From positions 248,001 through 312,000 of the forward strand of contig NZ_SHKW01000001.1 of assembly GCF_004217555.1 (NCBI RefSeq): DNA of 64,000 nt, written 5' to 3'. Source of the stretch: Edaphobacter modestus. GTDB taxonomy: Bacteria > Acidobacteriota > Terriglobia > Terriglobales > Acidobacteriaceae. Under the pieces are notes generated by a model that was not told the origin of the DNA, ran no database searches, and was given only the letters and a program-made list of their open reading frames with translations. Each line of letters opens with the position of its first letter. Within the stretch, counting starts at the first letter, position 1. This document shows, in pieces, positions 1 through 64,000 of the stretch. The position numbers and the translations under genes were made by a program.

Positions 1-1
1 C

Positions 2-550
2 ATAAGTGGCGATGCGTGGAAGCGATATTCCAATCAGGGCTCATGGTATTACGAAATTGTCGATGCGGGATTAAAAGCGAACATGCCTGACTTGCTCGCA
101 GCATTAGGATTGGCGCAGCTAAAAAAGGCGGAGGCGTTCCACCTGCGTCGCCGAGAAATTGCTGACCTCTATTTGCGAAGACTATCCCGTATAGAGGAGT
201 TGGAAATGCCGCCTACGGGAGACGTGAATGTCACGCATTCCTGGCATCTCTTCATATTGCGGCTTCGACCCGAAATGCTTGCAACGGGCCGCAATGATTT
301 GATCCATCAATTAAAACAAGCAGGCGTCGGCACAAGTGTTCATTTTATACCTCTGCACCTGCATCCATATTACCGGGAGCGGTATGGATATCGTTCTGGC
401 GACTTCCCAAATGCGGAGGACGCGTTCACACGCTGTGTCTCTCTACCAATATATCCAGATATGAACGAGGCGGATGTGGAGAGGGTGACAGCCTCGGTCG
501 AACAATTTGTTCAGAAGAACTGCCGACGTATGTCTATCTGTGCTTCTTAG
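2..550 (+). CDS. DegT/DnrJ/EryC1-family sugar aminotransferase, C-terminal part
   Basis: The reading frame is open from the window edge and ends at TAG 548-550, so the 5' part lies outside. The visible part is the small C-terminal domain of PLP-dependent sugar aminotransferases: KANMPDLLAALGLAQLKK, then a helix of arginines, SWHLFILRL, a V.TSVHFIPLHLHPYY-like stretch and SLPIYPDM. These enzymes transfer an amino group to a keto-sugar nucleotide in the cytoplasm and typically supply amino sugars for EPS or O-antigen. The PLP lysine is upstream of the window. The neighbouring sugar transferase and glycosyltransferases fit that role. The substrate cannot be told. Confidence 0.9.
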   Translation: MSGDAWKRYSNQGSWYYEIVDAGLKANMPDLLAALGLAQLKKAEAFHLRRREIADLYLRRLSRIEELEMPPTGDVNVTHSWHLFILRLRPEMLATGRNDLIHQLKQAGVGTSVHFIPLHLHPYYRERYGYRSGDFPNAEDAFTRCVSLPIYPDMNEADVERVTASVEQFVQKNCRRMSICAS

Positions 551-563
551 GGTCGGAGGTTGT

Positions 564-1277
564 GTGCTCGCTAACATTTACACGCCGTTAGAGTCGATTG
601 TTGGGTCAAACTGGTACACATCCCGTAGAAGACGATGGATAGATATCGTTGCCGCTGCTCTTGGTTTGGTTCTGCTGTTACCGGCGATCTTCGTGATATC
701 CCTAGCTATCCTAATCAGCTCAGGTAAACCAATTCTTTTCGTGCAAAAACGGGTAGGCCGCTACGGCCAGGAGTTTGCTTTGCTGAAGTTCCGCACCATG
801 AAAATCACCATGTACAGTGGACCCGGGTTAACTCGCGATGGCGATTCCCGTGTAACCGGTATAGGACGCTGGCTACGAAAAAGAAAACTTGATGAGTTAC
901 CGCAACTGATCAATGTGCTGAAAGGGGAAATGACCTTGGTTGGCCCGAGACCTGATCTAGAGCAATTCTGGTCGCAAGCCAGGACAGAAGATCGGCGGGT
1001 TCTTGAATTGACTCCTGGTTTGACAGGAGCCGCAAGTCTTGCATTCAGTGACGAAGAACAACTACTGGCGCAGGTTCCGGCAGAATGCCTAGCATCGTTC
1101 TATCTTCAGCAAGTCCTTCCACAGAAGGCGAGGCTTGACAGTGAGTACGCTGCGCGGGCGACGTTCCGAAGCGACTGTGGCATTCTGCTTCAGACAGTGT
1201 TCCTACCAATGTTTCAGCGGTACCGTACTCAGAGAAATATCAGCGAAACGGAAATCAATGTACAGATTTCCAGATAA
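564..1277 (+). CDS. Bacterial sugar transferase (undecaprenyl-phosphate sugar-1-phosphate transferase)
   Basis: About 237 residues. It should load the first sugar phosphate onto the lipid carrier at the inner membrane and so begin the EPS repeat unit. An N-terminal membrane segment (IVAAALGLVLLLPAIFVIS) is followed by the family core: FVQKRVGRYGQEFALLKFRTM, GRWLRKRKLDELPQLINVLKG and MTLVGPRPDLEQF, then LTPGLTGAASLAF. The open frame reaches back to ATG 507, which would overlap the aminotransferase by 44 bases. GTG 564, right after GGAGGT at 555-560, is the better-supported start, with rather short spacing. The stop at 1275-1277 overlaps the start region of the deacetylase-like pseudogene. A copy of its last ~90 bases recurs at ~3932-4018. 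Confidence 0.88.
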   Translation: MLANIYTPLESIVGSNWYTSRRRRWIDIVAAALGLVLLLPAIFVISLAILISSGKPILFVQKRVGRYGQEFALLKFRTMKITMYSGPGLTRDGDSRVTGIGRWLRKRKLDELPQLINVLKGEMTLVGPRPDLEQFWSQARTEDRRVLELTPGLTGAASLAFSDEEQLLAQVPAECLASFYLQQVLPQKARLDSEYAARATFRSDCGILLQTVFLPMFQRYRTQRNISETEINVQISR

Positions 1278-2183
1278 TAAACAATTTGCATTTTACGATT
1301 CTCGATGATACCGATTTGAGTACCGTCGAAAATGTCAGGCCTATATATCGCCTGCTTGGAGAGCTAGGCATGAGGACAACGAAATCGGTCTGGCCACTAG
1401 CAAGTGTTCCCGATGGACGTCAGGGTGGCTCTAGTCTTCAGGAAGATAATTATCTTAAATTCGTTCTCGACCTGAAAGAGCTAGGCTTTGAAATCTCGTT
1501 GCACAATGTGCGCAATCATGACTCAACGCCCGAAATAACCAAACAGGGATTGGAGGAATTTCGACAGTCGCTCGGTCGCTGCCCCCGTGTTCATGCCAAT
1601 CATTTCTATAAATCGCGACAACATATACTGGGGATCTGCACGTTTCAGCAGGCTGCGACTTCTATATTCAGCTGGTACGGCGTTGCATGACAGACACATT
1701 TTTGAGGGGCACGATTCTGGCACTCCGTTTTCTGGTGTGATCTATGCCGCGGCACAGTAGATTATGTTCGCAATGTTGTCTTTAGAGAAATCAACCTGGA
1801 TCGGATAAATCCCACGATGCCATATCACGATCAAGCGCGGCCCTTCGTTAATTATTGGTTTAGCAGTTGCAGGGAGGGAATGCGGCAAGCTTCTGTGAAA
1901 CGCTTTCTGAATCGAACCAGGATCGCCTCGAAGCGGAAGGAGGTGTATGTATCATGTACGCGCACTTTGCTTGTGGCTTCGTCAAGGATGGCATCGTCCA
2001 TGCGAGGACCGAGGAGCTGTTGCGCAGACTTGCAGCTCGGAATGGTTGGTTCGTGCCGGTCTCGACCCTACTTGCTTTCTTCGCGTCGAACGATCTGCCA
2101 CGAGTATTCCTGTGCCGGAGCTCGCTTCGATGGAACAATGCAGCCGATTTGTGAAGCATTGGTTTAACCGCGAAGGAATGTGA
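1258..2183 (+). pseudogene. Polysaccharide-deacetylase-like protein, at least five frameshifts
   Basis: Joining frames gives one continuous protein: MYRFPDNKQFAF from ATG 1258, then TILDDTDLSTVENV, KSVWPLASVPDGR, FEISLHNVRNHDSTPEI, RVHANHFYN, TVDYVRNVVFREINLDR, FVNYWFSSC, NAASFCETLSESNQDRL, MYAHFACGFVKDGIVH and PVPELASME. Frame breaks are visible near 1291-1294 (T run), 1610-1612 (A run), ~1746, ~1871 (lost G) and ~2082 (short T run). The layout resembles deacetylase-like proteins of EPS loci; that family assignment is from memory of the motifs and moderate. With this many lesions no full product can be made. A second, almost wholly deleted copy sits at 4018-4110. Confidence 0.75.
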
Positions 2184-2239
2184 CCAGTGTGTGCGAATCG
2201 ATATGTTACGCCAATCTTGATCGTCTAGAGGGGCAAGTA

Positions 2240-3496
2240 ATGTTTGTCACAAGCCTACGACGCTGGATTGAAAACTTTGGGAAACACGCAAGGTCCAGGG
2301 TTATTGACGGTAAGACGTATCGCATCGTACACCTGACCTCTGCTCACCCTGCGCTGGACGGGCGCATTTTTCATAAAGAATGCCGATCGCTCGCACGCGC
2401 GGGTTACGAGGTTATGCAAGTGGGGAACTACGATCTCAACGGCATCGTTGACGGAGTCAGGCTGCGGGGATTGGGCTCGAGTAAGGATCGATTTCAGAGA
2501 TTCACCAGTAGACTGTTTTCTATTTGCCGAGAGGCGTTTCGGGTCGACGGTGATCTGTACCACGTCCATGATCCAGACTTGCTCCTCGTAGGTCTAGTGC
2601 TCCGCGCTGCGGGCAGACGGGTTGTCTATGACATTCACGAAGATCTCCCAACGAAGATACTTCTAAAAATGTATCTGCCGAAGCTGATCCGCAAACCCTT
2701 GCGATGGATCGTGAAGCGCATGGAGGACGCGGCTGCGGGTTTTATGAGTGGGTTGATCACAGCTACTCCGGCGCTCAAGGATCGCTTCATCATCGTGCAC
2801 CGTAATATTGTTACTGTGAACAATTATCCCATTCTTGAAGACTTTTCCCGACCAGCGAATGTGGACTGGAACAGCCGCCATCAAACGGTCACATACTTCG
2901 GCGGAATCTCTGAAGCACGCGGTATAAGGGAGATGTTGACAGCAATGGACCTGTTGCCGCGAACGCTTGACGTAAAACTCGAGTTGGCGGGATGGTTCTA
3001 TGTGAAAGCACTATTGACTGACCTCGCCACGACACCGCAATGGCAACATGTGAATTGGCACGGTGAGCTAGACCGCAATGGCCTTACCCTTTTACTCAGC
3101 AGGGTGTTAGCTGGATTGGTGATACTTCATCCTGAAAAGACCTTTATTACTTCACAGCCCACCAAACTCTTCGAGTACATGGCCGCTGGGATTCCAGTGA
3201 TCGTTTCTGATTTTCCGCTCTGGCGAAGCATTATTCAGGAGGCTAGTTGCGGACTAATCGTAAACCCGTTTGATACCCAAGCAATTGCCGCAGCCATTGA
3301 GTATCTGGTGTCGAATCCCCGCGAAGCGGAAACAATGGGGCAACGCGGGCGCAGAGCCGTCGAAAAGCGCTTCAATTGGGCAAATGAGGAGCAAACGTTA
3401 TTGTCGTTTTATTCGTCCCTGCTACCCAATCGTAGGGTGTTAGATGCAGTAGTTCTAGTGGCGTGGGTGTTGGATGCAGTAGTTCTAGTGGCGTGA
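2240..3496 (+). CDS. Glycosyltransferase, group 1 / GT4 type (copy 1)
   Basis: About 418 residues from ATG 2240, which follows GAGGGGCAAG; an in-frame start at 2180 lacks conservation with the paralogue. GT-B fold signs: YRIVHLTSAHPALDGRIFH at the N-terminus, YHVHDPDLLLVGLVLRAAG, VVYDIHEDLP, and in the C-terminal half SQPTKLFEYMAAGIPVIVSD (nucleotide-sugar binding E of the EX7E type) and MGQRGRRAVEKRFNW. It should add a sugar to the lipid-linked EPS unit in the cytoplasm. It is the tandem paralogue of the gene at 4173-5348, clearly similar over its whole length. The last 20 residues come from a 30-bp tandem repeat and are absent from the paralogue. Confidence 0.9.
   Translation: MFVTSLRRWIENFGKHARSRVIDGKTYRIVHLTSAHPALDGRIFHKECRSLARAGYEVMQVGNYDLNGIVDGVRLRGLGSSKDRFQRFTSRLFSICREAFRVDGDLYHVHDPDLLLVGLVLRAAGRRVVYDIHEDLPTKILLKMYLPKLIRKPLRWIVKRMEDAAAGFMSGLITATPALKDRFIIVHRNIVTVNNYPILEDFSRPANVDWNSRHQTVTYFGGISEARGIREMLTAMDLLPRTLDVKLELAGWFYVKALLTDLATTPQWQHVNWHGELDRNGLTLLLSRVLAGLVILHPEKTFITSQPTKLFEYMAAGIPVIVSDFPLWRSIIQEASCGLIVNPFDTQAIAAAIEYLVSNPREAETMGQRGRRAVEKRFNWANEEQTLLSFYSSLLPNRRVLDAVVLVAWVLDAVVLVA
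3435..3494 (+). repeat. 30-bp tandem repeat at the 3' end of the glycosyltransferase gene
   Basis: Two head-to-tail copies, 3435-3464 and 3465-3494, differ at one base (tta versus ttg). They encode VLDAVVLVAW followed by VLDAVVLVA and the stop. The unit length is a multiple of three, so the frame is kept. The tail is hydrophobic. Confidence 0.9.
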
Positions 3497-3555
3497 ATTA
3501 GTTGATGAAAACATTCACGTCTATCACTCTAGATCAAACACACTGTGGAATGGCG

Positions 3556-3931
3556 ATGAACATCCGATTTGTGAGCCACGCAAGCTTTAGTGTTGAGAGT
3601 AACGGCACCACACTTTTGTGTGCGATCCATGGGTGTTTGGCAAAGCATTCAACAAAGGGTAGGCCCTGGTAAGCCCTGCAGCAACTGTGCCTTGGGAAAC
3701 AATCGATTACGTCTGGATTTCTCACCAGCACCCCGATCATCTCCACTTTCCCACCCTCAAGAGCCTCACCACTCAACAACGAGAGCATTCCTAGAGTATT
3801 GCAAGGATTGGGATATCCCATCGTCCAAGAGCTCAAGTTGAACAAATGGACACCACTGCGCGGCGGGGTAGAAGTGATGTGTGGCTCGGCAGGGTCGACG
3901 GATTCTTGGATAGCTATTCGTGCAGAGGGAA
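3556..3931 (+). pseudogene. Remnant of a CMAH-like metallo-beta-lactamase-fold gene (copy 1, truncated)
   Basis: Clear DNA similarity to 5422-5830 of the second copy. ATG 3556 begins MNIRFVSHASFSVES, matching MKLRFVSHASFSVEN. Further on, shifted frames give DPWVFGKAF, the HQHPDHLHFPTL metal motif and LNKWTPLRGGVEVMCGS. Several indels destroy the frame, and the similarity stops at ~3930, where the sequence changes abruptly to a copy of the sugar-transferase 3' end. It is therefore a relic, cut at the junction of an old tandem duplication. Confidence 0.85.
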
Positions 3932-4110
3932 ACGACTGTGGCATTCTGCTGCAGACCGCGTTCTACCTATCCTTCAGCGGTACCGTACCCGGATAAAAGG
4001 CAGCAAAACGGAAATCAATGAACAGATTTCCAAATAGCAAGCAATTTGCATTTCTTCGCATCGAACGATGTGCCACGAATATTCCCGCGCCGGAACTCGT
4101 TACGATGGCC
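3932..4110 (+). pseudogene. Relic: sugar-transferase 3' end plus deleted deacetylase-like gene (copy 2)
   Basis: 3932-4018 copies the end of the sugar transferase (compare 1170-1260: CGACTGTGGCATTCTGCT, AGCGGTACCGTAC, ACGGAAATCAATG). ATG 4018 then begins MNRFPNSKQFAF, equivalent to MYRFPDNKQFAF at 1258. The frame jumps directly to the very end of the deacetylase-like gene (TTCTTCGCATCGAACGATG, then CCGGAACTCG). About 0.75 kb between two TTGC-containing sites is missing. Not expressed as a functional protein. Confidence 0.85.
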
Positions 4111-4172
4111 TGCAGCTGACCGCGTTTTTCGCACCCAGGAGATCTGGGACTATCAACGCCCAGAATTAATCA

Positions 4173-5348
4173 ATGTCCACAGTCATTAGTCCCGGCACGT
4201 ATCGCATTGTACACCTGACATCCGCACATCCGCCGTTGGATGTCCGCATCTTTCATAAAGAATGCCGTTCACTGGCGCGTGCAGGTTATGAGGTCATTGC
4301 ATTGGGAAACCACGTCTGCGATGAGACTGTTGACGGGGTAAAAATTCAAGGATTGGGCTTGGCTAACGGTAGGATCCAAAGAATGACGATCAAACTGGCT
4401 AAGATGTACAAAGCAGCATTTGAGGCGACAGCGGACGTTTATCACATTCACGATCCGGAGCTCCTCATCGTGGGGCTTGTTCTCCGGGCAGCCGGAAAAA
4501 GAGTGGTTTATGATATACACGAGGACTTACCTAGAACAATACTTTTAAAGGCTTATATTCCTAGATTTCTCCAAAAGCCTTTAATGTGGATCGTAGAACG
4601 GGTGGAGGATGCTGCCGCACGTCAGATGAGCGGGCTGGTCACGGCTACCCCAGCTCTGGCGAATCGATTTAGATCCATACATCGCAATACCGTTGTCGTA
4701 AATAACTTCGTTATGCTCGAGGAGTTTGTCCCGTCAACGAGGTTGGAATGGAAGCGTCGCGACCCGGCCGTTGCCTACTATGGCGGAATATCGTACGAGC
4801 GAGGCATTCGGGAGATGTTGACGGCCATGGAGCTGCTTCCGGGTACACTGCATCTAAAGCTCGAGTTGGGCGGCTGGTTTTATGTGCAAGAACAGGAAGC
4901 TGAACTGACGGCTGAACCGTGCTGGAGACATGTCAATTGGCACGGCGAACTCGATCGCAACGGTATTGCTTCTTTGCTGAATAGGGTGCAGGTTGGGTTG
5001 GTGGTCGTGCACCCTGACGAAGCCTACTTGACCTCACAGCCAACCAAGCTCTTCGAGTATATGGCTGCGGGAATTCCTGTGGTTGCTTCTGATTTTCCGC
5101 TGTGGCGCAGTATCATCCGTAAGGCTGGTTGCGGATTCCTTGTAGATCCCTTCAACGTTCGCGATATCGCTGCTGCAATTGAGCATTTGATAAGAAATCC
5201 TGACGAAGCTGAAGCAATGGGGCAGCGAGGTCGCAAAGCGGCTGAAGAACGCTTTAGCTGGGCACATGAAGAGCAAGTACTGCTGTCATTCTATTCAGCG
5301 CTGCTGAATGAGTATAAGGTCTTGAAGACGGAAGCGATGGCGGCGTAA
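4173..5348 (+). CDS. Glycosyltransferase, group 1 / GT4 type (copy 2)
   Basis: 391 residues, intact. It shows the same features as copy 1: TYRIVHLTSAHPPLDVRIF, YHIHDPELLIVGLVLRAAG, VVYDIHEDLPRTILLKAY, VNWHGELDRNG, SQPTKLFEYMAAGIPVVASD and MGQRGRKAAEERFSW. A cytoplasmic GT-B enzyme of EPS assembly; donor and acceptor unknown. The ATG at 4173 matches the conserved N-terminus (YRIVHLTSAHP begins about eight residues later), which argues for this start and against the longer frame of copy 1. No strong ribosome-binding site is seen upstream. It is followed at once by the second CMAH-like gene, as copy 1 is followed by its relic, so GT plus CMAH-like protein was the duplicated unit. Confidence 0.92.
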   Translation: MSTVISPGTYRIVHLTSAHPPLDVRIFHKECRSLARAGYEVIALGNHVCDETVDGVKIQGLGLANGRIQRMTIKLAKMYKAAFEATADVYHIHDPELLIVGLVLRAAGKRVVYDIHEDLPRTILLKAYIPRFLQKPLMWIVERVEDAAARQMSGLVTATPALANRFRSIHRNTVVVNNFVMLEEFVPSTRLEWKRRDPAVAYYGGISYERGIREMLTAMELLPGTLHLKLELGGWFYVQEQEAELTAEPCWRHVNWHGELDRNGIASLLNRVQVGLVVVHPDEAYLTSQPTKLFEYMAAGIPVVASDFPLWRSIIRKAGCGFLVDPFNVRDIAAAIEHLIRNPDEAEAMGQRGRKAAEERFSWAHEEQVLLSFYSALLNEYKVLKTEAMAA

Positions 5349-5421
5349 ACGAATTAGGCAAGGAGTGATACGGCTAAAGGTTGTTCTTGACCCCGGTATT
5401 CAGAGGTCCCTCGAACTACTT

Positions 5422-6774
5422 ATGAAGTTACGATTTGTGAGCCATGCGAGCTTCAGTGTCGAAAATGGTGAAGTCACACTCTTATCTGATCCGTGGTTGT
5501 TCGGAAAGGCATTTAACCGAGGTTGGGCTCTGCTAAGTCCTGCTGCTACGGTGCCTTGGGAAAAGATCGATTACGTCTGGATATCCCATCAGCACCCCGA
5601 TCACCTTCATTTTCCGACGCTCAAGGGCCTTCCTCCTCAGGAAAAGAATCGCCTGACCGTGCTCTACCAGAAGCATGCGTCGCTGCGCATACCCAAGGTA
5701 TTGCGAGGATTGGGGTACACCAACGTCTAGGAACTCACCTTGAACAAGTGGATATCGCTGCGCGGCGGGGTAGAAGTGATGTGCGGCTCTACCGGGTCGA
5801 TGGACTCCTGGATAGCGGTTCGCGCTGAGGGGCTGAGTGTATTGAACCTCAACGATTGCATGATCGAGCCGGCCCATCTGGCGTACATCTCGAAACTCGT
5901 CGGAAAAGTAACAGTGCTGCTGACCCAGTTCTCTTTTGCGAACTGGATCGGAAACTGCGCCGATGAACTGGGAGAGGTTGAGATCAAACTGCGAGAAGTG
6001 CAGCAACGAGTGAATTTGCTGAAGCCGGAGGCGACGATTCCGTTCGCCAGTCTCATATACTTCTGTAGCCAGGAGAACAGTTGGATGAATGAGTTTGCCG
6101 TTACTCCACGGCGCGTTGCAGATCTGGGGCTGCCGGGTGTGAATTTCATGTACCCAGGTGACGAATGGGACTCAGATGTGCGAACGTTCAGCTCAACCGA
6201 GGCCATCGAAAAATACATGAACGATGTGGCTCGGCCAAAGGTGATCGATCCGACTCCGTCCACGATCCCGATAGACATCGTTCAACGGGCAGTAGATAGG
6301 ACTTTACGAGCGGTGCGCGCGCGGTTTGGCAAATTCACCATCGGACGAATCAAACCGTTTTCAATATACCTGCATGATCTAGACAAGGTTTTGAGGGTGC
6401 ATCCGGCGGGTACATGCGAGGTTCAGGATGCCACGGAAGAGAGGCGCGATGTTGCACGGTACGTGATGTGCAGCCAAGTGGCGTGGTATGCGTTCGCATA
6501 CAGTTGGGGCTGGGCAGCGATGGAGTCTTCCGGCATGTACTTTGACCGCCGCTTCAAAGAGCCGAACCCTCTAGTGTTCTACCTCAACATCCTCTCGACG
6601 GAGTTCTTGAACTTCAGTAGTGTGCGCCAGGCATGGCGAACCATTGAGTTTCTCTGGGCGAAGCGTCGTGAGCTGTGTTATCGCATGTGGGCGCGGTTCA
6701 TCCGGCGCAAAGAGTCAGATTTTGCGGGTGCCTGCGGGCGAGGGTCATCGATAGCAGCAGACCGTGCCGCTTAG
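5422..6774 (+). pseudogene. CMAH-like metallo-beta-lactamase-fold protein (no Rieske domain), interrupted by one amber codon
   Basis: A single frame of 451 codons from ATG 5422 carries one internal stop, TAG 5728-5730 (codon 103). The relic at 3556-3931 has CAA at the same place (VQELKLNKW), so the stop looks like a single C-to-T change in a CAG codon. Before it: DPWLFGKAFNRGWALL and WISHQHPDHLHFPTL with metal-binding H56, H58, D60 and H61. After it: LRGGVEVMCGS, LNLNDCMI and a helical C-terminal region. DPWL.G.AF.RGW plus HxHxDHL resembles the CMP-Neu5Ac hydroxylase family as I remember it. It could be a pseudogene, a suppressed stop, or two polypeptides with restart near TTG 5740. Sequencing error cannot be excluded. 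Confidence 0.75.
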
Positions 6775-7006
6775 GGCCTGCTACCCTCCATAGGCGGTAG
6801 CGTTAAATCCACCCCGTTGCGGCGAAAATCGGGTTAATACTACTTCGTTGTCGTCTTTGCACCTGGACTTGCGATGCACTGCGGATTGTCATTCGCAACA
6901 TTTGCTTCCTACGGTGGTAGCAGTCCTTAGCTTAACGACAGCTGATAGCCAACCATTTCACCCTAAGTGGAATTCAGAGACATCGAAAAACGGCAGGAAC
7001 TTGACC

Positions 7007-8650
7007 ATGAATATTACATACTTGGGACACGCTGGCTTCATTGCAGAAACCAATGACGTTGTTGTTATCATGGATCCGTGGCTGTCGCCAACTGGCGCGT
7101 TCGATGCGTCCTGGTTTCAGTTGCCCCGCAATCATCATCTGGCGTCTCTTGTTTACGAAAAGCTACAGGATCCCCGGCGGCCCATCTTCCTTTACATCAG
7201 CCACGAGCATCAGGACCATCTGGATATTGAATTTCTGAACAGCCTGCCGGCTCGGAGGTTCACGCTCCTGCTTCCTGCGTTCAGCCGTTCAGTGTTGATG
7301 TCTCGTTTCTCCGACTACGCATGCGAGGAGTTGATCTTCTTCCACCACAAACAGATGATCCAGATTCCTGGGGGATTCTTGAAGTTCTACGTGGACGACT
7401 CGCAGTTGAACCGTGACTCGGCGATCTTGATCAAAGCCGGCGGAAACGCATTCCTCAATCTGAACGATTGCAAGCTGTTTGACACGCTGGCTGAGATTGT
7501 TCAAGAAGAGGGTCCTATCAAAGTCTTCGCATGCCAGTTTTCCGGCGCGACGTGGCATCCGACTTGTTACGACTACCCGGTTGACAAGTACGAGACGTAC
7601 TCGAAGAAGAAATATTTGGCGAAGTTCGAATCAGTCGCCAAGGCGATCGAAGTGATTCGCCCGGATGTGTATATCCCATCTGCGGGACCGCCATGCTTTC
7701 TGGATCCGATGTTGTTTCATCTCAATCACCAACACGTAAACATTTTTCCGAGGGCGAATAAGATCATTCAATATTTAGATCAGCGGCTACGGAACACTTC
7801 AGTCTTTGCTCCGGAAATGATGCCGGGCGATGTGCTCAATGCCTCATCCTGCCGAGTTATTTCATTCGCGGAAAGGCGCTTCGATGAGATGACGGCTGAG
7901 GCATACCTAGCCGAATATGCGGCCTCGTACAGCAAGTATTTTGAGGAACGTCTGTCGTTACATGGCCGTGCGAACGAAGAGCAAAACCTCGAGGCGCTCA
8001 GGGGGGAACTCGAAATCAAGCTTAGGCGGTTGAGCCTGGCGGACCGGGTTACTTCGCCACTGTACTTTCGGCTCGGTGAGGAGGCCAAGCCGATGTTGCG
8101 AGTCGACTTCGGACGCAGAGTCGTAGAGTATGTTTCAGGGAACAACGACTCTAAATACTATGAGATTTCTGCTCCGGCATGGCAGATAGCAAAGGTCCTG
8201 AATCATGAGTTGACATGGGAAGAGTTTGCACTCACGTTTCGGCTCCGCTTGAAACGAGACCCCGATGTCTACGATCCTATCTTGCATGCGTTCCTAGTGA
8301 TGGAGGCTGAGGATCTTGGGGGGTACTGCGATCTGCTACTTCAACTTGAAGCTCAGGAAGAGCGCTTCATCGTAGAAGCTGAAGGCAGAAAGTTTTCAGT
8401 CAGGCGTTACTGTCCGCACCAGGGAGGCGATCTTTCGTGCGGATGGATTGATCAGGGCCGGTTCCTCACATGCCCCCGGCATAGATGGCAGTTTGATTTG
8501 CTGAGCGGAGGCCAGTGCACCACAAATGCAATGAGCGTCCAGGCAGTGTGCCTTGAAGTGGCTGCCGAGGAATCGTCAACTTCCTGCCCGAGCGAAATCG
8601 AGGCGGATCTGAGACACGAAGTGTCCGTGCAGTCGCCGGACCGGACCTAA
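7007..8650 (+). CDS. CMAH-like metallo-beta-lactamase-fold protein with C-terminal Rieske [2Fe-2S] domain
   Basis: 547 residues from ATG 7007, where the conserved MNITYLGHAGFIAET begins; the open frame extends to 6848 without family support. Domain order: metallo-beta-lactamase fold ~1-270 (DPWLSPTGAF, YISHEHQDHLD with H66, H68, D70, H71, FLNLNDCKLF), a middle region ~300-440 with LTWEEFALTFRLRLKRDPD, then a Rieske domain ~445-525 (C469PH471QGGDLSCG and C489PRH492W). The middle motif and the CxHQGG / CxxHxW pattern resemble CMP-N-acetylneuraminate hydroxylase, but there the Rieske domain is N-terminal. A role as an oxygenase acting on an activated sugar of this EPS pathway is inference. It needs an electron donor, none of which is visible here. 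Confidence 0.85.
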   Translation: MNITYLGHAGFIAETNDVVVIMDPWLSPTGAFDASWFQLPRNHHLASLVYEKLQDPRRPIFLYISHEHQDHLDIEFLNSLPARRFTLLLPAFSRSVLMSRFSDYACEELIFFHHKQMIQIPGGFLKFYVDDSQLNRDSAILIKAGGNAFLNLNDCKLFDTLAEIVQEEGPIKVFACQFSGATWHPTCYDYPVDKYETYSKKKYLAKFESVAKAIEVIRPDVYIPSAGPPCFLDPMLFHLNHQHVNIFPRANKIIQYLDQRLRNTSVFAPEMMPGDVLNASSCRVISFAERRFDEMTAEAYLAEYAASYSKYFEERLSLHGRANEEQNLEALRGELEIKLRRLSLADRVTSPLYFRLGEEAKPMLRVDFGRRVVEYVSGNNDSKYYEISAPAWQIAKVLNHELTWEEFALTFRLRLKRDPDVYDPILHAFLVMEAEDLGGYCDLLLQLEAQEERFIVEAEGRKFSVRRYCPHQGGDLSCGWIDQGRFLTCPRHRWQFDLLSGGQCTTNAMSVQAVCLEVAAEESSTSCPSEIEADLRHEVSVQSPDRT

Positions 8651-8806
8651 TTTGGTGGCGAAGCCCATTCCTAAAGGTTGTTGCAAGGAGCGTTGCAGTA
8701 GTCGAGCGTCTTATCGCCCGGCGCACTGACTGGTTCTCGGAGCCGCACGCAATCAACTGAAAGTACGGGAAAAGTATAGCTCGCCGCATCGGAGCGGCCG
8801 AACACT

Positions 8807-10636
8807 ATGTGCGGAATATTCGGCGCCGTAAACATTGAGGGCTTTTTCGATCGCGCTGCATTCGAGCGTTTTTCGAAACTCAACGACGTGACATCTTATC
8901 GGGGACCTGATGATCACGGCGTCTGCCGGCTGAAGCTTAAGCAGTCGGGAGGTCAGGTAGGTGACTGTTTCGACGTGTTTCTCGGGAATCGTCGTCTGTC
9001 GATACTCGATCTCACCTCGAACGGTCACCAGCCGATGACGGATCAGCAAGGTCTCTGGATCGCGTACAACGGTGAAATCTTCAATTACCTGGAACTGCGG
9101 CGGGAGTTGCAGGCCAAAGGGCATAAATTCACTACTGACACGGATACTGAAGTCATTTTGCATGTTTACAGTGAATATGGAGAGCAGGGGTTCAATCGTC
9201 TTAACGGTATGTGGGCGTTTGCCATCGTTGACGTGCCGAATCGACGCGTAGTGCTGAGCAGAGATCGTTTTTCCATCAAGCCATTGTATCTTTTACCCCT
9301 TCCCGGCTGCACCTACTTCGCGAGCGAAATCAAGCAGCTTCTTCCTCTCCTACCGACGCGCCGGCTGAATGCCGAGACCATGTCGGCATTCATCACGCAA
9401 GGATTGCTCGATCATTCGCGCGCGACTTTTTTCGAGGGGATCGTCAAGGCAGCGCCGCGGACGAACATCGTTATTGCGCTCGACACGGGGGATATTAGCG
9501 AAAGCGCGTATTGGAACTTTGACCGTACCAATCACATTAGTTCACTGCAGGAAGCCGAGGAACAGTTTCGCGAGTTATTTCTCGATAGCATCAAGCTACG
9601 CCTCCGCAGTGACGTACAGGTGGGGGTACTCTTGAGCGGTGGACTCGATTCGTCTGCGATTGCGGTCGGCTGCAGAATGACTAGTGGTGACCGAGTCGAC
9701 AGCTATTCGATCGTATCTGAGGACGGCCTTTGCGACGAGCGCCGCTATATCAACGTCTTGGTCGAGACGGGACTGAAGAACCGTCAAACTGTTTTCCGAT
9801 GCGACGATGTTCTTCAGGATCTAGATAAGGTGCTCGATCACAGCGATGAGCCCGTCGGCGGCTTCAGCGTAGTGGCACAATACAAATTATTCCGTGCTAT
9901 CAAGCAGGAAACGGATGTCACCGTACTTCTGAGTGGCCAGGGAGGGGATGAAGTCCTCCTCGGCTATTTGAAATTCTTTTTCTTTCACTTGAAATTGTTG
10001 TATCTCCAGCGCAGGTATTCGCAGGCAATATTCCAATTAGGTGCGAGCCTGTATCAGCGCACAGTAGTGCATCAATTCACATTGCGTTCAGCTCGGCGTT
10101 ATATACCGACGCTCGGTACGAGGCTGGACCGTGCATTCAAATCGGGACACGCGTCAGTGCCCATTTGGGCGTGTGGCGACATTGCATCTCGCCAGATCGC
10201 AGACATCGAGAAGTACTCTGTTCCAGCCCTGACACATTACGAGGATCGGAACTCGATGGCACATTCGCTGGAGGTGAGACACCCCTTTCTCGATCACAGA
10301 CTGGTCGAACTCCTCCTAAATATTCCACCTGAATGGAAGATCAGGAATGGGTGGACAAAATACCTATTGCGCCATGCGTTTCCCGAGTTGCCCGACGCCA
10401 TTAGATGGCGGCGTGACAAACAGGGGTTTTTAACTCCGGAACAAAATTGGCTAAAGAATGATCTAAAACATTTGATTCGAAGCACGTTTCACAATAGTGA
10501 GCTTTCCCGATTAGGCATATTGAATGACCAGGAATTTCTCAAGTATTACGATCGATTCCAGCGCGGCGCTGCTATCCCGGAGAGTGACATAGCGCGCACG
10601 TTCATTGCAGAACGATGGATGCGACGTGCCTTTTGA
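8807..10636 (+). CDS. asnB: Asparagine-synthase-type glutamine amidotransferase
   Basis: 609 residues, usual AsnB length. The N-terminal class-II glutaminase domain begins MCGIFGAVN with the nucleophile Cys2, followed by SYRGPDDHG, RLSILDLT.NGHQPM, YNGEIFNYLELR and TDTDTEVILH. The C-terminal synthetase domain has the ATP PP-loop VGVLLSGGLDSSAIAVG at about residues 270-287, LLSGQGGDEVLLGY and NSMAHSLEVRHPFLDHRLVE. Glutamine-derived ammonia is passed to an ATP-activated carboxylate. Within an EPS cluster such enzymes often amidate a sugar acid or build an unusual residue rather than make asparagine; this is inference. Ten bases separate it from the flippase gene. Confidence 0.93.
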   Translation: MCGIFGAVNIEGFFDRAAFERFSKLNDVTSYRGPDDHGVCRLKLKQSGGQVGDCFDVFLGNRRLSILDLTSNGHQPMTDQQGLWIAYNGEIFNYLELRRELQAKGHKFTTDTDTEVILHVYSEYGEQGFNRLNGMWAFAIVDVPNRRVVLSRDRFSIKPLYLLPLPGCTYFASEIKQLLPLLPTRRLNAETMSAFITQGLLDHSRATFFEGIVKAAPRTNIVIALDTGDISESAYWNFDRTNHISSLQEAEEQFRELFLDSIKLRLRSDVQVGVLLSGGLDSSAIAVGCRMTSGDRVDSYSIVSEDGLCDERRYINVLVETGLKNRQTVFRCDDVLQDLDKVLDHSDEPVGGFSVVAQYKLFRAIKQETDVTVLLSGQGGDEVLLGYLKFFFFHLKLLYLQRRYSQAIFQLGASLYQRTVVHQFTLRSARRYIPTLGTRLDRAFKSGHASVPIWACGDIASRQIADIEKYSVPALTHYEDRNSMAHSLEVRHPFLDHRLVELLLNIPPEWKIRNGWTKYLLRHAFPELPDAIRWRRDKQGFLTPEQNWLKNDLKHLIRSTFHNSELSRLGILNDQEFLKYYDRFQRGAAIPESDIARTFIAERWMRRAF

Positions 10637-10645
10637 GGTCAAACG

Positions 10646-11974
10646 ATGGTGACTAGTTTGTCGGTGCAAGGTATGACGGAGGTGATCGTCAGGCGGTTCG
10701 TCAACTTGCGCCGCGACTTTCCGTTCGCGACGAATGTGGCCGTGCTTAGTGGCGGAGCCTCGTTGGGGCACTTGTTCACTCTTGCGGCGGAACCAATCCT
10801 AACACGGTTATATCTGCCGAATGACATCGGTAATTTAGGGCTGTTCAATGCATTCTTCGCTGTTGCTGCAGTGGCAGCTTCGCTCCAATATGACGTTGCA
10901 ATCGTCTCTGCCCCACATCAGAAGGAGGCGGCGCAACTCGCAATTCTGGCGATGTTATTAGCCATACCGATGAGTGTAGCGGGCGGCCTTCTACTGTATG
11001 TCCTGATTCACTTCTCGCTTGTTGGCTTCGGTGTTCTACCGGCGTACGCTGCGGTGTTGATGGTTCCAACCATCTTGTTCGCTGGCTTATTCTCGGTTCT
11101 TCGATATTGGGCACTTCGTAACGAAAGGTTTGACCAAGTATCGCAGGCACTCATCTTCCAGAACGGCGGACGCAGCGTATCGCAACTCGCCTTGGGAGTT
11201 ATCGGCTCACATTCTTTCGGTTTGTTAGTGGGGGAAGTCGTTGGGCGGGGTGCCGGGATGAGCCGTATGTTGCGAAGTACCTGGCCCGTGGTGCGCGACT
11301 ATGGTTTCAACTTTCGGGATGTCTCAAAGGCGCTGAGGGGCAATCGGCAATTTCCCTTATACTCAACACCCTCATCGCTGCTAAATGTGCTCGGCACGAG
11401 CCTTCCCCTGCCGCTGTTGATAACGCTTTACGGCGCAGATGCTGGTGGTTATTACTCCCTCGTGTGGAGAGTCCTGGCCGTACCTGTCGTTCTGATCGGC
11501 TCCAGCATGGCTGACGCTTTCCATAGCCGCGCTGCGCTTTTTGCTCGCGAAGATCCAAAACGTCTGCTGTGGTTTTTCCATAGCACCACCCTCGGCTTGC
11601 TTGCTATGGGTATCGTCCCGGCATTGGCGGTCTTCTTCTACGGTGAGTCGATCTTCCTTTTTGTATTCGGAGTAAAATGGAGGCTTTCGGGCATCATTGC
11701 TGCAATCGTAGCTCCCTGGTTTCTGACATCGTTTGTCGTTAGCCCGTTGAGCCGGTTAGTGTTCGTGTTGCATGGTCAACGCTTGAAACTGATCTACGAC
11801 ATCTTCATTCTCGGTGGAAACCTCTTGGTCTTCTGGTTCGCGAGACGCCTTGATTGGCCGATGCTCCATATGGTCACCGCTATGAGCGCGATGAATACAG
11901 GCTCCAAAGTCGTCTATTACTTCGTGCTACGTCGAATCGCATCCACTGCAGTACAAGTACCAATTCAGCTATAA
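10646..11974 (+). CDS. Wzx-type polysaccharide flippase (MOP superfamily)
   Basis: 442 residues with about 12 hydrophobic segments, for example LGLFNAFFAVAAVAASLQYD, LAILAMLLAIPMSVAGGLLL and LLITLYGADAGGYYSLVWRV. The pattern NVAVLSGGASLGHLFTLAAE.ILTRLYLP near the start is typical of EPS/O-antigen exporters. It should move lipid-linked repeat units across the inner membrane for polymerisation by a Wzy protein, a candidate for which is encoded at 15358-16785. ATG 10646 is ten bases after asnB; a second ATG at 10673 is possible. Confidence 0.88.
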   Translation: MVTSLSVQGMTEVIVRRFVNLRRDFPFATNVAVLSGGASLGHLFTLAAEPILTRLYLPNDIGNLGLFNAFFAVAAVAASLQYDVAIVSAPHQKEAAQLAILAMLLAIPMSVAGGLLLYVLIHFSLVGFGVLPAYAAVLMVPTILFAGLFSVLRYWALRNERFDQVSQALIFQNGGRSVSQLALGVIGSHSFGLLVGEVVGRGAGMSRMLRSTWPVVRDYGFNFRDVSKALRGNRQFPLYSTPSSLLNVLGTSLPLPLLITLYGADAGGYYSLVWRVLAVPVVLIGSSMADAFHSRAALFAREDPKRLLWFFHSTTLGLLAMGIVPALAVFFYGESIFLFVFGVKWRLSGIIAAIVAPWFLTSFVVSPLSRLVFVLHGQRLKLIYDIFILGGNLLVFWFARRLDWPMLHMVTAMSAMNTGSKVVYYFVLRRIASTAVQVPIQL

Positions 11975-12817
11975 GTTCCTGTAAAAACACCCTCATCGTG
12001 GCGTTCATCAGGTCTCCCTAAAATCCTTACATACTGCACCAGGACAGTTCAGTGCATCGACGAAGAGCAGCTTTCAACCGGGCGGTCTTCTACGCTCCCG
12101 AACAACCATGGTGTTAGTCTGCTACTTTAACGGTTACGAGGGATTCCACGACAGGGGCGAATTCAGGTCACGCTGCTGCGGGGTGGGATCCAGCGGCCCG
12201 CTTCTGTTAGCCCTCTGTTTTGGTTTGTGGTATTCGCTTTGGCTGGCCTAAATTTATCGTGTCCCTTTGTTACCCATCCCCTCAAGAGCGATGAATCTAA
12301 AGTCACCATGCCATTCTTGAGCATTAAGTGCTGTGCATTGATGGTTTAGGCCTTTGGTTTCCATTTTCATTATGTCTAATTTGTAGACACTTATTCGGTA
12401 CGCGCTCAATTTCAGAACAGATTAGGCCAAGGCCGCTTCAATAGTGGTAGACGCAATCGGATGGCAAGCTTGGGTAATCAATCCGTTAATGACCGCCGTC
12501 GGTTTTAGGCCGCTGCACACGCCTTGGATTCTGGCGCGTGCAGCAGGGCAATTTGCTATCTACTCCATTACCGCTTTCGACGCTCTTCCTCACTAGTCGC
12601 GGCCACAGACATGCGTTCTTGAATATTCAACAGCCCTGTTGTGCTCGCCTCCTTCAGGAGGATGCGGGATATCGGCTAGCTGACAACCGATGGACCTAAC
12701 AATATTAAGTAACCGGCGTAGAAGCAGTCGCGACTTACTCTGCAAACAGAATGAACAATAAAAAGACTGGCGATCAGCATCGGCAGTTGGATTAGTGCAA
12801 GTTCGAGGAGAACTATC
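11975..12817. other. 843-bp intergenic region, no gene recognised
   Basis: No frame on either strand shows a recognisable protein. It holds a GAGGAGA ribosome-binding site just before ATG 12818 and AT-rich patches near 12350-12400 and 12700-12780 where a promoter for the epimerase operon could lie. Short coding-like stretches (a hydrophobic stretch near 12190-12250) may be decayed gene pieces but cannot be assigned. Confidence 0.5.
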
Positions 12818-13885
12818 ATGGCAGAACAAATCAAGCGTGTCGCTGTCATCGGCGGCGCAGGATATCTAGGAAGTACCTTGTGTGTCCATCTGGTCAGCCA
12901 GGGAATCCAGGTTGTATCGATTGATCCGCTCTGGTTTGGTGACGACGGCTTGCGCCCACTTCGGAATCATCCGTACTTTAGCAGCTTGAAGATCGATGTT
13001 CCGCACGGAGATGAGGTGCTGCCGCATCTTCGAGGCTGTGATGCTGTGATATGGGTAGCCGGGCTGGTCGGGGATCCCGCTTGCGACCTCGATATAGGCT
13101 TTACATACAGTTGTAACTATCGAAGTGTTCTTACTCTGGCTCACATCTGCAAGTGGCTTGGAATTCACAGATTTATCTTTGCATCCAGTTGCAGCGTATA
13201 TGGCAAGTCGAGTTCCGACGTAGTCCATCTTAGTGAAGGCTCCGCCACATGCCCACTGTCTTTCTATGCACAGGATAAACTTGCTTGCGAGAAGGCCCTT
13301 CGGGGAATGGCCGATGACTGCTTTCACCCAAGCATTTTGCGACTTGCTACATTATTCGGTTGGTCCAACCGGATGCGTTTCGATCTAGTAGTTAATGTGT
13401 TAACGGCAAGAGCATGCAGGAAAGAGACACTGGAAATATGTGGCGGAAGCCAGCGACGGCCTTTCTTACATGTAAAAGATGCTGCCCGTGCCTTTGTTAC
13501 AGTTCTAACCAGCGAAATTTCACTTATTTCAAGTGAAATTTTCAACGTCGGGGCCGATTCCAATAATCATCGCATCCTCGATATTACCGACCTCGTCCTT
13601 TCCTCTATCCCCGGTGTGCGAGTCAAATTTATCTCCGAATCGGTCGATCTTCGGGACTACGATGTGGATTTCTCAAAAATCACAGAAACTCTTTCTTACA
13701 AGACCGAGTTTACGGTGGCGCAGGGTATCGCCGAGATCCAGCAGAAATTGTCCGAAGCGAATGGAATCGACATTGCGGATCCCGTCTACGTAAATGTGAA
13801 GAGAACCCGCCAACTCATCAGCGAAAGTTGGAAGAATGGGCGCCAGTTGCAATCTACGGCTGAGCTTGTCGGGAGTGCCGCATAA
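12818..13885 (+). CDS. NAD-dependent sugar epimerase/dehydratase (extended SDR)
   Basis: 355 residues. The Rossmann motif VAVIGGAGYLGSTLCVHLV begins near residue 8; D.AVIWVAGLVGDPAC gives the central strand; the catalytic SCSVYGK serine region and Y-x-x-x-K (YAQDK, ~residues 151-155) are present; RPFLHVKDAARAFV and FNVGADSNNHRI follow. It is cytoplasmic and acts on a nucleotide sugar, substrate unknown. GAGGAGA precedes the ATG at good spacing. The beta-helix gene starts 16 bases after its stop, so they are probably co-transcribed. A relic of a second copy (matching ADSNNHRILDITDLVLSS) lies at 16800-16893. Confidence 0.92.
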   Translation: MAEQIKRVAVIGGAGYLGSTLCVHLVSQGIQVVSIDPLWFGDDGLRPLRNHPYFSSLKIDVPHGDEVLPHLRGCDAVIWVAGLVGDPACDLDIGFTYSCNYRSVLTLAHICKWLGIHRFIFASSCSVYGKSSSDVVHLSEGSATCPLSFYAQDKLACEKALRGMADDCFHPSILRLATLFGWSNRMRFDLVVNVLTARACRKETLEICGGSQRRPFLHVKDAARAFVTVLTSEISLISSEIFNVGADSNNHRILDITDLVLSSIPGVRVKFISESVDLRDYDVDFSKITETLSYKTEFTVAQGIAEIQQKLSEANGIDIADPVYVNVKRTRQLISESWKNGRQLQSTAELVGSAA

Positions 13886-13900
13886 CATTTACTGATCAAG

Positions 13901-15130
13901 GTGCGTAAAAGAATGTTTTTGAAGTTGCAGAATCGCTTTATGCTGGTTACATTCGTTGGGTGGGGATTCAGCGCTTTGTTTCTGAGTTGGCCTATTGGAC
14001 AATCCAGTCGAGCCTTTTTGCGCTTGGCGCAATTTTCGCCTGTTGCAGTTGCTGCAGGCAGCGCGCCATCAAGTACGATTCGTTATGTTAGTTCAACAGG
14101 AAGCGATAGCGGCGATGGCAGCTCGGCTCACCCTTGGGCTACCATCCAGCACGCGGACAGATTTGTCAGGCCCGGCGATACGGTGATGGTGCGGAACGGA
14201 ACGTATAAGGGCGACATAACACTCGCCTCAAGTGGTGTGACCGGCCAGCCTATCCTTTACAAGGCCCAGAATAAGTGGCAGGCGAAGTTGGTAGGCACAG
14301 GTAAGGGAGACGGCTCCGCCGTGGTCCGATTGGGCGGCGGCTACACGACCATTGAGGGGTTCGATATCTCGGGAAGTGATGCAAACGGCATCATCCTGGC
14401 CTACACAGGTACTGCTGCGAGTTTTAATAGGGCTATAGGCAACTATGTCCACGATATGATCACACCCTGTACCTCCAACAGTGGAACAGCGATCGAGACC
14501 GGCGGTGGTCATAACTATGTGGGCATCACACACAATGACATGATTGGGAACCTGATTGTGAATATCACCCCCTACAATGGTTGCCCAGGAGGGCATCAGG
14601 CCAGTGGCCTATATGCAGAAATCCCCTATTCAGTGATCGCTAATAACATCGTCATCAATGCCGGATATGCTATTCAAGCATGGCATGCTGCTTCACACGT
14701 GACCATTTTTGGGAACACTCTGGTGAATAACCTTCGTCCTATTACGATGGGCGCCGGAGACTCTCCCGGTGGCAGGGTGAATGACTACAGCCTGGTGCAG
14801 AACAACATCATCTACAACAGCGCGAGCACAGCCATTGCTGAGACGGGCACAACAGGGGTCCACAACCAGTACGTCAACAACCTAATCTACCGCGGAGATA
14901 CCAGCATCAGGCTAAACAACGGATTGCATGCAACGGGCACAATCAATGCCGATCCGAAGTTCGTCAACAACACCGGCACGGCCGCCGGCAATTATCGGCT
15001 GCAACCGAGTTCTCCGGCACGGGGGGCGGGGTTCGCACTACCGGGCGTTGTTGCGGACTTCAATGGCAGGGTTCGCCCGCAGTCCGGGTTAACAGATCTT
15101 GGTGCACATCTATTTGGTGAAACCAGATGA
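13901..15130 (+). CDS. Secreted right-handed parallel beta-helix protein (copy 1)
   Basis: 409 residues from GTG 13901; ATG 13913 is an equally possible start. A hydrophobic N-terminal segment (VTFVGWGFSALFLSWPIG) suggests export. Then IRYVSSTGSDSGDGSSAHPW, typical of DUF1565/NosD-like pectate-lyase folds, and repeated beta-helix coils with N ladders: IGNYVHDMITPC, HNDMIGNLIVNITP, VIANNIVINAG, IFGNTLVNN, VQNNIIYNSAS. It ends with the usual NTGTAAGNYRLQPSSPARGAG cap. Such proteins bind or cleave acidic polysaccharides; no catalytic residues can be assigned, so lyase, epimerase or structural roles remain open. It is a clear paralogue of the inverted gene at 17012-18448 but lacks its Ig-like tail. 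Confidence 0.85.
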   Translation: MRKRMFLKLQNRFMLVTFVGWGFSALFLSWPIGQSSRAFLRLAQFSPVAVAAGSAPSSTIRYVSSTGSDSGDGSSAHPWATIQHADRFVRPGDTVMVRNGTYKGDITLASSGVTGQPILYKAQNKWQAKLVGTGKGDGSAVVRLGGGYTTIEGFDISGSDANGIILAYTGTAASFNRAIGNYVHDMITPCTSNSGTAIETGGGHNYVGITHNDMIGNLIVNITPYNGCPGGHQASGLYAEIPYSVIANNIVINAGYAIQAWHAASHVTIFGNTLVNNLRPITMGAGDSPGGRVNDYSLVQNNIIYNSASTAIAETGTTGVHNQYVNNLIYRGDTSIRLNNGLHATGTINADPKFVNNTGTAAGNYRLQPSSPARGAGFALPGVVADFNGRVRPQSGLTDLGAHLFGETR

Positions 15131-15357
15131 ACGACGACATGATTGTCTCGCTAAATGATGGTTTTCAAAGCGATTACAATGTCCCCTAGAATTGTTGCCT
15201 GTTTCGCTTTTAGCTACTCCTGCTCACTCAGTTACACAATCTCTGAAAAGACGGGGTGATGACACCAAGGCCTTGATTGCGAAACTAGGGGCCGGTGGAC
15301 ATATCCCAGCTGTGCTGCCATTCTGCGGATTTCAGATTTCGAGGTAGGTTGTTTCTC

Positions 15358-16785
15358 ATGTCAAATTCATATTTGGGGCATTTGGGGCGGAGACCCGCGG
15401 CTCTGGCCATATCTTTTGCGCTCGTCAGCAGTCTCTCTATGTTCTATCTGGCACTGCGATGGGAGATTGAGCCAGTCTACGTGATTGCGATTGTGACACT
15501 GGTACCCTTGGCCTTGTTCGCAATGCAGAAATGGCCGCTTGTAATTCTTGTAGGACTACTGTTCGTGGGAGCAGTCAAAACTGTTCCTGCGGCGAGTATA
15601 AGTCTCACCGATCCAACGATGATCTTTCTGCTGCTTTTGTCGGGAGCAATCTTTTGGGACGTATTGCTTATGTTAGCCCCCAGTGCTGGGTCATTGAGCT
15701 TCTGTGCGTTATTCAAGGGGCAAGCTGCAATCAGCATTTTCTTCCTGTTGTTCTGTGCAGTAATGGCCATCAGCCTCTTGTACACGCGGTCAGAGCAGGG
15801 TGCAATGAAAGTCGCTCGATTTGAGACTTTCGAGGTGCTGGTGTTCTTCGCTCCGCTGCTTCTTCTGAAGAAAAAAAGAGATCTCCGCCAATTGCTTATC
15901 GTGTTTGTCGTACTCGGGATTATGCTGAGCGGCCAGGTCATCATGGACCTGTTGCATCCGTCGGAACTGGTATTAAGCGGGAATCAAGATATTACTAAGA
16001 TAGGAATCAGCGAATTGCTGGGGTTCGCCCTGCTGTTCTCTCTATATGGAAAGCTCGGCGAGTCCGGTGCAATCAAGTATGCATGCGTCGTCATCCTCTT
16101 GTTTGGACTGGTCGCATGCCTTACACGTACCGCTCTCATATCTCTGCTGATCAGCCTCGTGGTTACAGCATGCGTGGCTCGGGGCGGAACTGGCATGCTT
16201 TCGCGCAATCGGGTTTTTATTGGGGTAGGTCTCGCTGTTCTCGTTGCAATCCCTACTCTCCTATGGTTGATGAATCTCCCTGCTGCGCAGGGAAAATTGC
16301 GATGGAAGGTAGCCGAACTGATGTCGCTTGCATCCGGCTCAACGGTTTCGACCGGCACAGTGAACTCACGTCTTGATTTCTACCGTTCGGCGCTGGAGGT
16401 ATTATTGCAACACCCGCTCATAGGACTGGGAGTAGGAGGCTGGAGCATCTTCCACTATGGCCAGGACGTTCTCCACTATCCTCACAACTTCCTGCTCGAA
16501 GTTGGCGCCGAACAAGGAGCGATCGGTCTCATCCCTTTAGTCGCTCTGCTTGTGTTGCTGCTCCGGTCTACACTTAAAGTGCTCCACTCCGACCATGAGC
16601 TTGCGTTTGCATTTCCCACGTTGCTGTTTTGCATCTCCTATCATCTAATGACCGGCACCGTTGAATCGCGCCAGTTCTGGTTCATCTGCGGATTGAGCGC
16701 AGCAACAGCACGCATAGCCCAGACCTCCTACGCGCAAAGCCGAGCAGCAAACCCTAAAGTTTTCAGTCTAAAGTTTCGCAAATGA
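15358..16785 (+). CDS. O-antigen ligase / Wzy-like polymerase
   Basis: 475 residues from ATG 15358; the frame is open from 15295 but the first 21 residues look unrelated to a membrane protein. About 11 membrane segments, including LAISFALVSSLSMFYLALRW, VIAIVTLVPLALFAM and ALLFSLYGKLGE. The Wzy_C region has the periplasmic loop signature HPLIGLGVGGWSIF followed by YPHNFLLEVGAEQGAIGLIP with the conserved HN.xLE. It should polymerise or ligate lipid-linked glycan at the periplasmic face of the inner membrane, working with the flippase at 10646. It is followed by an epimerase relic and a strong hairpin. Confidence 0.85.
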   Translation: MSNSYLGHLGRRPAALAISFALVSSLSMFYLALRWEIEPVYVIAIVTLVPLALFAMQKWPLVILVGLLFVGAVKTVPAASISLTDPTMIFLLLLSGAIFWDVLLMLAPSAGSLSFCALFKGQAAISIFFLLFCAVMAISLLYTRSEQGAMKVARFETFEVLVFFAPLLLLKKKRDLRQLLIVFVVLGIMLSGQVIMDLLHPSELVLSGNQDITKIGISELLGFALLFSLYGKLGESGAIKYACVVILLFGLVACLTRTALISLLISLVVTACVARGGTGMLSRNRVFIGVGLAVLVAIPTLLWLMNLPAAQGKLRWKVAELMSLASGSTVSTGTVNSRLDFYRSALEVLLQHPLIGLGVGGWSIFHYGQDVLHYPHNFLLEVGAEQGAIGLIPLVALLVLLLRSTLKVLHSDHELAFAFPTLLFCISYHLMTGTVESRQFWFICGLSAATARIAQTSYAQSRAANPKVFSLKFRK

Positions 16786-16799
16786 TCAAGGCGACGTCA

Positions 16800-16893
16800 C
16801 GCTTGTTTTCAATAGCGTCTTAAAACGTTGGGCTGACGCTAACGACCATCGCGTCATCGACATCGTCGAGCTTATTAGTTCCGCACTTCCTTC
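16800..16893 (+). pseudogene. Relic of an epimerase gene
   Basis: Translation around 16829-16893 reads ADANDHRVIDIVELISSALPS, matching ADSNNHRILDITDLVLSSIPG of the epimerase at 12818. Just before it, AACGTTGGG encodes the preceding NVG with a lost base. Nothing else of the gene survives. It shows that an epimerase/beta-helix block was once duplicated here. Confidence 0.75.
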
Positions 16894-16911
16894 GGGGCGA
16901 AGGAAGTGCGG
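16881..16911. terminator. Perfect 14-bp hairpin between converging genes
   Basis: CCGCACTTCCTTCG (16881-16894) pairs exactly with CGAAGGAAGTGCGG (16898-16911) across a GGG loop. It lies between the ligase gene (+) and the beta-helix gene (-), so it could terminate transcription from both sides. There is no long U run on either side, so intrinsic termination is not certain. Confidence 0.6.
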
Positions 16912-17011
16912 ATGCGAAAGCAATGGGTCAGTAGGGGGCAGCAGGACTTACAGGCGCTGTGAGATAAGGGGCATTGGTCGAATTCTGTCAGAACCTTTGC
17001 CCCTCTCTCGC

Positions 17012-18448
17012 TTAGTGAACGGTTACTGTGACCGAACCCCAGTCTGTTGCACCGGTCGAACCGGTGCCAACGATTTTGTAGGTGGTTGTTGCAGTGGGTT
17101 TCACAGTGATTGAGCCCCTGAGTGCAACCGCCGTTCCATTCAAAGTCGCTTTCACCGCATTTATTGTGTTCCAAGTGAGGACTGAGGATTGGCCCCTGGT
17201 GATTGATTTCGCGCTTGCACTAATACCGGCAGCGACAGGACCCGTTGAAGGCGTGCTAGGCCCAGTTGAAGGCGTACTAGCCCCGGCAGACAGGGCCGCG
17301 CCAATATCAGTTGTTCCAGTTTGCGGTCGAGATATTCCATCATAGTCAGTAGTAATGCCGGCTAACGCGAGCCCGGCTCCGATAGCCGGGGAGTTCGATT
17401 GCAGTTGATAATCGCCAGCCGCCGTTCCAGTGTTGTTGACGAACTTTGGATCTGCTGTAACTGTACCTGTCGCTACGTCGCCATTGATCAACTGAACATT
17501 AGTGTGATTGTTAAACACTAGATTATCTACAAAGCGATTGTGGGTGCCTGTAGTTCCATGTTCTTGCAGGCCAACGCCAGAAGCGTTTATAGATATATTG
17601 TTCTGTACTATGCTATTGTCGTTTGTGATTCCTCCAGGAGAATCGCCTGCTCCAAGGGTAACACCTACAACACCGCCTATAGTCGTATTTCCAAATATGG
17701 TCATATTCGTTGCCGCGTGCCAGGTCTGAATATCGGTTCCAGCATTGATGACAATATTGTTGGCGATGACTGCATTGGGGGTCTGTCCATAAATCCCGCT
17801 AGCCGCATGCCCTCCAGGGCAGCCGTTGAAAGGAGTAATGTTGACCACCAGATTGCCAATTATGTCATTGTGGCTGATGCCGCTATAGTCAGAGCCACCG
17901 CCTGTTGAGATGGCAGTACCGCTATTGGAATCGCATGGCGTGACCATATCATGAACATAGTTGCTGATTGCTTGGTTGAAACTTGCAGACCTACCAGCGG
18001 ATGCGAGGATGATGCCATTGGCATCACTTCCGGTGACATCGAAGTCTTGGATGATTATGTAGGAGCCGGTCACCCCGATTACCCTGGAACCATCTCCCGT
18101 GCCAGTACCCACTAGTTGAGCCTTCCATTGATGCTGAGCCTTGTAGGTGATGGGGTTTCCGGAAATTCCGCTCTTAGATAGAGTGACATCACCTTTATAA
18201 GTACCGTCTAACAGAATAACGGTATCTCCGGGCGAGACAACGCTGTCCGCGTGCTTGATGGTAGCAAATGGACTTGTCTCAGATCCGCTGTTGAGATCGT
18301 TGCCGTTCGTGCCCACATAGTAGGTGTTACCGGTGGAGGATTGTGCTTCTGCCCGAGTCAAAGCTAACGGCGAGTATGCGCATGCCAGAGTAGCAGCAAC
18401 AGTAAAAATGATATGAGAGTAAGAACGTGGTCGGATATTGAAATGCAT
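17012..18448 (-). CDS. Secreted parallel beta-helix protein with C-terminal Ig-like domain (copy 2)
   Basis: 478 residues from ATG 18448, chosen because AGGGAA sits six bases upstream and the signal peptide (HIIFTVAATLACAYSPLA, then A-E-A-Q) begins soon after; the open frame runs back to 18505. The beta-helix region parallels copy 1: YYVGTNGNDLNSGSETSPF, DTVILLDGTYKGDVTLSK, IGNLVVNITPFNGCPGGH, VIANNIVINAGTDIQTWH. A TPSTGPSTPSTGP linker leads to one Ig-like module (~405-478: GISASAKSITRGQSSVLTW, TTTYKIVGTGSTGATDWG) of the kind repeated eight times in the protein at 21416-24844. It is probably an extracellular polysaccharide-binding or -modifying protein. Confidence 0.87.
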   Translation of the reverse strand: MHFNIRPRSYSHIIFTVAATLACAYSPLALTRAEAQSSTGNTYYVGTNGNDLNSGSETSPFATIKHADSVVSPGDTVILLDGTYKGDVTLSKSGISGNPITYKAQHQWKAQLVGTGTGDGSRVIGVTGSYIIIQDFDVTGSDANGIILASAGRSASFNQAISNYVHDMVTPCDSNSGTAISTGGGSDYSGISHNDIIGNLVVNITPFNGCPGGHAASGIYGQTPNAVIANNIVINAGTDIQTWHAATNMTIFGNTTIGGVVGVTLGAGDSPGGITNDNSIVQNNISINASGVGLQEHGTTGTHNRFVDNLVFNNHTNVQLINGDVATGTVTADPKFVNNTGTAAGDYQLQSNSPAIGAGLALAGITTDYDGISRPQTGTTDIGAALSAGASTPSTGPSTPSTGPVAAGISASAKSITRGQSSVLTWNTINAVKATLNGTAVALRGSITVKPTATTTYKIVGTGSTGATDWGSVTVTVH

Positions 18449-18910
18449 GGATTCCCTAATGCCTGCGCAAGGCATGGTTGATCGGCGTTTTCGCCGAGGT
18501 TTCAAAAAAATGGCAAAATCTCCTTCGAGATCCCTTGCGCCAGCGGGGATTACCTGGCGATTCTGCCGATTCTTAGTGAGCTAAGTTAGTTAGGTAGTAT
18601 TAGCTTGCAAGCCGCACATGCCTGCGACTACTCTGATAGGTGATTGAGCCTCTCGGAGTAGTAAGAGTGAACTGAGAGTAAGGACATGGTCGAATATTAA
18701 GAGGCATGAGTCTCCTAAAGCCTGCGCGAAGCAGATCTGGTCGGCATTTCGCCGAGGTTTAAAAAGGGCAAAGCTCCTTTGATAGCCTTGCGCGAGCAAG
18801 GATTACCCGGCGGTTCTGCCGATTCTCAGTGATCTAAGTTGATTAGCTAGTATTCGCTTGTAAGCCGCACATGCGTGCAAGTACTCTGACAGGTGGCTAA
18901 GCCTCTCGGA
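18414..18910. repeat. Tandem duplication of the leader and first codons of the beta-helix gene
   Basis: Copy A (~18414-18657) contains the real start of the minus-strand beta-helix gene; copy B (~18673-18910) repeats it with many substitutions. On the minus strand copy B encodes MPLNIRPCPYSQFT at the place where copy A encodes MHFNIRPRSYSHII, then runs straight into the distal end of copy A. Copy B is thus the 5' end of a lost second gene. Both units share the blocks GCCTCTCGGA, AAGCCGCACATGC and CGCCGAGGTTT. Confidence 0.85.
18512..18567 (+). ncRNA. Possible structured RNA element, copy A (strand uncertain)
   Basis: GGCAAAATC (18512-18520) can pair with GATTCTGCC (18559-18567), enclosing hairpins AUCUC/GAGAU and CCUUGC-GCCA-GCGGGG (18533-18548). 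In copy B (18767-18820) the same closing stem and the hairpin CCUUGC-GCGA-GCAAGG are retained. Read on the + strand, the differences between the copies are mostly kept as G-U or Watson-Crick pairs. Position, however, makes it the 5' untranslated region of the minus-strand beta-helix gene, where a U run follows the stem. I recognise no known riboswitch class. Confidence 0.35.
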
Positions 18911-19454
18911 GCGCATATAGCTAATGCTGTTTTAGGTTGGGATGGAGTAGAGGTTGAAGTTGCGGATAAAGGAACCGCGAACAAGTGCATGCTGTCTCCT
19001 TCGTGCGGGGAGAGCCTGTTTCGAGTACTTGCTGTGGACCTGCCAGCCAATGCAGCATCACACACCTGTATTCGAACAGGAGCTTGGGGAGGTTTGACCT
19101 TTCGTAATTCTGAAAGGTTCTTATAGCTAACCCGAGTTGACCAAGCTTGGAACTTAATAGGCCCACATTTCACATCTAAAGATATGAAAATAAAAACATT
19201 CGACCGTCAGGCTATGTTGACGCTAGTCGAATTAATTTAGATCTGCACTATCACCTAAGTGATAACTCGCCAAGTTTATCAGGGAATAACAGCAAAGGAA
19301 TACAAGAACCGATGATTCGCAGCATGGTCCAGTTGTTACTAATATATTGGTCCAATCTCCGACAGTCAAGTCAGATGCCGCGTCCGTCGCGATATCAGCT
19401 TACTTGTCGCACAAGTCCCGAATGTAATCAGTGAGTTAGGCGAGTTATCTGCCA
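18911..19454. other. 544-bp region without a recognised gene, with one dyad
   Basis: No protein is recognised on either strand. An imperfect inverted repeat at 19198-19232 (ATTCGAC-CGTCA...TGACG-cta-GTCGAAT) could be an operator or part of a terminator. AT-rich sequence near 19170-19200 and 19230-19290 could hold promoters for the diverging beta-helix and heparinase genes. Confidence 0.45.
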
Positions 19455-21419
19455 TTGAGTTCAACGCCGATCCCTGTCGCAGAGACCAGCATCGAGGCAT
19501 CCATGAAGATTGATACAGATGAAGCCGTCAAGACCAGCAACAGTTACCTATTTGCTCCAGTGCTACGTGGAGCGGATACAACCCCACTCCCTGACTTTGC
19601 TGCTACCGTGGCGTCTCCATCTGTGGGCAGATATTGGCGTACTTTGAAACATTTGCGTTCTTCGCAACTTTTCTATCTTGTACGGCACCGTATATTGAAT
19701 CGAAATGAACTAAGTCGTTGGCCAGAAGCCCACGTTACCGTAAGGACTTGCCCGACGCTAAAGATGGCTGAATGGCAACCTGTTTTAGCTCGCCAGATAA
19801 TCCAAGCGGGCAATGTTCGATTTTTGGAACCAGCGATTGAGGCTCCCGAGCAAGTTCCATGGTGGAAGAAGGAAATCTCCCGACGTGAGATCTATCACGC
19901 CAATTATTGCGATTTCTTGAATGTGGATCTAGTCGGTCCCGAAGATTCAAAGCTGCTTCAGCGAGCAACGAGAATCGCGTTGAGTTGGTGTGACCAGAAT
20001 CCTCGCGGTACCGAAATTGGGTGGGGGCGATTTTTCTTATCCCTGCGTATCGTTAATTGGCTGAAATACCTTGTCCGTAATGCGGCGGGGGCCGAAAGAA
20101 TAGGTGATGGAGCACAGATTGAGCGGGTCTTAGCGAGTCTCCGTGTCCAGATTCTCTCGCTTGAGAGCCGACTGGAAAGAGAACTCCTGGCGAATCATCT
20201 CTTGAAAAATGCTAAGGCTCTGGTATTTGCCGGCGCACTGCTCGAAGCTCCCGAAAGTGACCGATGGCGTGGTCTCGGCCAGCAGATACTGCGAGAGCAA
20301 ATCGCAGAACAAATTCTTCCTGACGGTGGCCATATTGAAAGATCACCTATGTATCATGCGTGGATTCTCGATGATCTTCTGGACATCCAGTGTCTGTTTG
20401 AAACTTGCCCGCCTGACGCACCTGAGTGCGCGTTAGAAGTATCCCAGTGCATTAATAGTATGACCCGGTACCTTAGCCAAATTATCCATCCCGATGGCGA
20501 GATTCCTCTCCTGAATGACTCACAGTTGGATGTTACCCGGCCAACCACCCAGATTCTTTCGGACGCTGGTGCACCAATGGCAGACTCGTCACAGAGTGGC
20601 ATCGAAGTAAAAGCCATGCATGATACGGGCTACGCGATCATTCGCGATACCACTGCACGAAGTTTCCTTATCTTCGATTGTGGTCCCCTCGGCCCTGATT
20701 ATCAGCCTGGGCACGGCCACTCTGATGTACTCAGTTATGAACTGACGCTGCATGGGAAACGAGTAATCGTTGATACGGGTGTAAGTTCATACGAGCAGTC
20801 TCCCGAGCGTTATTATGAGCGATCTACGGCAGCTCACAACACCGTTCGCGTTGATGGATCGGAACAGGCGGAGATCTGGGGCGGGTTTCGGGTCGGACGT
20901 CGGCCCGCGGTAAGTTCGATTGGCTGCGGCGAGATCGCGGGTTGTCAATTCGTTCGTGGTACACACTTTGGCTATAAGCATCTAGACGTAGTGCATTCGC
21001 GCACCATCATTCGCCTGAACGGCGATTCGTGGGTGTTTGTAGATACATTGAGTGGAAAAGGAAGCCACAAAGTTGAATCTTTCATCCACCTCCATCCCGC
21101 GATTCGGCTCTTTCCATGTACCGAGATGCAAATGTCCTCTTCTGACATGATGACACCCCGCTGGGTGCTTGAGTTTGACGGGTTGCGCTACCTTTTCCTG
21201 GTGTTAGGTAACGGCATGATGACTCAAACTCAAGCCTGGTATTCTCCTGGATTTGCGATTCGGCTGCCCCAGTCCGTCATTCACTGGACATCGGAAGGAA
21301 AGCTTCCCGTACGGATGCTTTACGCAGTTGTACCTGAAAGCACACCTCCCATCAGAGTCGCCCAGCTGACAGGCCGTCGCGGTATAGAACTCAACCACGT
21401 CTTCGTCCCCTTGCAGTGA
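19455..21419 (+). CDS. Heparinase II/III-family polysaccharide lyase
   Basis: 654 residues from TTG 19455; ATG 19503 gives 638 and cannot be excluded. The N-terminal alpha/alpha-toroid region includes WGRFFLSLRIVNWLKYL, LLANHLLKNAKALVFAG and ILPDGGHIERSPMYHAWILD, with the conserved Asn-His-Leu and a Tyr-His pair. The C-terminal beta-sheet domain has QPGHGHSDVLSYELTLHGKR, VIVDTGVSSYE and STAAHNTVRVDGSEQAE. The combination is that of heparinase II/III-like uronate-polysaccharide lyases found in EPS loci, where they trim or degrade the polymer. No signal peptide is visible, so localisation is unclear. Its stop overlaps the next gene's possible GTG start by three bases. Confidence 0.88.
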   Translation: MSSTPIPVAETSIEASMKIDTDEAVKTSNSYLFAPVLRGADTTPLPDFAATVASPSVGRYWRTLKHLRSSQLFYLVRHRILNRNELSRWPEAHVTVRTCPTLKMAEWQPVLARQIIQAGNVRFLEPAIEAPEQVPWWKKEISRREIYHANYCDFLNVDLVGPEDSKLLQRATRIALSWCDQNPRGTEIGWGRFFLSLRIVNWLKYLVRNAAGAERIGDGAQIERVLASLRVQILSLESRLERELLANHLLKNAKALVFAGALLEAPESDRWRGLGQQILREQIAEQILPDGGHIERSPMYHAWILDDLLDIQCLFETCPPDAPECALEVSQCINSMTRYLSQIIHPDGEIPLLNDSQLDVTRPTTQILSDAGAPMADSSQSGIEVKAMHDTGYAIIRDTTARSFLIFDCGPLGPDYQPGHGHSDVLSYELTLHGKRVIVDTGVSSYEQSPERYYERSTAAHNTVRVDGSEQAEIWGGFRVGRRPAVSSIGCGEIAGCQFVRGTHFGYKHLDVVHSRTIIRLNGDSWVFVDTLSGKGSHKVESFIHLHPAIRLFPCTEMQMSSSDMMTPRWVLEFDGLRYLFLVLGNGMMTQTQAWYSPGFAIRLPQSVIHWTSEGKLPVRMLYAVVPESTPPIRVAQLTGRRGIELNHVFVPLQ

Positions 21420-24400
21420 AGAGCCTCAGCATGCGAGGCCTGAATCACGAGCTGTCCGCTCGATGGAGTGCCAAGATGAGCTCACAATATTATTCTCAAA
21501 AACTGGATCCAGCAGTTTCGAATCGATGCACCCTCCATCGGTGGCTATATAAACAGCTCCGGACTTTGCTCCCAGCTTGCTGGTTGATTGGGATGGGAGT
21601 ACTCCTCTGTGCTCCCGCCCTGGCGCAGGCGCCGGCTGCGGGCATCCGTGCGAACCCAACCTCGATTGAATCTGGCGGCAGTTCGACGCTGACGTGGACC
21701 ACGTTTAACTGTGTGAGCGCTGATTTGAACGGCACACCGGTCGCATTGAATGGATCGCAGTTGGTTTCTCCCACTGCCACAACCACATATCGCATCACGT
21801 GTCGTAATTCGGCAGGCGCGACCGATTGGGGCCAGGTAAAAGTCACGGTGACCGCAAGCAGCGGCGCTCCGACCGCAGCAATCAGTGCGAACCCAACCTC
21901 AATCACCACAGGTGGCAGTTCTACCCTGACCTGGGCGTCGACCAACGCGGTAAGCGCGACTCTGAACGGCGCATCGGTTCCAGTCAATGGATCCCAGACC
22001 GTCTCACCAACTGCGACAACGACATATACTTTCATTGCCACGGGTTCATCAGGCACGACCGCTTCCGCCCAGGCAAACGTCACGGTGGCCGCCAGCGGTG
22101 CTCCGACCGCAGCAATCAGCGCCAGCCCAACCTCGATCTCCCCAGGTGGCAGCTCCACGCTGACCTGGACGTCGACCAATGCGGTGAGCGCGACTCTGAA
22201 CGGCGCATCGGTTCCCGTCAATGGGTCGCAGGCTGTCTCACCAACCGCGACAACGACATACACCTTCGTTGCCACGGGTTCATCAGGCACGACCGCTTCG
22301 GCCCAGAGAACCGTCACTGTAAGTGCAAGCGGCCCTCCGGCTGCGGGCATCAAAGCGAACCCGACCTCGATCGTATCTGGCGGCAGTTCGACGCTGACGT
22401 GGAACACGTTGAACTGCGTGAGCGCGGATTTGAACGGCACGATGGTCGCATTGAATGGATCGCAGGTGGTTTCTCCTACTGCCACAACCACGTATCGCAT
22501 CACGTGTCGTAATTCGGCAGGGGCGACCGATTGGGGCCAGGCCACCGTCACGGTGACCGGAGGCAGCGGTGCTCCGACTGCTGCAATCAGTGCGAACCCA
22601 ACCTCGATCGCCCCAGGTGGCAGTTCTACGCTGACCTGGACGTCGACCAACGCGGTAAGCGCGACTCTGAACGGCGCATCGGTTCCCATCAATGGGTCCC
22701 AGACGGTCTCACCAACTGCGACAACGACATATACCTTCATTGCCACCGGTTCATCAGGCACGACCGCTTCCGCCCAGGCAAACGTCACGGTGACCGGAGG
22801 CAGCGGCGCTCCGACTGCCGCAATCAGTGCGAACCCAACCTCGATCGCCTCAGGTGGCAGTTCCACGCTGACCTGGACGTCGACCAATGCTGTGAGCGCG
22901 ACTCTGAACGGCGCATCGGTTTCCGTCAATGGGTCCCAGACCGTCTCACCAACTGCGACAACGACATATACCTTTGGTGCGACCAATGCGGCGGGTGTGA
23001 CCACCTCGGCCCAAGCCACCGTCATTGTAAATTCAAGCGGCCCTCCGGCTGCGGGCATCCGTGCGACCCCGACCTCGATTGCAACTGGCGACAGTTCGAC
23101 GCTGACGTGGACCACGTTTAACTGCGTGAGCGCGGATTTGAACGGCACGACGGTCCCATTGAATGAATCGCAGGTGGTTTCTCCTACTGTCACAACCACG
23201 TATCGCATCACGTGCCGTAATTCAGCAGGCGCGACCGATTGGGGCCAGGTCACCGTCACGGTGACCGGAGGCAGCAATCCCCCCATTATCGGAATCAGTG
23301 CGAACCCAACCTCGATCGCCCCAGGTGGCAGTTCTACGGTGACCTGGACGTCCAACGGTGCGGTGAGCGCAACTCTGAACGGCGCATCGGTTCCCGTCAA
23401 TGGGTCGCAGACTGTCTCACCAACTGCGACAACGACATATAACTTCATTGCCACGAGTTCAGGAGGCACGACCGTTTCGGCCCTGACAACCGTCACTGTG
23501 ACAGGAGCGGCCGCCGTCACCGGGCAATGGGGGCCGGTGCAGACATGGCCGTTCATGGCCGCTCACGCACACCTTCTCCCGAACGGAAGCGTGCTCTTCT
23601 GGCCGTCTTTCGGTAATGGAAATAATCCCATACTGTGGAATCCGGTCACTAACAGCTTCAGCACTCCGCCTAAGGCTCAATTTAACATCTTCTGTTCTGG
23701 CCACTCATTTTTGCAGGACGGCAGGTTATTCGTTGCCGGTGGGCACGCTGGCATCCAGAGTGACGGACTCATCAGCAGCACCGTCTACGATCCGGGCCTG
23801 AATACCTGGACTCAGATGAGCAATATGAACGCACCGCGTTGGTATCCGACAAATACCACCTTGCCAAACGGCGACGTCCTGGTCGTATCTGGTTACACCA
23901 CGAATGCCAACTACAACACATTGCCTCAGATCTGGCGTCCTGCAACGAACACTTGGCTGGGTCTGAACAGCGCCCAATTGATGCAGCCGCTTTACCCGAT
24001 GATGTTTGTAGCGCCTAACGGGAAAGTGTTCGCTGCAGGCCCCGACCGGATAACAAGGTACCTCACTACCAGCGGGACCGGCGCGTGGACAACGATTGGC
24101 AACATCAACTACAGCGGAACGCGCGATTATGGGTCCGCTGTAATCTTCGATGGCAAGGTTCTGATCGCGGGCGGCGACGGCCACGCCGGACCTGCTACCA
24201 ACACGGCGGAGATGATTGATCTGACTGCAACGAACCCCACATGGCAGTTCACGTCACCCATGTCGATTGCCCGTCGCCAACTCAACCTGACGCTTCTTCC
24301 GGATGGCCGAGTGCTTGCCTCCGGTGGCAGCGGTGGCTTCGGGTTCGACAACAAAAACTCCCCCGTGTACCCCACTGAAATGTGGGATCCCGCCACCGGC

Positions 24401-24844
24401 AACTGGACCACGATGGACAGCATCTCCGTCTATCGCGGCTATCATTCCACAGCGCTGCTCTTGCCCGATGGACGCGTGCTCTCTGCGGGTGGAGAGCAGA
24501 CCGGAGCCAGCGCGGAGATCTACTCTCCTCCATATCTATTCAAAGGCGCTCGCCCAACCATCACCTCTGCGCCTTCTAGTGTGAAGTATGGGCAGACCTT
24601 CCTTATCGGCACACCGAACGCTGCGAATATCACCCAGGTAACATGGATCCGTCTGGGCTCCGTCACCCATGCGTTTGATCAGAACCAGCGTCTCAACCAC
24701 CTTCAATTTGTCCAGGCTACTGGAGGGTTAAATATTACTGCGCCTGCAAATGGAAACCTGGCCCCCCCGGGGCATTACATGCTGTTCCTTGTGAACGGCA
24801 ACGGCGTGCCATCGATAGCAAGAATCATCCAGATCACACCTTAG
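21416..24844 (+). CDS. Galactose-oxidase-like radical copper oxidase with eight Ig-like repeats
   Basis: 1142 residues from GTG 21416; ATG 21431 and 21476 are alternatives. A signal segment (LLPACWLIGMGVLLCAPALA, cleavage after A-Q-A) is followed by eight ~78-residue Ig-like modules (~74-697) and a seven-bladed kelch/galactose-oxidase domain with C-terminal DUF1929-like sheet. All active-site residues of galactose/glyoxal oxidases have counterparts: Cys760 in IFCSGHSF, Tyr810 in PRWYPT, Tyr1009-His1010 in RGYHSTALLLPDGRV, and His1085 in VTHAFDQNQR. It should be an exported Cu enzyme oxidising a primary alcohol or aldehyde to produce H2O2. Its place beside a lyase and EPS genes suggests a glycan substrate (inference). 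Confidence 0.9.
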   Translation: MKSLSMRGLNHELSARWSAKMSSQYYSQKLDPAVSNRCTLHRWLYKQLRTLLPACWLIGMGVLLCAPALAQAPAAGIRANPTSIESGGSSTLTWTTFNCVSADLNGTPVALNGSQLVSPTATTTYRITCRNSAGATDWGQVKVTVTASSGAPTAAISANPTSITTGGSSTLTWASTNAVSATLNGASVPVNGSQTVSPTATTTYTFIATGSSGTTASAQANVTVAASGAPTAAISASPTSISPGGSSTLTWTSTNAVSATLNGASVPVNGSQAVSPTATTTYTFVATGSSGTTASAQRTVTVSASGPPAAGIKANPTSIVSGGSSTLTWNTLNCVSADLNGTMVALNGSQVVSPTATTTYRITCRNSAGATDWGQATVTVTGGSGAPTAAISANPTSIAPGGSSTLTWTSTNAVSATLNGASVPINGSQTVSPTATTTYTFIATGSSGTTASAQANVTVTGGSGAPTAAISANPTSIASGGSSTLTWTSTNAVSATLNGASVSVNGSQTVSPTATTTYTFGATNAAGVTTSAQATVIVNSSGPPAAGIRATPTSIATGDSSTLTWTTFNCVSADLNGTTVPLNESQVVSPTVTTTYRITCRNSAGATDWGQVTVTVTGGSNPPIIGISANPTSIAPGGSSTVTWTSNGAVSATLNGASVPVNGSQTVSPTATTTYNFIATSSGGTTVSALTTVTVTGAAAVTGQWGPVQTWPFMAAHAHLLPNGSVLFWPSFGNGNNPILWNPVTNSFSTPPKAQFNIFCSGHSFLQDGRLFVAGGHAGIQSDGLISSTVYDPGLNTWTQMSNMNAPRWYPTNTTLPNGDVLVVSGYTTNANYNTLPQIWRPATNTWLGLNSAQLMQPLYPMMFVAPNGKVFAAGPDRITRYLTTSGTGAWTTIGNINYSGTRDYGSAVIFDGKVLIAGGDGHAGPATNTAEMIDLTATNPTWQFTSPMSIARRQLNLTLLPDGRVLASGGSGGFGFDNKNSPVYPTEMWDPATGNWTTMDSISVYRGYHSTALLLPDGRVLSAGGEQTGASAEIYSPPYLFKGARPTITSAPSSVKYGQTFLIGTPNAANITQVTWIRLGSVTHAFDQNQRLNHLQFVQATGGLNITAPANGNLAPPGHYMLFLVNGNGVPSIARIIQITP
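21635..23505 (+). repeat. Eight tandem Ig-like coding repeats in A-B-B order
   Basis: Units average 234 bp. Type A (repeats 1, 4, 7) starts AAGI and carries two cysteines (NCVSADLNG and YRITCRNSAGATDWGQ). Type B (2, 3, 5, 6, 8) starts with forms such as TAAISANPTSI, has no cysteine and reads NAVSATLNGASVPVNGSQ. The order A-B-B-A-B-B-A-B indicates that a three-unit block was amplified. High identity between units also creates a long open antisense frame. Confidence 0.9.
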
Positions 24845-24890
24845 AGAGTGAACGCTGCCCACATCTTCAGCTGCTTATGAGGAAGGGACC

Positions 24891-25964
24891 ATGAGAATCT
24901 ATATTCGAAAATACCTTAGCGCTCTGTCAGTTATCCTACTGTTTACTCTAACCTCTGCGGTTAGTGCTCAGTCTTATTCGGTCATTGATATAGGTGCATT
25001 ACCCGGCGGCAACACCATTGCCAGAAGACTCAATCTGGCGGGGCAGGCAATTGGACAGTCCGGAAAGATGTACGGCGTCCGCACACGCGCCTTTGTCTCC
25101 ACCGGCGGCAGCCTGGTCGATATCGGAACCCTCCCCGGCGGAGAGTACAGTTCTGCCTCTGATATCAATACCAGGGGTGCGGTGGTGGGCGAGTCCAACA
25201 CTGCCACCAACATCCACGCCTTCATCTGGGATGCAGCCGGAGGCTTGCAAGACCTGGGCACCCTCTCTGGCGATAAAGCCAGTAGAGCCTTCGGCATCAA
25301 CGACTCCGATCAAGTAGTTGGATACTCTACTGGACCTCGTGAGCCGATTGCATTCCTATGGAGGAAGAACACAGGAATGACTAGCCTTGGCACCCTACCT
25401 GGAGGCGAAACAAGCGAAGCCTATGACATCAACAATGCAGGGGCTGTAGTAGGCGCCGCCTCCACGCAATCGGGTGAGAAGCATGCATTCCTATGGACAC
25501 CCGGCAGCGGCATGAAAGATCTTGGAACATTGCCGGGCGACATCACCAGCGAAGCTCGCAGGATCGACAACACTGGTAACATCATAGGCTCATCCATCGG
25601 ACCAAACGTCACCCACGCTTTTCTGTGGACAGCCGCCAGTGGCATGCAAAACATCGGAACACTGAACGGAACGGACAGCAGCGCTCTTGATCTAAACAAC
25701 GTTGGCGAGGTCGTTGGCACCGCAACAGCATCGATGTCGGGCCATGCGTTTTATTGGTCCGCCGCCACCGGCATTAAAGATCTGAATACCCTGATCCCTG
25801 CCAATTCCGGTTTCATCCTTACGTCGGCGATATCCATCAACAATGCTGGTTGGATTTTAGCCCTGGCAGCAGAAACTATCGACAAAAGCGAGCCCTTACA
25901 ACTCGATGATACGCATCAACACGCTGGGCAAATTCACACGTTGTTACTTAGGCCAGTTCGCTAA
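24891..25964 (+). CDS. Secreted HAF-repeat protein
   Basis: 357 residues, preceded by GAGGAAGGGACC. A clear signal peptide (LSALSVILLFTLTSAVSAQ) is followed by about seven HAF-type repeats of ~40 residues with the signature DLGTLPGG...A..IN..G.VVG.S......HAFLW, for example LGTLPGGETSEAYDINNAG and HAFLWTPGSGMKDLGTLPG. HAF repeats occur in extracellular proteins of soil bacteria; their biochemical role is not known, and a beta-propeller is likely. It ends the + strand EPS block and converges with hypB. Confidence 0.85.
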   Translation: MRIYIRKYLSALSVILLFTLTSAVSAQSYSVIDIGALPGGNTIARRLNLAGQAIGQSGKMYGVRTRAFVSTGGSLVDIGTLPGGEYSSASDINTRGAVVGESNTATNIHAFIWDAAGGLQDLGTLSGDKASRAFGINDSDQVVGYSTGPREPIAFLWRKNTGMTSLGTLPGGETSEAYDINNAGAVVGAASTQSGEKHAFLWTPGSGMKDLGTLPGDITSEARRIDNTGNIIGSSIGPNVTHAFLWTAASGMQNIGTLNGTDSSALDLNNVGEVVGTATASMSGHAFYWSAATGIKDLNTLIPANSGFILTSAISINNAGWILALAAETIDKSEPLQLDDTHQHAGQIHTLLLRPVR

Positions 25965-26097
25965 GGCAAGGTAGTCAGTCCTCTGACCCATGGACTTTAT
26001 CAGCACAGTATTCTCCCCGTTCCAGTCCCTAGATTGTGAATCGCTTCTTTGCTTTTCGGCTGCAGGTTTCTCATGTTCCGTTGCGACCAGCATGATT

Positions 26098-26808
26098 TCA
26101 GATGGCGGATTCAACGCTTCGTGGATTTTGCGGCGCGAGGCTGGGCTCTTGAGAATCGACGAGACGGTCCCTCAGTAGCTTGAGCACGTCCTGCATGCCC
26201 GATCCGGTCTTAGCAGAGACCTCGAAGATCAGCATCCCAGGGCGCACTGTTTCGATGTTGCGGCGAGCGGCAGCCACATCAAACTCGGCAAGAGCAGCCA
26301 TATCCATTTTTGTGATGATTGCGACATCGGAGCTGTTGAAGATGGTGGGATACTTTAGCGGTTTATCTTCGCCTTCGGTGGCGGAGAGCAGCACGAAGCG
26401 GAGTCCTTCGCCGAGATCGTAGCTGGAAGGACAGACGAGGTTGCCGACGTTCTCAATAAAGAGAAAATCCAGGGCGTCGAGCTGCCATCCATCGAGCGCC
26501 TTTTCGATCATCCGGGCGTCGAGATGGCAAATGGTTCCGGTAGTGATCTGGCGCACGTTGGGTGTAGCACGTTTGAGACGGGCGGCGTCGTTCTCTGTGG
26601 CGAGATCCCCGACCAACGCAGCAATGCGGAAATCGGCGGCGAGTCCGCCGAGGAGTTTTTCGAGGAATGCGGTCTTGCCCGAGCCGGGGCTGGAAACCAG
26701 GCCGACGACGAAAACGCCTGAGGCTGTGAAGCGCTCGCGGAGTGAGTGGGCGAGGAGGTCGTTCTGCTTCATAACCTTGGCGCGTACTTCGACGATGCGT
26801 GTGCTCAT
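26098..26808 (-). CDS. hypB: Hydrogenase/urease nickel incorporation GTPase HypB
   Basis: 236 residues from ATG 26808, which overlaps the hypA stop by four bases; the open frame upstream is not conserved. The P-loop VVGLVSSPGSGKTAFLEKLL is near residue 35, followed by ALVGDLATENDAARLK, TGTICHLDARMIEKAL, FIENVGNLVCPSSYDLGE and the guanine-specificity motif ITKMDM. It hydrolyses GTP to drive Ni insertion into the large subunit together with HypA. It lacks the His-rich nickel-storage stretch and the N-terminal CxxGCxC site of some HypB proteins. It is the last gene of the hydrogenase operon. Confidence 0.95.
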   Translation of the reverse strand: MSTRIVEVRAKVMKQNDLLAHSLRERFTASGVFVVGLVSSPGSGKTAFLEKLLGGLAADFRIAALVGDLATENDAARLKRATPNVRQITTGTICHLDARMIEKALDGWQLDALDFLFIENVGNLVCPSSYDLGEGLRFVLLSATEGEDKPLKYPTIFNSSDVAIITKMDMAALAEFDVAAARRNIETVRPGMLIFEVSAKTGSGMQDVLKLLRDRLVDSQEPSLAPQNPRSVESAI

Positions 26809-27152
26809 GCTACGACCTCGAGAGAAACGACTTCGAGCTCGCGACCGGTAACGATAGTTCCGCTCGGAGTTTTGCACTCCGGACAGCAGAGTTCATAGAG
26901 CGAGGGCGGCGTGCGGCTCTGGCGGCAGACGGTACAATGGATGACGAGAGGAACGGTTTCGATATCGAGGCGCGCATGTTCGAATGGCGTTCCCTGGCAG
27001 GCGAGTTCCCATGCGAAGAGAAGTGCGTTGCGGTCTACACCAGAAAAGGCACCGACCCTGAGATGCACGACCTCAACATTATGAAGGCCGCGCGCTTCGG
27101 AGGCGTCGCCGATCTCGTCGATGATGCTGAGAACGATCGATAACTCATGCAT
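26805..27152 (-). CDS. hypA: Hydrogenase nickel metallochaperone HypA
   Basis: 115 residues. It starts MHELSIVLSIIDEI; His2 and Glu3 form the Ni site in this family. The zinc-binding loop has two Cys pairs: CTVC, then CCPEC about 15 residues later. It hands Ni to the hydrogenase precursor with HypB. The start is 41 bases after the 34-residue membrane peptide gene, and the stop overlaps hypB by four bases, so the two are translationally coupled. Confidence 0.95.
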   Translation of the reverse strand: MHELSIVLSIIDEIGDASEARGLHNVEVVHLRVGAFSGVDRNALLFAWELACQGTPFEHARLDIETVPLVIHCTVCRQSRTPPSLYELCCPECKTPSGTIVTGRELEVVSLEVVA

Positions 27153-27193
27153 GAAACTGCCCTTTGCGCTTGCTGCCTTTGATTTGCGATGGG

Positions 27194-27298
27194 TTACATC
27201 GTGCTGATCTTGATATAGCGCTTAATGTCGGGGGCTACTACGATTGCCAGTGCGATTACGACGAGCCCCAACGCTCCAAGAAGGAATTTTTCGGTCAT
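27194..27298 (-). CDS. 34-residue single-span membrane peptide of the hydrogenase operon
   Basis: ATG at 27298 overlaps the protease stop by four bases (ATGA); stop TAA at 27194-27196. The product has a short polar start (MTEKF), one hydrophobic span LLGALGLVVIALAIVVA and a basic tail PDIKRYIKISTM. The tight overlap on both gene order and strand argues for real translation. Very similar short peptides (DUF6893-like, as I remember them) accompany group 1h hydrogenases in actinobacteria. It may tether or couple the cytoplasmic enzyme to the membrane; that is inference. Confidence 0.8.
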   Translation of the reverse strand: MTEKFLLGALGLVVIALAIVVAPDIKRYIKISTM

Positions 27299-27849
27299 GG
27301 TGTCACCTCTCTGTTGTCAGGAATCAGGATGGATGTGTGCAACTGCATCTCCTTGCCTTCGCCAAGGAGTTTTCCAACCAGCTCTTCAATCATGTTCGAT
27401 GCTTCTTCGACCATCGCTTGTACTGGCGGGGACAGGCCCATTCGGCCTTCAAGTTCGTCACCGAAGTCTGCAGGTTCACAGCCTACAACGAGGATTTGGG
27501 TAGCGATGGGACCGAGTGAAGCGGCAAGATTGAGGACGCGCATGGGGTCCATGCCGTGGGGATTCAGGTCCATGCAGACGGCTCCGGGGTTCCCGAGGCC
27601 GGTGAGATCCGGTTCAAGGATGAAGAGCGTGCCGGGCTTCTCACTGCGCTTCAGCGCGTCGACAAGGATAATGGTGTGCCATGGCTCGAGCAGCGTGTAC
27701 GCAAGGTCGAAGCCGCGGATGCCAAAGTCCTTCACTTGAACTTCGTCGGGAAGCACGCGGTGAGAGAGCGAACGGGCGACTTCGACGCCGAAAGCGTCGT
27801 CTCCGAGGAAGATGTTGCCGATGCCGGCGATGAGGATTGTCCCGGTCAT
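27295..27849 (-). CDS. [NiFe]-hydrogenase maturation endopeptidase (HyaD/HycI type)
   Basis: 184 residues. The N-terminus ILIAGIGNIFLGDDAFGVEV carries the conserved GxGN.xxGDDxxG motif with an acidic Ni-sensing residue; IRGFDLAYTLLEPWHTIILV holds the second conserved region. After Ni insertion the enzyme clips the C-terminal tail of the large subunit, here the 23 residues after DPCLPCGVH in HhyL. It overlaps its neighbours on both sides by four bases. Confidence 0.93.
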   Translation of the reverse strand: MTGTILIAGIGNIFLGDDAFGVEVARSLSHRVLPDEVQVKDFGIRGFDLAYTLLEPWHTIILVDALKRSEKPGTLFILEPDLTGLGNPGAVCMDLNPHGMDPMRVLNLAASLGPIATQILVVGCEPADFGDELEGRMGLSPPVQAMVEEASNMIEELVGKLLGEGKEMQLHTSILIPDNREVTP

Positions 27850-28184
27850 CTCGCGGTGTCCTCTTTGTAAGGCTCGATCTCTTCACTTCCAAAGAAGAAG
27901 CGATGACCGGGCTGGCGCAGCATACCGAGGTCACGTCCAGGATCTTCGTCGAGGACTACGGCTAACTGGATCTGATCATCGAAGTCCTGTTCGATGGCTT
28001 CGATGATGGCGATCTTCCCGGTGAGGGCGAGGTCCATGATGTCGGCTTTTTTTTGCGGCCGGATACGGATGCGATCACCGACGCGCAGGTCTACGCCCAG
28101 GACGCGAACCGACTCGGGCGGCGCTTTCTCTTCCGCAAAGGGATTCCATTCGGCGATGGGGCCATCAGGCAGATCAGTATTCAT
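27846..28184 (-). CDS. Conserved hydrogenase-operon protein, 112 residues
   Basis: No catalytic motif is seen. A Pro/Glu-rich start (EWNPFAEEKAPPES) is followed by a beta-rich part: VRVLGVDLRVGDRIRIRP, GKIAIIEAIEQDFDDQIQLAVV and GHRFFFGSEEIEP, which suggests a small SH3-like or OB-like barrel. It overlaps the genes before and after by four bases. I recall proteins of this kind only from group 1h hydrogenase loci, so a role in assembly or electron transfer is likely but unproven. Confidence 0.8.
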   Translation of the reverse strand: MNTDLPDGPIAEWNPFAEEKAPPESVRVLGVDLRVGDRIRIRPQKKADIMDLALTGKIAIIEAIEQDFDDQIQLAVVLDEDPGRDLGMLRQPGHRFFFGSEEIEPYKEDTAR

Positions 28185-29107
28185 GAGGCGTCTCCTTGAA
28201 TCTCGTGTAGCGCCCGGACGATGCCGTGGGTCTTCATCATCTCTTCGCCAGTGAGGGCTTCGGTACGTTCGAGGATGCGGCGGGCCCGAGGATCACCGCT
28301 TCGCATCTCTTCCTTTTCGGCGTCGGTGAGGGTGAGGACGCGGAGGGTGAGCATCTCGTCCATCTCGGTGCCGTCGAAGAAGTCGCCGGCACTCTCGGGC
28401 GAGGTTTTGGGGTAGTCATACAGGATGATGGGCGAGAGAAGAAGGATGGAACGGTTCGGTTCATCACCGGCGAGGACGGGAAATACGCCTGTATTGGTGC
28501 AGGCTTTGGCGTCAGCCGCGTAGGGATCGAGAGGTTCGAGGAGGGAGATAAATTCTCCACCGGTCAGGCCAAGGAGAAGATGCGCGGATACAAGCGACCG
28601 GGGCAACGCCTCCTCGCGAAGGGCTTTAGTCCCACTCGAAAGAGAGCTGATGTTTTCGAGTTCGAGATGCAGCTTCCAGGCGCCACTAGGAAGGGTCTGG
28701 GCGCGGATCGTGAGGCTCGCGGCGAGGTGTGATGCAGGTGCGATGTTCAGGCTCAGGGGCGCTGTAAGGAGAGCGCTGAGGTCCAAGTCACAATGGTCGA
28801 AGGTGCGTTCGGTGGCTTCATCCCAATTGAGCGATGGATCGACGAGGTTGGAACTCACGGGCTGGGGCAAAAGTTGAAGGAAGTTAACCTTGATGTCGAG
28901 CGCGGTGTTGGATCCAGGAACCAGCAGACATTCGGAGATCAGGCGGAAGGGTTCCTGAGGACGCTGAGCTTCAGCATAGATGCGCGGGTAGAGGGTTCCG
29001 AAATTCCATCGCTGGCGATTCTTGATCGCGGTGGAGCGGTAGGGATAGAGGATGTATCCCTCGTAGAGTACGGCAGCGGCGATATTTTCGACGGAGGTGA
29101 AGTTCAT
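28181..29107 (-). CDS. Conserved hydrogenase-operon protein, 308 residues
   Basis: It begins MNFTSVENIAAAVLYEGYIL and YPYRSTAIKNRQRWNFGTLY, which I recognise as a hallmark of an uncharacterised family accompanying group 1h hydrogenases. The middle is beta-rich with few charged clusters; the last part has FDGTEMDEMLTLRVLTLTD and a predicted helical tail. No cofactor-binding motif or signal peptide is seen. It is coupled to both neighbours by overlaps. Confidence 0.82.
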   Translation of the reverse strand: MNFTSVENIAAAVLYEGYILYPYRSTAIKNRQRWNFGTLYPRIYAEAQRPQEPFRLISECLLVPGSNTALDIKVNFLQLLPQPVSSNLVDPSLNWDEATERTFDHCDLDLSALLTAPLSLNIAPASHLAASLTIRAQTLPSGAWKLHLELENISSLSSGTKALREEALPRSLVSAHLLLGLTGGEFISLLEPLDPYAADAKACTNTGVFPVLAGDEPNRSILLLSPIILYDYPKTSPESAGDFFDGTEMDEMLTLRVLTLTDAEKEEMRSGDPRARRILERTEALTGEEMMKTHGIVRALHEIQGDAS

Positions 29108-29769
29108 GCTTTAGCCTCCTCGGGAATCCCTGGTGAAGTGGTTTCAGCAAGAACCTTGGCTATGGCCTGTTCCCAGGTAGGCAGTCCGTGGCGGACCTTA
29201 TAGTTGTAGAGCTGCTCGAAGGCATCGCGGCGAAGACAGAGCCAGGCTGAGTTGGGGTAGTGCATCTCCATCATCTCTTTCCAGACGGTGACGGGTAGAC
29301 GATAGGTGGACTCGCGATCCCAAGGGACCTGCGAGATTTGCAGAGGGCGATCCGAACCTTCGTAGAAGAGGGTGCCACTGAACAGGACGGTGATGGGGAT
29401 GTCGCCTGAATCAACGGCGTGGAAGTACTTGGTGGCAGCGACGTTGAAGTCGAAGGTGCAGGGAAGCTCGAGATCGACGAGGAGTTCGCCGGTGAAGCGC
29501 GGAACGGCGACGCTGGTGTTCATCCAGAGCAGCGGTTTGACGGTGCGAGCCCAGCGTTCGGGGGTTCCGAAGAGGTCGCGTAACTTCTCTTGTTCGTTGG
29601 CGACGTAGCGACGTCTGGCGGGTTCGATCTGGACCTGGCAGCGAAGGGTGATTGCGTGAATCGTTTCGGTAGCAGGGAAGTTGGTGATGCGCAGTTTGAG
29701 TGCGATCAATGGTATGGCGGCATGAGGCACCGCTTCTGCGCCATCGATCTGGAAGTGGAGCTCAGGCAT
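29104..29769 (-). CDS. DUF6084-like hydrogenase accessory protein
   Basis: 221 residues, cytoplasmic by composition. Features: PELHFQIDGAEAVPHAAIPL, LRCQVQIEPARRRY, LRDLFGTPERWARTVKPLLW, LELPCTFDFNVAATKYFHAV and LPVTVWKEMMEMHYPNSAWL. The blend of a beta-sandwich-like start and the FGTPERW helix matches the family found beside high-affinity hydrogenases. Function unknown. Overlaps: four bases with the downstream gene, eight with the DUF5947-like gene. Confidence 0.82.
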   Translation of the reverse strand: MPELHFQIDGAEAVPHAAIPLIALKLRITNFPATETIHAITLRCQVQIEPARRRYVANEQEKLRDLFGTPERWARTVKPLLWMNTSVAVPRFTGELLVDLELPCTFDFNVAATKYFHAVDSGDIPITVLFSGTLFYEGSDRPLQISQVPWDRESTYRLPVTVWKEMMEMHYPNSAWLCLRRDAFEQLYNYKVRHGLPTWEQAIAKVLAETTSPGIPEEAKA

Positions 29770-30445
29770 GGGTGTGCTCCGGTTGCTGGCTAGCGTGGCT
29801 CTCTCTTACTTCACTGCTGCGAACCTTCAGACTGGCGAAGAACTCGTGGATGTGCTTCCAGACTTCGGCTCCTCCGGAGAGGCCGCGCCAATGCAAGCGG
29901 ATGAGACCGACGAGATGAAAACATTCGTCGATGGGTACGATGTAGTACTCGGGCGACGTGCCGACGCGATTGACGAGGAAGGTTTCGACATCGGGTTCCA
30001 TCGTTTGGAGAGAGGGATGTTCGGTCGCGATCTCGGTCCAGGATTCCAGGCTGAGCGACGATTCAATGGCGCCGGCGGGGCTGGGGTACATGGCCATCAT
30101 CCTGCCTTCCGCGGTGTTGTAGTAGAAGAAGGCCAGGTTGATGGGGATCATGAGAGATTCCCATTGCAGATTAGGCATCTGGAAGTCGGAGAGAGCCCGT
30201 ATGCGACGGGGAATGCGGAGGTAGTGGGCTCCGGGCTGGCCGCAGAAGAGCACGGCGCAACCGTCGCAGGAGCAGGCAATCTCACGCTTGCGATGGTCCA
30301 GCAGATGCTGGTGTGCAGGTGCTATTTGGACGCCGCAGAGCTCGCAGTGTTCGGCGTTGTCGGAGAGGGGACGACGACGGGCGGCCTGTCTCAGAAATGA
30401 CGGGACTGGGGTTCGTTCCTGCTCGGCTTCGGGAAGTTCGTTCAT
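29762..30445 (-). CDS. DUF5947-like hydrogenase accessory protein with zinc/iron-sulfur-type cysteines
   Basis: 227 residues. The N-terminal third contains HCELCGVQIAPAHQHLLD and IACSCDGCAVLFCG: a CxxC, a His cluster and a CxCxxCxxxFC arrangement that looks like a metal site. The rest includes IRALSDFQMPNLQWESLMIP, FFYYNTAEGRMMAMYPSPAG and YYIVPIDECFHLVGLIRLHW. The cysteines could carry an iron-sulfur cluster for electron exit from the hydrogenase, or structural zinc; the sequence does not decide. Confidence 0.82.
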   Translation of the reverse strand: MNELPEAEQERTPVPSFLRQAARRRPLSDNAEHCELCGVQIAPAHQHLLDHRKREIACSCDGCAVLFCGQPGAHYLRIPRRIRALSDFQMPNLQWESLMIPINLAFFYYNTAEGRMMAMYPSPAGAIESSLSLESWTEIATEHPSLQTMEPDVETFLVNRVGTSPEYYIVPIDECFHLVGLIRLHWRGLSGGAEVWKHIHEFFASLKVRSSEVRESHASQQPEHTHA

Positions 30446-30461
30446 GCTGGGCTCACAAGGG

Positions 30462-30641
30462 CTAGGCTGGTGGCAAGTGAGGCATCTTGGGATCGATGGG
30501 GTCGCGCTGTTGGGAGTTGATACCGGTGGCGTCCTTTGCTGTGCGGGTAGGACGTTGCGCGAGCGGTTCGGCGCGGTTCTCGCCTTTGCGGGTTCCGGTG
30601 GTATGGGCGGGGGTCTTCGGGTTTGTGTCCTGTTTGACCAT
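30462..30641 (-). CDS. 59-residue hydrophilic protein of the hydrogenase operon
   Basis: ATG at 30641 is preceded by AAGGGGAA at good spacing; the frame runs to TAG at 30462-30464 and fills the gap between the NifU-like and DUF5947-like genes. The product (MVKQDTNPKTPAHTTG at its start, DPIDPKMPHLPPA at its end) is rich in T, R, K and P and probably disordered. Its position and spacing suggest a real small gene; no function can be given. Confidence 0.6.
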   Translation of the reverse strand: MVKQDTNPKTPAHTTGTRKGENRAEPLAQRPTRTAKDATGINSQQRDPIDPKMPHLPPA

Positions 30642-30652
30642 GGCAGTTCCCC

Positions 30653-31234
30653 TTATTTGAGGCTTACGAGTTGAGGGCCGCTGTGCGAACTTGCGGCAAC
30701 GTTCTCGGAGACGATTTCTATGATGTCGGGTGCAGCTTCGTAGAGCGCGTCTTCGACTGCATTTTTGAGAGTGATGGACGAGCTTGGGCAGCTACCGCAG
30801 GTTCCTTGAAGGCGCAAGTGGACGATACCATCGCGGACGCCGGCGAACTCGACGTCGCCGCCGTGGGATTTAAGATAAGGACGGACTTTCTCGATGCCGC
30901 GGCGCACGCGCGTTTCGATGTCGTCCGGGTGAAGGTTATGCAGCAGAAGCATGCTGGAAACCAGATCATTCTCCAATGCTTCGCTGAGGACACGTTCGCC
31001 TGCTGGGGTCTGCATGAGTGAATCAACGAGACGCTGCAGTGCTGCACCGTGTAGTTCGACGACAGATTGCACGAGATCGAGCGCGGCGGCGCGGGTCTCC
31101 GGGTCCCTCGCATCTTCGAGGCGGGCGGCGAGCTTTTCGACACGGTCTGTCTGCAGGCGGAACTCGCCGCGTTGTGGAAGCGCAATTGTGCCAACAACTT
31201 CGGCCCGAACACCGGTTTGGTACGCCGCGGCCAT
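30653..31234 (-). CDS. NifU-like scaffold protein
   Basis: 193 residues from ATG 31234, which shares one base with the hhyL stop (TAATG); the longer frame to 31327 lies inside hhyL. The N-terminal half is helical. The C-terminal half is a NifU domain: RRGIEKVRPYLKSHGGDVEF, VHLRLQGTCGSCPSSSITLK with the CGSC cluster-binding cysteines, and AVEDALYEAAPDI. It probably supplies Fe-S clusters to the hydrogenase or its redox partner. Its place right after the structural genes is usual for group 1h loci. Confidence 0.9.
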   Translation of the reverse strand: MAAAYQTGVRAEVVGTIALPQRGEFRLQTDRVEKLAARLEDARDPETRAAALDLVQSVVELHGAALQRLVDSLMQTPAGERVLSEALENDLVSSMLLLHNLHPDDIETRVRRGIEKVRPYLKSHGGDVEFAGVRDGIVHLRLQGTCGSCPSSSITLKNAVEDALYEAAPDIIEIVSENVAASSHSGPQLVSLK

Positions 31235-33036
31235 TACTCGTGCCCCGCTACGCCAAACATGGGAGCATGGCGAGTTTCGAGAACCCTGCCGTCGCCGAGA
31301 TACATGTGGACACCGCAGGGCAGGCATGGGTCGAAGCTGCGGACGGTACGCATGATGTCGATTCCCTTAAACTTGTCGGGGCCGTTTTCCTCGAAGAGCG
31401 GAGTGTTCTGAACCGCGTCTTCGTAGGGGCCGGGAGTACCATACATGTCGCGGGGATTGGCGTTCCAGGGCGTGGGCGGATACGGGTGGTAATTGGCGAT
31501 CTTGCCTTCGCGGATGACGACGTGGTGCGAGAGAACGCCACGAACGGCCTCGTGGAAGCCGCAGCCGATGGCTTCTTCGGGGACCTTGAAGTCTGTCCAA
31601 GTGGCAGAGCGGCCGGCATTCAACTCGGCGAGCGCCTTTTCCACAAAATGCAGCGCGGTGGCGGCAGCGTAAGCCTGAAAGTATGTGCGGGCGCGGTCGC
31701 GCTCGAGTGTGTTCGACCACTTCGGAATGTGCCACTCGAACTCGGCCTCGGGCAGCATTGCAGTTTTGGGAAGGTTGATCTTGACGCTATGTCCCGTGGC
31801 CTGGACATAGCCGATGTCAACAAGGCCGGACAGCGCCGTCGCCCAGAGACGTGCGATGGGGCCGCCGCCGGTGTCGAGAGCGAGGTGGTCGCCAGTACGC
31901 TGGTCGAGCCAGCGGGGCGACATGACCCAGGTGTAGTTGCCTTTGAAGTCGCGCTTCTGTGGCCTTGGAATGGTGGTCTGGTTCCATGGGTGGCGCTTAT
32001 CGACGGGGTTGCCGAGCGGGTCACGGGCGACGAAGGTCTCCTTGCCCTGCCAGTCGTCGTAGTAGGAACTGCCGAGGAGGATTCGTATGTTGAGGTTGAT
32101 GTCGACGAGCGAGTTGGTGACCAGTTCACCATCGACGACTACACCTGGGGTGACGAACATCTTGCGTCCCCATTCCGCCATGTTTTTGTACTGGTAGTCG
32201 CAATGGTCTGGGTCGTTGTAGGATCCCCAACAGCCGAGCAGGATGCGACGACGGCCAACCTCTTCGTAACCGGGCAGCGCCTCGTAGAAAAAGTCGAAGA
32301 GATCGTCATGCAGAGGCAGGACCTTCTTCATGAACTCGACGTATTTCATGAGGCGTACAAGGTAGTCGGTGAAGAGCTGAATAGTGGCTACTGTGCCGAC
32401 CCCACCGGGATAGAGCGTCGATGGATGAACGTGCCGCCCTTCCATGAGGCAGAACATCTCGCGAGTTAGACGGCTCATGGCGAGAGTTTCGCGATAGAAG
32501 GTGCCGGTGAAGGGATTGAGCGCGGTCATGATGTCAGAGATCATGCGGTAGCCGTGCTTTTCGGCGTTGGGCGATGGCGTGTGCTGGGCTTTCTCCCAGA
32601 CATTCGGATTGGTTTCCCTGACCATCTGCTCGCAGAAGTCGACACCGACGAGGTTGTCTTGAAAGATGTTGTGATCGAACATGTACTCGGCCGCTTCGCC
32701 AAGGTTGACGATCCACTCGGCGAGTGCGGGAGGTCGGATGCCAAAGGCCATGTTTTGCGCGTAGCAGGCGCAGGTGGCATGGTTGTCACCACAGATGCCG
32801 CAGATGCGACTGGTGATGAAGTGGGCATCGCGCGGATCTTTGCCCTTCATGAAGATGCTGTAGCCGCGAAAGATGGATGAGGTACTGTGACACTCGGCGA
32901 CGGTCTTGTTAGCGAAGTCGATCTTGGTGAAGATACCGAGACTGCCGACGATTCGGGTGATGGGATCCCAGTTCATCTCGACGAGATTGCGCTGCTTATC
33001 CTCGAGTTCAGGGATGGTATCGGGAAACGTAGCCAT
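31234..33036 (-). CDS. hhyL: High-affinity [NiFe]-hydrogenase large subunit, group 1h
   Basis: 600 residues. The proximal nickel ligands are Cys79 and Cys82 in SRICGICGDNHATCACYAQN; the distal ones are Cys571 and Cys574 in DPCLPCGVH, followed by a 23-residue tail to be cleaved. MNWDPITRIVGSLGIFTKID is the typical start. IFQDNLVGVDFCEQMV, YRMISDIMTALNPFTGTFYR and HVHPSTLYPGGVGTVAT match the group 1h (formerly group 5) enzymes that consume H2 at atmospheric level. It binds the NiFe(CN)2CO centre made by HypA-F. It starts 23 bases after hhyS. Confidence 0.96.
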   Translation of the reverse strand: MATFPDTIPELEDKQRNLVEMNWDPITRIVGSLGIFTKIDFANKTVAECHSTSSIFRGYSIFMKGKDPRDAHFITSRICGICGDNHATCACYAQNMAFGIRPPALAEWIVNLGEAAEYMFDHNIFQDNLVGVDFCEQMVRETNPNVWEKAQHTPSPNAEKHGYRMISDIMTALNPFTGTFYRETLAMSRLTREMFCLMEGRHVHPSTLYPGGVGTVATIQLFTDYLVRLMKYVEFMKKVLPLHDDLFDFFYEALPGYEEVGRRRILLGCWGSYNDPDHCDYQYKNMAEWGRKMFVTPGVVVDGELVTNSLVDINLNIRILLGSSYYDDWQGKETFVARDPLGNPVDKRHPWNQTTIPRPQKRDFKGNYTWVMSPRWLDQRTGDHLALDTGGGPIARLWATALSGLVDIGYVQATGHSVKINLPKTAMLPEAEFEWHIPKWSNTLERDRARTYFQAYAAATALHFVEKALAELNAGRSATWTDFKVPEEAIGCGFHEAVRGVLSHHVVIREGKIANYHPYPPTPWNANPRDMYGTPGPYEDAVQNTPLFEENGPDKFKGIDIMRTVRSFDPCLPCGVHMYLGDGRVLETRHAPMFGVAGHE

Positions 33037-33059
33037 GGATTTACTCCTCTCTCGAGTGG

Positions 33060-34121
33060 CTAGATTGCGTTGGGACGATCTGGACGATAGCCGGTCGTGA
33101 GTTCAGGGCGATTGTGGCGCCACTTCGGTTCCTTGTTTACCGTAGCGTTGGTGATGCCGCGGAGTGCACGGATCATGCGTCCATAACCGTTGACGAGCGT
33201 GGCGGAGAGCATGCCGCCGGGGGGTTCGTCCATGAAGGGCATGAACTTATCGGGGAAGCCGGGCATGGTGCAGCCGATGCAGATGCCGCCGACATTGGGA
33301 CAGCCGCCGATGCCGCGCATCCAGCCGCGTTTTGTGACATTGCAATCTACGACAGGACCCCAGCAGCCAAGTTTGACGAGGCATTTTGAAGAGCCGTATT
33401 CGGTGGCGAAGTCTCCCTGCTCGTAGTAGGAGCCGCGATCGCAGCCCTCGTGGACCGTTTTGCCGAAGAGCCAGGTAGGACGAAGCTGCTTATCGAGCGG
33501 AATCATTGGAGCCAGCCCGGCGACCTGGTAGAGCAGATAAAGAACGGTCTCCATGAAGTTGTCGGGTTGAACGGGACAGCCAGGCACGTTGACGATGGGT
33601 AGGCCAGCCTTGGAACGCCAGCCCCAGCCGAGGTAATCCGCAAGCCCCATGGCGCCGGTGGGATTGCCAGCCATGGCGTGGATACCGCCATAGGTGGCGC
33701 AAGTGCCTGCACCGATGACGGCCAAGGCCTTGGGCGCGAGTCGATCGATCCATTCGCAGGTGGTGATAGGCTGACCGGTGTCATGGTTTGTTCCCATTGC
33801 CGCCCAATAACCTTCCTGCTTGATTTTTTCGTTGGGGATAGAGCCTTCGACTACGAGGACGAAAGGATCGATCAGGCCTTTCTCAGCGTCGTAAAAGAAC
33901 TGCATAAACTCGTCGCCGTTTTCGTATGCGAGCACCGGATTGTGAAGATGAACTTTGGGGAGGCCTGGGATGGCACCCAGCAGAACGTCTTCGATCGACG
34001 GCTGTTCCGCGGCAGTGACGGAGACGCTATCTCCGTCGCAACTGAGTCCGGCGGTGATCCAGAGGATGTGAACGTCGGATACGGGGGACGGTCTGGTTAT
34101 TTTGCTCAATGGTTCAGCCAT
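33060..34121 (-). CDS. hhyS: High-affinity [NiFe]-hydrogenase small subunit, group 1h
   Basis: 353 residues, AAGGAGA six bases before ATG. It carries three Fe-S clusters. The proximal motif reads GLSC28DGD31SVSVT: where most small subunits have CxGC, the second cysteine is Asp31, as in the O2-tolerant group 1h enzyme of Ralstonia (3 Cys + 1 Asp cluster). Further ligands lie in GAGTCATYGGI, NVPGCPVQPDNF, HEGCDRGSYYEQGDF, KLGCWGPVVDCNVTKRGW and GGCPNVGGICIGCTMPGFPD. No Tat signal precedes the first domain, so the dimer should face the cytoplasm, unlike groups 1a-1d. Confidence 0.96.
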   Translation of the reverse strand: MAEPLSKITRPSPVSDVHILWITAGLSCDGDSVSVTAAEQPSIEDVLLGAIPGLPKVHLHNPVLAYENGDEFMQFFYDAEKGLIDPFVLVVEGSIPNEKIKQEGYWAAMGTNHDTGQPITTCEWIDRLAPKALAVIGAGTCATYGGIHAMAGNPTGAMGLADYLGWGWRSKAGLPIVNVPGCPVQPDNFMETVLYLLYQVAGLAPMIPLDKQLRPTWLFGKTVHEGCDRGSYYEQGDFATEYGSSKCLVKLGCWGPVVDCNVTKRGWMRGIGGCPNVGGICIGCTMPGFPDKFMPFMDEPPGGMLSATLVNGYGRMIRALRGITNATVNKEPKWRHNRPELTTGYRPDRPNAI

Positions 34122-34470
34122 TGGATTCTCCTTGAGCCAGGGTTATGACCTGCCCGGCGAGGTTGCTCGCAGCCGAGGTCTGGGAACGACCGCGGCTTGG
34201 CAACGTGGAATCGAAGAGTCGAAGCACAAGAACTGCGGGGGAATATTCAGAGAGGCGGAATGGTAGAAGCAGGGCAAGCCTGTCACCTTCGGGAGTCGAG
34301 TGTTGACTCTGGCCCATAGCCTGCGACAAGATACGCAGGCTCGAATGGGAGAGACAGTACGCCCATCCAAGCTCGCTGTCAAACGCATAAACATGCACAT
34401 TTATATGGCCTTTTCGAAAGGCCTGGATGATTGACGGCATCCCTTGACTCAATAGGCCATTGCCCGGCAT
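34114..34470 (-). CDS. Possible small protein between hypE and hhyS
   Basis: 118-residue frame that fills the gap exactly: its ATG at 34470 shares a base with the hypE stop (TGATG), and its stop overlaps the hhyS start by eight bases. The sequence (MPSIIQAFRKGHINVHVYAF, LSHSSLRILSQAMG, LALLLPFRLSEYSPAVLVLR) looks like a soluble alpha/beta fragment but matches nothing I know. No good ribosome-binding site is seen; coupling from hypE would be needed. If it is not a gene, this 348-bp stretch is the likely place for an internal promoter of the structural genes. Confidence 0.4.
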   Translation of the reverse strand: MPGNGLLSQGMPSIIQAFRKGHINVHVYAFDSELGWAYCLSHSSLRILSQAMGQSQHSTPEGDRLALLLPFRLSEYSPAVLVLRLFDSTLPSRGRSQTSAASNLAGQVITLAQGESNG

Positions 34471-35537
34471 CAGCAGATGCGTGGGAGCTGCTCGCCGAAC
34501 ATCACGTCGAGTACGCGCGTACCGCCGATTTCCGTTTTCATCAGCACCATGCCCGGATGTGTTTCTACGACTTCGCCGATGATGGCAGCGTCCTGACCTA
34601 GAGGATGTTGCCGCATCCGATCGAGTACGGCGTCGGCCATACCGGGAACGACGAGAGCGAGCAGCTTGCCCTCGTTCGCGACGTAGAGAGGATCGAGTCC
34701 CAGTACCTCACACGCGCCCTTGACCGACTCACGCACGGGAATCGCTCGCTCATCCAGCACCATGCCGACGTTGGCGTGTTTGGCGATCTCGTTGAGTGTG
34801 GTCGAGACGCCGCCGCGGGTCGGGTCGCGCAGCGTGTGGATGAAGTCGTTTGCAGGCGAGGTGGTAAGCATTGCCGTGACGAGGCCGTTGAGTGGCGCGC
34901 AATCGCTCTCGATGGCGCTTTCGAATTCGAGGCCCTCGCGCTGGCTCATGATCGTCATGCCGTGGTCGCCGATGTAACCACTGAGAATGATCTTGTCGCC
35001 GGGACAGGCACGATCGGCCGAGATGCTGACGTTGTGCTCGATTACGCCGATGCCGGTTGTGGTGATGAAGATCTGGTCGCCCTTGCCGCGGTTGACCACC
35101 TTGGTGTCGCCGGTGACGAGTTGTACACCGGCCTCGGCGGCCGCGGCACGCATGGATTCGATTACCCGCCGCAGATCGTCCACTGGAAGACCTTCTTCCA
35201 GGATGAAGGCGGCCGAGAGATACAGCGGGCGGGCTCCGCTCATCGCCAGGTCGTTTACTGTTCCGTGAATGGCGAGCCGTCCAATGTCGCCCCCGGGAAA
35301 GAAGATCGGTGTGACAACGAAGGAATCTGTAGTGAATGCCAGCCGCGTTCCGCCGATGGTGAGCACGGCCTGGTCGTCAAGCTTATCGAGAATGGGATTG
35401 TGAAATGCCGGGAGGAAGATCTTGTCGATCAGGTCGGCGGTGAGCTTGCCGCCACTACCATGTCCGAGGACGATCCGTTTGTGGTCGAAGATAGGCAGAG
35501 GGCAGAAACCGAAGGATGTCAGGCTCTTGCCAGACAT
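34470..35537 (-). CDS. hypE: Hydrogenase maturation protein HypE (cyanide-ligand synthesis)
   Basis: 355 residues from ATG 35537, chosen because GGAGGA lies five bases upstream; frames open to 35618 would add 27 weakly conserved residues. Motifs of the PurM-like ATP fold: IVLGHGSGGKLTADLIDKIF, LAFTTDSFVVTPIFFPGGDI, AIHGTVNDLAMSGARPLYLS, VTGDTKVV and DPTRGGVSTTLNEIAKH. The chain ends PRIC, the invariant C-terminal Cys that carries the carbamoyl group from HypF and dehydrates it to a thiocyanate. It begins 55 bases after the hypD stop. Confidence 0.95.
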   Translation of the reverse strand: MSGKSLTSFGFCPLPIFDHKRIVLGHGSGGKLTADLIDKIFLPAFHNPILDKLDDQAVLTIGGTRLAFTTDSFVVTPIFFPGGDIGRLAIHGTVNDLAMSGARPLYLSAAFILEEGLPVDDLRRVIESMRAAAAEAGVQLVTGDTKVVNRGKGDQIFITTTGIGVIEHNVSISADRACPGDKIILSGYIGDHGMTIMSQREGLEFESAIESDCAPLNGLVTAMLTTSPANDFIHTLRDPTRGGVSTTLNEIAKHANVGMVLDERAIPVRESVKGACEVLGLDPLYVANEGKLLALVVPGMADAVLDRMRQHPLGQDAAIIGEVVETHPGMVLMKTEIGGTRVLDVMFGEQLPRIC

Positions 35538-35592
35538 TGTCTCCTCCGTCTTGAGATCGTCTTCTGTGGCTGCCATGAGTATATTCGCGCTC

Positions 35593-36756
35593 CTAGTGGG
35601 ACCGGACGGGAAAATCATGCGGGGTGAGGCCGGGAACGATCTGATGGAGTATATCGGCTCCCTGCGGGTTCAGATGGCGGCCGTAGGCGTAGTACGCGGC
35701 GCAGGCTCCCTCAGCCGAGACCATGGTCGCACCGAGCGGATGCTGCGGATCGCAGAGCGTGCCAAAGGCCGGACAATCATGCGGCTTTTTGATCCCGCGA
35801 AGGATTTCACCGCTGAGGCATATCTCAGGCTCGAGCGTGCAGATCCCGGTCACATCAAAAAGCTTTTCGGCGTCGTGGCGAAAGAACTCGTCGCGCAAAC
35901 GATAGCCGCTCATTGGGATGCTTCCGATACCGCGCCACTGGCGATCGCCGACCTCGAAGACCTTGTCGATCAGCCGCTGTGCCGGCAGATTGCCCTGGCG
36001 ATCGAGTATGCGAGAGTACTGGTTCTCGACCGCAGCACGCCCTTCCTCCAACTGCTTGATCGTCATCAGCACACCCTGGAGAATATCGATCGGCTCGAAT
36101 CCGGTGATAACAATAGGGACGTGGTGTCGCGCGCAGATGGGATCGTACTCGCTGTATCCCATCACAGCGCAGACATGGCCAGGGCCAAGGAAGCCCTGCA
36201 CCCGATTGCCGGAAGCACCGAGGATGGCTTCGAGCGCCGGTGGCACCAGGACATGCGAGACCAGCAACGAAAGATTGTTCACCTGCTCTTCGCGGGCTCG
36301 CCAAGCGAGCATCGCGTTGGCCGGAGCTGTGGTTTCGAAGCCGATAGCGAAGAAGACGACCTGCTTGTCGGGATTGGCGCGGGCGATCTTCAGGCAATCG
36401 AGTGGCGAGTATACGATGCGTACATCTCCGCCGAGTGACTTGATCGAGAAGAGGTCGCCATCGGAGCCGGGCACGCGCAGCATGTCGCCGAACGAGCAGA
36501 AGATCACATTGGGTAAGCGCGCGATGGCATGCGCCTTGTCGATCATCTCAAGCGGCGTGACGCAGACCGGACAACCTGGTCCATGCACAAGTTCGACACC
36601 TTCCGGCAGAAGATGATCGAGGCCGTTCTTGACGATCGAGTGGGTCTGGCCGCCGCAGACCTCCATCAAAACCCAGGGCCGCGTCTGAACACGTCGAATT
36701 TCGGCAACGATTTTCGCAGCGATTTCTCCGTCGCGATACTCATCGAGATATTTCAT
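35593..36756 (-). CDS. hypD: Hydrogenase maturation protein HypD (Fe(CN)2CO assembly)
   Basis: 387 residues, usual length. Conserved features: [20 protein letters not shown] (Cys that holds Fe), [56 protein letters not shown] and the [4Fe-4S]-binding C-terminal cysteines around [21 protein letters not shown] and [11 protein letters not shown]. With HypC it is the scaffold on which CN and CO are attached to iron. It overlaps hypC by four bases. Confidence 0.96.
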
Positions 36757-37070
36757 TTAGGAGGACCTCCAGGGTTCATCCAGGCGGGGTAAGCTGGTAT
36801 GTCCGTCCCGGGAATCTCGTCGACAACGGGGGACTCAAGCTCGGTCAACTGATCGAGATCCTTTAATGCCTGGTAGGTGCGTTCCGCTTCGGCTGCATCA
36901 ATGCGGCTGATCGCAAAGCCAACATGAACCAGGACATATTCGCCGCTCTGAGTCTCCGGTACGTACTCCAGACAAGCTTCGCGAACGATGCCACCGAATT
37001 GGACTTTGGCCATGAGGAGGCCGCGTTGGTCATAGACACTTACAACTTTGCCGGGAATTGCCAGGCACAT
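36753..37070 (-). CDS. hypC: Hydrogenase maturation chaperone HypC/HupF
   Basis: 105 residues from ATG 37070, preceded by GGAG at six bases; the open frame to 37169 runs inside hypF. It starts [12 protein letters not shown] with the essential Cys2, followed by [19 protein letters not shown] and [20 protein letters not shown]. The C-terminal ~20 residues ([18 protein letters not shown]) extend beyond the usual HypC core. It binds HypD and the large-subunit precursor. Confidence 0.94.
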
Positions 37071-37080
37071 GTCAGTCTCC

Positions 37081-39420
37081 TCAACGCAACAACTCATTTG
37101 CGATGACGGCTTGGCCGAGTGCAATTCCGCCGTCGTTCGCGGGCACCATCGCGTGTAAGAATACTCCAAACCCCAAACGGCGCAACTCCACAGTTGTAAG
37201 TCCCAGCAGAATATGATTTTGAAACACCCCTCCGCTCAGGCAGACGCGGTCCAGTCCGTCACTCCTGCGGATGCAGCAACATACCTCGACGATTGCGGCG
37301 CTGAGCGTGTTATGGAAGCAAGCGGAGATCTCGTTTACCCGCCGGCCCCTGGCAAGATCTCTGATAATCGCAGACACGGTGGGACGAAAATCGACCACGA
37401 CGGGCTCACCTTGCTGCAGTTCATATTCGTAACGATCGGTGATACTCCGATCTACCGCCATCTCTAGCGCAATGGCCGCCTGCCCTTCGAACGTGACCTC
37501 GGAGTGCATCCCCAATAGCGCTGCTATGGCGTCGAATAGCCGCCCGCACGAAGAGGTCTGCACTGTTTGAATACGGCGCGATAGCATGGCATCCACAAGG
37601 TTGAACTGTTTGATAGGAACATCTCGAAAACAGGCAAGCTCGTCAGGAATCCGACCGCCAAAAGAATCTCGGAGGTAGCTTAGAGCCATGCGCCAGGGCT
37701 GACGTATCGCCGCATCGCCGCCAGCAAGCGGCACAGCGCGGATATGGGCGCGGCGCTCGAAACCGGCGAGATTTGCAACAAAAAATTCACCACCCCAGAT
37801 AGTGCCATCGGGACCAAGCCCGGTGCCGTCCATTGCAACACCGATGACATTTCCATTGAGGCGATTTTCCGCCATGCAGCTAGCTATATGCGCATGATGA
37901 TGCTGTACGGCAAATCTGCGATCGATGCTGGAGGCGAGCGCCATGCGTGTGCTTCGGTAGCCAGGGTGCAGATCGTGTGCGATGGCCCTGGGCGTAACCT
38001 TGAAGAGGTGTTTCATCTTCTCCAAGGTCTCTTCGAAGAAGCACATGGTTTCGTAGTTTTCGAGGTCGCCGATATGCTGACTCAAGATGGCGTGCGTGCC
38101 TCGGGTGAGGCAGAACGTATTCTTAAGTTCGGCCCCTACTGCCAAGACCTGCTCCAACTCGATCCCCAGATCAATGGCCTGTGGCACGAAGCCTCGAGAA
38201 CGGCGCAGGACACGTTCGCGCCGCTCGAAGATGCGGACCACAGAATCGTCCACGCGTGTGGCAATGTCCCGATTATGGAGGAGGAACCAGTCGGCGATGC
38301 CTGATAAACGTTCGAGCGCTTCGATGTTTGAGACGACGATCGGCTCCTCGCTGAGATTGCCGCTTGTCATGACGAGGGCGCCGAACTCCGGTGGTGATCC
38401 CGGCGAGTCACTGAAGAGCAGGTAATGCAGCGGTGTATAGGGGAGCATGATGCCGAGTGTGTTGTTTCCTGGGGCGACGGCATCTGTCGGGCTGGCCGCC
38501 TCCGAATCCTTAGATGACAAACGGGGCAGAACCACGATGGGCCGGCGCGGATGCTGCAGCGTGGATGCGTCGTCTGACGAAACCGCGCAAATGTTTCTGA
38601 TACTTTGCAAATCGCGTGCCATCAGGGCAAAGGGTTTCAGAGGACGGCGTTTGCGTCTGCGCAGCTCAGTGACAGCAACGTCGTTGCTCGCATCACAAGC
38701 AAGCAGAAAACCGCCCAGTCCTTTGACGGCGACGATCTTGCCCTCCCTGAGGAGTTGCCTTACCTTGCGGATCGCGGGGAGAGAATCCTTATCGTGAAAG
38801 GAACAATCTTCTGGATTGGATCCGCTAGGGGCAAGACACAGCGATGGTCCACAGATTGCGCAAGCGTTTGGCTGAGCGTGGAAGCGTCGATTGCCCGGGT
38901 CGCTGTACTCCGCCTTACATGCTTCGCACATGACGAAGCCGGACATCGTTGTCTTCGCGCGATCGTAGGGTATGTCCTGGACTATGGTGTAGCGCGGACC
39001 ACAATGTGTGCAATTTGTAAATGGATATCCGAAGCGTCGATTGGATGGATCTCCGAAGTCATTCCAGCACGCGTCGCAGGTGCCGGCATCTGGAGTGACA
39101 AGGGCAAATTCACCGAGCGCCTCCTGGCTCTCCAGAATGTCGAAGCTGGTTTCTCCCACGGTCTCCATTTCAGCGACGGTCAGCTCAAGAATCTCAGCGA
39201 GCCGCGGAGAATTGGGGCGCAGATCATCGATAAACTTACAAACCAGCGCGGCGCTACCCTCGATTTCTATCGTCACGCCGGAAGAAGAATTGAAGACGAA
39301 GCCAGTAAGCCCGAGTGATGTCGCAAGCCTGTAGACGTACGGGCGAAAGCCTACTCCCTGGACGATGCCGCGAACGTGAAGTTGACGTCGAGTCTTCGAG
39401 TTTGAATGGAGTGGTGGCAT
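37081..39420 (-). CDS. hypF: Carbamoyltransferase HypF
   Basis: 779 residues. Domains in order: acylphosphatase ~12-100 (LHVRGIVQGVGFRPYVYRLA), two zinc fingers ~115-190 (CDACWNDFG, CTHCGPRYT, CEACKAEY, CAICGPSL), YrdC-like ~205-390 (AVKGLGGFLLACDASND, LPYTPLHYLLFS, MTSGNLSEEPIV) and a Kae1-like carbamoyltransferase domain ~410-779 (HDLHPGYRST, VQHHHAHIASCMAENRL, VAMDGTGLGPDGTIWGGEF, CLSGGVFQNHILL). It converts carbamoyl phosphate and ATP to carbamoyl-AMP and passes the group to HypE Cys. It is the first gene of the operon; no clear ribosome-binding site precedes ATG 39420. Confidence 0.95.
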   Translation of the reverse strand: MPPLHSNSKTRRQLHVRGIVQGVGFRPYVYRLATSLGLTGFVFNSSSGVTIEIEGSAALVCKFIDDLRPNSPRLAEILELTVAEMETVGETSFDILESQEALGEFALVTPDAGTCDACWNDFGDPSNRRFGYPFTNCTHCGPRYTIVQDIPYDRAKTTMSGFVMCEACKAEYSDPGNRRFHAQPNACAICGPSLCLAPSGSNPEDCSFHDKDSLPAIRKVRQLLREGKIVAVKGLGGFLLACDASNDVAVTELRRRKRRPLKPFALMARDLQSIRNICAVSSDDASTLQHPRRPIVVLPRLSSKDSEAASPTDAVAPGNNTLGIMLPYTPLHYLLFSDSPGSPPEFGALVMTSGNLSEEPIVVSNIEALERLSGIADWFLLHNRDIATRVDDSVVRIFERRERVLRRSRGFVPQAIDLGIELEQVLAVGAELKNTFCLTRGTHAILSQHIGDLENYETMCFFEETLEKMKHLFKVTPRAIAHDLHPGYRSTRMALASSIDRRFAVQHHHAHIASCMAENRLNGNVIGVAMDGTGLGPDGTIWGGEFFVANLAGFERRAHIRAVPLAGGDAAIRQPWRMALSYLRDSFGGRIPDELACFRDVPIKQFNLVDAMLSRRIQTVQTSSCGRLFDAIAALLGMHSEVTFEGQAAIALEMAVDRSITDRYEYELQQGEPVVVDFRPTVSAIIRDLARGRRVNEISACFHNTLSAAIVEVCCCIRRSDGLDRVCLSGGVFQNHILLGLTTVELRRLGFGVFLHAMVPANDGGIALGQAVIANELLR

Positions 39421-39472
39421 TTAGGAGTCTCAGCATACCTGACTCGTAACTCATGCTTTCATGGAGCGACGC

Positions 39473-40170
39473 TCAACGAGATCTAAAATGACCCCGAACT
39501 CCCAGTACCGCGCCGTTCACTTCTCGAATGACGTGAGAGCGTGGACCAGGGGCGTGGTCGGCAAGAGGCGTATCTTGGAGGCCAACAACTACCAAGCTGG
39601 CGCACTCCGATTGGGCGATCGCGGTAATTACCTCCGCGAGGTTACCAAACTCCACACGTATTCTCACGTTGCAGTAGCGTTCTACGCACGCAATTCGGGC
39701 CGACGATCAGAGTTGGACATATTGCATGATGCAGTATAGATTCTGCAATCGACCCTAGCACCAACCGTTCGAGGCCGCTTGCGCCATGTGATCCCACGAT
39801 GATCAGGTCCGCTTTCTCTTGCACGGCGACTCGATTGATCAGATGCTACCGCATTCGCATATTCAACTACTATCCTGGGCTTCAACTCGTTAAGTCCGGA
39901 TTCAATCAAGACGAGCTTATTCATCTGCTTTTATCAGCGTCTAGACGGGCATCGAGAACTTCTATCGAGACAGGGCGCTGGCGTCGATGCCGTCTACGAC
40001 GAGTGAGGCTGCATGCACCAGGGAGATCTTCGAGCCGAACATCTGGCCGACGGAGATAGCTAGCTTTAGAGCCCGAGCGGCAGGCTTCGAGAAATCGGTG
40101 GCAACGACAATCCGGGTAAAGACGATCTCACGTGTGGCGAGGCCAGATTTTGAGCGATCGCTGAAGCTTT
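39473..40170 (-). pseudogene. Universal stress protein (tandem UspA domain) pseudogene
   Basis: Read on the minus strand across three frames: FTRIVVATDFSKPAARALKL and ISLVHAASLVVDG (start of a UspA domain), IESGLNELKPRIVVEYANAV, then LIIVGSHGASGLERLVLGSI with the ATP-binding GxxGxxG-like loop and ILHHAICPTLIVGP, then the end of a second domain (FGNLAEVITAIAQSECASLV and SHVIREVNGAVLGVRGHFR). Frame breaks fall near 39960, 39830 and 39660, and most of the second domain is missing. It lies immediately upstream of hypF on the same strand. Confidence 0.72.
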
Positions 40171-40368
40171 GGCGCTTGCAAATTCTGGACTCTAAAAACG
40201 AACCTCGCCAGACCAGGGTAACTTCCAGTATCTTGAACTTAGCTGTCTTCCCCCTGCTTATAGTTGTGACGGTCACAGCTTAAGCGGCGCATGACTGGAT
40301 TATGCAATTATTGACTGCTGATCATCCCGATATGTGCAGCATCATTGGATGCCCGAATCATGGGTCCT

Positions 40369-40986
40369 TAGTTGTTTAGTCCCGGCATTTGATGGTGCAT
40401 ACTTTTCAGAGCTTGGAAGGAGGCACTATGGGACAGGTTCTACACCGGAGCGCCACAACGACAGCGGCGCTCCGTGGAGCGATATAACATACTCAAGAGA
40501 GCCTGAGGGTGCTGGCTCGGCGGCATGGCATCAACCCCAAGGCCGTTGCCAAGTGGAGGAAGCGCGACTCGACTGCCGATCGCCGGACTGGGTCAACCAT
40601 CCGAAGTCCACCGTTCTTTCGGTTGAGCAGGAGGCCATCCTCGTTGCGTTTCGTAAGCACACGCTGTTGCCGCTCGACGACTGCCTCTACGCTTTGGAGC
40701 CCACGATTCCCCAGCTGACCCGATCTTCGTTGCACCGTTGTCTGGAACGCCATGGCATCAGCCGTCTACCCGATGTGGAAGGCGATAAGCCCAGGAGGAA
40801 GAAAGCGCTTCTTCTACGACACGCAACAACAACTCAAAGCGCACTTGTCCGACTTCATCGCAGCCTACAACTTCGCCAGCCAACTCAAAACACTACGCGG
40901 CCTCACACCCTACGAAGCCATCTGTAATCTCTGGACCCAAGAACCCACCAGATTTACACTCATCAAATGCCGGGACTAAACAACTA
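40369..40986 (+). mobile_element. Internally deleted IS481-like element with perfect terminal repeats
   Basis: The 26-bp ends match exactly as an inverted repeat: TAGTTGTTTAGTCCCGGCAT... at 40369-40394 and its reverse complement at 40961-40986. Only 618 bp lie between the outer ends, against roughly 1.2 kb expected, and the transposase inside is broken. I could not see a convincing target-site duplication. With intact ends it could still be moved by a related enzyme in trans. Confidence 0.82.
40428..40979 (+). pseudogene. IS481-family transposase, deleted and frameshifted
   Basis: ATG 40428 after GGAAGGAGGCACT. The pieces MGQVLHRSATTTAALRGA, VLARRHGINPKAVAKWRKR (helix-turn-helix), KSTVLSVEQEAILVAFRKH, LPLDDCLYALEPTIPQLTRS and HRCLERHGISRLPDVEGDKP are spread over different frames. 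The text then jumps to the C-terminal part KRFFYDTQQQLKAHLSDFIA and LKTLRGLTPYEAICNLW. Most of the catalytic DDE core is missing, so it cannot transpose by itself. Confidence 0.82.
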
Positions 40987-41104
40987 GCTGGAGCAGGGCT
41001 CTGTACCGGGTCGCTGCTCCAGCTGGATTCTCTACCAGTAACCTGCGTTATGTTTGGAGGAGCGCACACAGCGCCGCAAAAGTAAGGAACCTGTAAGGAG
41101 ATTC

Positions 41105-42810
41105 GTGAAAGAAAGGTTTTCGTCAGCTTCTGTATGGAAGCTGCAGCGGCTGATCTGCATAGCCGCTGCATGCTTCACCGCATCTGGATTTGTTGTGTAT
41201 CAGGCTGCGCTGGCCCAGGAGCATCCGGCGGCCGCATCTGCATCTTCTACTGCCATTGCTAACACGACTTTCCCCATTGGCAGTTCAGATCTGGCGCCTG
41301 CAGCATACGTCCACTACCTGCTCGCTCTGAAGTTCGCGACAGACGGAATCAACCATGAGGCACTTCGCGAAGCTGCTGCAAGCCTTCGTGCACAGCGTGA
41401 GAGCAATCCCGCGGCCGGTCTTGCATTTCAGCTCATCACCGAGCAACGTCAGGACGTGCATATCAAACTATGTTGCCTAACGGCGAACATCGTGTCGGCG
41501 CGTTATAGTGCAGATGGTTCTCGCATCCTCACGGTACTCGATGACAAGACAGTACGCATCTGGGATGCACATACAGGCATGCAGACTGCCGGCCCGATCC
41601 CTCACGAAGATGATGTTCTTGCTGCAGCCTGGAGCGCCGACGGGCGCCGGATTGTTACCAGCTCACGCAATGCGACAGTGTATCTATGGACGCAGCTACC
41701 GGTCATCCTCTACATGCTCCATTCCGAACAGAGAAGCCCCTTTCCACAATCGCGCTCAGTCTGGATGGCCAGAGAGTGTTAGGCAGTGCTGGGACCCAGG
41801 TATATTTGATGAACGTCATGACAGGCGAAGTACTCTCGCCGAAGCCCGCATACCACGACGATATAAACGTCGTTGCCTTCAGCAACGACGGAAAGCACGC
41901 GCTCATTGGCACAAACGATGACATCGCGGATCTCCTGGATCCAATTACGGGCAAACGCCTGCATCGTCTGCCGCAGGGCAACGCGGTCTTCAGCGCGACA
42001 TTCAGCCAGGACAGCCGGTTCGCGCTAACCGGTTCGGAAGATCACACCGCAAAGATTTGGGATACGAATACCGGGGTACAGCAGGGAAGCGCCTTTACGC
42101 AGACTGCACCTATCAGCGATGCGGAGTTTAGCCCGGATGCCACGCGTGTGCTGACTTCGTCCTACGATCACACTGCCCGCGTGTGGGATGCACACACCGG
42201 CCAGGCGCTTACGCATTTGCTGCAGCATAGTGCGCCACTCATCGATGGTGGCTTCAGCTCTGACGCGTCGCTCGTTTTTACCCGCGGGCGTGATCTGTCA
42301 ATCCGTGTATGGAGCGCTGTCACAGGTGAAGCCGTGATGCTGCCCATTCACTACACCACCAACCTGAACGGTGCACAGTTTAGCCCGACCGATCCGGTAC
42401 TGTTGGTCACTATTGGGAGTACTGCCGAAATTTTGGATATGCCTCCGAGCGATCTCGCGCCGGGGTGGTTAGCCGATTTGGCAGAGTTCTCAGGAAGCCG
42501 CTCACGCTTTGCTCAATTTGGCCCGCCAGATTCTTCAGGGATAGAGAAACTCCGTGCCAATCTGCTTGCATCCCAAGCGGACGATCTATGGACGCGGTTC
42601 GGTAAGTGGTATTTCTTGGCACCGAGCCAGCGCGCGGTATCGCCCTGGAGTAAGCTCTCGATGGAGCAGTATATTGATCAACTTATTGCTTCAAATACAA
42701 AGGAATCGCTCAGTTATGCCCGAAAGATTGCCTTTGAGCATCCAGCATGGATGGTGAAGATTGACGCCGCACAGAAAGCTCTCTCCGCCAGAATATCGCT
42801 AACTCATTAG
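41105..42810 (+). pseudogene. Secreted WD40-repeat protein with a single frameshift
   Basis: GTG 41105 after AAGGAG. An export signal (LICIAAACFTASGFVVYQAALA) and a helical region are followed by WD40 blades: ILTVLDDKTVRIWDAHTG, VTSSRNATVYLW, then in the next frame DAATGHPLHAPF, ALTGSEDHTAKIWDTNTG, VLTSSYDHTARVWDAHTG and RGRDLSIRVWSAVTG. The break is at ~41690, where TGGGACGCAGC expected for W-D-A-A reads TGGACGCAGC: one G is missing. Joined, the protein would be about 568 residues. It may be a sequencing error, a recent mutation or a switchable site. Without correction the product stops at 41782. Confidence 0.78.
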
Positions 42811-43244
42811 CTGACAGTCGGTGATGAGGCTAAAACGGTCCACTCACATAAGTGAACCGCGGATATGTCATTCAGATCCTGCCGGCCCGCGTTTATGTTA
42901 ATAGAGTGCGTTCCCTCTCGGTGGAAAGACACAAGGAAGCAAATGTCTGATGGTCATCTTTGTGCTTATATCCCGGACACTTCAGCAGGAACTTCGTACG
43001 GGTTTTATGTGCAATAGTCCGGGATTTAAGCGCAGTGACAATGCAGTTGAATCCCCGGAAAAAGATTGAAAATAAATAGTGTGATTCCCAGAATTGAGTG
43101 CAGTGTGACACCTGTAAGTTCACAACTTTTTGCAATTTGTTGCGTCGTTGTGACATATCGCCCCGGGTTTTCGCTTATTCTTCAATCCGATGGAAGTGGG
43201 CGCTTCTCCTAAAACGTACGGGGCGCCTCTCCGAAAGCGCGCCT
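42811..43244. other. 434-bp intergenic region before the histidine kinase
   Basis: A hairpin at 42836-42859 (CGGTCCACT-CACATA-AGTGAACCG, one mismatch) directly follows the WD40 gene and could end its transcript. The rest is AT-richer and probably contains the promoter of the kinase operon. No further gene is recognised. Confidence 0.5.
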
Positions 43245-44921
43245 ATGTTGAAGTTTCAAGTTCGACGTTGGTCCGAACGCCCACGCATGTTGGTGTTCAT
43301 GCTGGGAGTTATGTTGCCCGCCGCCGGGTTCATCGTGGCCGGTGCATCGTATCTTAGGAACATACAGCGCAACAAGGCCATCGAGGCTGTCATTCAACGG
43401 GAGCATCAACAAGTCCTGGCTATCGCCGAAAAGCGGATTGATGCCCGCGCTTATGATATCGCCGAGGAAGCCAGGGCGAAATTTCCCGATGTGAACCAGG
43501 GCGACAGACTCGAGGCTTTCCTGGTGGCACACCCAGACATTGCCCATGCGGTGCTGTGGGCTGGGAAGGGCCACGTTCAGGGTCAATCTCAGCCCGCTCG
43601 GATGAACGAACCTGCATTTGGTGAAGAAGGCAAGGAGTTCTCATCCATGATCGGGCATTGGTTTGATCCGGAGTCGGAGTCCAAAGACTGGATCGCCAAG
43701 CTGAAGAAGATGGAGGCGAAAGAAGGGAAGCACGTCTACCTTACGGACAATTGGGTATCCAGGGGTGACAAATGGCAGTATCAGTCTCTGGTTCTATTCG
43801 TACCTCGCGGTTCGACTGCGGAGCATCCCGCTCTGGCAGGGTTTGTCTACGATACCGACTATCTGAAAGACAAGTTTTTTCCGCAAGCGCTTAATGACGT
43901 GCTGCCAAATCAGAATCAAAACGATACCCATCCTCAACCAGTGATCATGGTAAGGACTGTAAAGGACCACGCTCCTTTGGCGACTTCGCTGCGTTGGGAT
44001 GGAGGTTCGCCTGAAGTAGAGCGTAGTTTTGAAGGGGTCTTTCCCGGACTGGTTTTGGGAATTAAGCTGCGCGGGACCACGATTGCGAACATCAGCAATC
44101 ACTTTGTGCAGACAGCCTTCCTTATCCTCGGGGCGCTTTCGCTGCTGATGGGTGGAGGGATGCTACTCACCTATCGAAACGTTGCGCGCGAACTTGCACT
44201 GGCGAAATTGAAATCCGATTTTGTCTCTAACGTCTCGCACGAGCTGAGAACGCCTCTGGCGCTCATCCGCCTTTACGCAGAGACGCTGGAACTGGGACGC
44301 ATCTCCAATCCGGGAAAACGCCAGGAATATTACGAGATTATTCGCAAGGAGAGTGAGCGGTTGACCTCCCTGATCAACAATATTCTGGACTTCTCTCGTA
44401 TCGAGTCGGGCAAGAAAGAATACAGCTTCCGCGAAACTGATGTGGCTGATCTGGTGCGGAGCACGCTGGAATCTTATCGTTTTGAAATCGAGCAGGACGG
44501 GTTCCAGTTCGAACAGAAGATCGACAACGATCTGCCACAAGTGTGGGTCGACCGCGAAGCGATTGCGCGTTCACTGCTGAATCTGGTGAACAACGCGGTG
44601 AAGTACTCGGCGACAGAAAAATACCTCGGGGTAAACCTCTACCGGCACAATGGCGGCGTCAATCTTGAGGTCGTCGATCACGGAATCGGCATTTCCGCGA
44701 AGGAGCAGCCCAAAATCTTCGAGAAGTTCTATCGAGTGGGCGATCCACTGGTGCATAACACCAAGGGGAGCGGACTGGGGCTGTCTCTGGTGCGCCACAT
44801 CGTGCAGGCTCATGGAGGTGAAGTTGCAGTTGAGAGCGAGCCCGGCCAAGGCAGCAAGTTCATCATTACTCTGCCGGTGCAGACTGCAGAGGTCCAGCAG
44901 GCGAAAGGGATGTCGGCATGA
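43245..44921 (+). CDS. Membrane sensor histidine kinase
   Basis: 558 residues from ATG 43245 (MLKFQVRRWSERPRM); the open frame from 43098 has no membrane or domain support. Membrane spans at ~14-36 (MLVFMLGVMLPAAGFIVAGA) and ~285-310 (AFLILGALSLLMGGGMLL) enclose a ~250-residue extracytoplasmic sensor region with no domain I recognise. The HisKA box SNVSHELRTPLALIRLYAET has phospho-acceptor His332; the ATPase domain has NLVNNAVKYS, DHGIGISAKEQPKIFEKFYR and GSGLGLSLVRHI. Its stop overlaps the response-regulator start by four bases, so the pair is coupled. The stimulus is unknown. Confidence 0.93.
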   Translation: MLKFQVRRWSERPRMLVFMLGVMLPAAGFIVAGASYLRNIQRNKAIEAVIQREHQQVLAIAEKRIDARAYDIAEEARAKFPDVNQGDRLEAFLVAHPDIAHAVLWAGKGHVQGQSQPARMNEPAFGEEGKEFSSMIGHWFDPESESKDWIAKLKKMEAKEGKHVYLTDNWVSRGDKWQYQSLVLFVPRGSTAEHPALAGFVYDTDYLKDKFFPQALNDVLPNQNQNDTHPQPVIMVRTVKDHAPLATSLRWDGGSPEVERSFEGVFPGLVLGIKLRGTTIANISNHFVQTAFLILGALSLLMGGGMLLTYRNVARELALAKLKSDFVSNVSHELRTPLALIRLYAETLELGRISNPGKRQEYYEIIRKESERLTSLINNILDFSRIESGKKEYSFRETDVADLVRSTLESYRFEIEQDGFQFEQKIDNDLPQVWVDREAIARSLLNLVNNAVKYSATEKYLGVNLYRHNGGVNLEVVDHGIGISAKEQPKIFEKFYRVGDPLVHNTKGSGLGLSLVRHIVQAHGGEVAVESEPGQGSKFIITLPVQTAEVQQAKGMSA

Positions 44922-45640
44922 GACAGCAAGAGAAGGCGAAGGTAACAGAAGCACCGAGACCAGCGAAAATTCTTGTCGTGGAGGACGAGCCCAATATGGT
45001 GGCTGGACTTCGAGACAACTTCGAGTTTGAAGGCTACGAAGTGATTACAGCGGGCGATGGGATCGAAGGCCTTCGGCGAGCGCCGGAAGAGTCTCCCGAT
45101 CTTGTGGTCCTGGATGTCATGATGCCCCGGATGAGTGGACTGGAAGTATGCAAGCAGTTACGCGCTCAACGCGGTTCCATCCCGATCATCATGCTAACTG
45201 CCCGCGGCCAGGAACTGGACAAAGTGGTGGGCCTCGAACTGGGCGCGGACGACTATGTGACCAAGCCCTTCTCAATCCGCGAGTTGCTTGCGCGAGTGAA
45301 GGCCGTTCTGCGACGCACGGCAGTGGTTCCCAAACATCAGGATCAACACTCCTTCGGTAATGTGGAAGTCGACCTGCGCCATCACCGAGTGCTCAGGTCA
45401 GGCAAGGCTCTCGATGTTTCCTCCAAAGAATTCGAGCTGTTGAAGTATTTCATCTGTCATTCTGGTGAAACGCTGAGTCGCGATCGTCTTCTGGAAGAGG
45501 TTTGGGGATACGAGAATTACCCAACGAGCCGGACGGTGGATACGCACCTGGTGCGTCTGCGCCAAAAACTTGAGCCCGATCCCGAACAACCACAGTACTT
45601 TCTCACAGTGCATGGAACAGGTTATCGGTTCGTCGGTTAG
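44918..45640 (+). CDS. OmpR/PhoB-family response regulator
   Basis: 240 residues. Receiver domain ~18-130: ILVVEDEPNMVAGLRDNFEF, phospho-acceptor Asp66 in LVVLDVMMPRMSGLEV, IIMLTARGQELDKVVGLELG and the conserved Lys in DDYVTKPFSIRELLARV. The winged-helix DNA-binding domain ~145-240 has VSSKEFELLKYFICHSGETL, LEEVWGYENYPTSRTVDTHL and LTVHGTGYRFVG. It should be phosphorylated by the kinase just upstream and regulate transcription; targets are not visible. An ~18-residue N-terminal extension precedes the receiver domain. Confidence 0.95.
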   Translation: MRQQEKAKVTEAPRPAKILVVEDEPNMVAGLRDNFEFEGYEVITAGDGIEGLRRAPEESPDLVVLDVMMPRMSGLEVCKQLRAQRGSIPIIMLTARGQELDKVVGLELGADDYVTKPFSIRELLARVKAVLRRTAVVPKHQDQHSFGNVEVDLRHHRVLRSGKALDVSSKEFELLKYFICHSGETLSRDRLLEEVWGYENYPTSRTVDTHLVRLRQKLEPDPEQPQYFLTVHGTGYRFVG

Positions 45641-45671
45641 AGCAACGATCAGAATCTAAAAGGGGTGGAGT

Positions 45672-46589
45672 ATGAACGACGGTCGAGTATTACCAGGAAG
45701 TGAAGGTAAGTTCCGGACCAACGTCGGGCGCCGAAATTACAGCATACCCCAATCCGCGATCGTGGCGTCGATGCCGCCACCGCCATCGAGTGTGCCACGG
45801 GACGAGGTGGACACACTCCTGCGAGAGAAACTTGATCTCCATTCAGAACTGTTCGAGGCCGCACAGATCCAGCGCAAACTAAGCGGCCCGCGTGAGTTTC
45901 GCCACGGCAGTTTACAGTTCGCAAGCGAGGTATTCGCGGCTCGCTTTATCTCAGGGGATTTCACAACGTTTTTGAAAAGCGGTTCCCAGGTTCTTATGGC
46001 GCATGGAGACATTGCCGGTAAAGGTGTTGCGGCTGGGATGTGGTTCACCAATCTGGCAGGACTTTTGCAATGTTACGGCGATCCTTATTCCGACCCTGCA
46101 AGCATCGCGTCGGAAATCAACCGCCACCTCTGCTATCTGCGGCCGGTTGCGCCATTCGCCACGGCCTTTCTCGCTCGGATTGACTGCCACCTTGGAGGAC
46201 TGACCTACTGCAATGCCGGCCATTTCCCGCCAATAGTGCTTCGCGCGGATGGCCGGACTGAATTGCTTGAGAGGGGCGGCCCTCTGTTGGGTGCTATCGA
46301 ACGCGCGAAATTTGACTTGGGCGAACTAATTCTCGAACCCGGGGACACGCTTGTCGCATACTCAGATGGTGTACTTGAATGCCGCAACACTTCAGAGGAA
46401 GAGTTTGGATTGGATCGGATACTAATGGCATTACGACACGCCAAATCGCCATCCGCTCCAGCCACGCTCATGATACTCCTTGCCACTCTACAAGACTTCG
46501 CGAATGGGAGTCCGCTTTGCGACGACGTCAGTTTGACAGTGATTCAACGCGACGCTAAATGCCAACATCCGACAGCACTTGCTGGATGA
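45672..46589 (+). CDS. PP2C/SpoIIE-type serine phosphatase (RsbU-like)
   Basis: 305 residues, with GGGGTGGAG before the ATG. A short helical start (RDEVDTLLREKLDLHSELFE) leads to the SpoIIE domain: QIQRKLSGPREFRHGSLQFA, ARFISGDFTTFLKSGSQVLM, AHGDIAGKGVAAGMWFTNLA with the metal-binding Asp-Gly pattern, YCNAGHFPPIVLRADG, LEPGDTLVAYSDGVLE and CDDVSLTVIQ. Such phosphatases act on anti-anti-sigma factors in stress and biofilm pathways. It is 31 bases after the response regulator and probably shares its transcript. Confidence 0.9.
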   Translation: MNDGRVLPGSEGKFRTNVGRRNYSIPQSAIVASMPPPPSSVPRDEVDTLLREKLDLHSELFEAAQIQRKLSGPREFRHGSLQFASEVFAARFISGDFTTFLKSGSQVLMAHGDIAGKGVAAGMWFTNLAGLLQCYGDPYSDPASIASEINRHLCYLRPVAPFATAFLARIDCHLGGLTYCNAGHFPPIVLRADGRTELLERGGPLLGAIERAKFDLGELILEPGDTLVAYSDGVLECRNTSEEEFGLDRILMALRHAKSPSAPATLMILLATLQDFANGSPLCDDVSLTVIQRDAKCQHPTALAG

Positions 46590-46678
46590 TTGAACAAGGT
46601 GAAGCCCCGCTTCACGCAACGGGAACATCGTCGTAGGTCGCCTCTCCCCCTTTCGGCGAAGAATGTCCGCGCGGCTGT

Positions 46679-48367
46679 TTACACAGACGCGGGAGAGGAG
46701 TCCTCGACCATGACAACCCTGTTTCTGCCTTCGCGTTTGGCGCGATAAAGGGCGGCATCGGCGTGCCGGAGCAGGCTCTCGGAGGATTGACCATCCCGGG
46801 GGAAGATGGCCGCGCCGATGGATACCGTGACGCTACTGTACAGATCATTGTCGAGTTCCGTGCGCAGGTTCGCGACCGCTTTGCGGATCACCTCGGCCCG
46901 GTGGAGGGTGGCTTCGGGAGTGATGTCGGGTAGGATGATAGTGAACTCTTCGCCACCGTAACGGCAGATCAGATCTTCGGTTCGTACGCAGGCGCTGAAG
47001 GTATGGGCGATCTCTTTGAGAACGGCGTCTCCGGCAGAGTGGCCGAACTGGTCGTTCAATTTTTTGAAGTGATCGATATCCATCATCAGGACGGAGAGAG
47101 CTCCCTTGCGCCGGCTGGCGCGCGCGAGTTCGCGTTCGAGAGCGATCTCGAGGAAGTGACGATTGAACAGGCTAGTGAGTCCATCGCGAATGGACTGGTG
47201 CTCCAGCTTCTTTCGCATTTCGAGGGAAGCAAGCGCCATTGCGGTGAGCTGGACGAGTTGGCGAACACCTTCCGTGCGACTTTCAACGATCTCCCTGATC
47301 GCTTCGTCGGGACAGCCGATGTAGAGGATTCCGATCGTGTCGCCATGAGCGACGAGGGGGACGCAGAGATAACAGCGAGGAGCGGATCCGATGAAGTGGT
47401 TGCAGTCGATCTGCGAGGCTCCAGGAGCATGCCAGCGAAACTGTCCAGAACGCAAGCCGCAACAGGTCTCGGGCGGAAAAATCTCGGCGATGCCGGAGTT
47501 GGTGTCGTTTGCGCTCCAGCTGGATACAGTCTCGACCATGTTTCGAGAGCTGTTGATGATGCAGAGGGAACCGTTGGTTCCGGAGAGCAGCTCGGAGAAA
47601 CGGAATGCTGCGGAGCGGTGGACCTGGGGGGCATCGGTGCAGAGCTGCAGATCGTCGCGGGCGAGGGACAGCAGCTGCACCTCGCGCCCATGGTTCCGGA
47701 GCGAGTGAACGCTGTTGCTGAGCTCCTGATTTGTCCTGGCCGCGGCTTCGACGACCCGGCCACGTAGGATCGCGTCACGCAGCAGAAGGCTGAAGAGGAC
47801 GATCATGGTTGAAAAGCAAATGCCTGCTAAGCCGAGCTCGGTAAGGGTTGAGATCTGGGATCTGCGCTGCGTGGTCTCATCTCTTTGCTTAAGCAGTTCC
47901 TGTTCCTGCCCTGCCATCAGAGAGAGTGTCTGCTGGCAGTGCAGGACATGCGCCTCGGCATGCACAAGGTCCGGAGGATTCGTGCTGAGATCGTGGAGAA
48001 GTGCGGTAGAACAGGTATCCAGCTCGTTGAGATTGGAGGTCTGGTGGGTGTTGTCGGCAACCAGGCTTCGCAGGCGAGTGGCGCGCGTGCGGAGTTGAAT
48101 CGTATTACGACGCGAGTTGGAGAGCTGAACTTCATCCTGCGTAACCCGATAAAATCTGCTGCCGGATTCGGTACGCTGCGTCAGGTCCGAGGCGGTCTGA
48201 ATAGAAAGCAGAACCTCCCGTGTGTGTTCGGCCCATCGGCCCGCAGAGATAAGGTTCTGCGTGTTCCGGAAGAGAAAGATCGCGCCTCCTGTGGTGAACA
48301 GGACAGATCCCAGGGCAGCAAGCAGAATCAGCTTGATAGCAGCGGTCGATTTGGGGAGTTTATCCAT
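46679..48367 (-). CDS. Membrane diguanylate cyclase (CHASE3-GAF-GGDEF)
   Basis: 562 residues. TM1 ~12-34 (IKLILLAALGSVLFTTGGAI), a CHASE3-like periplasmic helix bundle ~35-185, TM2 ~187-210 (LGLAGICFSTMIVLFSLLL), a GAF-like domain ~245-390 (LCIINSSRNMVETVSSWSAN, YLCVPLVAHGDTIGILYIG) and GGDEF ~395-555. The active site reads CRYGGEEFTIIL, so catalysis is expected, and RTED five residues upstream is an intact inhibitory I-site. It should make c-di-GMP. It lies 50 bp beyond the bcsC end on the same strand, close to a cellulose synthase whose PilZ domain would have sensed c-di-GMP; that synthase is now broken. Confidence 0.93.
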   Translation of the reverse strand: MDKLPKSTAAIKLILLAALGSVLFTTGGAIFLFRNTQNLISAGRWAEHTREVLLSIQTASDLTQRTESGSRFYRVTQDEVQLSNSRRNTIQLRTRATRLRSLVADNTHQTSNLNELDTCSTALLHDLSTNPPDLVHAEAHVLHCQQTLSLMAGQEQELLKQRDETTQRRSQISTLTELGLAGICFSTMIVLFSLLLRDAILRGRVVEAAARTNQELSNSVHSLRNHGREVQLLSLARDDLQLCTDAPQVHRSAAFRFSELLSGTNGSLCIINSSRNMVETVSSWSANDTNSGIAEIFPPETCCGLRSGQFRWHAPGASQIDCNHFIGSAPRCYLCVPLVAHGDTIGILYIGCPDEAIREIVESRTEGVRQLVQLTAMALASLEMRKKLEHQSIRDGLTSLFNRHFLEIALERELARASRRKGALSVLMMDIDHFKKLNDQFGHSAGDAVLKEIAHTFSACVRTEDLICRYGGEEFTIILPDITPEATLHRAEVIRKAVANLRTELDNDLYSSVTVSIGAAIFPRDGQSSESLLRHADAALYRAKREGRNRVVMVEDSSPASV

Positions 48368-48418
48368 GCAGTGATCCGCGGCCCTCGGAGCTTTCGGAAT
48401 GACGAACGTGTGGTTGCA

Positions 48419-51400
48419 TCAGGGAATCAAAAGGGGCCTCAAGCCGGTTCGCCGATCAAGCCCGGTGGGTCCCCTGAAGGAGTCCAGCGATTGCGGGTGG
48501 GTGACGTAGCGGAGGTAGAAGCCAGCACGGCTGTTGATGTAGCTGCGTGAGTTGTCGACAGTGAAGAAGCCGCCCACATGCCAGTGCTCGGTCATCAGGT
48601 AGGAACCTTCCGCCTCCATGTTGTAGTTGGCTCCCACGCTGGTTCGTTCGGGCAGGTAGGGATTGTTGTTCGCGATCTGCAGACCGGGGTCGAGCGGGTA
48701 ATAGGGTGCGGCGTCTTCCTGAAAGGCCTGCAGACCGATGGATCCGGCGGCGCGGTAGTGGAATCGCGTGCCCTGATGTCCTTCGAAGGTAATGGGAACA
48801 TTGCTGAGCAGGTAAGCTCCGGGCGAGAAATATCCTCCATTGCCATAGGTGAACAAGCGCTGATTGTTGGCAAAGTGCATGCCGAAGATATTCATTCCGA
48901 GGGTCAGCTTGCCGTATTCCGGTCTCTCCCAGGTGGACCAGTAGGCTCCGGCGTAACCGTCGATTCGGGTGTTAGAGCGGATATGCTGGCCGGTGATGTA
49001 TTGTCCCCCGCCGGCGATGTACCAGCCTGAGGATGCGTCCCCACGATTGACCTGGATGGAGCCTGCATTGGCGATAACTCCTCCCCAGATATATCCGCTG
49101 TTATTGGGGGAGATGGAGCCGGGATCGCGGAGTCCGGCGTAGGAGAGCTGTGAGTCTTCGATCGATTGGCGATCGAAGGTGACGGTCACGGGGCCGGCGT
49201 CCGGCTGGATAAGAAGTCGTCCGGTGACGTTTTCAACCAGGAAGCCGTGGGGGGCGTGTAGCCGATCGCGGCCCCGAAGCTCCGGGTCCTGAGCTGCAGT
49301 TCGCCGCCGACTCCCGCAGAGGATTGGGCATTGGCGACAGCTCCGACGGGAAGGGTTCCAAGCTGGAATGTTGCGTTCGAGTCGGTGATGCCGCCCTGCA
49401 GGAGGGTGGGATGAACAATGACCGAGAGCCGCGCTCCATTGGCGATCATCGAAGACTGTTCAATGTCGGCGGTGAAGATGGTGAGGCGATCGTAGCCAGG
49501 CTGCCCGCTATGGAAGGCCACCCAAGATCTTCCGCCCAGATAAGGGCTCGATGCTGCCTGGATGGCGTCAAGATGCTGTTCCATATCCTCGCGCGGGCTT
49601 AGCTGGCGTGGCACGACGACGGCAGAGCCGGTAAGAGGAGGCAGAGCCTCGGCGGGTGCGGGAGGAGACGTGAGCATAGCGACGGATCGAGGGCTGTCGA
49701 GGGTGTCGACGCCCTGTGTAGAGCGCGGTGGCAGCCATGCGTTGGAGGATCGGGCGGCCCCACGCTGGTCAGTCGGTAAGGGGTCCTCTGTCGCGAGAGA
49801 GGGAAGAGCGGTAGCACGACTGGCTGAGGTGTTGGTGGAGGAGGATGCCGGCCGAGAGTTGTTGTGGCGCGCGGGAGGCTGTTCGATCGCATCGAGCTGG
49901 GAATCGCTGTCGGTGTCGTCGCTGCCGAACGCTGGATGCGTGCTCGATGGCGTGGACTTTGCGGATTTGTTCGGCTTGAGGGGCTGAAGAGTGCCGTCGT
50001 TGTCCGAGAGTGAGCCGGTTGGCGAGGAGCTCCAGTCAAAGCTATCTCGATTTACACGGGCCGGTCTACGCGGACTTGGAGGAGCGAGAGGCGCTTCCGT
50101 CTCTGAGGGCAGGTCGGAGAGATCGGATTCGTGGCTGCGGAGGGAGGAGGAGCGCGTGGGCCAGAGCGTCTGCCGGTCGTCCGGATTGCCTCTTCCTGAA
50201 GAGAGGGTTTGACCAGATGCATCGGCTGAAGAGCTGAGCATACGGAACAACTCCTGCGCGGCCGGAAGCTGAGATGCGCTGGAGTTGCGGGCTTTCGATG
50301 AAGTCAGCTCGTACTTGCTCTCGGGCTGACCGGCGGCCTGCAGGGCGGCACGATAGTATGCGGCGGCACGGCGGGAGTCGCCGCGCTGCTGTTCGAACTC
50401 GGCGGCGAGCTGGAGGATCTGGGCGTCGCGTCCGAAACGGCCGAGCGCGGTCTGCAACCAGGCTTCGGCCTGCTTGCGATTCCCGGCGGCGAGAGCAGCG
50501 CGGATGGCCGAGGCGCAGATGGCTCTGTCGGCCTGCGAGATATCGTCGCGCGCATAGAGCAGCACAGCGTGCTTTGGTTCGCCGGCCTCGACGTAGGTGT
50601 CTGCGAGAGCGTCATTCACCGAGAGGTCGGAGGGGAAGGCGCGGAGTGCTGCGGAGAGGATGAGCACCGCGGCCTGCGGCTTGCCTTGCAGCCGCAGTTG
50701 TGTGGCGCGTTTGAGAGCCCAGCTCGTCCACAGATGCGAGAGATCTTCCTGCTGATCCGAGGTTAGATCGTCCTCGCTGCTCAGCTGCTGGATGATATCG
50801 GAAAGTCGCGTGTTGGCGCCTGCCTGCAGATAGAGCCAGCCTTCCTGAATTTGGACTGAAGCGGGAGGCACGATGCCCTGCTCGCTGTAGATGTCGTTGA
50901 CGCGATCGATAGCGGCTGTTGCGCGACGGTTGTTTCCCGAAGCACCGTAAACGGCAGCTGTGGCTTGCAAGTAGTCAGGGTTGTCCTGCAAAGAAGAGCT
51001 GATGTCCTCAGGCATCTGCTGGATCTGCCGGAGGGCTTCACGATCGTGACCAGTCGCATGAAGTCCCTGGAGATATCCGATCCATGCCTGCTTCGAATCT
51101 GGATGCTCATCGGTAATGCGCTGGTAGAGCTGCACGGCCCGGTCCTTGTCGCCGTGTGCTATCTCGACGGAGGCGAGTTGGAGTTGCAACGAAAGAGAAG
51201 GATGAATCCGGAGCGCACGCTGGAGAGTCGCGCGCGCCGCGTCGATCTGGGATTGCGACTGATAGATGCCGGCGAGCATCGACAAAAAGTCAGCGTCGGT
51301 CTGGGTTGCGGAGGAGACCTCCGGGGGCATCTGCTGGAAGGCACGGAGCGCTTCCTCGTCGCGGCCTCCGAGGTGTTCGGCGATGATCACTCCGCGCCAG

Positions 51401-51690
51401 GCGTCGGCATTGTCGGGATCGGCGTCGAGTACTCTTCGGTAGCTGCGGATGGCGTTGTTATAGCGTTTGGCCGCCATCATCAGGGAGGCGTACTGGAGCT
51501 GTTTCGGGGCGGAGGTCTCGCTGCCGTCACTGGTCTGGACTAAACCAAGGGCGCGGTTGAGAATGCGGTCTGACTGGGCCCGCTGGCCGTTCTGCGATTG
51601 CGAAAGAAAGAGAGCTCGCCAGGCGGGAAGAGACTTGGCATCGAGTCGGACGGCCCGCTGCGTTCGCCATCGCCAGCAGAACCCCACCCA
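48419..51690 (-). pseudogene. bcsC: Cellulose export protein BcsC: N-terminal part lost, frameshift before the barrel
   Basis: Minus strand. TPR-type helices run from ~51690 (QRAVRLDAKSLPAWRALFLS, MMAAKRYNNAIRSYRRVLDA, DPDNADAWRGVIIAEHLGGR and many more), then a long S/P-rich linker, then the outer-membrane beta-barrel beginning QLGTLPVGAVANAQSSAGVG. At ~49256 a run of six C (minus strand) shifts the frame: GAAIGYTP should continue HGFLVENVTGRLLIQPDAGP, which appears only in another frame and joins the barrel end (VTFDRQSIEDSQLSYAGLRD... to 48419). At the 5' side the gene is fused out of frame to the start of bcsB. It cannot make a working exporter unless both lesions are corrected. Confidence 0.85.
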
Positions 51691-52198
51691 CCTCGAAGGT
51701 GGAGGCCTGGTTGATCGTGGCCCACAGGCGCTCGTCCGCGGGGTCCTCACACTTTGCTGCGTAGTGGCCGCGGAGATGGATCTCGAGCGTGTTCTGCGCG
51801 GCGATAAGATCGGCGGGCACGGGAATGTCGGCGGTCAGGTCGGATGCGTCGGACTTTCCGGCGTCGGGCGGCATGACCAGGTTGGTGAGGGAGGTGTCGT
51901 TGAATGAAACGGTCAAAAGGCTTCTCTCGGGGATCATGCCGGGAGAGAAGCGATAGTGCAGATGCAGCATGCCTTTCTGAGCGACCTGCGATGCGCTGAG
52001 GATAAACGGCGTCCTCGCCGACGCATCCCAGCCTCGAAGGGTGATGCCGTTGTTGTAGCCAGCGTCGCGGAGAGAGATGGTGCTCTGAAAGGTGCGCAAG
52101 GGAGTCGGCTGCGGAGGACGCTCAGCGTGGAGCTTCGCCGAAGCAAGCGGGAGCAGGCACAACAGAAGAGCAGCCGTGATCTCGGCTTCGCGGCTCAT
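51680..52198 (-). pseudogene. bcsB: Cellulose synthase regulatory subunit BcsB, N-terminal remnant
   Basis: From ATG 52198 (MSREAEITAALLLCLLPLAS, signal peptide) the BcsB family is clear: STISLRDAGYNNGITLRGWD, LHLHYRFSPGMIPERSLLTV, SFNDTSLTNLVMPP, LIAAQNTLEIHLRGHYAAKC and EDPADERLWATINQASTFEV. Only about 170 residues remain out of the 700 or more expected. At ~51680 the frame passes into bcsC coding sequence read in the wrong frame, and stops at 51527. There is no stop codon between the bcsA tail and this remnant in this frame. Confidence 0.83.
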
Positions 52199-54338
52199 CA
52201 GCTTCGCCTTGCGGCTGGGAATGAATCCTGTGAAGGAGTAGCGGATCCCCCGGACCGAGAACCGGATTATGGCAGCGAGGCTCTTCAACGGGCGGTCGCG
52301 AGGATGATCTTCGGTGAGCCAGGAGTCCGCGCGCGAGTAGAGAACCAGCGTAAGCGCCTCTTCCTGTTCGAGCGTGAGCTGCCTGTATTGAAAGCGCAGG
52401 CTGGTGCCGTTACTGCTGACAACCTTGGCGGGAAGCACGATCGGATCGCCGCCGGTGTAGATGATGTCGATCAGGCGCCCTGCTCGAGCGTGGTGGCCTG
52501 TTCTAGGCTGATGGCTCCGCCTCCGAGTGAGAGATCGGAGGAGATTCCGGAGATGGCTGCTCCGTTCAGCGTACGGATGGAGACGATCATGCTGCGGTTG
52601 AGGCGCACGCTGCCTCTACGCTGTTGAGCCTCCACGGCGACGGAGTTGGCCGTGCCGATGATGACGCAATTGAAGATGATCCAGAAGACGTTCATCAGGA
52701 CGGCGCCTTTGTGGTCGGCGTTAAGAACAAAGAATCTCCAGGGGGCCACGGCAAGGCCGAGATAGTTGAACAGAAGCATAACGCCGTAGGGCCTTGCGAT
52801 GGTCTTATCGAAGTACCGGTTCTTGACGACACCGCCCTTGGCGGTAACGTTGAATTTGCCCAGTTTTGGGTTGGCCAGCGCTAGCAGTGTCGGACCCAGA
52901 ATGTAGGGCGCAAGTACGGTCTCGTAGATCTCGTTCCAGAAGGAATAGCGATACTTTCCCTGCAGACGAGAGTTGGTCAGGGTAGAAAGAACGAGGTGAG
53001 GAATGGCATACGCGGCGATAGTGATCCACAAGCCCGGAATGTTGCGCAAGCCGAAGAGCATGTAGACCAGCGGCGCGGTAAGAAAGATGAGCCGCGGCAG
53101 AGCATAGAGGAAATGCACCATCGCATTGAAGTAGCAGAGCCGCTGGGCGAGCTTGAGACCGCGCGCGAACAGGGGATTGTCCGTGCGCAGGATCTGGATC
53201 ATTCCCCGTGCCCAGCGGATGCGCTGGCCCACGTGTGCAGAAAGGCTCTCCGTGGCCAGACCCGCAGCCTGAGGCCGGTTGATATAGGCGGTATTCCATC
53301 CCCGCATCTGCATACGCAGGGAGGTATGCGCGTCCTCGGTCACCGTCTCCACGGCGATCCCGCCGATCTCATCGAGCGCCGAGCGGCGAAGAACGGCGCA
53401 AGAGCCGCAGAAGAAGGTCGCGTTCCAGAGATCGTTGCCATCCTGCAGCAGCCTGTAGAACAACTCGCCCTCGTTGGGAACTGTTCTGTAGCTTCCAAGG
53501 TTACGTTCGAACGGGTCCGGGGAGTAGAAGTGATGCGGTGTCTGAAGCATGCCGAGTTTCCTATCTTTCAGGAACCATCCGGCGGTGACCTGGAGGAAAC
53601 TTCTTGTCGGTACGTGGTCGCAATCGAAGATGGCGACCAGAGGAGAGGTCATGCGCTTCAAGGCGCTATTGATGTTGCCCGCCTTGGCATGCTTATTATC
53701 GGGCCGGACGACGTAACCGATGCCAATGTTCTCGCAGAAGTCACGAAACTCCGGCTGGCGACCATCGTCGAGGAGATAAACGTGCACCTTGTCGCTGGGG
53801 TATCGATATTGATGGAGGCGAGCGCCGTAGAGCGAACCACGGAGAGAGGTTCGTTATAGGTGGGGATCAGAAGATCCACGTCAGGCCACTCGCCGATGTC
53901 ATTCGGAAGGGGTGCCGGTGGCCTTCGCAGCGGATAGATCATCTGTATGAAGCCGAGCAGCAGGATTGCGAAGGCGTACATCTCGGCCGCGAGCAGGAGA
54001 AACATGAAGAACAGCTCTAAGACGCGCAGGTTGCTGCTGGGATCGGTGACGACCTCGTAGACCTGGGTGACACGCCAGACGGCGTAGCGGCAGGTGGTCA
54101 GCATCGACGCGACGATGAGCATCAGCGTCGCGACATAAGCCTGAGAGAAGGTATAGAGCGCGAGACCGATGAGGAGGGTCAGCGAACCTACGATCGCCTG
54201 TTGCTTCCAGTCGAAACGCAGTGTTACGCACTGGAAGGCCAGCACGGCGACGATGAGGTAGAGAATGGTTCGTCCTGTCCGTCCTGCAATACTTTCACTC
54301 GCTCCGAGGTGGCTCCATAGCTCACTCGCCTTCTTCAT
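52199..54338 (-). pseudogene. bcsA: Cellulose synthase catalytic subunit BcsA with two frameshifts
   Basis: Three frames make one BcsA: (1) from ATG 54338, N-terminal membrane helices (TILYLIVAVLAFQCVTLRFD) and the first GT2 Asp motif PDVDLLIPTYNEPLSVVRST; (2) from ~53809, VHVYLLDDGRQPEF, AIFDCDHVPTRSFLQVTAGW, TVTEDAHTSLRMQMRGWN (TED) and QRIRWARGMIQIL (QxxRW), then more membrane helices and the start of PilZ (GSVRLNRSMIVSIRTLNGAA); (3) from ~52472, LIDIIYTGGDPIVLPAKVVS and FQYRQLTLEQEEALTLVLYS. Each break is a lost base: GAxTAC to GATAC at ~53809 and GCxCTG to GCCTG at ~52472. All catalytic motifs remain, so loss is recent or the breaks are errors. Confidence 0.85.
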
Positions 54339-55237
54339 TGCTCACTCCACCGCTGATGAGCGCTTGAGGGCGTAATCGGTCTGGGAATCTCGAGCCAGTG
54401 CGCGATCTCGCTACACACCGCCGCGGCTTGGGACTTCCGAGCGAAGAAGGGCAGCACGATTCCCTCGGAGAGAGACTCCTGGATCTCCGCCTGACGGTAG
54501 ATTGGCTTTTTGAAGAGTTGATCGCCGAGCAGCTGGTTCAGGCTGGCATAGACGGTCTTCGCAAGCGGAGATTCGTCCATCTGGTTGACGACATACAGAA
54601 CCCGGTCAGGGGGATTCTTAAACGTGCCGAGAAGTGCTGTTACTGCCTCGGCGTATCTCACCGCAGAAGGGTCCGGAACTAGAGGGATCAGGAGAACCTG
54701 GCACTCCTGGAGGCAGGTCGCAAGTTCCTGGCCGGAGACTCCGCTGAGATCGAACAAGATATAGTCAGCTGGATCGGTCCTGAGATGGTCGTCCATCTCG
54801 GGAATTGCCGGATCGTTCGGGTCGCGGGCGAGAATGCGGACAGGGAGCTCCTTTCCTCCGGGAGCGAAAAACGAGCGCATTCCCGGGCGGGTCGTCGTGG
54901 CTCCATAGTGAAAGGCGAGCGTGGGCCACGGAGCGGCATCGACCAGCAGCACCCGTTTGCCGTGCTGCCACAGGATGCTTCCGAGGCTAGCGGCAAGCGT
55001 ACTTTTGCCTGCGCCTCCCATGGGGGAGAAGATTCCGATCCGGACATGCTCCGGACGTGAAGAGTCGGCCACGACCGTCTCGGCTTGTTCCGGCGGTTTC
55101 GGGCTTCGGTGACGGCCGAAGGTCCTGTAAGACGATTGGTCCAGACGAAAGCCAGAAAAGAGGGCGTTTACATCTCGATTCGGCTCTGGATCTTCAGACT
55201 TCGCAGATGGCTGGTCGGGATGATTGGGTCTCGGCAA
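54335..55237 (-). CDS. bcsQ: BcsQ/YhjQ-like MinD/ParA-family ATPase of the cellulose operon
   Basis: 300 residues from TTG 55237, preceded by GGGAGGT three bases upstream. A ~65-residue disordered N-terminus (PNHPDQPSAKSEDPEPNRDV) is followed by the deviant Walker A IGIFSPMGGAGKSTLAASLG, VLLVDAAPWPTLAFHYGATT, DYILFDLSGVSGQELATCLQ and YVVNQMDESPLAKTVYASLN. In cellulose producers it helps place or activate the synthase at the cell pole. It overlaps the bcsA start by four bases and is the only intact gene of the operon. Confidence 0.88.
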   Translation of the reverse strand: MPRPNHPDQPSAKSEDPEPNRDVNALFSGFRLDQSSYRTFGRHRSPKPPEQAETVVADSSRPEHVRIGIFSPMGGAGKSTLAASLGSILWQHGKRVLLVDAAPWPTLAFHYGATTTRPGMRSFFAPGGKELPVRILARDPNDPAIPEMDDHLRTDPADYILFDLSGVSGQELATCLQECQVLLIPLVPDPSAVRYAEAVTALLGTFKNPPDRVLYVVNQMDESPLAKTVYASLNQLLGDQLFKKPIYRQAEIQESLSEGIVLPFFARKSQAAAVCSEIAHWLEIPRPITPSSAHQRWSEQ

Positions 55238-55289
55238 GCTACCTCCCGCACACGTGAGGTCCCTGAACCGGCTGGGTCACACGAATTTT

Positions 55290-55315
55290 GGTTACTAAAG
55301 ATAACATGGGTAACC
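55290..55315. promoter_or_regulatory. GGTTAC-n14-GTAACC dyad upstream of bcsQ
   Basis: GGTTAC at 55290-55295 and GTAACC at 55310-55315 form a perfect 6-bp inverted repeat about 55-80 bases upstream of the bcsQ start. A further GGTAAC occurs near 55340. It could be an operator for the cellulose operon; there is no direct proof. Confidence 0.35.
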
Positions 55316-55389
55316 ATCCCCAAAAACCGCCTAGAAAGGGCTATTGACAGGTAACATTCGGCTTGAATTTGTGGGAAAGAAATGGATGC

Positions 55390-55790
55390 CAAGTTGCGTC
55401 AAGAGTTTCGTCGGTGCCGGTCCGAGGAAGACTGTGCCAGGGATTCGCTGGCAGAAACTACACCTATTCGCATTCCCTGCTGTCGCATACTCGCGGCTGA
55501 GGTGTGAGAGAAAGCCATCCCCCTTTGAAGGCTGTTGTGGCGAGTCTCCTGCCGGCAGACCTGCTTCTGGTATTGCAAGGAGCTCATCGCGGGACCGCGC
55601 GGAAGTAGCGATTCAACGAAGCCACACTCATGTGAACGCTTCTGGCAAGTCTGTCGGCAGAGAAGGGCTCGCGGGAAGTGAGCACGAATTTACCGACAGA
55701 CGGAGCAATCTTGGCCGTGCGGCCATGTTCTCCACCCGCCGCACCATCAGACCGTGCTCTCCCCGCAACGTACGCCACATCGGTGAGCCG
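55390..55790 (-). pseudogene. AraC-family regulator remnant
   Basis: Minus-strand pieces in different frames give FSADRLARSVHMSVASLNRY and FRAVP (first helix-turn-helix of an AraC domain), then MSSLQYQKQVCRQETRH, which matches the usual MSPLQYQKQLRLQEARR linker, and a degenerate LSHLSREYATAGNAN for the second. Breaks fall near 55585 and 55545. The effector-binding part upstream is cut off by the IS5-type element at 55799. Confidence 0.5.
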
Positions 55791-55798
55791 TTGGTCTA

Positions 55799-56683
55799 GA
55801 GGCTGTTAGTAACTTTAGTTCTCATGTGTAGGAAGGCAGTGATTGTGTTGTTGTCATCGCGCAGCATAGTTGGATGGGGAATAAGGGTCAGGTTGGTTAT
55901 CCGAGCGATGTGAGCGATGAGGAGTGGTCGTGGCGCCCTATCTGGCGTTGTGCCGGGAGGACGCTCGGCAGCGGTCGCACCGTTTGCGGGCGGTGTTCAA
56001 CGCTCTGCGCTGGCTGGTGAAGACTGGGGCGCACTGGCGGATGATGCCGAACGATCTTCCGCCGTGGCCGGTGGTGTACCAGCAGACGCGGCGCTGGATG
56101 GGTGCCGGATGCTTCGAGATCATGGTGGAGGACCTGCGCTCTCTATTGCGCGAGTTTGCCGAGCGCAAGCCGCAGCCCACGGCGATGGTGGTGGACAGCC
56201 GGACGCTGCAGTCCACGCCGGAGTCGGGGGCGCGGGCTGGATACGATGGCGCAAAGGAGCCAAGGTGCACGCTGCGGTGGACACCCTGGGCAACCTGCTC
56301 GCCTCGCATGTCACCGCCGCCAACGAGCAGGACCGCGCCCAGGTGGACAAGCTCGCCGAAGCGGTGCAGCAGATCACCGGAGACCACGTGGAACTTGCCT
56401 ACGTCGACCAGGGCTACACCGGAGAAACCGCGGACAGCGCGGCCGCCCGGCACGGCATTCAACTGGAGGTGGTCAAGCACACGGAGGCCAAACGGGGCTT
56501 CGTCCTGCTGCCCCGCCGATGGGTCGTCGAGAGAAGCTTCGCCTGGGCCCCGCGATTCCGCCGCCTGGCTAGAGACTACGAACGCCTCTCCCAAACCCTC
56601 GCCGCCTTCCACTACTTCGCCTTCGCCTGCCTCATGCTCAGCAGAATCTTCAAAATACTCAACTGAAGTCATTAACAGCCTCT
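55799..56683 (+). mobile_element. IS5-family insertion sequence, about 885 bp
   Basis: The ends GAGGCTGTTAGTAACTT (from 55799) and its near inverted copy AAGTCATTAACAGCCTC (to 56683) flank a transposase gene. The sequence outside is CTA on the left and TAG on the right, compatible with a TA or CTAG target. The transposase is frameshifted (below). Confidence 0.8.
55874..56666 (+). pseudogene. IS5-family transposase with two frameshifts
   Basis: Starts MGNKGQVGYPSDVSDEEW at ATG 55874. At ~55930 a G is missing (TGGTCGTGGCG instead of TGGTCGGTGGCG), after which VAPYLALCREDARQRSHRLR, FNALRWLVKTGAHWRMMPND and MVVDSRTLQSTPESGARAGY follow in a second frame. At ~56250 the text returns to another frame: KGAKVHAAVDTLGNLLASHV, AYVDQGYTGE and RRWVVERSFAWAPRFRRLAR (the DDE glutamate). 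About ten bases are missing there, between two GGCGC sequences expected from relatives (GYDGAKRRKGAK). Programmed frameshifting, used by some IS5 members, would not explain both breaks. Confidence 0.75.
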
Positions 56684-56856
56684 AGGTAGCATAACCAACT
56701 AGCTGGACCGCCGGCGGCCTGCAGGTGCCGCTCACTTTCGTTGGGGGAGGGAAGGTAGAAGTCAGAGTTGTATGAGGATGTCCGGGATTCCGACAAATCG
56801 CCATCTCACCTGAACATCTTCAGGAGAGGTGTACTCAGGGGAGACATCCTTTCACT

Positions 56857-57247
56857 GATTCTGGTGCAAACTTCGCTAGAGTGTGTGAATCGGAAGCGAT
56901 TGAAGAATTTCTTGATGGGGTCAAGCAGCGAGAACATCTGCCCAAACGTCAGGATAAGCTACGGGTCTGCACAGCAAGTTTCGGTCTTGAACAAATCGCT
57001 TGAACCCGAGCATCGGCCGAATCCGCTGTTTGATTCGGCGATGATCCTGCTCCACAACATTGTTCAGGTATTTGCTGGACCGTATCCCAACACGGCGTGC
57101 TCTCGTTCCCGCTGATTTCAACTCCGTCATGGCTTGATGCGAGGCCGCATAAGCATCGAGTGTAATAACCCGTGGTGTTCCATGCTTCTTCATCGCCTTG
57201 TTTATCGCCGTTCCACTCTAACCGCCATCAGAATTTGCACCAGAACC
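56857..57247 (-). mobile_element. IS6-family remnant
   Basis: Terminal inverted repeats GATTCTGGTGCAAA (56857-56870) and TTTGCACCAGAACC (57234-57247) differ at one base. The 391-bp span is about half of a normal IS6 element (~0.8 kb). Confidence 0.72.
56921..57193 (-). pseudogene. IS6-family transposase fragment
   Basis: 90 residues: KKHGTPRVITLDAYAASHQA, RSSKYLNNVVEQDHRRIKQR (DDE glutamate region) and RPMLGFKRF match the C-terminal half of IS6/IS26-type transposases, and VWADVLAA is the usual C-terminus, but the sequence between them is shortened. The N-terminal DNA-binding part and the first catalytic Asp are missing. Confidence 0.8.
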
Positions 57248-57507
57248 AGTATTTCTCCTAACGCACTTTTAGTGCGTACTTCCTATTAACTCAGTATGAT
57301 GGGGAGCTCCGGGCTGTGTAATTGCACGGAGGGCGCAGATGCGCTTTCCGCTGCTTCACCGAAGATGGCACTGTCCTCGACGAAGGGCAGGATTATCGCG
57401 GTCGTCGCTGCAGCCAATCCAGTCTGGCGATGCCGTCGAGAGTTCGTAATAACCGCTCTCGCAAGCTCAGCCGAGTGGGTGGTAGTCCGAATGGATAAAA
57501 TGGCAGC

Positions 57508-58662
57508 ATGATGCGGAGTAAGAAAACATGTGAAGGTCCATGGCACCTGCTCGATGTTGGCAGCATTTGGATGAAAGAGTTCGCTTCCGCATTGGCGGAA
57601 CAGGTTAAGGTCATAGCTTGGGAGCCTAGATTTGAGATACTAGGAGCCTTTAACAATGCGACGAATATAGTGGAGTTAGCTGATCCTCCCTTGCGACTTC
57701 GTTCATTCGTGCAGCAGCGTGGCTACGCTCGGCCCGTTGTGAAGACCCTCTTTCCCTACAGACGTAAAGTCCTCAGGCATTTGCTGGATCAGACACCATT
57801 GCCGTCGTCTGCAACGCTCGTCTGCACGACCCCCTACTATGCGGACGTTGCTGAACGTTGGCAAGGGCCGATTATCTATTACTCGACAGATCTGACTTGG
57901 CGTTATGAAGGACTTGACCCAATCCAAGTGAAAAAGCTGGATCGGCGACTTTTCCACGTGGCTGATCTCGTATGCCCTAACTCGCAGCGGATTGCGGATT
58001 ATTTCACGGAGGAAGGATGTAATCCTGACAAGGTAGTGATCGTACCAAATGCGACCCGACGCAGTAACGTTCCAGATATGATCCGTGAAGATCCCGAAGA
58101 ACTGCCTCCGGATGTGCAAGATCTCCAAAGACCAGTGCTGGGAGTTTTAGGAGATCTTTCCGGCAATATGGACTGGATATTCATTGAGAAGGCGATCGAG
58201 CTTACGCCAAAATTTTCCTGGCTCTTCATTGGTCCGACACATCGAAAAGTACATGACCCCCTTCAGGACGCTGCTCGAACCCGGGTAATGCAGACTGCAA
58301 AGTTCATCGGCATGAAGCCTTACGGCGAGCTGCAAAGATATGCCAGATGCCTTGATGTCGCCGTGCTCCCCTATTTGAAGAAAGAACCTACGTATTCGGG
58401 GAGTTCGACGAGATTCTACGAGCATCTTGCCGCAGGTAGGCCAATGCTGGCGACGAGGGGTTTCCATGAATTGCTCCAGAAGCAGGGGCTGTTATACCTC
58501 GTGGATACTGCTGAGGAACTGGCGGAGGGCACGGAACGTTTATTAGAACTCGGCTTTCGTGATGGACACGAAGCGGATCGTTTTTCAGCAAGTCGGTACG
58601 GAACCTGGAGTTTTCGAGCGCTTACGATGCGCAATGCTCTTAGCGCAATCCTCAGCGACTAA
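57508..58662 (+). CDS. Glycosyltransferase (GT-B, group 1)
   Basis: 384 residues from ATG 57508 (ATG 57511 also possible). N-terminal half: PWHLLDVGSIWMKEFASALA, LVCTTPYYADVAERWQGPII, YYSTDLTWRYEG. C-terminal half: ADLVCPNSQRIADYFTEEGC, VVIVPNATRRSNV, VLGVLGDLSGNMDW, WLFIGPTHR and YSGSSTRFYEHLAAGRPMLA, which holds the sugar-nucleotide site. The layout resembles teichuronate/EPS glycosyltransferases of the TuaH kind. It stands alone on the + strand between IS remnants and a decayed gene, so it may have been separated from a larger EPS cluster. Confidence 0.85.
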   Translation: MMRSKKTCEGPWHLLDVGSIWMKEFASALAEQVKVIAWEPRFEILGAFNNATNIVELADPPLRLRSFVQQRGYARPVVKTLFPYRRKVLRHLLDQTPLPSSATLVCTTPYYADVAERWQGPIIYYSTDLTWRYEGLDPIQVKKLDRRLFHVADLVCPNSQRIADYFTEEGCNPDKVVIVPNATRRSNVPDMIREDPEELPPDVQDLQRPVLGVLGDLSGNMDWIFIEKAIELTPKFSWLFIGPTHRKVHDPLQDAARTRVMQTAKFIGMKPYGELQRYARCLDVAVLPYLKKEPTYSGSSTRFYEHLAAGRPMLATRGFHELLQKQGLLYLVDTAEELAEGTERLLELGFRDGHEADRFSASRYGTWSFRALTMRNALSAILSD

Positions 58663-58928
58663 AGCGGAGATTCGTTGGGAAATGGGAAAGTTGGTGACCG
58701 CGGCGGCCACGGATGGCTTGTTGCGCGGTTCTCAACGTATGTAATAGTGTGGCTGTATCGGATTCTGTTGCCTGATTGCTAACCTAATTTTTAAAGGTTT
58801 GATATTCGCCGTCGTCCGGAGTAGCTCTGGTAACTTGCTATCCATTCGACTTCATTTGGTGCCGCGCCTAAGAGATTTATAGTACACGGGTATCTACCTT
58901 CAGTTTTTCCTAACATTCGAAGATAACC

Positions 58929-59935
58929 ATGGTGCTTCGAAGCAGTCTGTATGCGACGGTGTTGACTTGCTTAGTCCTTGCGTCCTTCGCCAATGCCGAA
59001 GGGCGATTGCAGGTAACCTATAGCAATAAAGGGCTCCCACAACTGTCTTACAAGGGAGTTGTTCTGGAAGATCTGAACAGGTTTCCTGACGATACACTTC
59101 ACATCTTCCATATGAAAATGACTGACAGCAGCGGGACTCTACGTTCGTCCGGTCAATATGGTTGGGGAGAAAACAACAGTTGCCGCGCGTGGGAACTAAT
59201 CAACCATATCTGGACCTATCATTTCGTTTGGGGATCAATACGCGTTGGCTTCAGCCAACATGACGACTCCTGGACATAAAAGTTATGGCAATTAATTCCG
59301 CAGACTCTGGTGTAGTTCTAAATGGAGCGGTCATTTATCCCCTGGCGCTCCACTTCGAAGCGCATCCTGCGGGGCTTCGGTGCAAATTTGCCGCAACTCA
59401 CGTTCAATAATCAGGGTCCGGGAGTGACCGCAGCGGACTACGGTAACGGCCAGGTCACGGCCGTAGTTCCAGACGCGTGGGAGGGTGCGTTCGGCCTCAG
59501 CATTTCACCAGAGGCAACAATGGACGTGCGCGTCAGGTGTATCTGCCGGCTGGACAAATCGTCGATGAGTTGAATCGAATGATTCGATATGCTCATGATC
59601 GGTGGGGAGCGACTTTGTTCTATATCGATTCCACAGTAGACGAACATGGTGCCGCACTCGACGCTTCTATATTGGAGAATGTCGCGGCCAGGATGCCATG
59701 TTTTCTTTTAATTCCTGAAGAACATACGGAGAAGCACTGCGCGTATAGTGCTCCCTTTCAAAGCTTTCTGTTCCACGGAGATATTGGGACAGCAAAAGAC
59801 GTGTTTTACGTCTATCCCAATGCATTCAGAGTGAACATGGTAAATGATGTAAACAGTGAAAAACTCGCGGCGGCGCGCCAGCAACTAGGAGCTGCAGTCA
59901 CGCACGGCGATGTTCTGATCGTCCATGGAGACTAG
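58929..59935 (+). pseudogene. Secreted protein with a glycosidase-like C-terminal part, frameshifted and deleted
   Basis: Signal peptide SLYATVLTCLVLASFANAEG, then LQVTYSNKGLPQLSYKGVVL and a WELINHIWTYHFVWGSIRVG region. A lost base near 59270 moves the frame to DIKVMAINSADSGVVLNGAV; another shift near 59378 gives LPQLTFNNQGPGVTAADYGN. At ~59482 the sequence jumps to CVRPQHFTRGNNG, VDELNRMIRYAHDRWGATLF, YIDSTV and CFLLIPEEHTEKHCAYSAPF, which look like the end of a TIM-barrel glycosidase. A middle part is probably missing. I do not recognise the exact family. Confidence 0.6.
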
Positions 59936-59961
59936 TGGGATACCAACAATCAGACCGTAGT

Positions 59962-61449
59962 TCATTGAACAGTCAGCGTAGGTGCAGCGACCGGCTCTGT
60001 TGGGTAGCGGGTTCCACCGGTGAAATAAACAGTTCCTGTTGAAGATGACTCAATTGGTTTTGGCGCGGCATACGACTTGTTACGAAGCGAATCCTGCAGG
60101 ATGAATAAAACCGAGCCCATAAGACGATGGGGACGCCCCTCTTCACCTCGCGTAAGAACGAGATAACCAGATCTCCCAACGACGAGGTTCATCTTCCAGT
60201 ACGGATTCGTCGAATTACTTTCGAAGATCGCTTCATAAGAAGCGCCAGCGATAAACATTCGAACGGATGCGAAACACATTTCGCCGCAGGCGCTCTGTAC
60301 GATTTTCCAGCTTTCTTCAACTGTCTTGGCTGCTTTGATGGAACTCTCGAGTTCTTGGAGGTAAATCTCTTCTTTAAGGATTCGGAAGACGTTGCTGCGA
60401 GAGAGAGTTCTACGCGCAGCAGAGACTTCAACATAGCCGAGCCTATTGATACCGATCCAGATAAGTATGCAGAAAGAGATGATGATGGGACCGAGAAATC
60501 GAATCCCGCTGAAGCTAGCGAGAAGGGCGAAAAATGCAGCGACAGCGCTGACGCCATAAAGGATGAGTGCGGCTACATGAGGCTTGTGACCAAGCGCGAG
60601 AACCATGTGGTGGATATGGCCACGATCTCCTTTGAAGATTGGCCGGCTACGCAAAAGGCGACGACCGACAGAGAGGACCACATCGAGCAAAGGAAGTGTA
60701 AGAGCCATCAGCGGAGCGGCCATCCCGAGCATGGTCCCGTTGTGTTGGCTCCAGACCAAACTGAAGCAACCCAGCATAAAGCCTATGGTCAAGCTCCCGC
60801 AGTCACCGAGAAAAATCGAAGCGGGACTAAAATTGTAGCGAAGAAATGCAAGGAGACAACCCAATAGAGGAGCGGTGGCAATAGCGAGTCCAGTATTGCC
60901 TGTTGCGAGCGCTGCAAGAAGCGTAGTTAGCGTTGCAAAGAGTCCGACACCCGACGCAAGTCCGTCGAGTCCGTCGATCAGATTAACGGCGTTGGTGCAT
61001 CCGATCAGCCACACGATACTAAGGGGAATAGTGATGAAACTAGAGTGTGGAATGTTATCCATTGACATTCGTGCACCCAGTGATACGGCCAACACGGCGG
61101 CGACAGATTGTCCAAGGAGCTTCTGCTTTGGCTTCAAAGTAAATATGTCGTCGACCAATCCAGTTATGAAGATGATCCCAGTTGCAGGTAAGAGCGACAA
61201 AAATAATGTAAGGTGCTGGATCGAGATGGCAGCGTTACGAGGCGCAAAGATTAGAAGAAGCCCCAGAGCGCCCGCATAGGAAAGCACAATGGGAATTCCA
61301 CCGATACGTGGGATCGGCTTAATATGAAACTTCCGGTCCTTGTCCGGACTGTCGACGATGTTAAAGTACAGAAACAGATCCCGGCAGATGGGAGTCGTAA
61401 CCAGGCATAGTGCAAACGCTACAACGAAAATTAGAATGACCGCATTCAT
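59962..61449 (-). CDS. WecA/MraY-family undecaprenyl-phosphate sugar-1-phosphate transferase with C-terminal extension
   Basis: 495 residues; family members are usually ~330-370. About 11 membrane spans occupy residues 1-335. Catalytic motifs: KPIPRIGGIPIVLSY, TGLVDDIFTLKPKQKL (DDxx), NAVNLIDGLDGLASGVG, IFLGDCGSLTIGFMLGC and GDRGHIHHMVLALG (DRxHIHH loop). It transfers GlcNAc-1-P or a similar sugar to the lipid carrier. The last ~160 residues (LKEEIYLQELESSIKAAKTV, IVQSACGEMCFASVRMFIAG and a P/T-rich tail) form a soluble extension seen in some EPS-linked homologues; its role is unknown. Its start overlaps the next gene's stop by four bases. Confidence 0.92.
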   Translation of the reverse strand: MNAVILIFVVAFALCLVTTPICRDLFLYFNIVDSPDKDRKFHIKPIPRIGGIPIVLSYAGALGLLLIFAPRNAAISIQHLTLFLSLLPATGIIFITGLVDDIFTLKPKQKLLGQSVAAVLAVSLGARMSMDNIPHSSFITIPLSIVWLIGCTNAVNLIDGLDGLASGVGLFATLTTLLAALATGNTGLAIATAPLLGCLLAFLRYNFSPASIFLGDCGSLTIGFMLGCFSLVWSQHNGTMLGMAAPLMALTLPLLDVVLSVGRRLLRSRPIFKGDRGHIHHMVLALGHKPHVAALILYGVSAVAAFFALLASFSGIRFLGPIIISFCILIWIGINRLGYVEVSAARRTLSRSNVFRILKEEIYLQELESSIKAAKTVEESWKIVQSACGEMCFASVRMFIAGASYEAIFESNSTNPYWKMNLVVGRSGYLVLTRGEEGRPHRLMGSVLFILQDSLRNKSYAAPKPIESSSTGTVYFTGGTRYPTEPVAAPTLTVQ

Positions 61450-62720
61450 AAATTCCTCTCGGCAGTCTTCGGTGTGGAATCGAAGATGTAAGATGGCTTC
61501 TGAATGTCCTCTTTACTTCGAGGGGCCCGGGGAAACAGATTCTGTTGGGATGACAGCCTGTCAGCGCCGAGAATCTTGGTAATTCTGGCGACGCCAAGCG
61601 GACGATCATAGTGATTAAGGAAGGCCTCCCGCGCAAGCTGACCAGCGACAGAAACGTCGGCGGGGTTTTCTGCGAGACGTAGAAGCAGGTCTGTGAGTGA
61701 ATCGGTATCTCCGCAACGGACCGCCCACCCGCAGCCGAATTTTTCGATAATACGAGCAGGTGTCGCAGCTGCGGGTCCTATGAAAAGAATTGGGCGGCCC
61801 GCGGCGAGAAGACCGTAGACCTTGCTGGGGACCACGGAGCCACAACAAGACTCACGTTGTGTAACAAGGCCTATGTCTGCTATCGAGAGGCTGTTTCCCA
61901 AATTACTTCGCTGAACGTAAGGATGGAAAGAGACGCCACGCATATCGTTCTTGGAGCAGAACTCTGCCATCTTTCCACTATTTCCGCCGCCTCCAACGAA
62001 GACGAATCGAAACCGAGTGTCGTCTTTCAAGTTGAGCATGGCACCTGAGATGGTCGCTACGTCATGAGCGAGGCCGAGAGTTCCTGAATAAAGAACTCTG
62101 AGTTGAGACTCTTGAACTTTTGCTACTGGCTTAATCGAGACACCGTCGGCCCAATTTTCTGCAACATGGATTGTGTCGCGATCGATTCCTCGCAGAATGA
62201 GACGGTTTTTCATGCAATCGCCAAGGGCGACGATGCCGTCGGCGCGATGACGTGAAAAGTCTGCCAAGGTTCCAATCACACGATCAAGCGTTCCGCCAGC
62301 TTTGAAATGATCGAGATCTACAGCGACGTCGGGATAAACATCCATCTCCCATATGTAATGGGACGATCCACGAAACGTCTTGATGGCTGTTCCTATTAAC
62401 GAAAGCAGTGGCGGCGTAGTGAGTGTAAGAACAAGATCTTGTCGGTGCAGGGTAAGGCCGCGAAAAGCCGCCGAAAGGTAGAAGGAGGCATAGGACAACA
62501 ATCTTCCGAGGGTTCCACGGGAGAACGGGAGATTCTTCGTTCGGTACACACGCGCAGCTGGCGGGAGTTCGTCGGAAGAGATCGAATATCCACCTGTCTC
62601 CGCACAGATGACGGACACCTCATGTCCTTGCTCTTCGAGATGGGTCGCGAGATCGGTAAGCAACTGACTCGTCGCTGCCGAGTCCGGCCAGAAGAATTGA
62701 TTTAGGAGGAGGATCTTCAT
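61446..62720 (-). CDS. WcaI/WbuB-like glycosyltransferase
   Basis: 424 residues. N-terminal domain: MKILLLNQFFWPDSAATSQL, LATHLEEQGHEVSVICAETG, LVLTLTTPPLLSLIGTAIKT and YIWEMDVYPDVAVDLDHFKA. C-terminal domain: LRVLYSGTLGLAHDVATISG, FRFVFVGGGGNSGKMAEFC, VVPSKVYGLLAAGRPILFIG and the acceptor/donor loop of GT4 enzymes. It probably adds a hexose or deoxyhexose to the lipid-linked chain in the cytoplasm. It overlaps both neighbours by four bases (wecA-like and acyltransferase genes), so the four-gene minus-strand block is one operon. Confidence 0.9.
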   Translation of the reverse strand: MKILLLNQFFWPDSAATSQLLTDLATHLEEQGHEVSVICAETGGYSISSDELPPAARVYRTKNLPFSRGTLGRLLSYASFYLSAAFRGLTLHRQDLVLTLTTPPLLSLIGTAIKTFRGSSHYIWEMDVYPDVAVDLDHFKAGGTLDRVIGTLADFSRHRADGIVALGDCMKNRLILRGIDRDTIHVAENWADGVSIKPVAKVQESQLRVLYSGTLGLAHDVATISGAMLNLKDDTRFRFVFVGGGGNSGKMAEFCSKNDMRGVSFHPYVQRSNLGNSLSIADIGLVTQRESCCGSVVPSKVYGLLAAGRPILFIGPAAATPARIIEKFGCGWAVRCGDTDSLTDLLLRLAENPADVSVAGQLAREAFLNHYDRPLGVARITKILGADRLSSQQNLFPRAPRSKEDIQKPSYIFDSTPKTAERNL

Positions 62721-63307
62721 GTTGCCTCCTGTGCGCCTGCGACGACAATCTCAGAGCTACGAATCACCCGCTTCTTGACGAATTGTGCAGGGTTCCCAGC
62801 ATAAATTTCATAGTCGGGGATGATGCCGGTGATCACACTCCCGGCGCTTATGACTGCGCACTGACCAAGAACGGTGCCAGGACCGAGCAGCGAGTTCGCT
62901 CCAACCCAAGAACCATCATTTAGTTGGATCGGCGAAACCATCAGACCGAAGCAGGGATCGTTCCAATCGTGATTGCCTGTACAGAGGTATGCGCCCTGTG
63001 AGATGCATACATTGTTTCCAAGACGAACCGTGGTCAGGTTATCGACCCAGCAACGCTCTCCGAGCCAGCAGTCGTCACCGACAACCAAGTGCCAGGGGTA
63101 CTTCACCAAGACACCAGGTTTTGTCGTTACATTTTTGCCAATGCGTGCTCCGAAGAGTCGGAGCAATTTCACCTTCGCCGAGCTGAAAGGAAGCCAATAA
63201 GAGCAAACCAAGGGGGAGCCGATGAAGTGCCAAAGCACCTGCAGGAGGCGACTGCGTCCTGGCTTGTACCACTCGTTGTTGTATTTCCCAAGTGTCACAG
63301 TATTCAT
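62717..63307 (-). CDS. WcaF-like colanic-acid-type acetyltransferase
   Basis: 196 residues from ATG 63307, preceded by AAGGGG; the open frame upstream reaches into the next gene. A short N-terminal part (YKPGRSRLLQVLWHFIGSPL) is followed by left-handed beta-helix hexapeptides: IGKNVTTKPGVLVKYPWHLV, VGDDCWLGERCWVDNLTTVR, IYAGNPAQFVKKRVI. The catalytic-type His lies in CTGNHDWNDP. It should acetylate an EPS sugar with acetyl-CoA. Confidence 0.9.
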   Translation of the reverse strand: MNTVTLGKYNNEWYKPGRSRLLQVLWHFIGSPLVCSYWLPFSSAKVKLLRLFGARIGKNVTTKPGVLVKYPWHLVVGDDCWLGERCWVDNLTTVRLGNNVCISQGAYLCTGNHDWNDPCFGLMVSPIQLNDGSWVGANSLLGPGTVLGQCAVISAGSVITGIIPDYEIYAGNPAQFVKKRVIRSSEIVVAGAQEAT

Positions 63308-63317
63308 AAGTTGCCCC

Positions 63318-64000
63318 TTAGACCAGATCGACGGTTCGCGGTTGAGGACCGCCCTGGACCCACTGATAGAGTTCGGTAAATTGTTGCGTAATGATCGACC
63401 AGTTATAACGACGTGCAACAAGCTGAGAGCCCTCGTTTCCGATCTCTTTATTGCGCTCTGTTGAGTTACTTAACCACTCAGCTAATGCAGAAGTTAGTGC
63501 GGATTGTCTTGGCTCGATGACCCACCCGGCGTCGGCCTGGCTTACTTCAGGAAGATTGCATCGATTGCTGATAATTACGGGAAGGCCCATGCCCATTGCT
63601 TCAAGGATCGAGACGCTGAGTCCCTCTGAATAAGAAGGCAGCACGAAGCAATCTGCAGCGGCCATAGCACTCCATTTGAGGTCGCCGCGCAGCATCCCGG
63701 TGAAGGTGACATCCCGAACGAGATTGAGCTGGTTGATCCTCGCCTCGAGCTTAGACTTGGTCTCTTCGAAATCAGGACCGGCTATAACGAGATGGGCCTC
63801 GGGCCACTTCGCGGATAGCTCTGCCCAGGATTCGATTAGAATGTCGAGACCTTTTTTGTAGTGAATCCTTCCTAGAAAAAGAAGGATCTTCTTGTTCTTG
63901 AGTGCAGGATATTTGGAGATAAAAAGATCCGAAGAATTTTTCTCTGGAATAAAAACCCCATTCGGAATCACAGCAACGGGACGAGTGGAACCGAAACGGC
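63318..64000 (-). CDS. Glycosyltransferase, group 1 / GT4 (5' end outside window)
   Basis: Minus strand; the frame is open to the window edge, and the sequence before GTG 63971 (STRPVAVIPNGVFIP) continues the family, so the start lies beyond 64000. Conserved parts: LFLGRIHYKKGLDILIESWA, HLVIAGPDFEETKSKLEARI, RDVTFTGMLRGDLKWSAMAA, CFVLPSYSEGLSVSILEAMG (EX7E) and GLPVIISNRCNLPEV. Eleven bases separate it from the acyltransferase gene. EPS biosynthesis, cytoplasmic. Confidence 0.93.
   Translation of the reverse strand, partial: RFGSTRPVAVIPNGVFIPEKNSSDLFISKYPALKNKKILLFLGRIHYKKGLDILIESWAELSAKWPEAHLVIAGPDFEETKSKLEARINQLNLVRDVTFTGMLRGDLKWSAMAAADCFVLPSYSEGLSVSILEAMGMGLPVIISNRCNLPEVSQADAGWVIEPRQSALTSALAEWLSNSTERNKEIGNEGSQLVARRYNWSIITQQFTELYQWVQGGPQPRTVDLV

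Follow-up and report, generated by a model that had tools for sequence, protein, structure and literature searches.

An exopolysaccharide locus in Edaphobacter modestus, lying in the 64,000-nucleotide stretch analysed here (the window), carries three related MBL sequences, of which only RB, a fused MBL-Rieske gene, is intact; the others are RL, a Rieske-less homologue, and a relic at 3556. With moderate confidence we interpret RB as a self-sufficient NamH-type exopolysaccharide hydroxylase and RL as a separate relative that is broken in the window genome. From domain order, intact motifs, full-length NamH-type homology, predicted fold and sugar-gene context, which are the basis of this reading, we infer the iron, electron path, hydroxylation and substrate of RB. 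The Rieske cluster would feed electrons into a pair of metal ions, probably iron, bound by the MBL domain, where oxygen would be activated and the methyl of an N-acetylated nucleotide sugar hydroxylated, and the resulting N-glycolyl sugar would then be polymerised into exopolysaccharide.

Layout of the locus

Open reading frames and Pfam matches bore out the gene order given in an earlier note on this DNA, with two GT4 genes, an MBL relic, a Rieske-less MBL sequence and an MBL-Rieske gene followed by AsnB and a Wzx-like gene (Table 1), and its assignment to an exopolysaccharide locus was likewise supported. Besides AsnB, Pfam identified DegT; a WbpA-like dehydrogenase and Gfo/Idh plus acyltransferase were assigned by eye. 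The Wzx-like gene gave no match in the Pfam scan and has homologues in genomes G030 (Edaphobacter sp. RYN_3) and G034. An intact homologue of the deacetylase-like gene, 328 aa long and found in G030, also had no Pfam match, and a PHROGs search returned no matches.

Table 1 Features of the exopolysaccharide locus, in window coordinates.
Feature	Position	Strand	Evidence and remarks
Sugar transferase (Bac_transf)	507..1277	+	Pfam PF02397 9.7e-52; first of the glycan assembly genes; 3' tail repeated at 3929-4053
Broken deacetylase-like gene	1286..2167	+	134-aa frame remaining at 5' end only; named by eye
GT4 glycosyltransferase copy a	2180..3496	+	Pfam Glycos_transf_1 2.4e-18
Relic of Rieske-less MBL gene	3556..3955	+	Frameshifted, 3' end missing; 70% nucleotide identity to RL
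Sugar-transferase tail, second copy	3929..4053	+	Repeat families D4 and D8, 84% and 89%; marks repeated segment
GT4 glycosyltransferase copy b	4173..5348	+	Pfam Glycos_transf_1 1.4e-20
RL, Rieske-less MBL homologue with in-frame TAG (pseudogene in window genome)	5422..6774	+	Lactamase_B_3, no Rieske
In-frame TAG, RL codon 103	5728..5730	+	Between HxHxDH motif and remaining conserved acids
RB-containing segment missing at the same place in G034	6821..8656	+	Flanked by 6-bp repeat GGCGAA (6821-6826, 8657-8662)
RB, intact 547-aa MBL - middle domain - Rieske protein, NamH-type	7007..8650	+	Pfam, alignment, AlphaFold2
HxHxDH metal motif of RB, residues 66-71	7202..7219	+	In 46/46 aligned proteins
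Rieske domain of RB	8354..8524	+	PF00355 9.4e-10; ligands C469, H471, C489, H492
AsnB-type amidotransferase	8807..10636	+	PF00733 4.1e-72
Wzx-like flippase	10646..11974	+	NCBIfam MOP flippase 2.2e-4, weak, far under cut-off
NAD-dependent sugar epimerase/dehydratase	12818..13885	+	PF01370 9e-34

The relic at 3556 aligned with RL over 412 columns (E 2.8e-58), which is not a chance match, and its frame is broken. The homology claimed for it earlier therefore holds, but the doubling is wider, taking in the sugar-transferase tail (1168-1293 resembling 3929-4053) and a deacetylase-like relic piece (2076-2133 resembling 4051-4108). A simple recent tandem duplication does not account for the whole, since GT4 copies a and b share 63% amino acid identity and are saturated at synonymous sites, whereas identity between the sugar-transferase tails is 84-89%; the repeat could equally well have arisen by mixing of different alleles. 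The suggestion that GT4 and the MBL gene travelled as a unit drew partial support from the recurrence of GT4-RL adjacency, which occurs twice in the window, again in G030, in G034, where the 3' remnant of a GT4 gene precedes RL, and in G439, where a GT4-type gene sits beside an RL relative.

RB and the NamH-type proteins

Pfam placed Lactamase_B_3 at residues 2-79 of RB and Rieske at 450-506. HxHxDH, D137, N153 and D154 were kept in all 46 aligned proteins, and all 36 aligned RB and NamH-type proteins have the four Rieske ligands. NamH (Rv3818), the mycobacterial hydroxylase of UDP-N-acetylmuramic acid, combines an N-terminal UlaG with a C-terminal Rieske domain (PMC10050696), and it shares with RB this order in one chain, alignment over the full length, HxHxDH, the D and ND positions, and the Rieske ligands. 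RB was 27-30% identical, over 93-97% of its length, to four plasmid-encoded proteins of Rhodococcus and Nocardia, and two of the plasmids carry a UDP-N-acetylmuramate dehydrogenase within 4.3 kb of the match. Besides this low identity, RB differs from NamH in its exopolysaccharide locus, its clade and the lack of an SCP2_Rv3818 match. That Pfam domain was present in one of the Rhodococcus plasmid relatives and in a Mycobacterium genavense match; in RB, PF25451 gave no match at E up to 1, and a scan across the window genome was negative with the control also silent. Among five other RB-side proteins, L087 matched (4.9e-12) and L063, L073, L084 and L086 did not, and the middle region of RB can still be aligned with NamH-type proteins despite having no PF25451 match.

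Closer relatives of RB (40-53% identity, full length) came from Chloroflexi, Bacteroidetes, myxobacteria, Paenibacillus and Legionella. In the tree, the RB clade (support 95 with L087, 100 without) was separate from the NamH clade (100), and the two were joined at 92. RB thus belongs to a sister clade outside that of NamH, so its substrate may differ. Among the papers listed in searches of mostly open-access literature, none dealt with an exopolysaccharide locus that encodes a NamH-type protein.

The label CMAH-like, used in the earlier note, is loose. CMAH (CMP-N-acetylneuraminic acid hydroxylase) and RB share Rieske plus beta-lactamase-like modules and an expected N-acetyl to N-glycolyl chemistry, but the Rieske domain is N-terminal in CMAH (PMC8227644) and C-terminal in RB, as in NamH, and on this opposite order we rejected CMAH membership. 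A sialic acid pathway was sought through NeuB: the one NeuB-family match in the genome was read by eye as a DAHP synthase from its sequence and TyrA-like neighbour, which makes sialic acid an unlikely substrate for RB.

A glycan gene stood at most three genes from the RB relative in 13 of the 21 loci checked. The other eight had none among the genes scanned; five of these are myxobacterial loci with poor gene prediction, in each of which the scan covered no more than two neighbours. Legionella relatives adjoin a pel operon (in Legionella santicrucis) and UDP-GlcNAc 2-epimerase. NamH, which stands for the nearest role-tested enzymes of this domain order, has an N-acetyl group as its target, and both points favour the proposed target over a different one. 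RB may instead be an oxygenase that acts on a different acyl group, on a ring carbon, or on a substituent supplied through the aminotransferase, acyltransferase or AsnB genes, a reading that we consider unlikely even though the locus makes unusual sugars, as DegT, AsnB and the genes assigned by eye indicate, and in L086 the gene immediately preceding the RB relative is of AsnB type. The same MBL diiron scaffold hydroxylates other carbons in the beta-hydroxylases CmlA and FrsH, which act on carrier-bound amino acids (PMC7794379).

CmlA and FrsH were the closest solved structures to the RB profile, which matched FrsH (8a90, 5.1e-12) and CmlA (1.1e-6) over about 220 residues. They share with RB the MBL oxygenase core, with similarity beyond HxHxDH, but the matched part begins near their residue 255, which leaves them with additional sequence at the N-terminus; neither is known to have a Rieske domain. 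In CmlA the third metal motif supplies a glutamate ligand, E377. An aspartate near this position (D137/D128) was invariant in 46 of 46 proteins but did not coincide with E377 in the profile alignment. The AlphaFold2 model of RB (pLDDT 91.1, pTM 0.89) had FrsH as its top Foldseek match, and in VIA-align UlaG-type hydrolases (Z 20.8) ranked slightly above FrsH (Z 19.4). UlaG-type hydrolases and NAPE-PLD share the fold of the first 250-290 residues and equalled or slightly exceeded CmlA and FrsH in structure comparison, so that, on the predicted model, fold comparison does not separate hydrolase from oxygenase. RB and RL could accordingly be MBL hydrolases of lactonase, deacylase or phosphodiesterase type, with the Rieske domain of RB serving only as a redox switch. 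MBL hydrolases, however, usually have further histidine ligands beyond HxHxDH, and the only other MBL-part histidine common to the groups was H8 (42/46), the next most frequent occurring in 23 of 46 proteins, nearly all from the RB clade. The later metal-binding histidine positions of these hydrolases are thus missing from RB, RL and the NamH-type proteins, which, with the invariance of the Rieske ligands, makes a hydrolase decidedly unlikely.

RL and the history of the RB-RL pair

The earlier note had treated 5422-6774 as a gene and omitted its stop; the frame is not open, being broken by the TAG at codon 103. RL keeps the metal motif and is, as judged from its reading frame, a Rieske-less relative of RB inactivated in the window genome by a stop codon. 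Full-length intact copies occur in two same-genus genomes, the intact RL relatives being L025 and L024. RL might nonetheless still function, through readthrough of the TAG, through a restart at TTG 5740 that yields a second chain, or because the stop is only an error of sequencing, and RL and RB would then both work, on two sites. The sequence is otherwise intact and 87% identical to the open G034 gene, AGGA lies seven bases upstream of the TTG, both genes are open in G030, and the dN/dS of 0.29 shows long past selection. That value nevertheless exceeds the 0.12 of AsnB in the same genome pair, the TAG parts HxHxDH from the other conserved acids, and decay is common at the locus, where the deacetylase-like gene and the first MBL copy are broken too; we therefore regard a functional RL as unlikely.

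The earlier note had also proposed that RL and RB could together make up a split-plus-fused oxygenase, in which one protein provides the metal site and its partner the Rieske domain, and had made the idea depend on their co-occurrence elsewhere. Some co-occurrence was found: among 62 Edaphobacter genomes, RL was present in three and RB in two, both of which also have RL (hypergeometric P = 0.0016, ignoring shared ancestry and one shared locus), and in G030 both are open in one operon with Wzx in between. But RL adjoined RB in only 1 of 80 RB loci from other genomes, that of G030; 50 of the 80 have more than 5 kb on both sides. RB by itself has the metal motif as well as the Rieske ligands, G034 keeps an intact RL but lacks RB, and RL-type proteins occur without a full-length RB in four further Acidobacteriota genomes. 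With RL itself broken, a two-protein oxygenase in the window genome is unlikely, and we judge the split-plus-fused arrangement highly improbable.

The count of adjacent loci excludes a second MBL protein in the Myxococcus loci L068 and L069, 7-8 kb from RB on the opposite strand, which was not counted as RL: it has no Rieske pattern, groups with no RL protein in a quick tree, and contains GEHSD and AMGQEPW stretches that by eye are of CmlA type.

Comparison with the RB-less G034 suggests that RB was cleanly inserted between RL and AsnB. In our reading, RB and RL lie side by side through gain, duplication and loss of genes at the locus, not by forming one enzyme.

By sequence, CmlA was the best solved-structure relative of RL. 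Plasmid matches to RL comprised 14 records, six of them haloarchaeal (Halobaculum, Halolamina) and including the best ones; the two haloarchaeal matches inspected were Rieske-less MBL proteins encoded in glycan loci. Where relatives have kept RL, it probably does a related job alone, with electrons from elsewhere.

Wider distribution and significance

A broader reading, which we offer as a tentative possibility, places RB in a NamH sister family that adds N-glycolyl groups to surface polysaccharides in many phyla, alongside a Rieske-less RL clade (Acidobacteriota, with similar haloarchaeal glycan-locus proteins) that has the catalytic core and a separate electron donor. The locus illustrates how such enzymes are gained and lost gene by gene, and the Rieske-less clade would offer a test of how MBL oxygenases that lack a Rieske fusion are supplied with electrons. 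Should the proposed role of RB hold, a mark of the mycobacterial wall and of animal sialic acid would also occur on the exopolysaccharides that soil and aquatic bacteria make, with possible effects on recognition, on charge masking and on breakdown by polysaccharide-cleaving enzymes. Were the many-phyla reading true, bacterial exopolysaccharides would commonly carry N-glycolyl groups, and this modification would have largely escaped notice.

The exopolysaccharide locus and its metallo-beta-lactamase genes

The genome that holds the window (contig C1) measures 7.4 Mb and shares its genus with Edaphobacter sp. RYN_3 (G030). Gene content and domain searches delimited an exopolysaccharide locus encoding a sugar transferase, two GT4 proteins, metallo-beta-lactamase (MBL) proteins, AsnB, a Wzx-like protein and an epimerase. 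On the 5′ side, genes resembling those for Wzc, DegT and Gfo/Idh-acyltransferase and a WbpA-like dehydrogenase gene were identified by eye and with G030 as reference. The locus holds one intact predicted NamH-type hydroxylase, the Rieske-bearing MBL protein RB, together with one dead Rieske-less paralogue (RL) and one relic.

Coordinates of features in the window and in related loci
Feature	Sequence	Coordinates	Strand
Exopolysaccharide locus	window	507-13885	
Deacetylase-like gene	window	1286-2167	
GT4 copy a	window	2180-3496	
30-bp pair	window	3435-3494	
Relic	window	3556-3955	
GT4 copy b	window	4173-5348	
RL	window	5422-6774	+
TAG in RL	window	5728-5730	
RB	window	7007-8650	+
GGCGAA repeat	window	6821-6826, 8657-8662	
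RL block	window; G034 L025	5421-6821; 11888-13289	
Downstream block	window; G034 L025	8659-11950; 13288-16608	
Deacetylase-like homologue	G030 L023	14944-15927	
Pel-type genes and RB relative	L073	294-11608	
AsnB and Rieske-less MBL	G406 L060	8008-11442	
Second MBL protein	L069	19369-18524	−
Second MBL protein	L068	16615-15770	−

RL comprises 450 codons, with an in-frame TAG at codon 103, between HxHxDH and the remaining conserved acids. Intact versions occur in G034, a second relative in the genus (450 aa, 87% identical), and in G030 (455 aa, 63% in the alignment). Between the window and G034, dN/dS was 0.29 for RL (0.17 5′ and 0.36 3′ of the stop) versus 0.12 for AsnB, indicating past selection on RL that has perhaps relaxed recently. 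The frameshifted relic matched RL at 70% over 412 columns.

The repeat search showed a doubled series that runs, in the same order each time, from the sugar-transferase tail through part of the deacetylase-like gene to GT4 and an MBL gene. Since the GT4 copies share 63% protein identity and synonymous sites are saturated, the copies may descend from different alleles. GT4 also adjoins RL in G030, precedes RL as a 3′ remnant in G034, and adjoins an RL relative in G439, from another family of Acidobacteriota, which supports GT4 and the Rieske-less MBL gene as recurrent neighbours and, in part, the proposal in the earlier note that GT4 and a CMAH-like protein travelled as a unit. The deacetylase-like gene is a wreck in the window and an open 328-aa gene in G030, which had no Pfam hit at a cut-off of E 0.1. 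At its 3′ end, GT4 copy a contains a head-to-tail pair of 30-bp units (97% identical to each other) that extends the C-terminus.

Separate histories of RB and RL

In nucleotide alignment with G034, the RL block was 90.5% identical and the downstream block 81.5%. The higher identity of the RL block relative to its flanks (79.5-81.5%) suggests recent local recombination between lineages. The two blocks are contiguous in G034 and separated in the window by 1,836 bases holding RB, with a 6-bp direct repeat at the edges; being short, this repeat is possibly due to chance, yet is compatible with illegitimate recombination. Full-length RB was not found in G034, and in G030 it lies 3′ of Wzx. This arrangement fits an arrival or departure of RB separate from RL, with gain in the window's lineage and loss in G034 both compatible.

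Among 62 Edaphobacter genomes, RB occurred in two (the window's genome, G000, and G030) and RL in three (these and G034; hypergeometric 0.0016, ignoring shared ancestry). Estimated contamination exceeded 5% in G000, G030 and G034 (6.38, 6 and 8, respectively), so the strict tally, which excludes them, was 0/47. Across 396 sampled Acidobacteriota genomes, full-length RB was present in G000 only, and RL-type matches in G000, G439, G382, G406 and G265. RL stood beside RB in one of 80 RB loci (the best 80 of 429), L062 of G030; 50 of the 80 include >5 kb on each of the two sides. The genomic pairing behind the split-plus-fused oxygenase proposed earlier is real in one operon, where both genes are intact, but not general. 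Myxococcus L068 and L069 encode a second MBL protein at a distance of 7-8 kb from the RB relative; by eye it is of CmlA type, and its frame extends upstream past the matched part.

Predicted structures were good for RB (pLDDT 91.1, pTM 0.89) and fair for G030 RL (71.7, 0.76). Foldseek ranked FrsH first for RB (9.5e-11), while NAPE-PLD and other MBL hydrolases led for RL, with CmlA eighth. VIA-align gave Z 20.8 for RB against 3bv6 (rmsd 3.2, 243 aligned) and 19.4 against FrsH (4.3, 238), and for RL 21.7 against 3rpc (2.6, 222) and 20.6 against CmlA 5kik (3.1, 221). Hydrolases exceeded oxygenases by 1.1 to 1.4 Z, a gap too small for fold to decide chemistry, and one that weighs slightly against an oxygenase reading of RB and RL.

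The RB family across phyla

NamH was reportedly discovered through similarity to CMAH. RB relatives were sought in one genome per species; of 429 places confirmed, the best 80 were extracted, none of them from the window's own genome. Among these, G030 ranked first (68%), followed by L063-L083 at 40-53% (56% for L081, cut by a contig end) from Chloroflexi, Bacteroidetes, Chlorobiota, Paenibacillus, myxobacteria, Legionella and others, L084-L087 at 29-32%, and L088-L141 at 26-31%, nearly all actinobacterial. The Rieske pattern was found in 79 of the 80, the exception being the truncated L081. Full-length plasmid relatives were actinobacterial MBL-Rieske proteins, two near UDP-N-acetylmuramate dehydrogenase; SCP2_Rv3818 (Pfam) occurred in one plasmid relative and one Mycobacterium genavense match.

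After excluding six of the 80 extended frames, which held a stop, from alignments and tree, we aligned 46 proteins: RB, 22 of the 26 from L062-L087, 11 of the 54 from L088-L141, two plasmid, three RL and seven RL-like proteins. HxHxDH, D137 and N153-D154 (RB numbering) were present in all 46; for comparison, CmlA has a glutamate ligand (E377), and MBL hydrolases usually carry further His ligands. Rieske ligands were kept in all 36 RB and NamH-type proteins, and the pattern was missing from all ten RL and RL-like proteins. In the midpoint-rooted tree, the RB clade had bootstrap 95 with L087 and 100 without, the NamH clade (n = 12) had 100 and their union 92, with L088 outside; RL joined G439 (98) and then G382 (96), haloarchaeal proteins falling outside. 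RB shares the domain order given for NamH (PMC10050696), the reverse of that for CMAH (PMC8227644); PMC7785958, PMC7794379, PMC3658417, PMC9561416 and PMC6120980 were also consulted.

Neighbourhoods, usually 1-3 neighbours each, were surveyed in 21 of the 26 loci L062-L087. A glycan gene lay ≤3 genes from the RB relative in 13 (L062, L063, L064, L066, L073, L076, L077, L079, L082, L084, L085, L086, L087), and none was recognised in eight (L065, L067, L069, L070, L072, L075, L080, L083). In Legionella santicrucis L073, PelB, PelD, a DUF3492 glycosyltransferase, PelG and an epimerase precede the RB relative, a position at the end of a pel-type operon hinting at a modified Pel polysaccharide.

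Rieske-less MBL proteins were also seen elsewhere. In glycan loci of haloarchaeal Halobaculum plasmids (L040, L041), RL-like proteins of about 450 aa are encoded next to genes for Gfo/Idh, a glycosyltransferase and an epimerase, and L040 has a flippase as well; in G406, from another Acidobacteriota family, a Rieske-less MBL gene comes immediately after AsnB, near formyltransferase and deacetylase genes.

The window is modest by itself; the part deserving pursuit is the sister family of RB across phyla.
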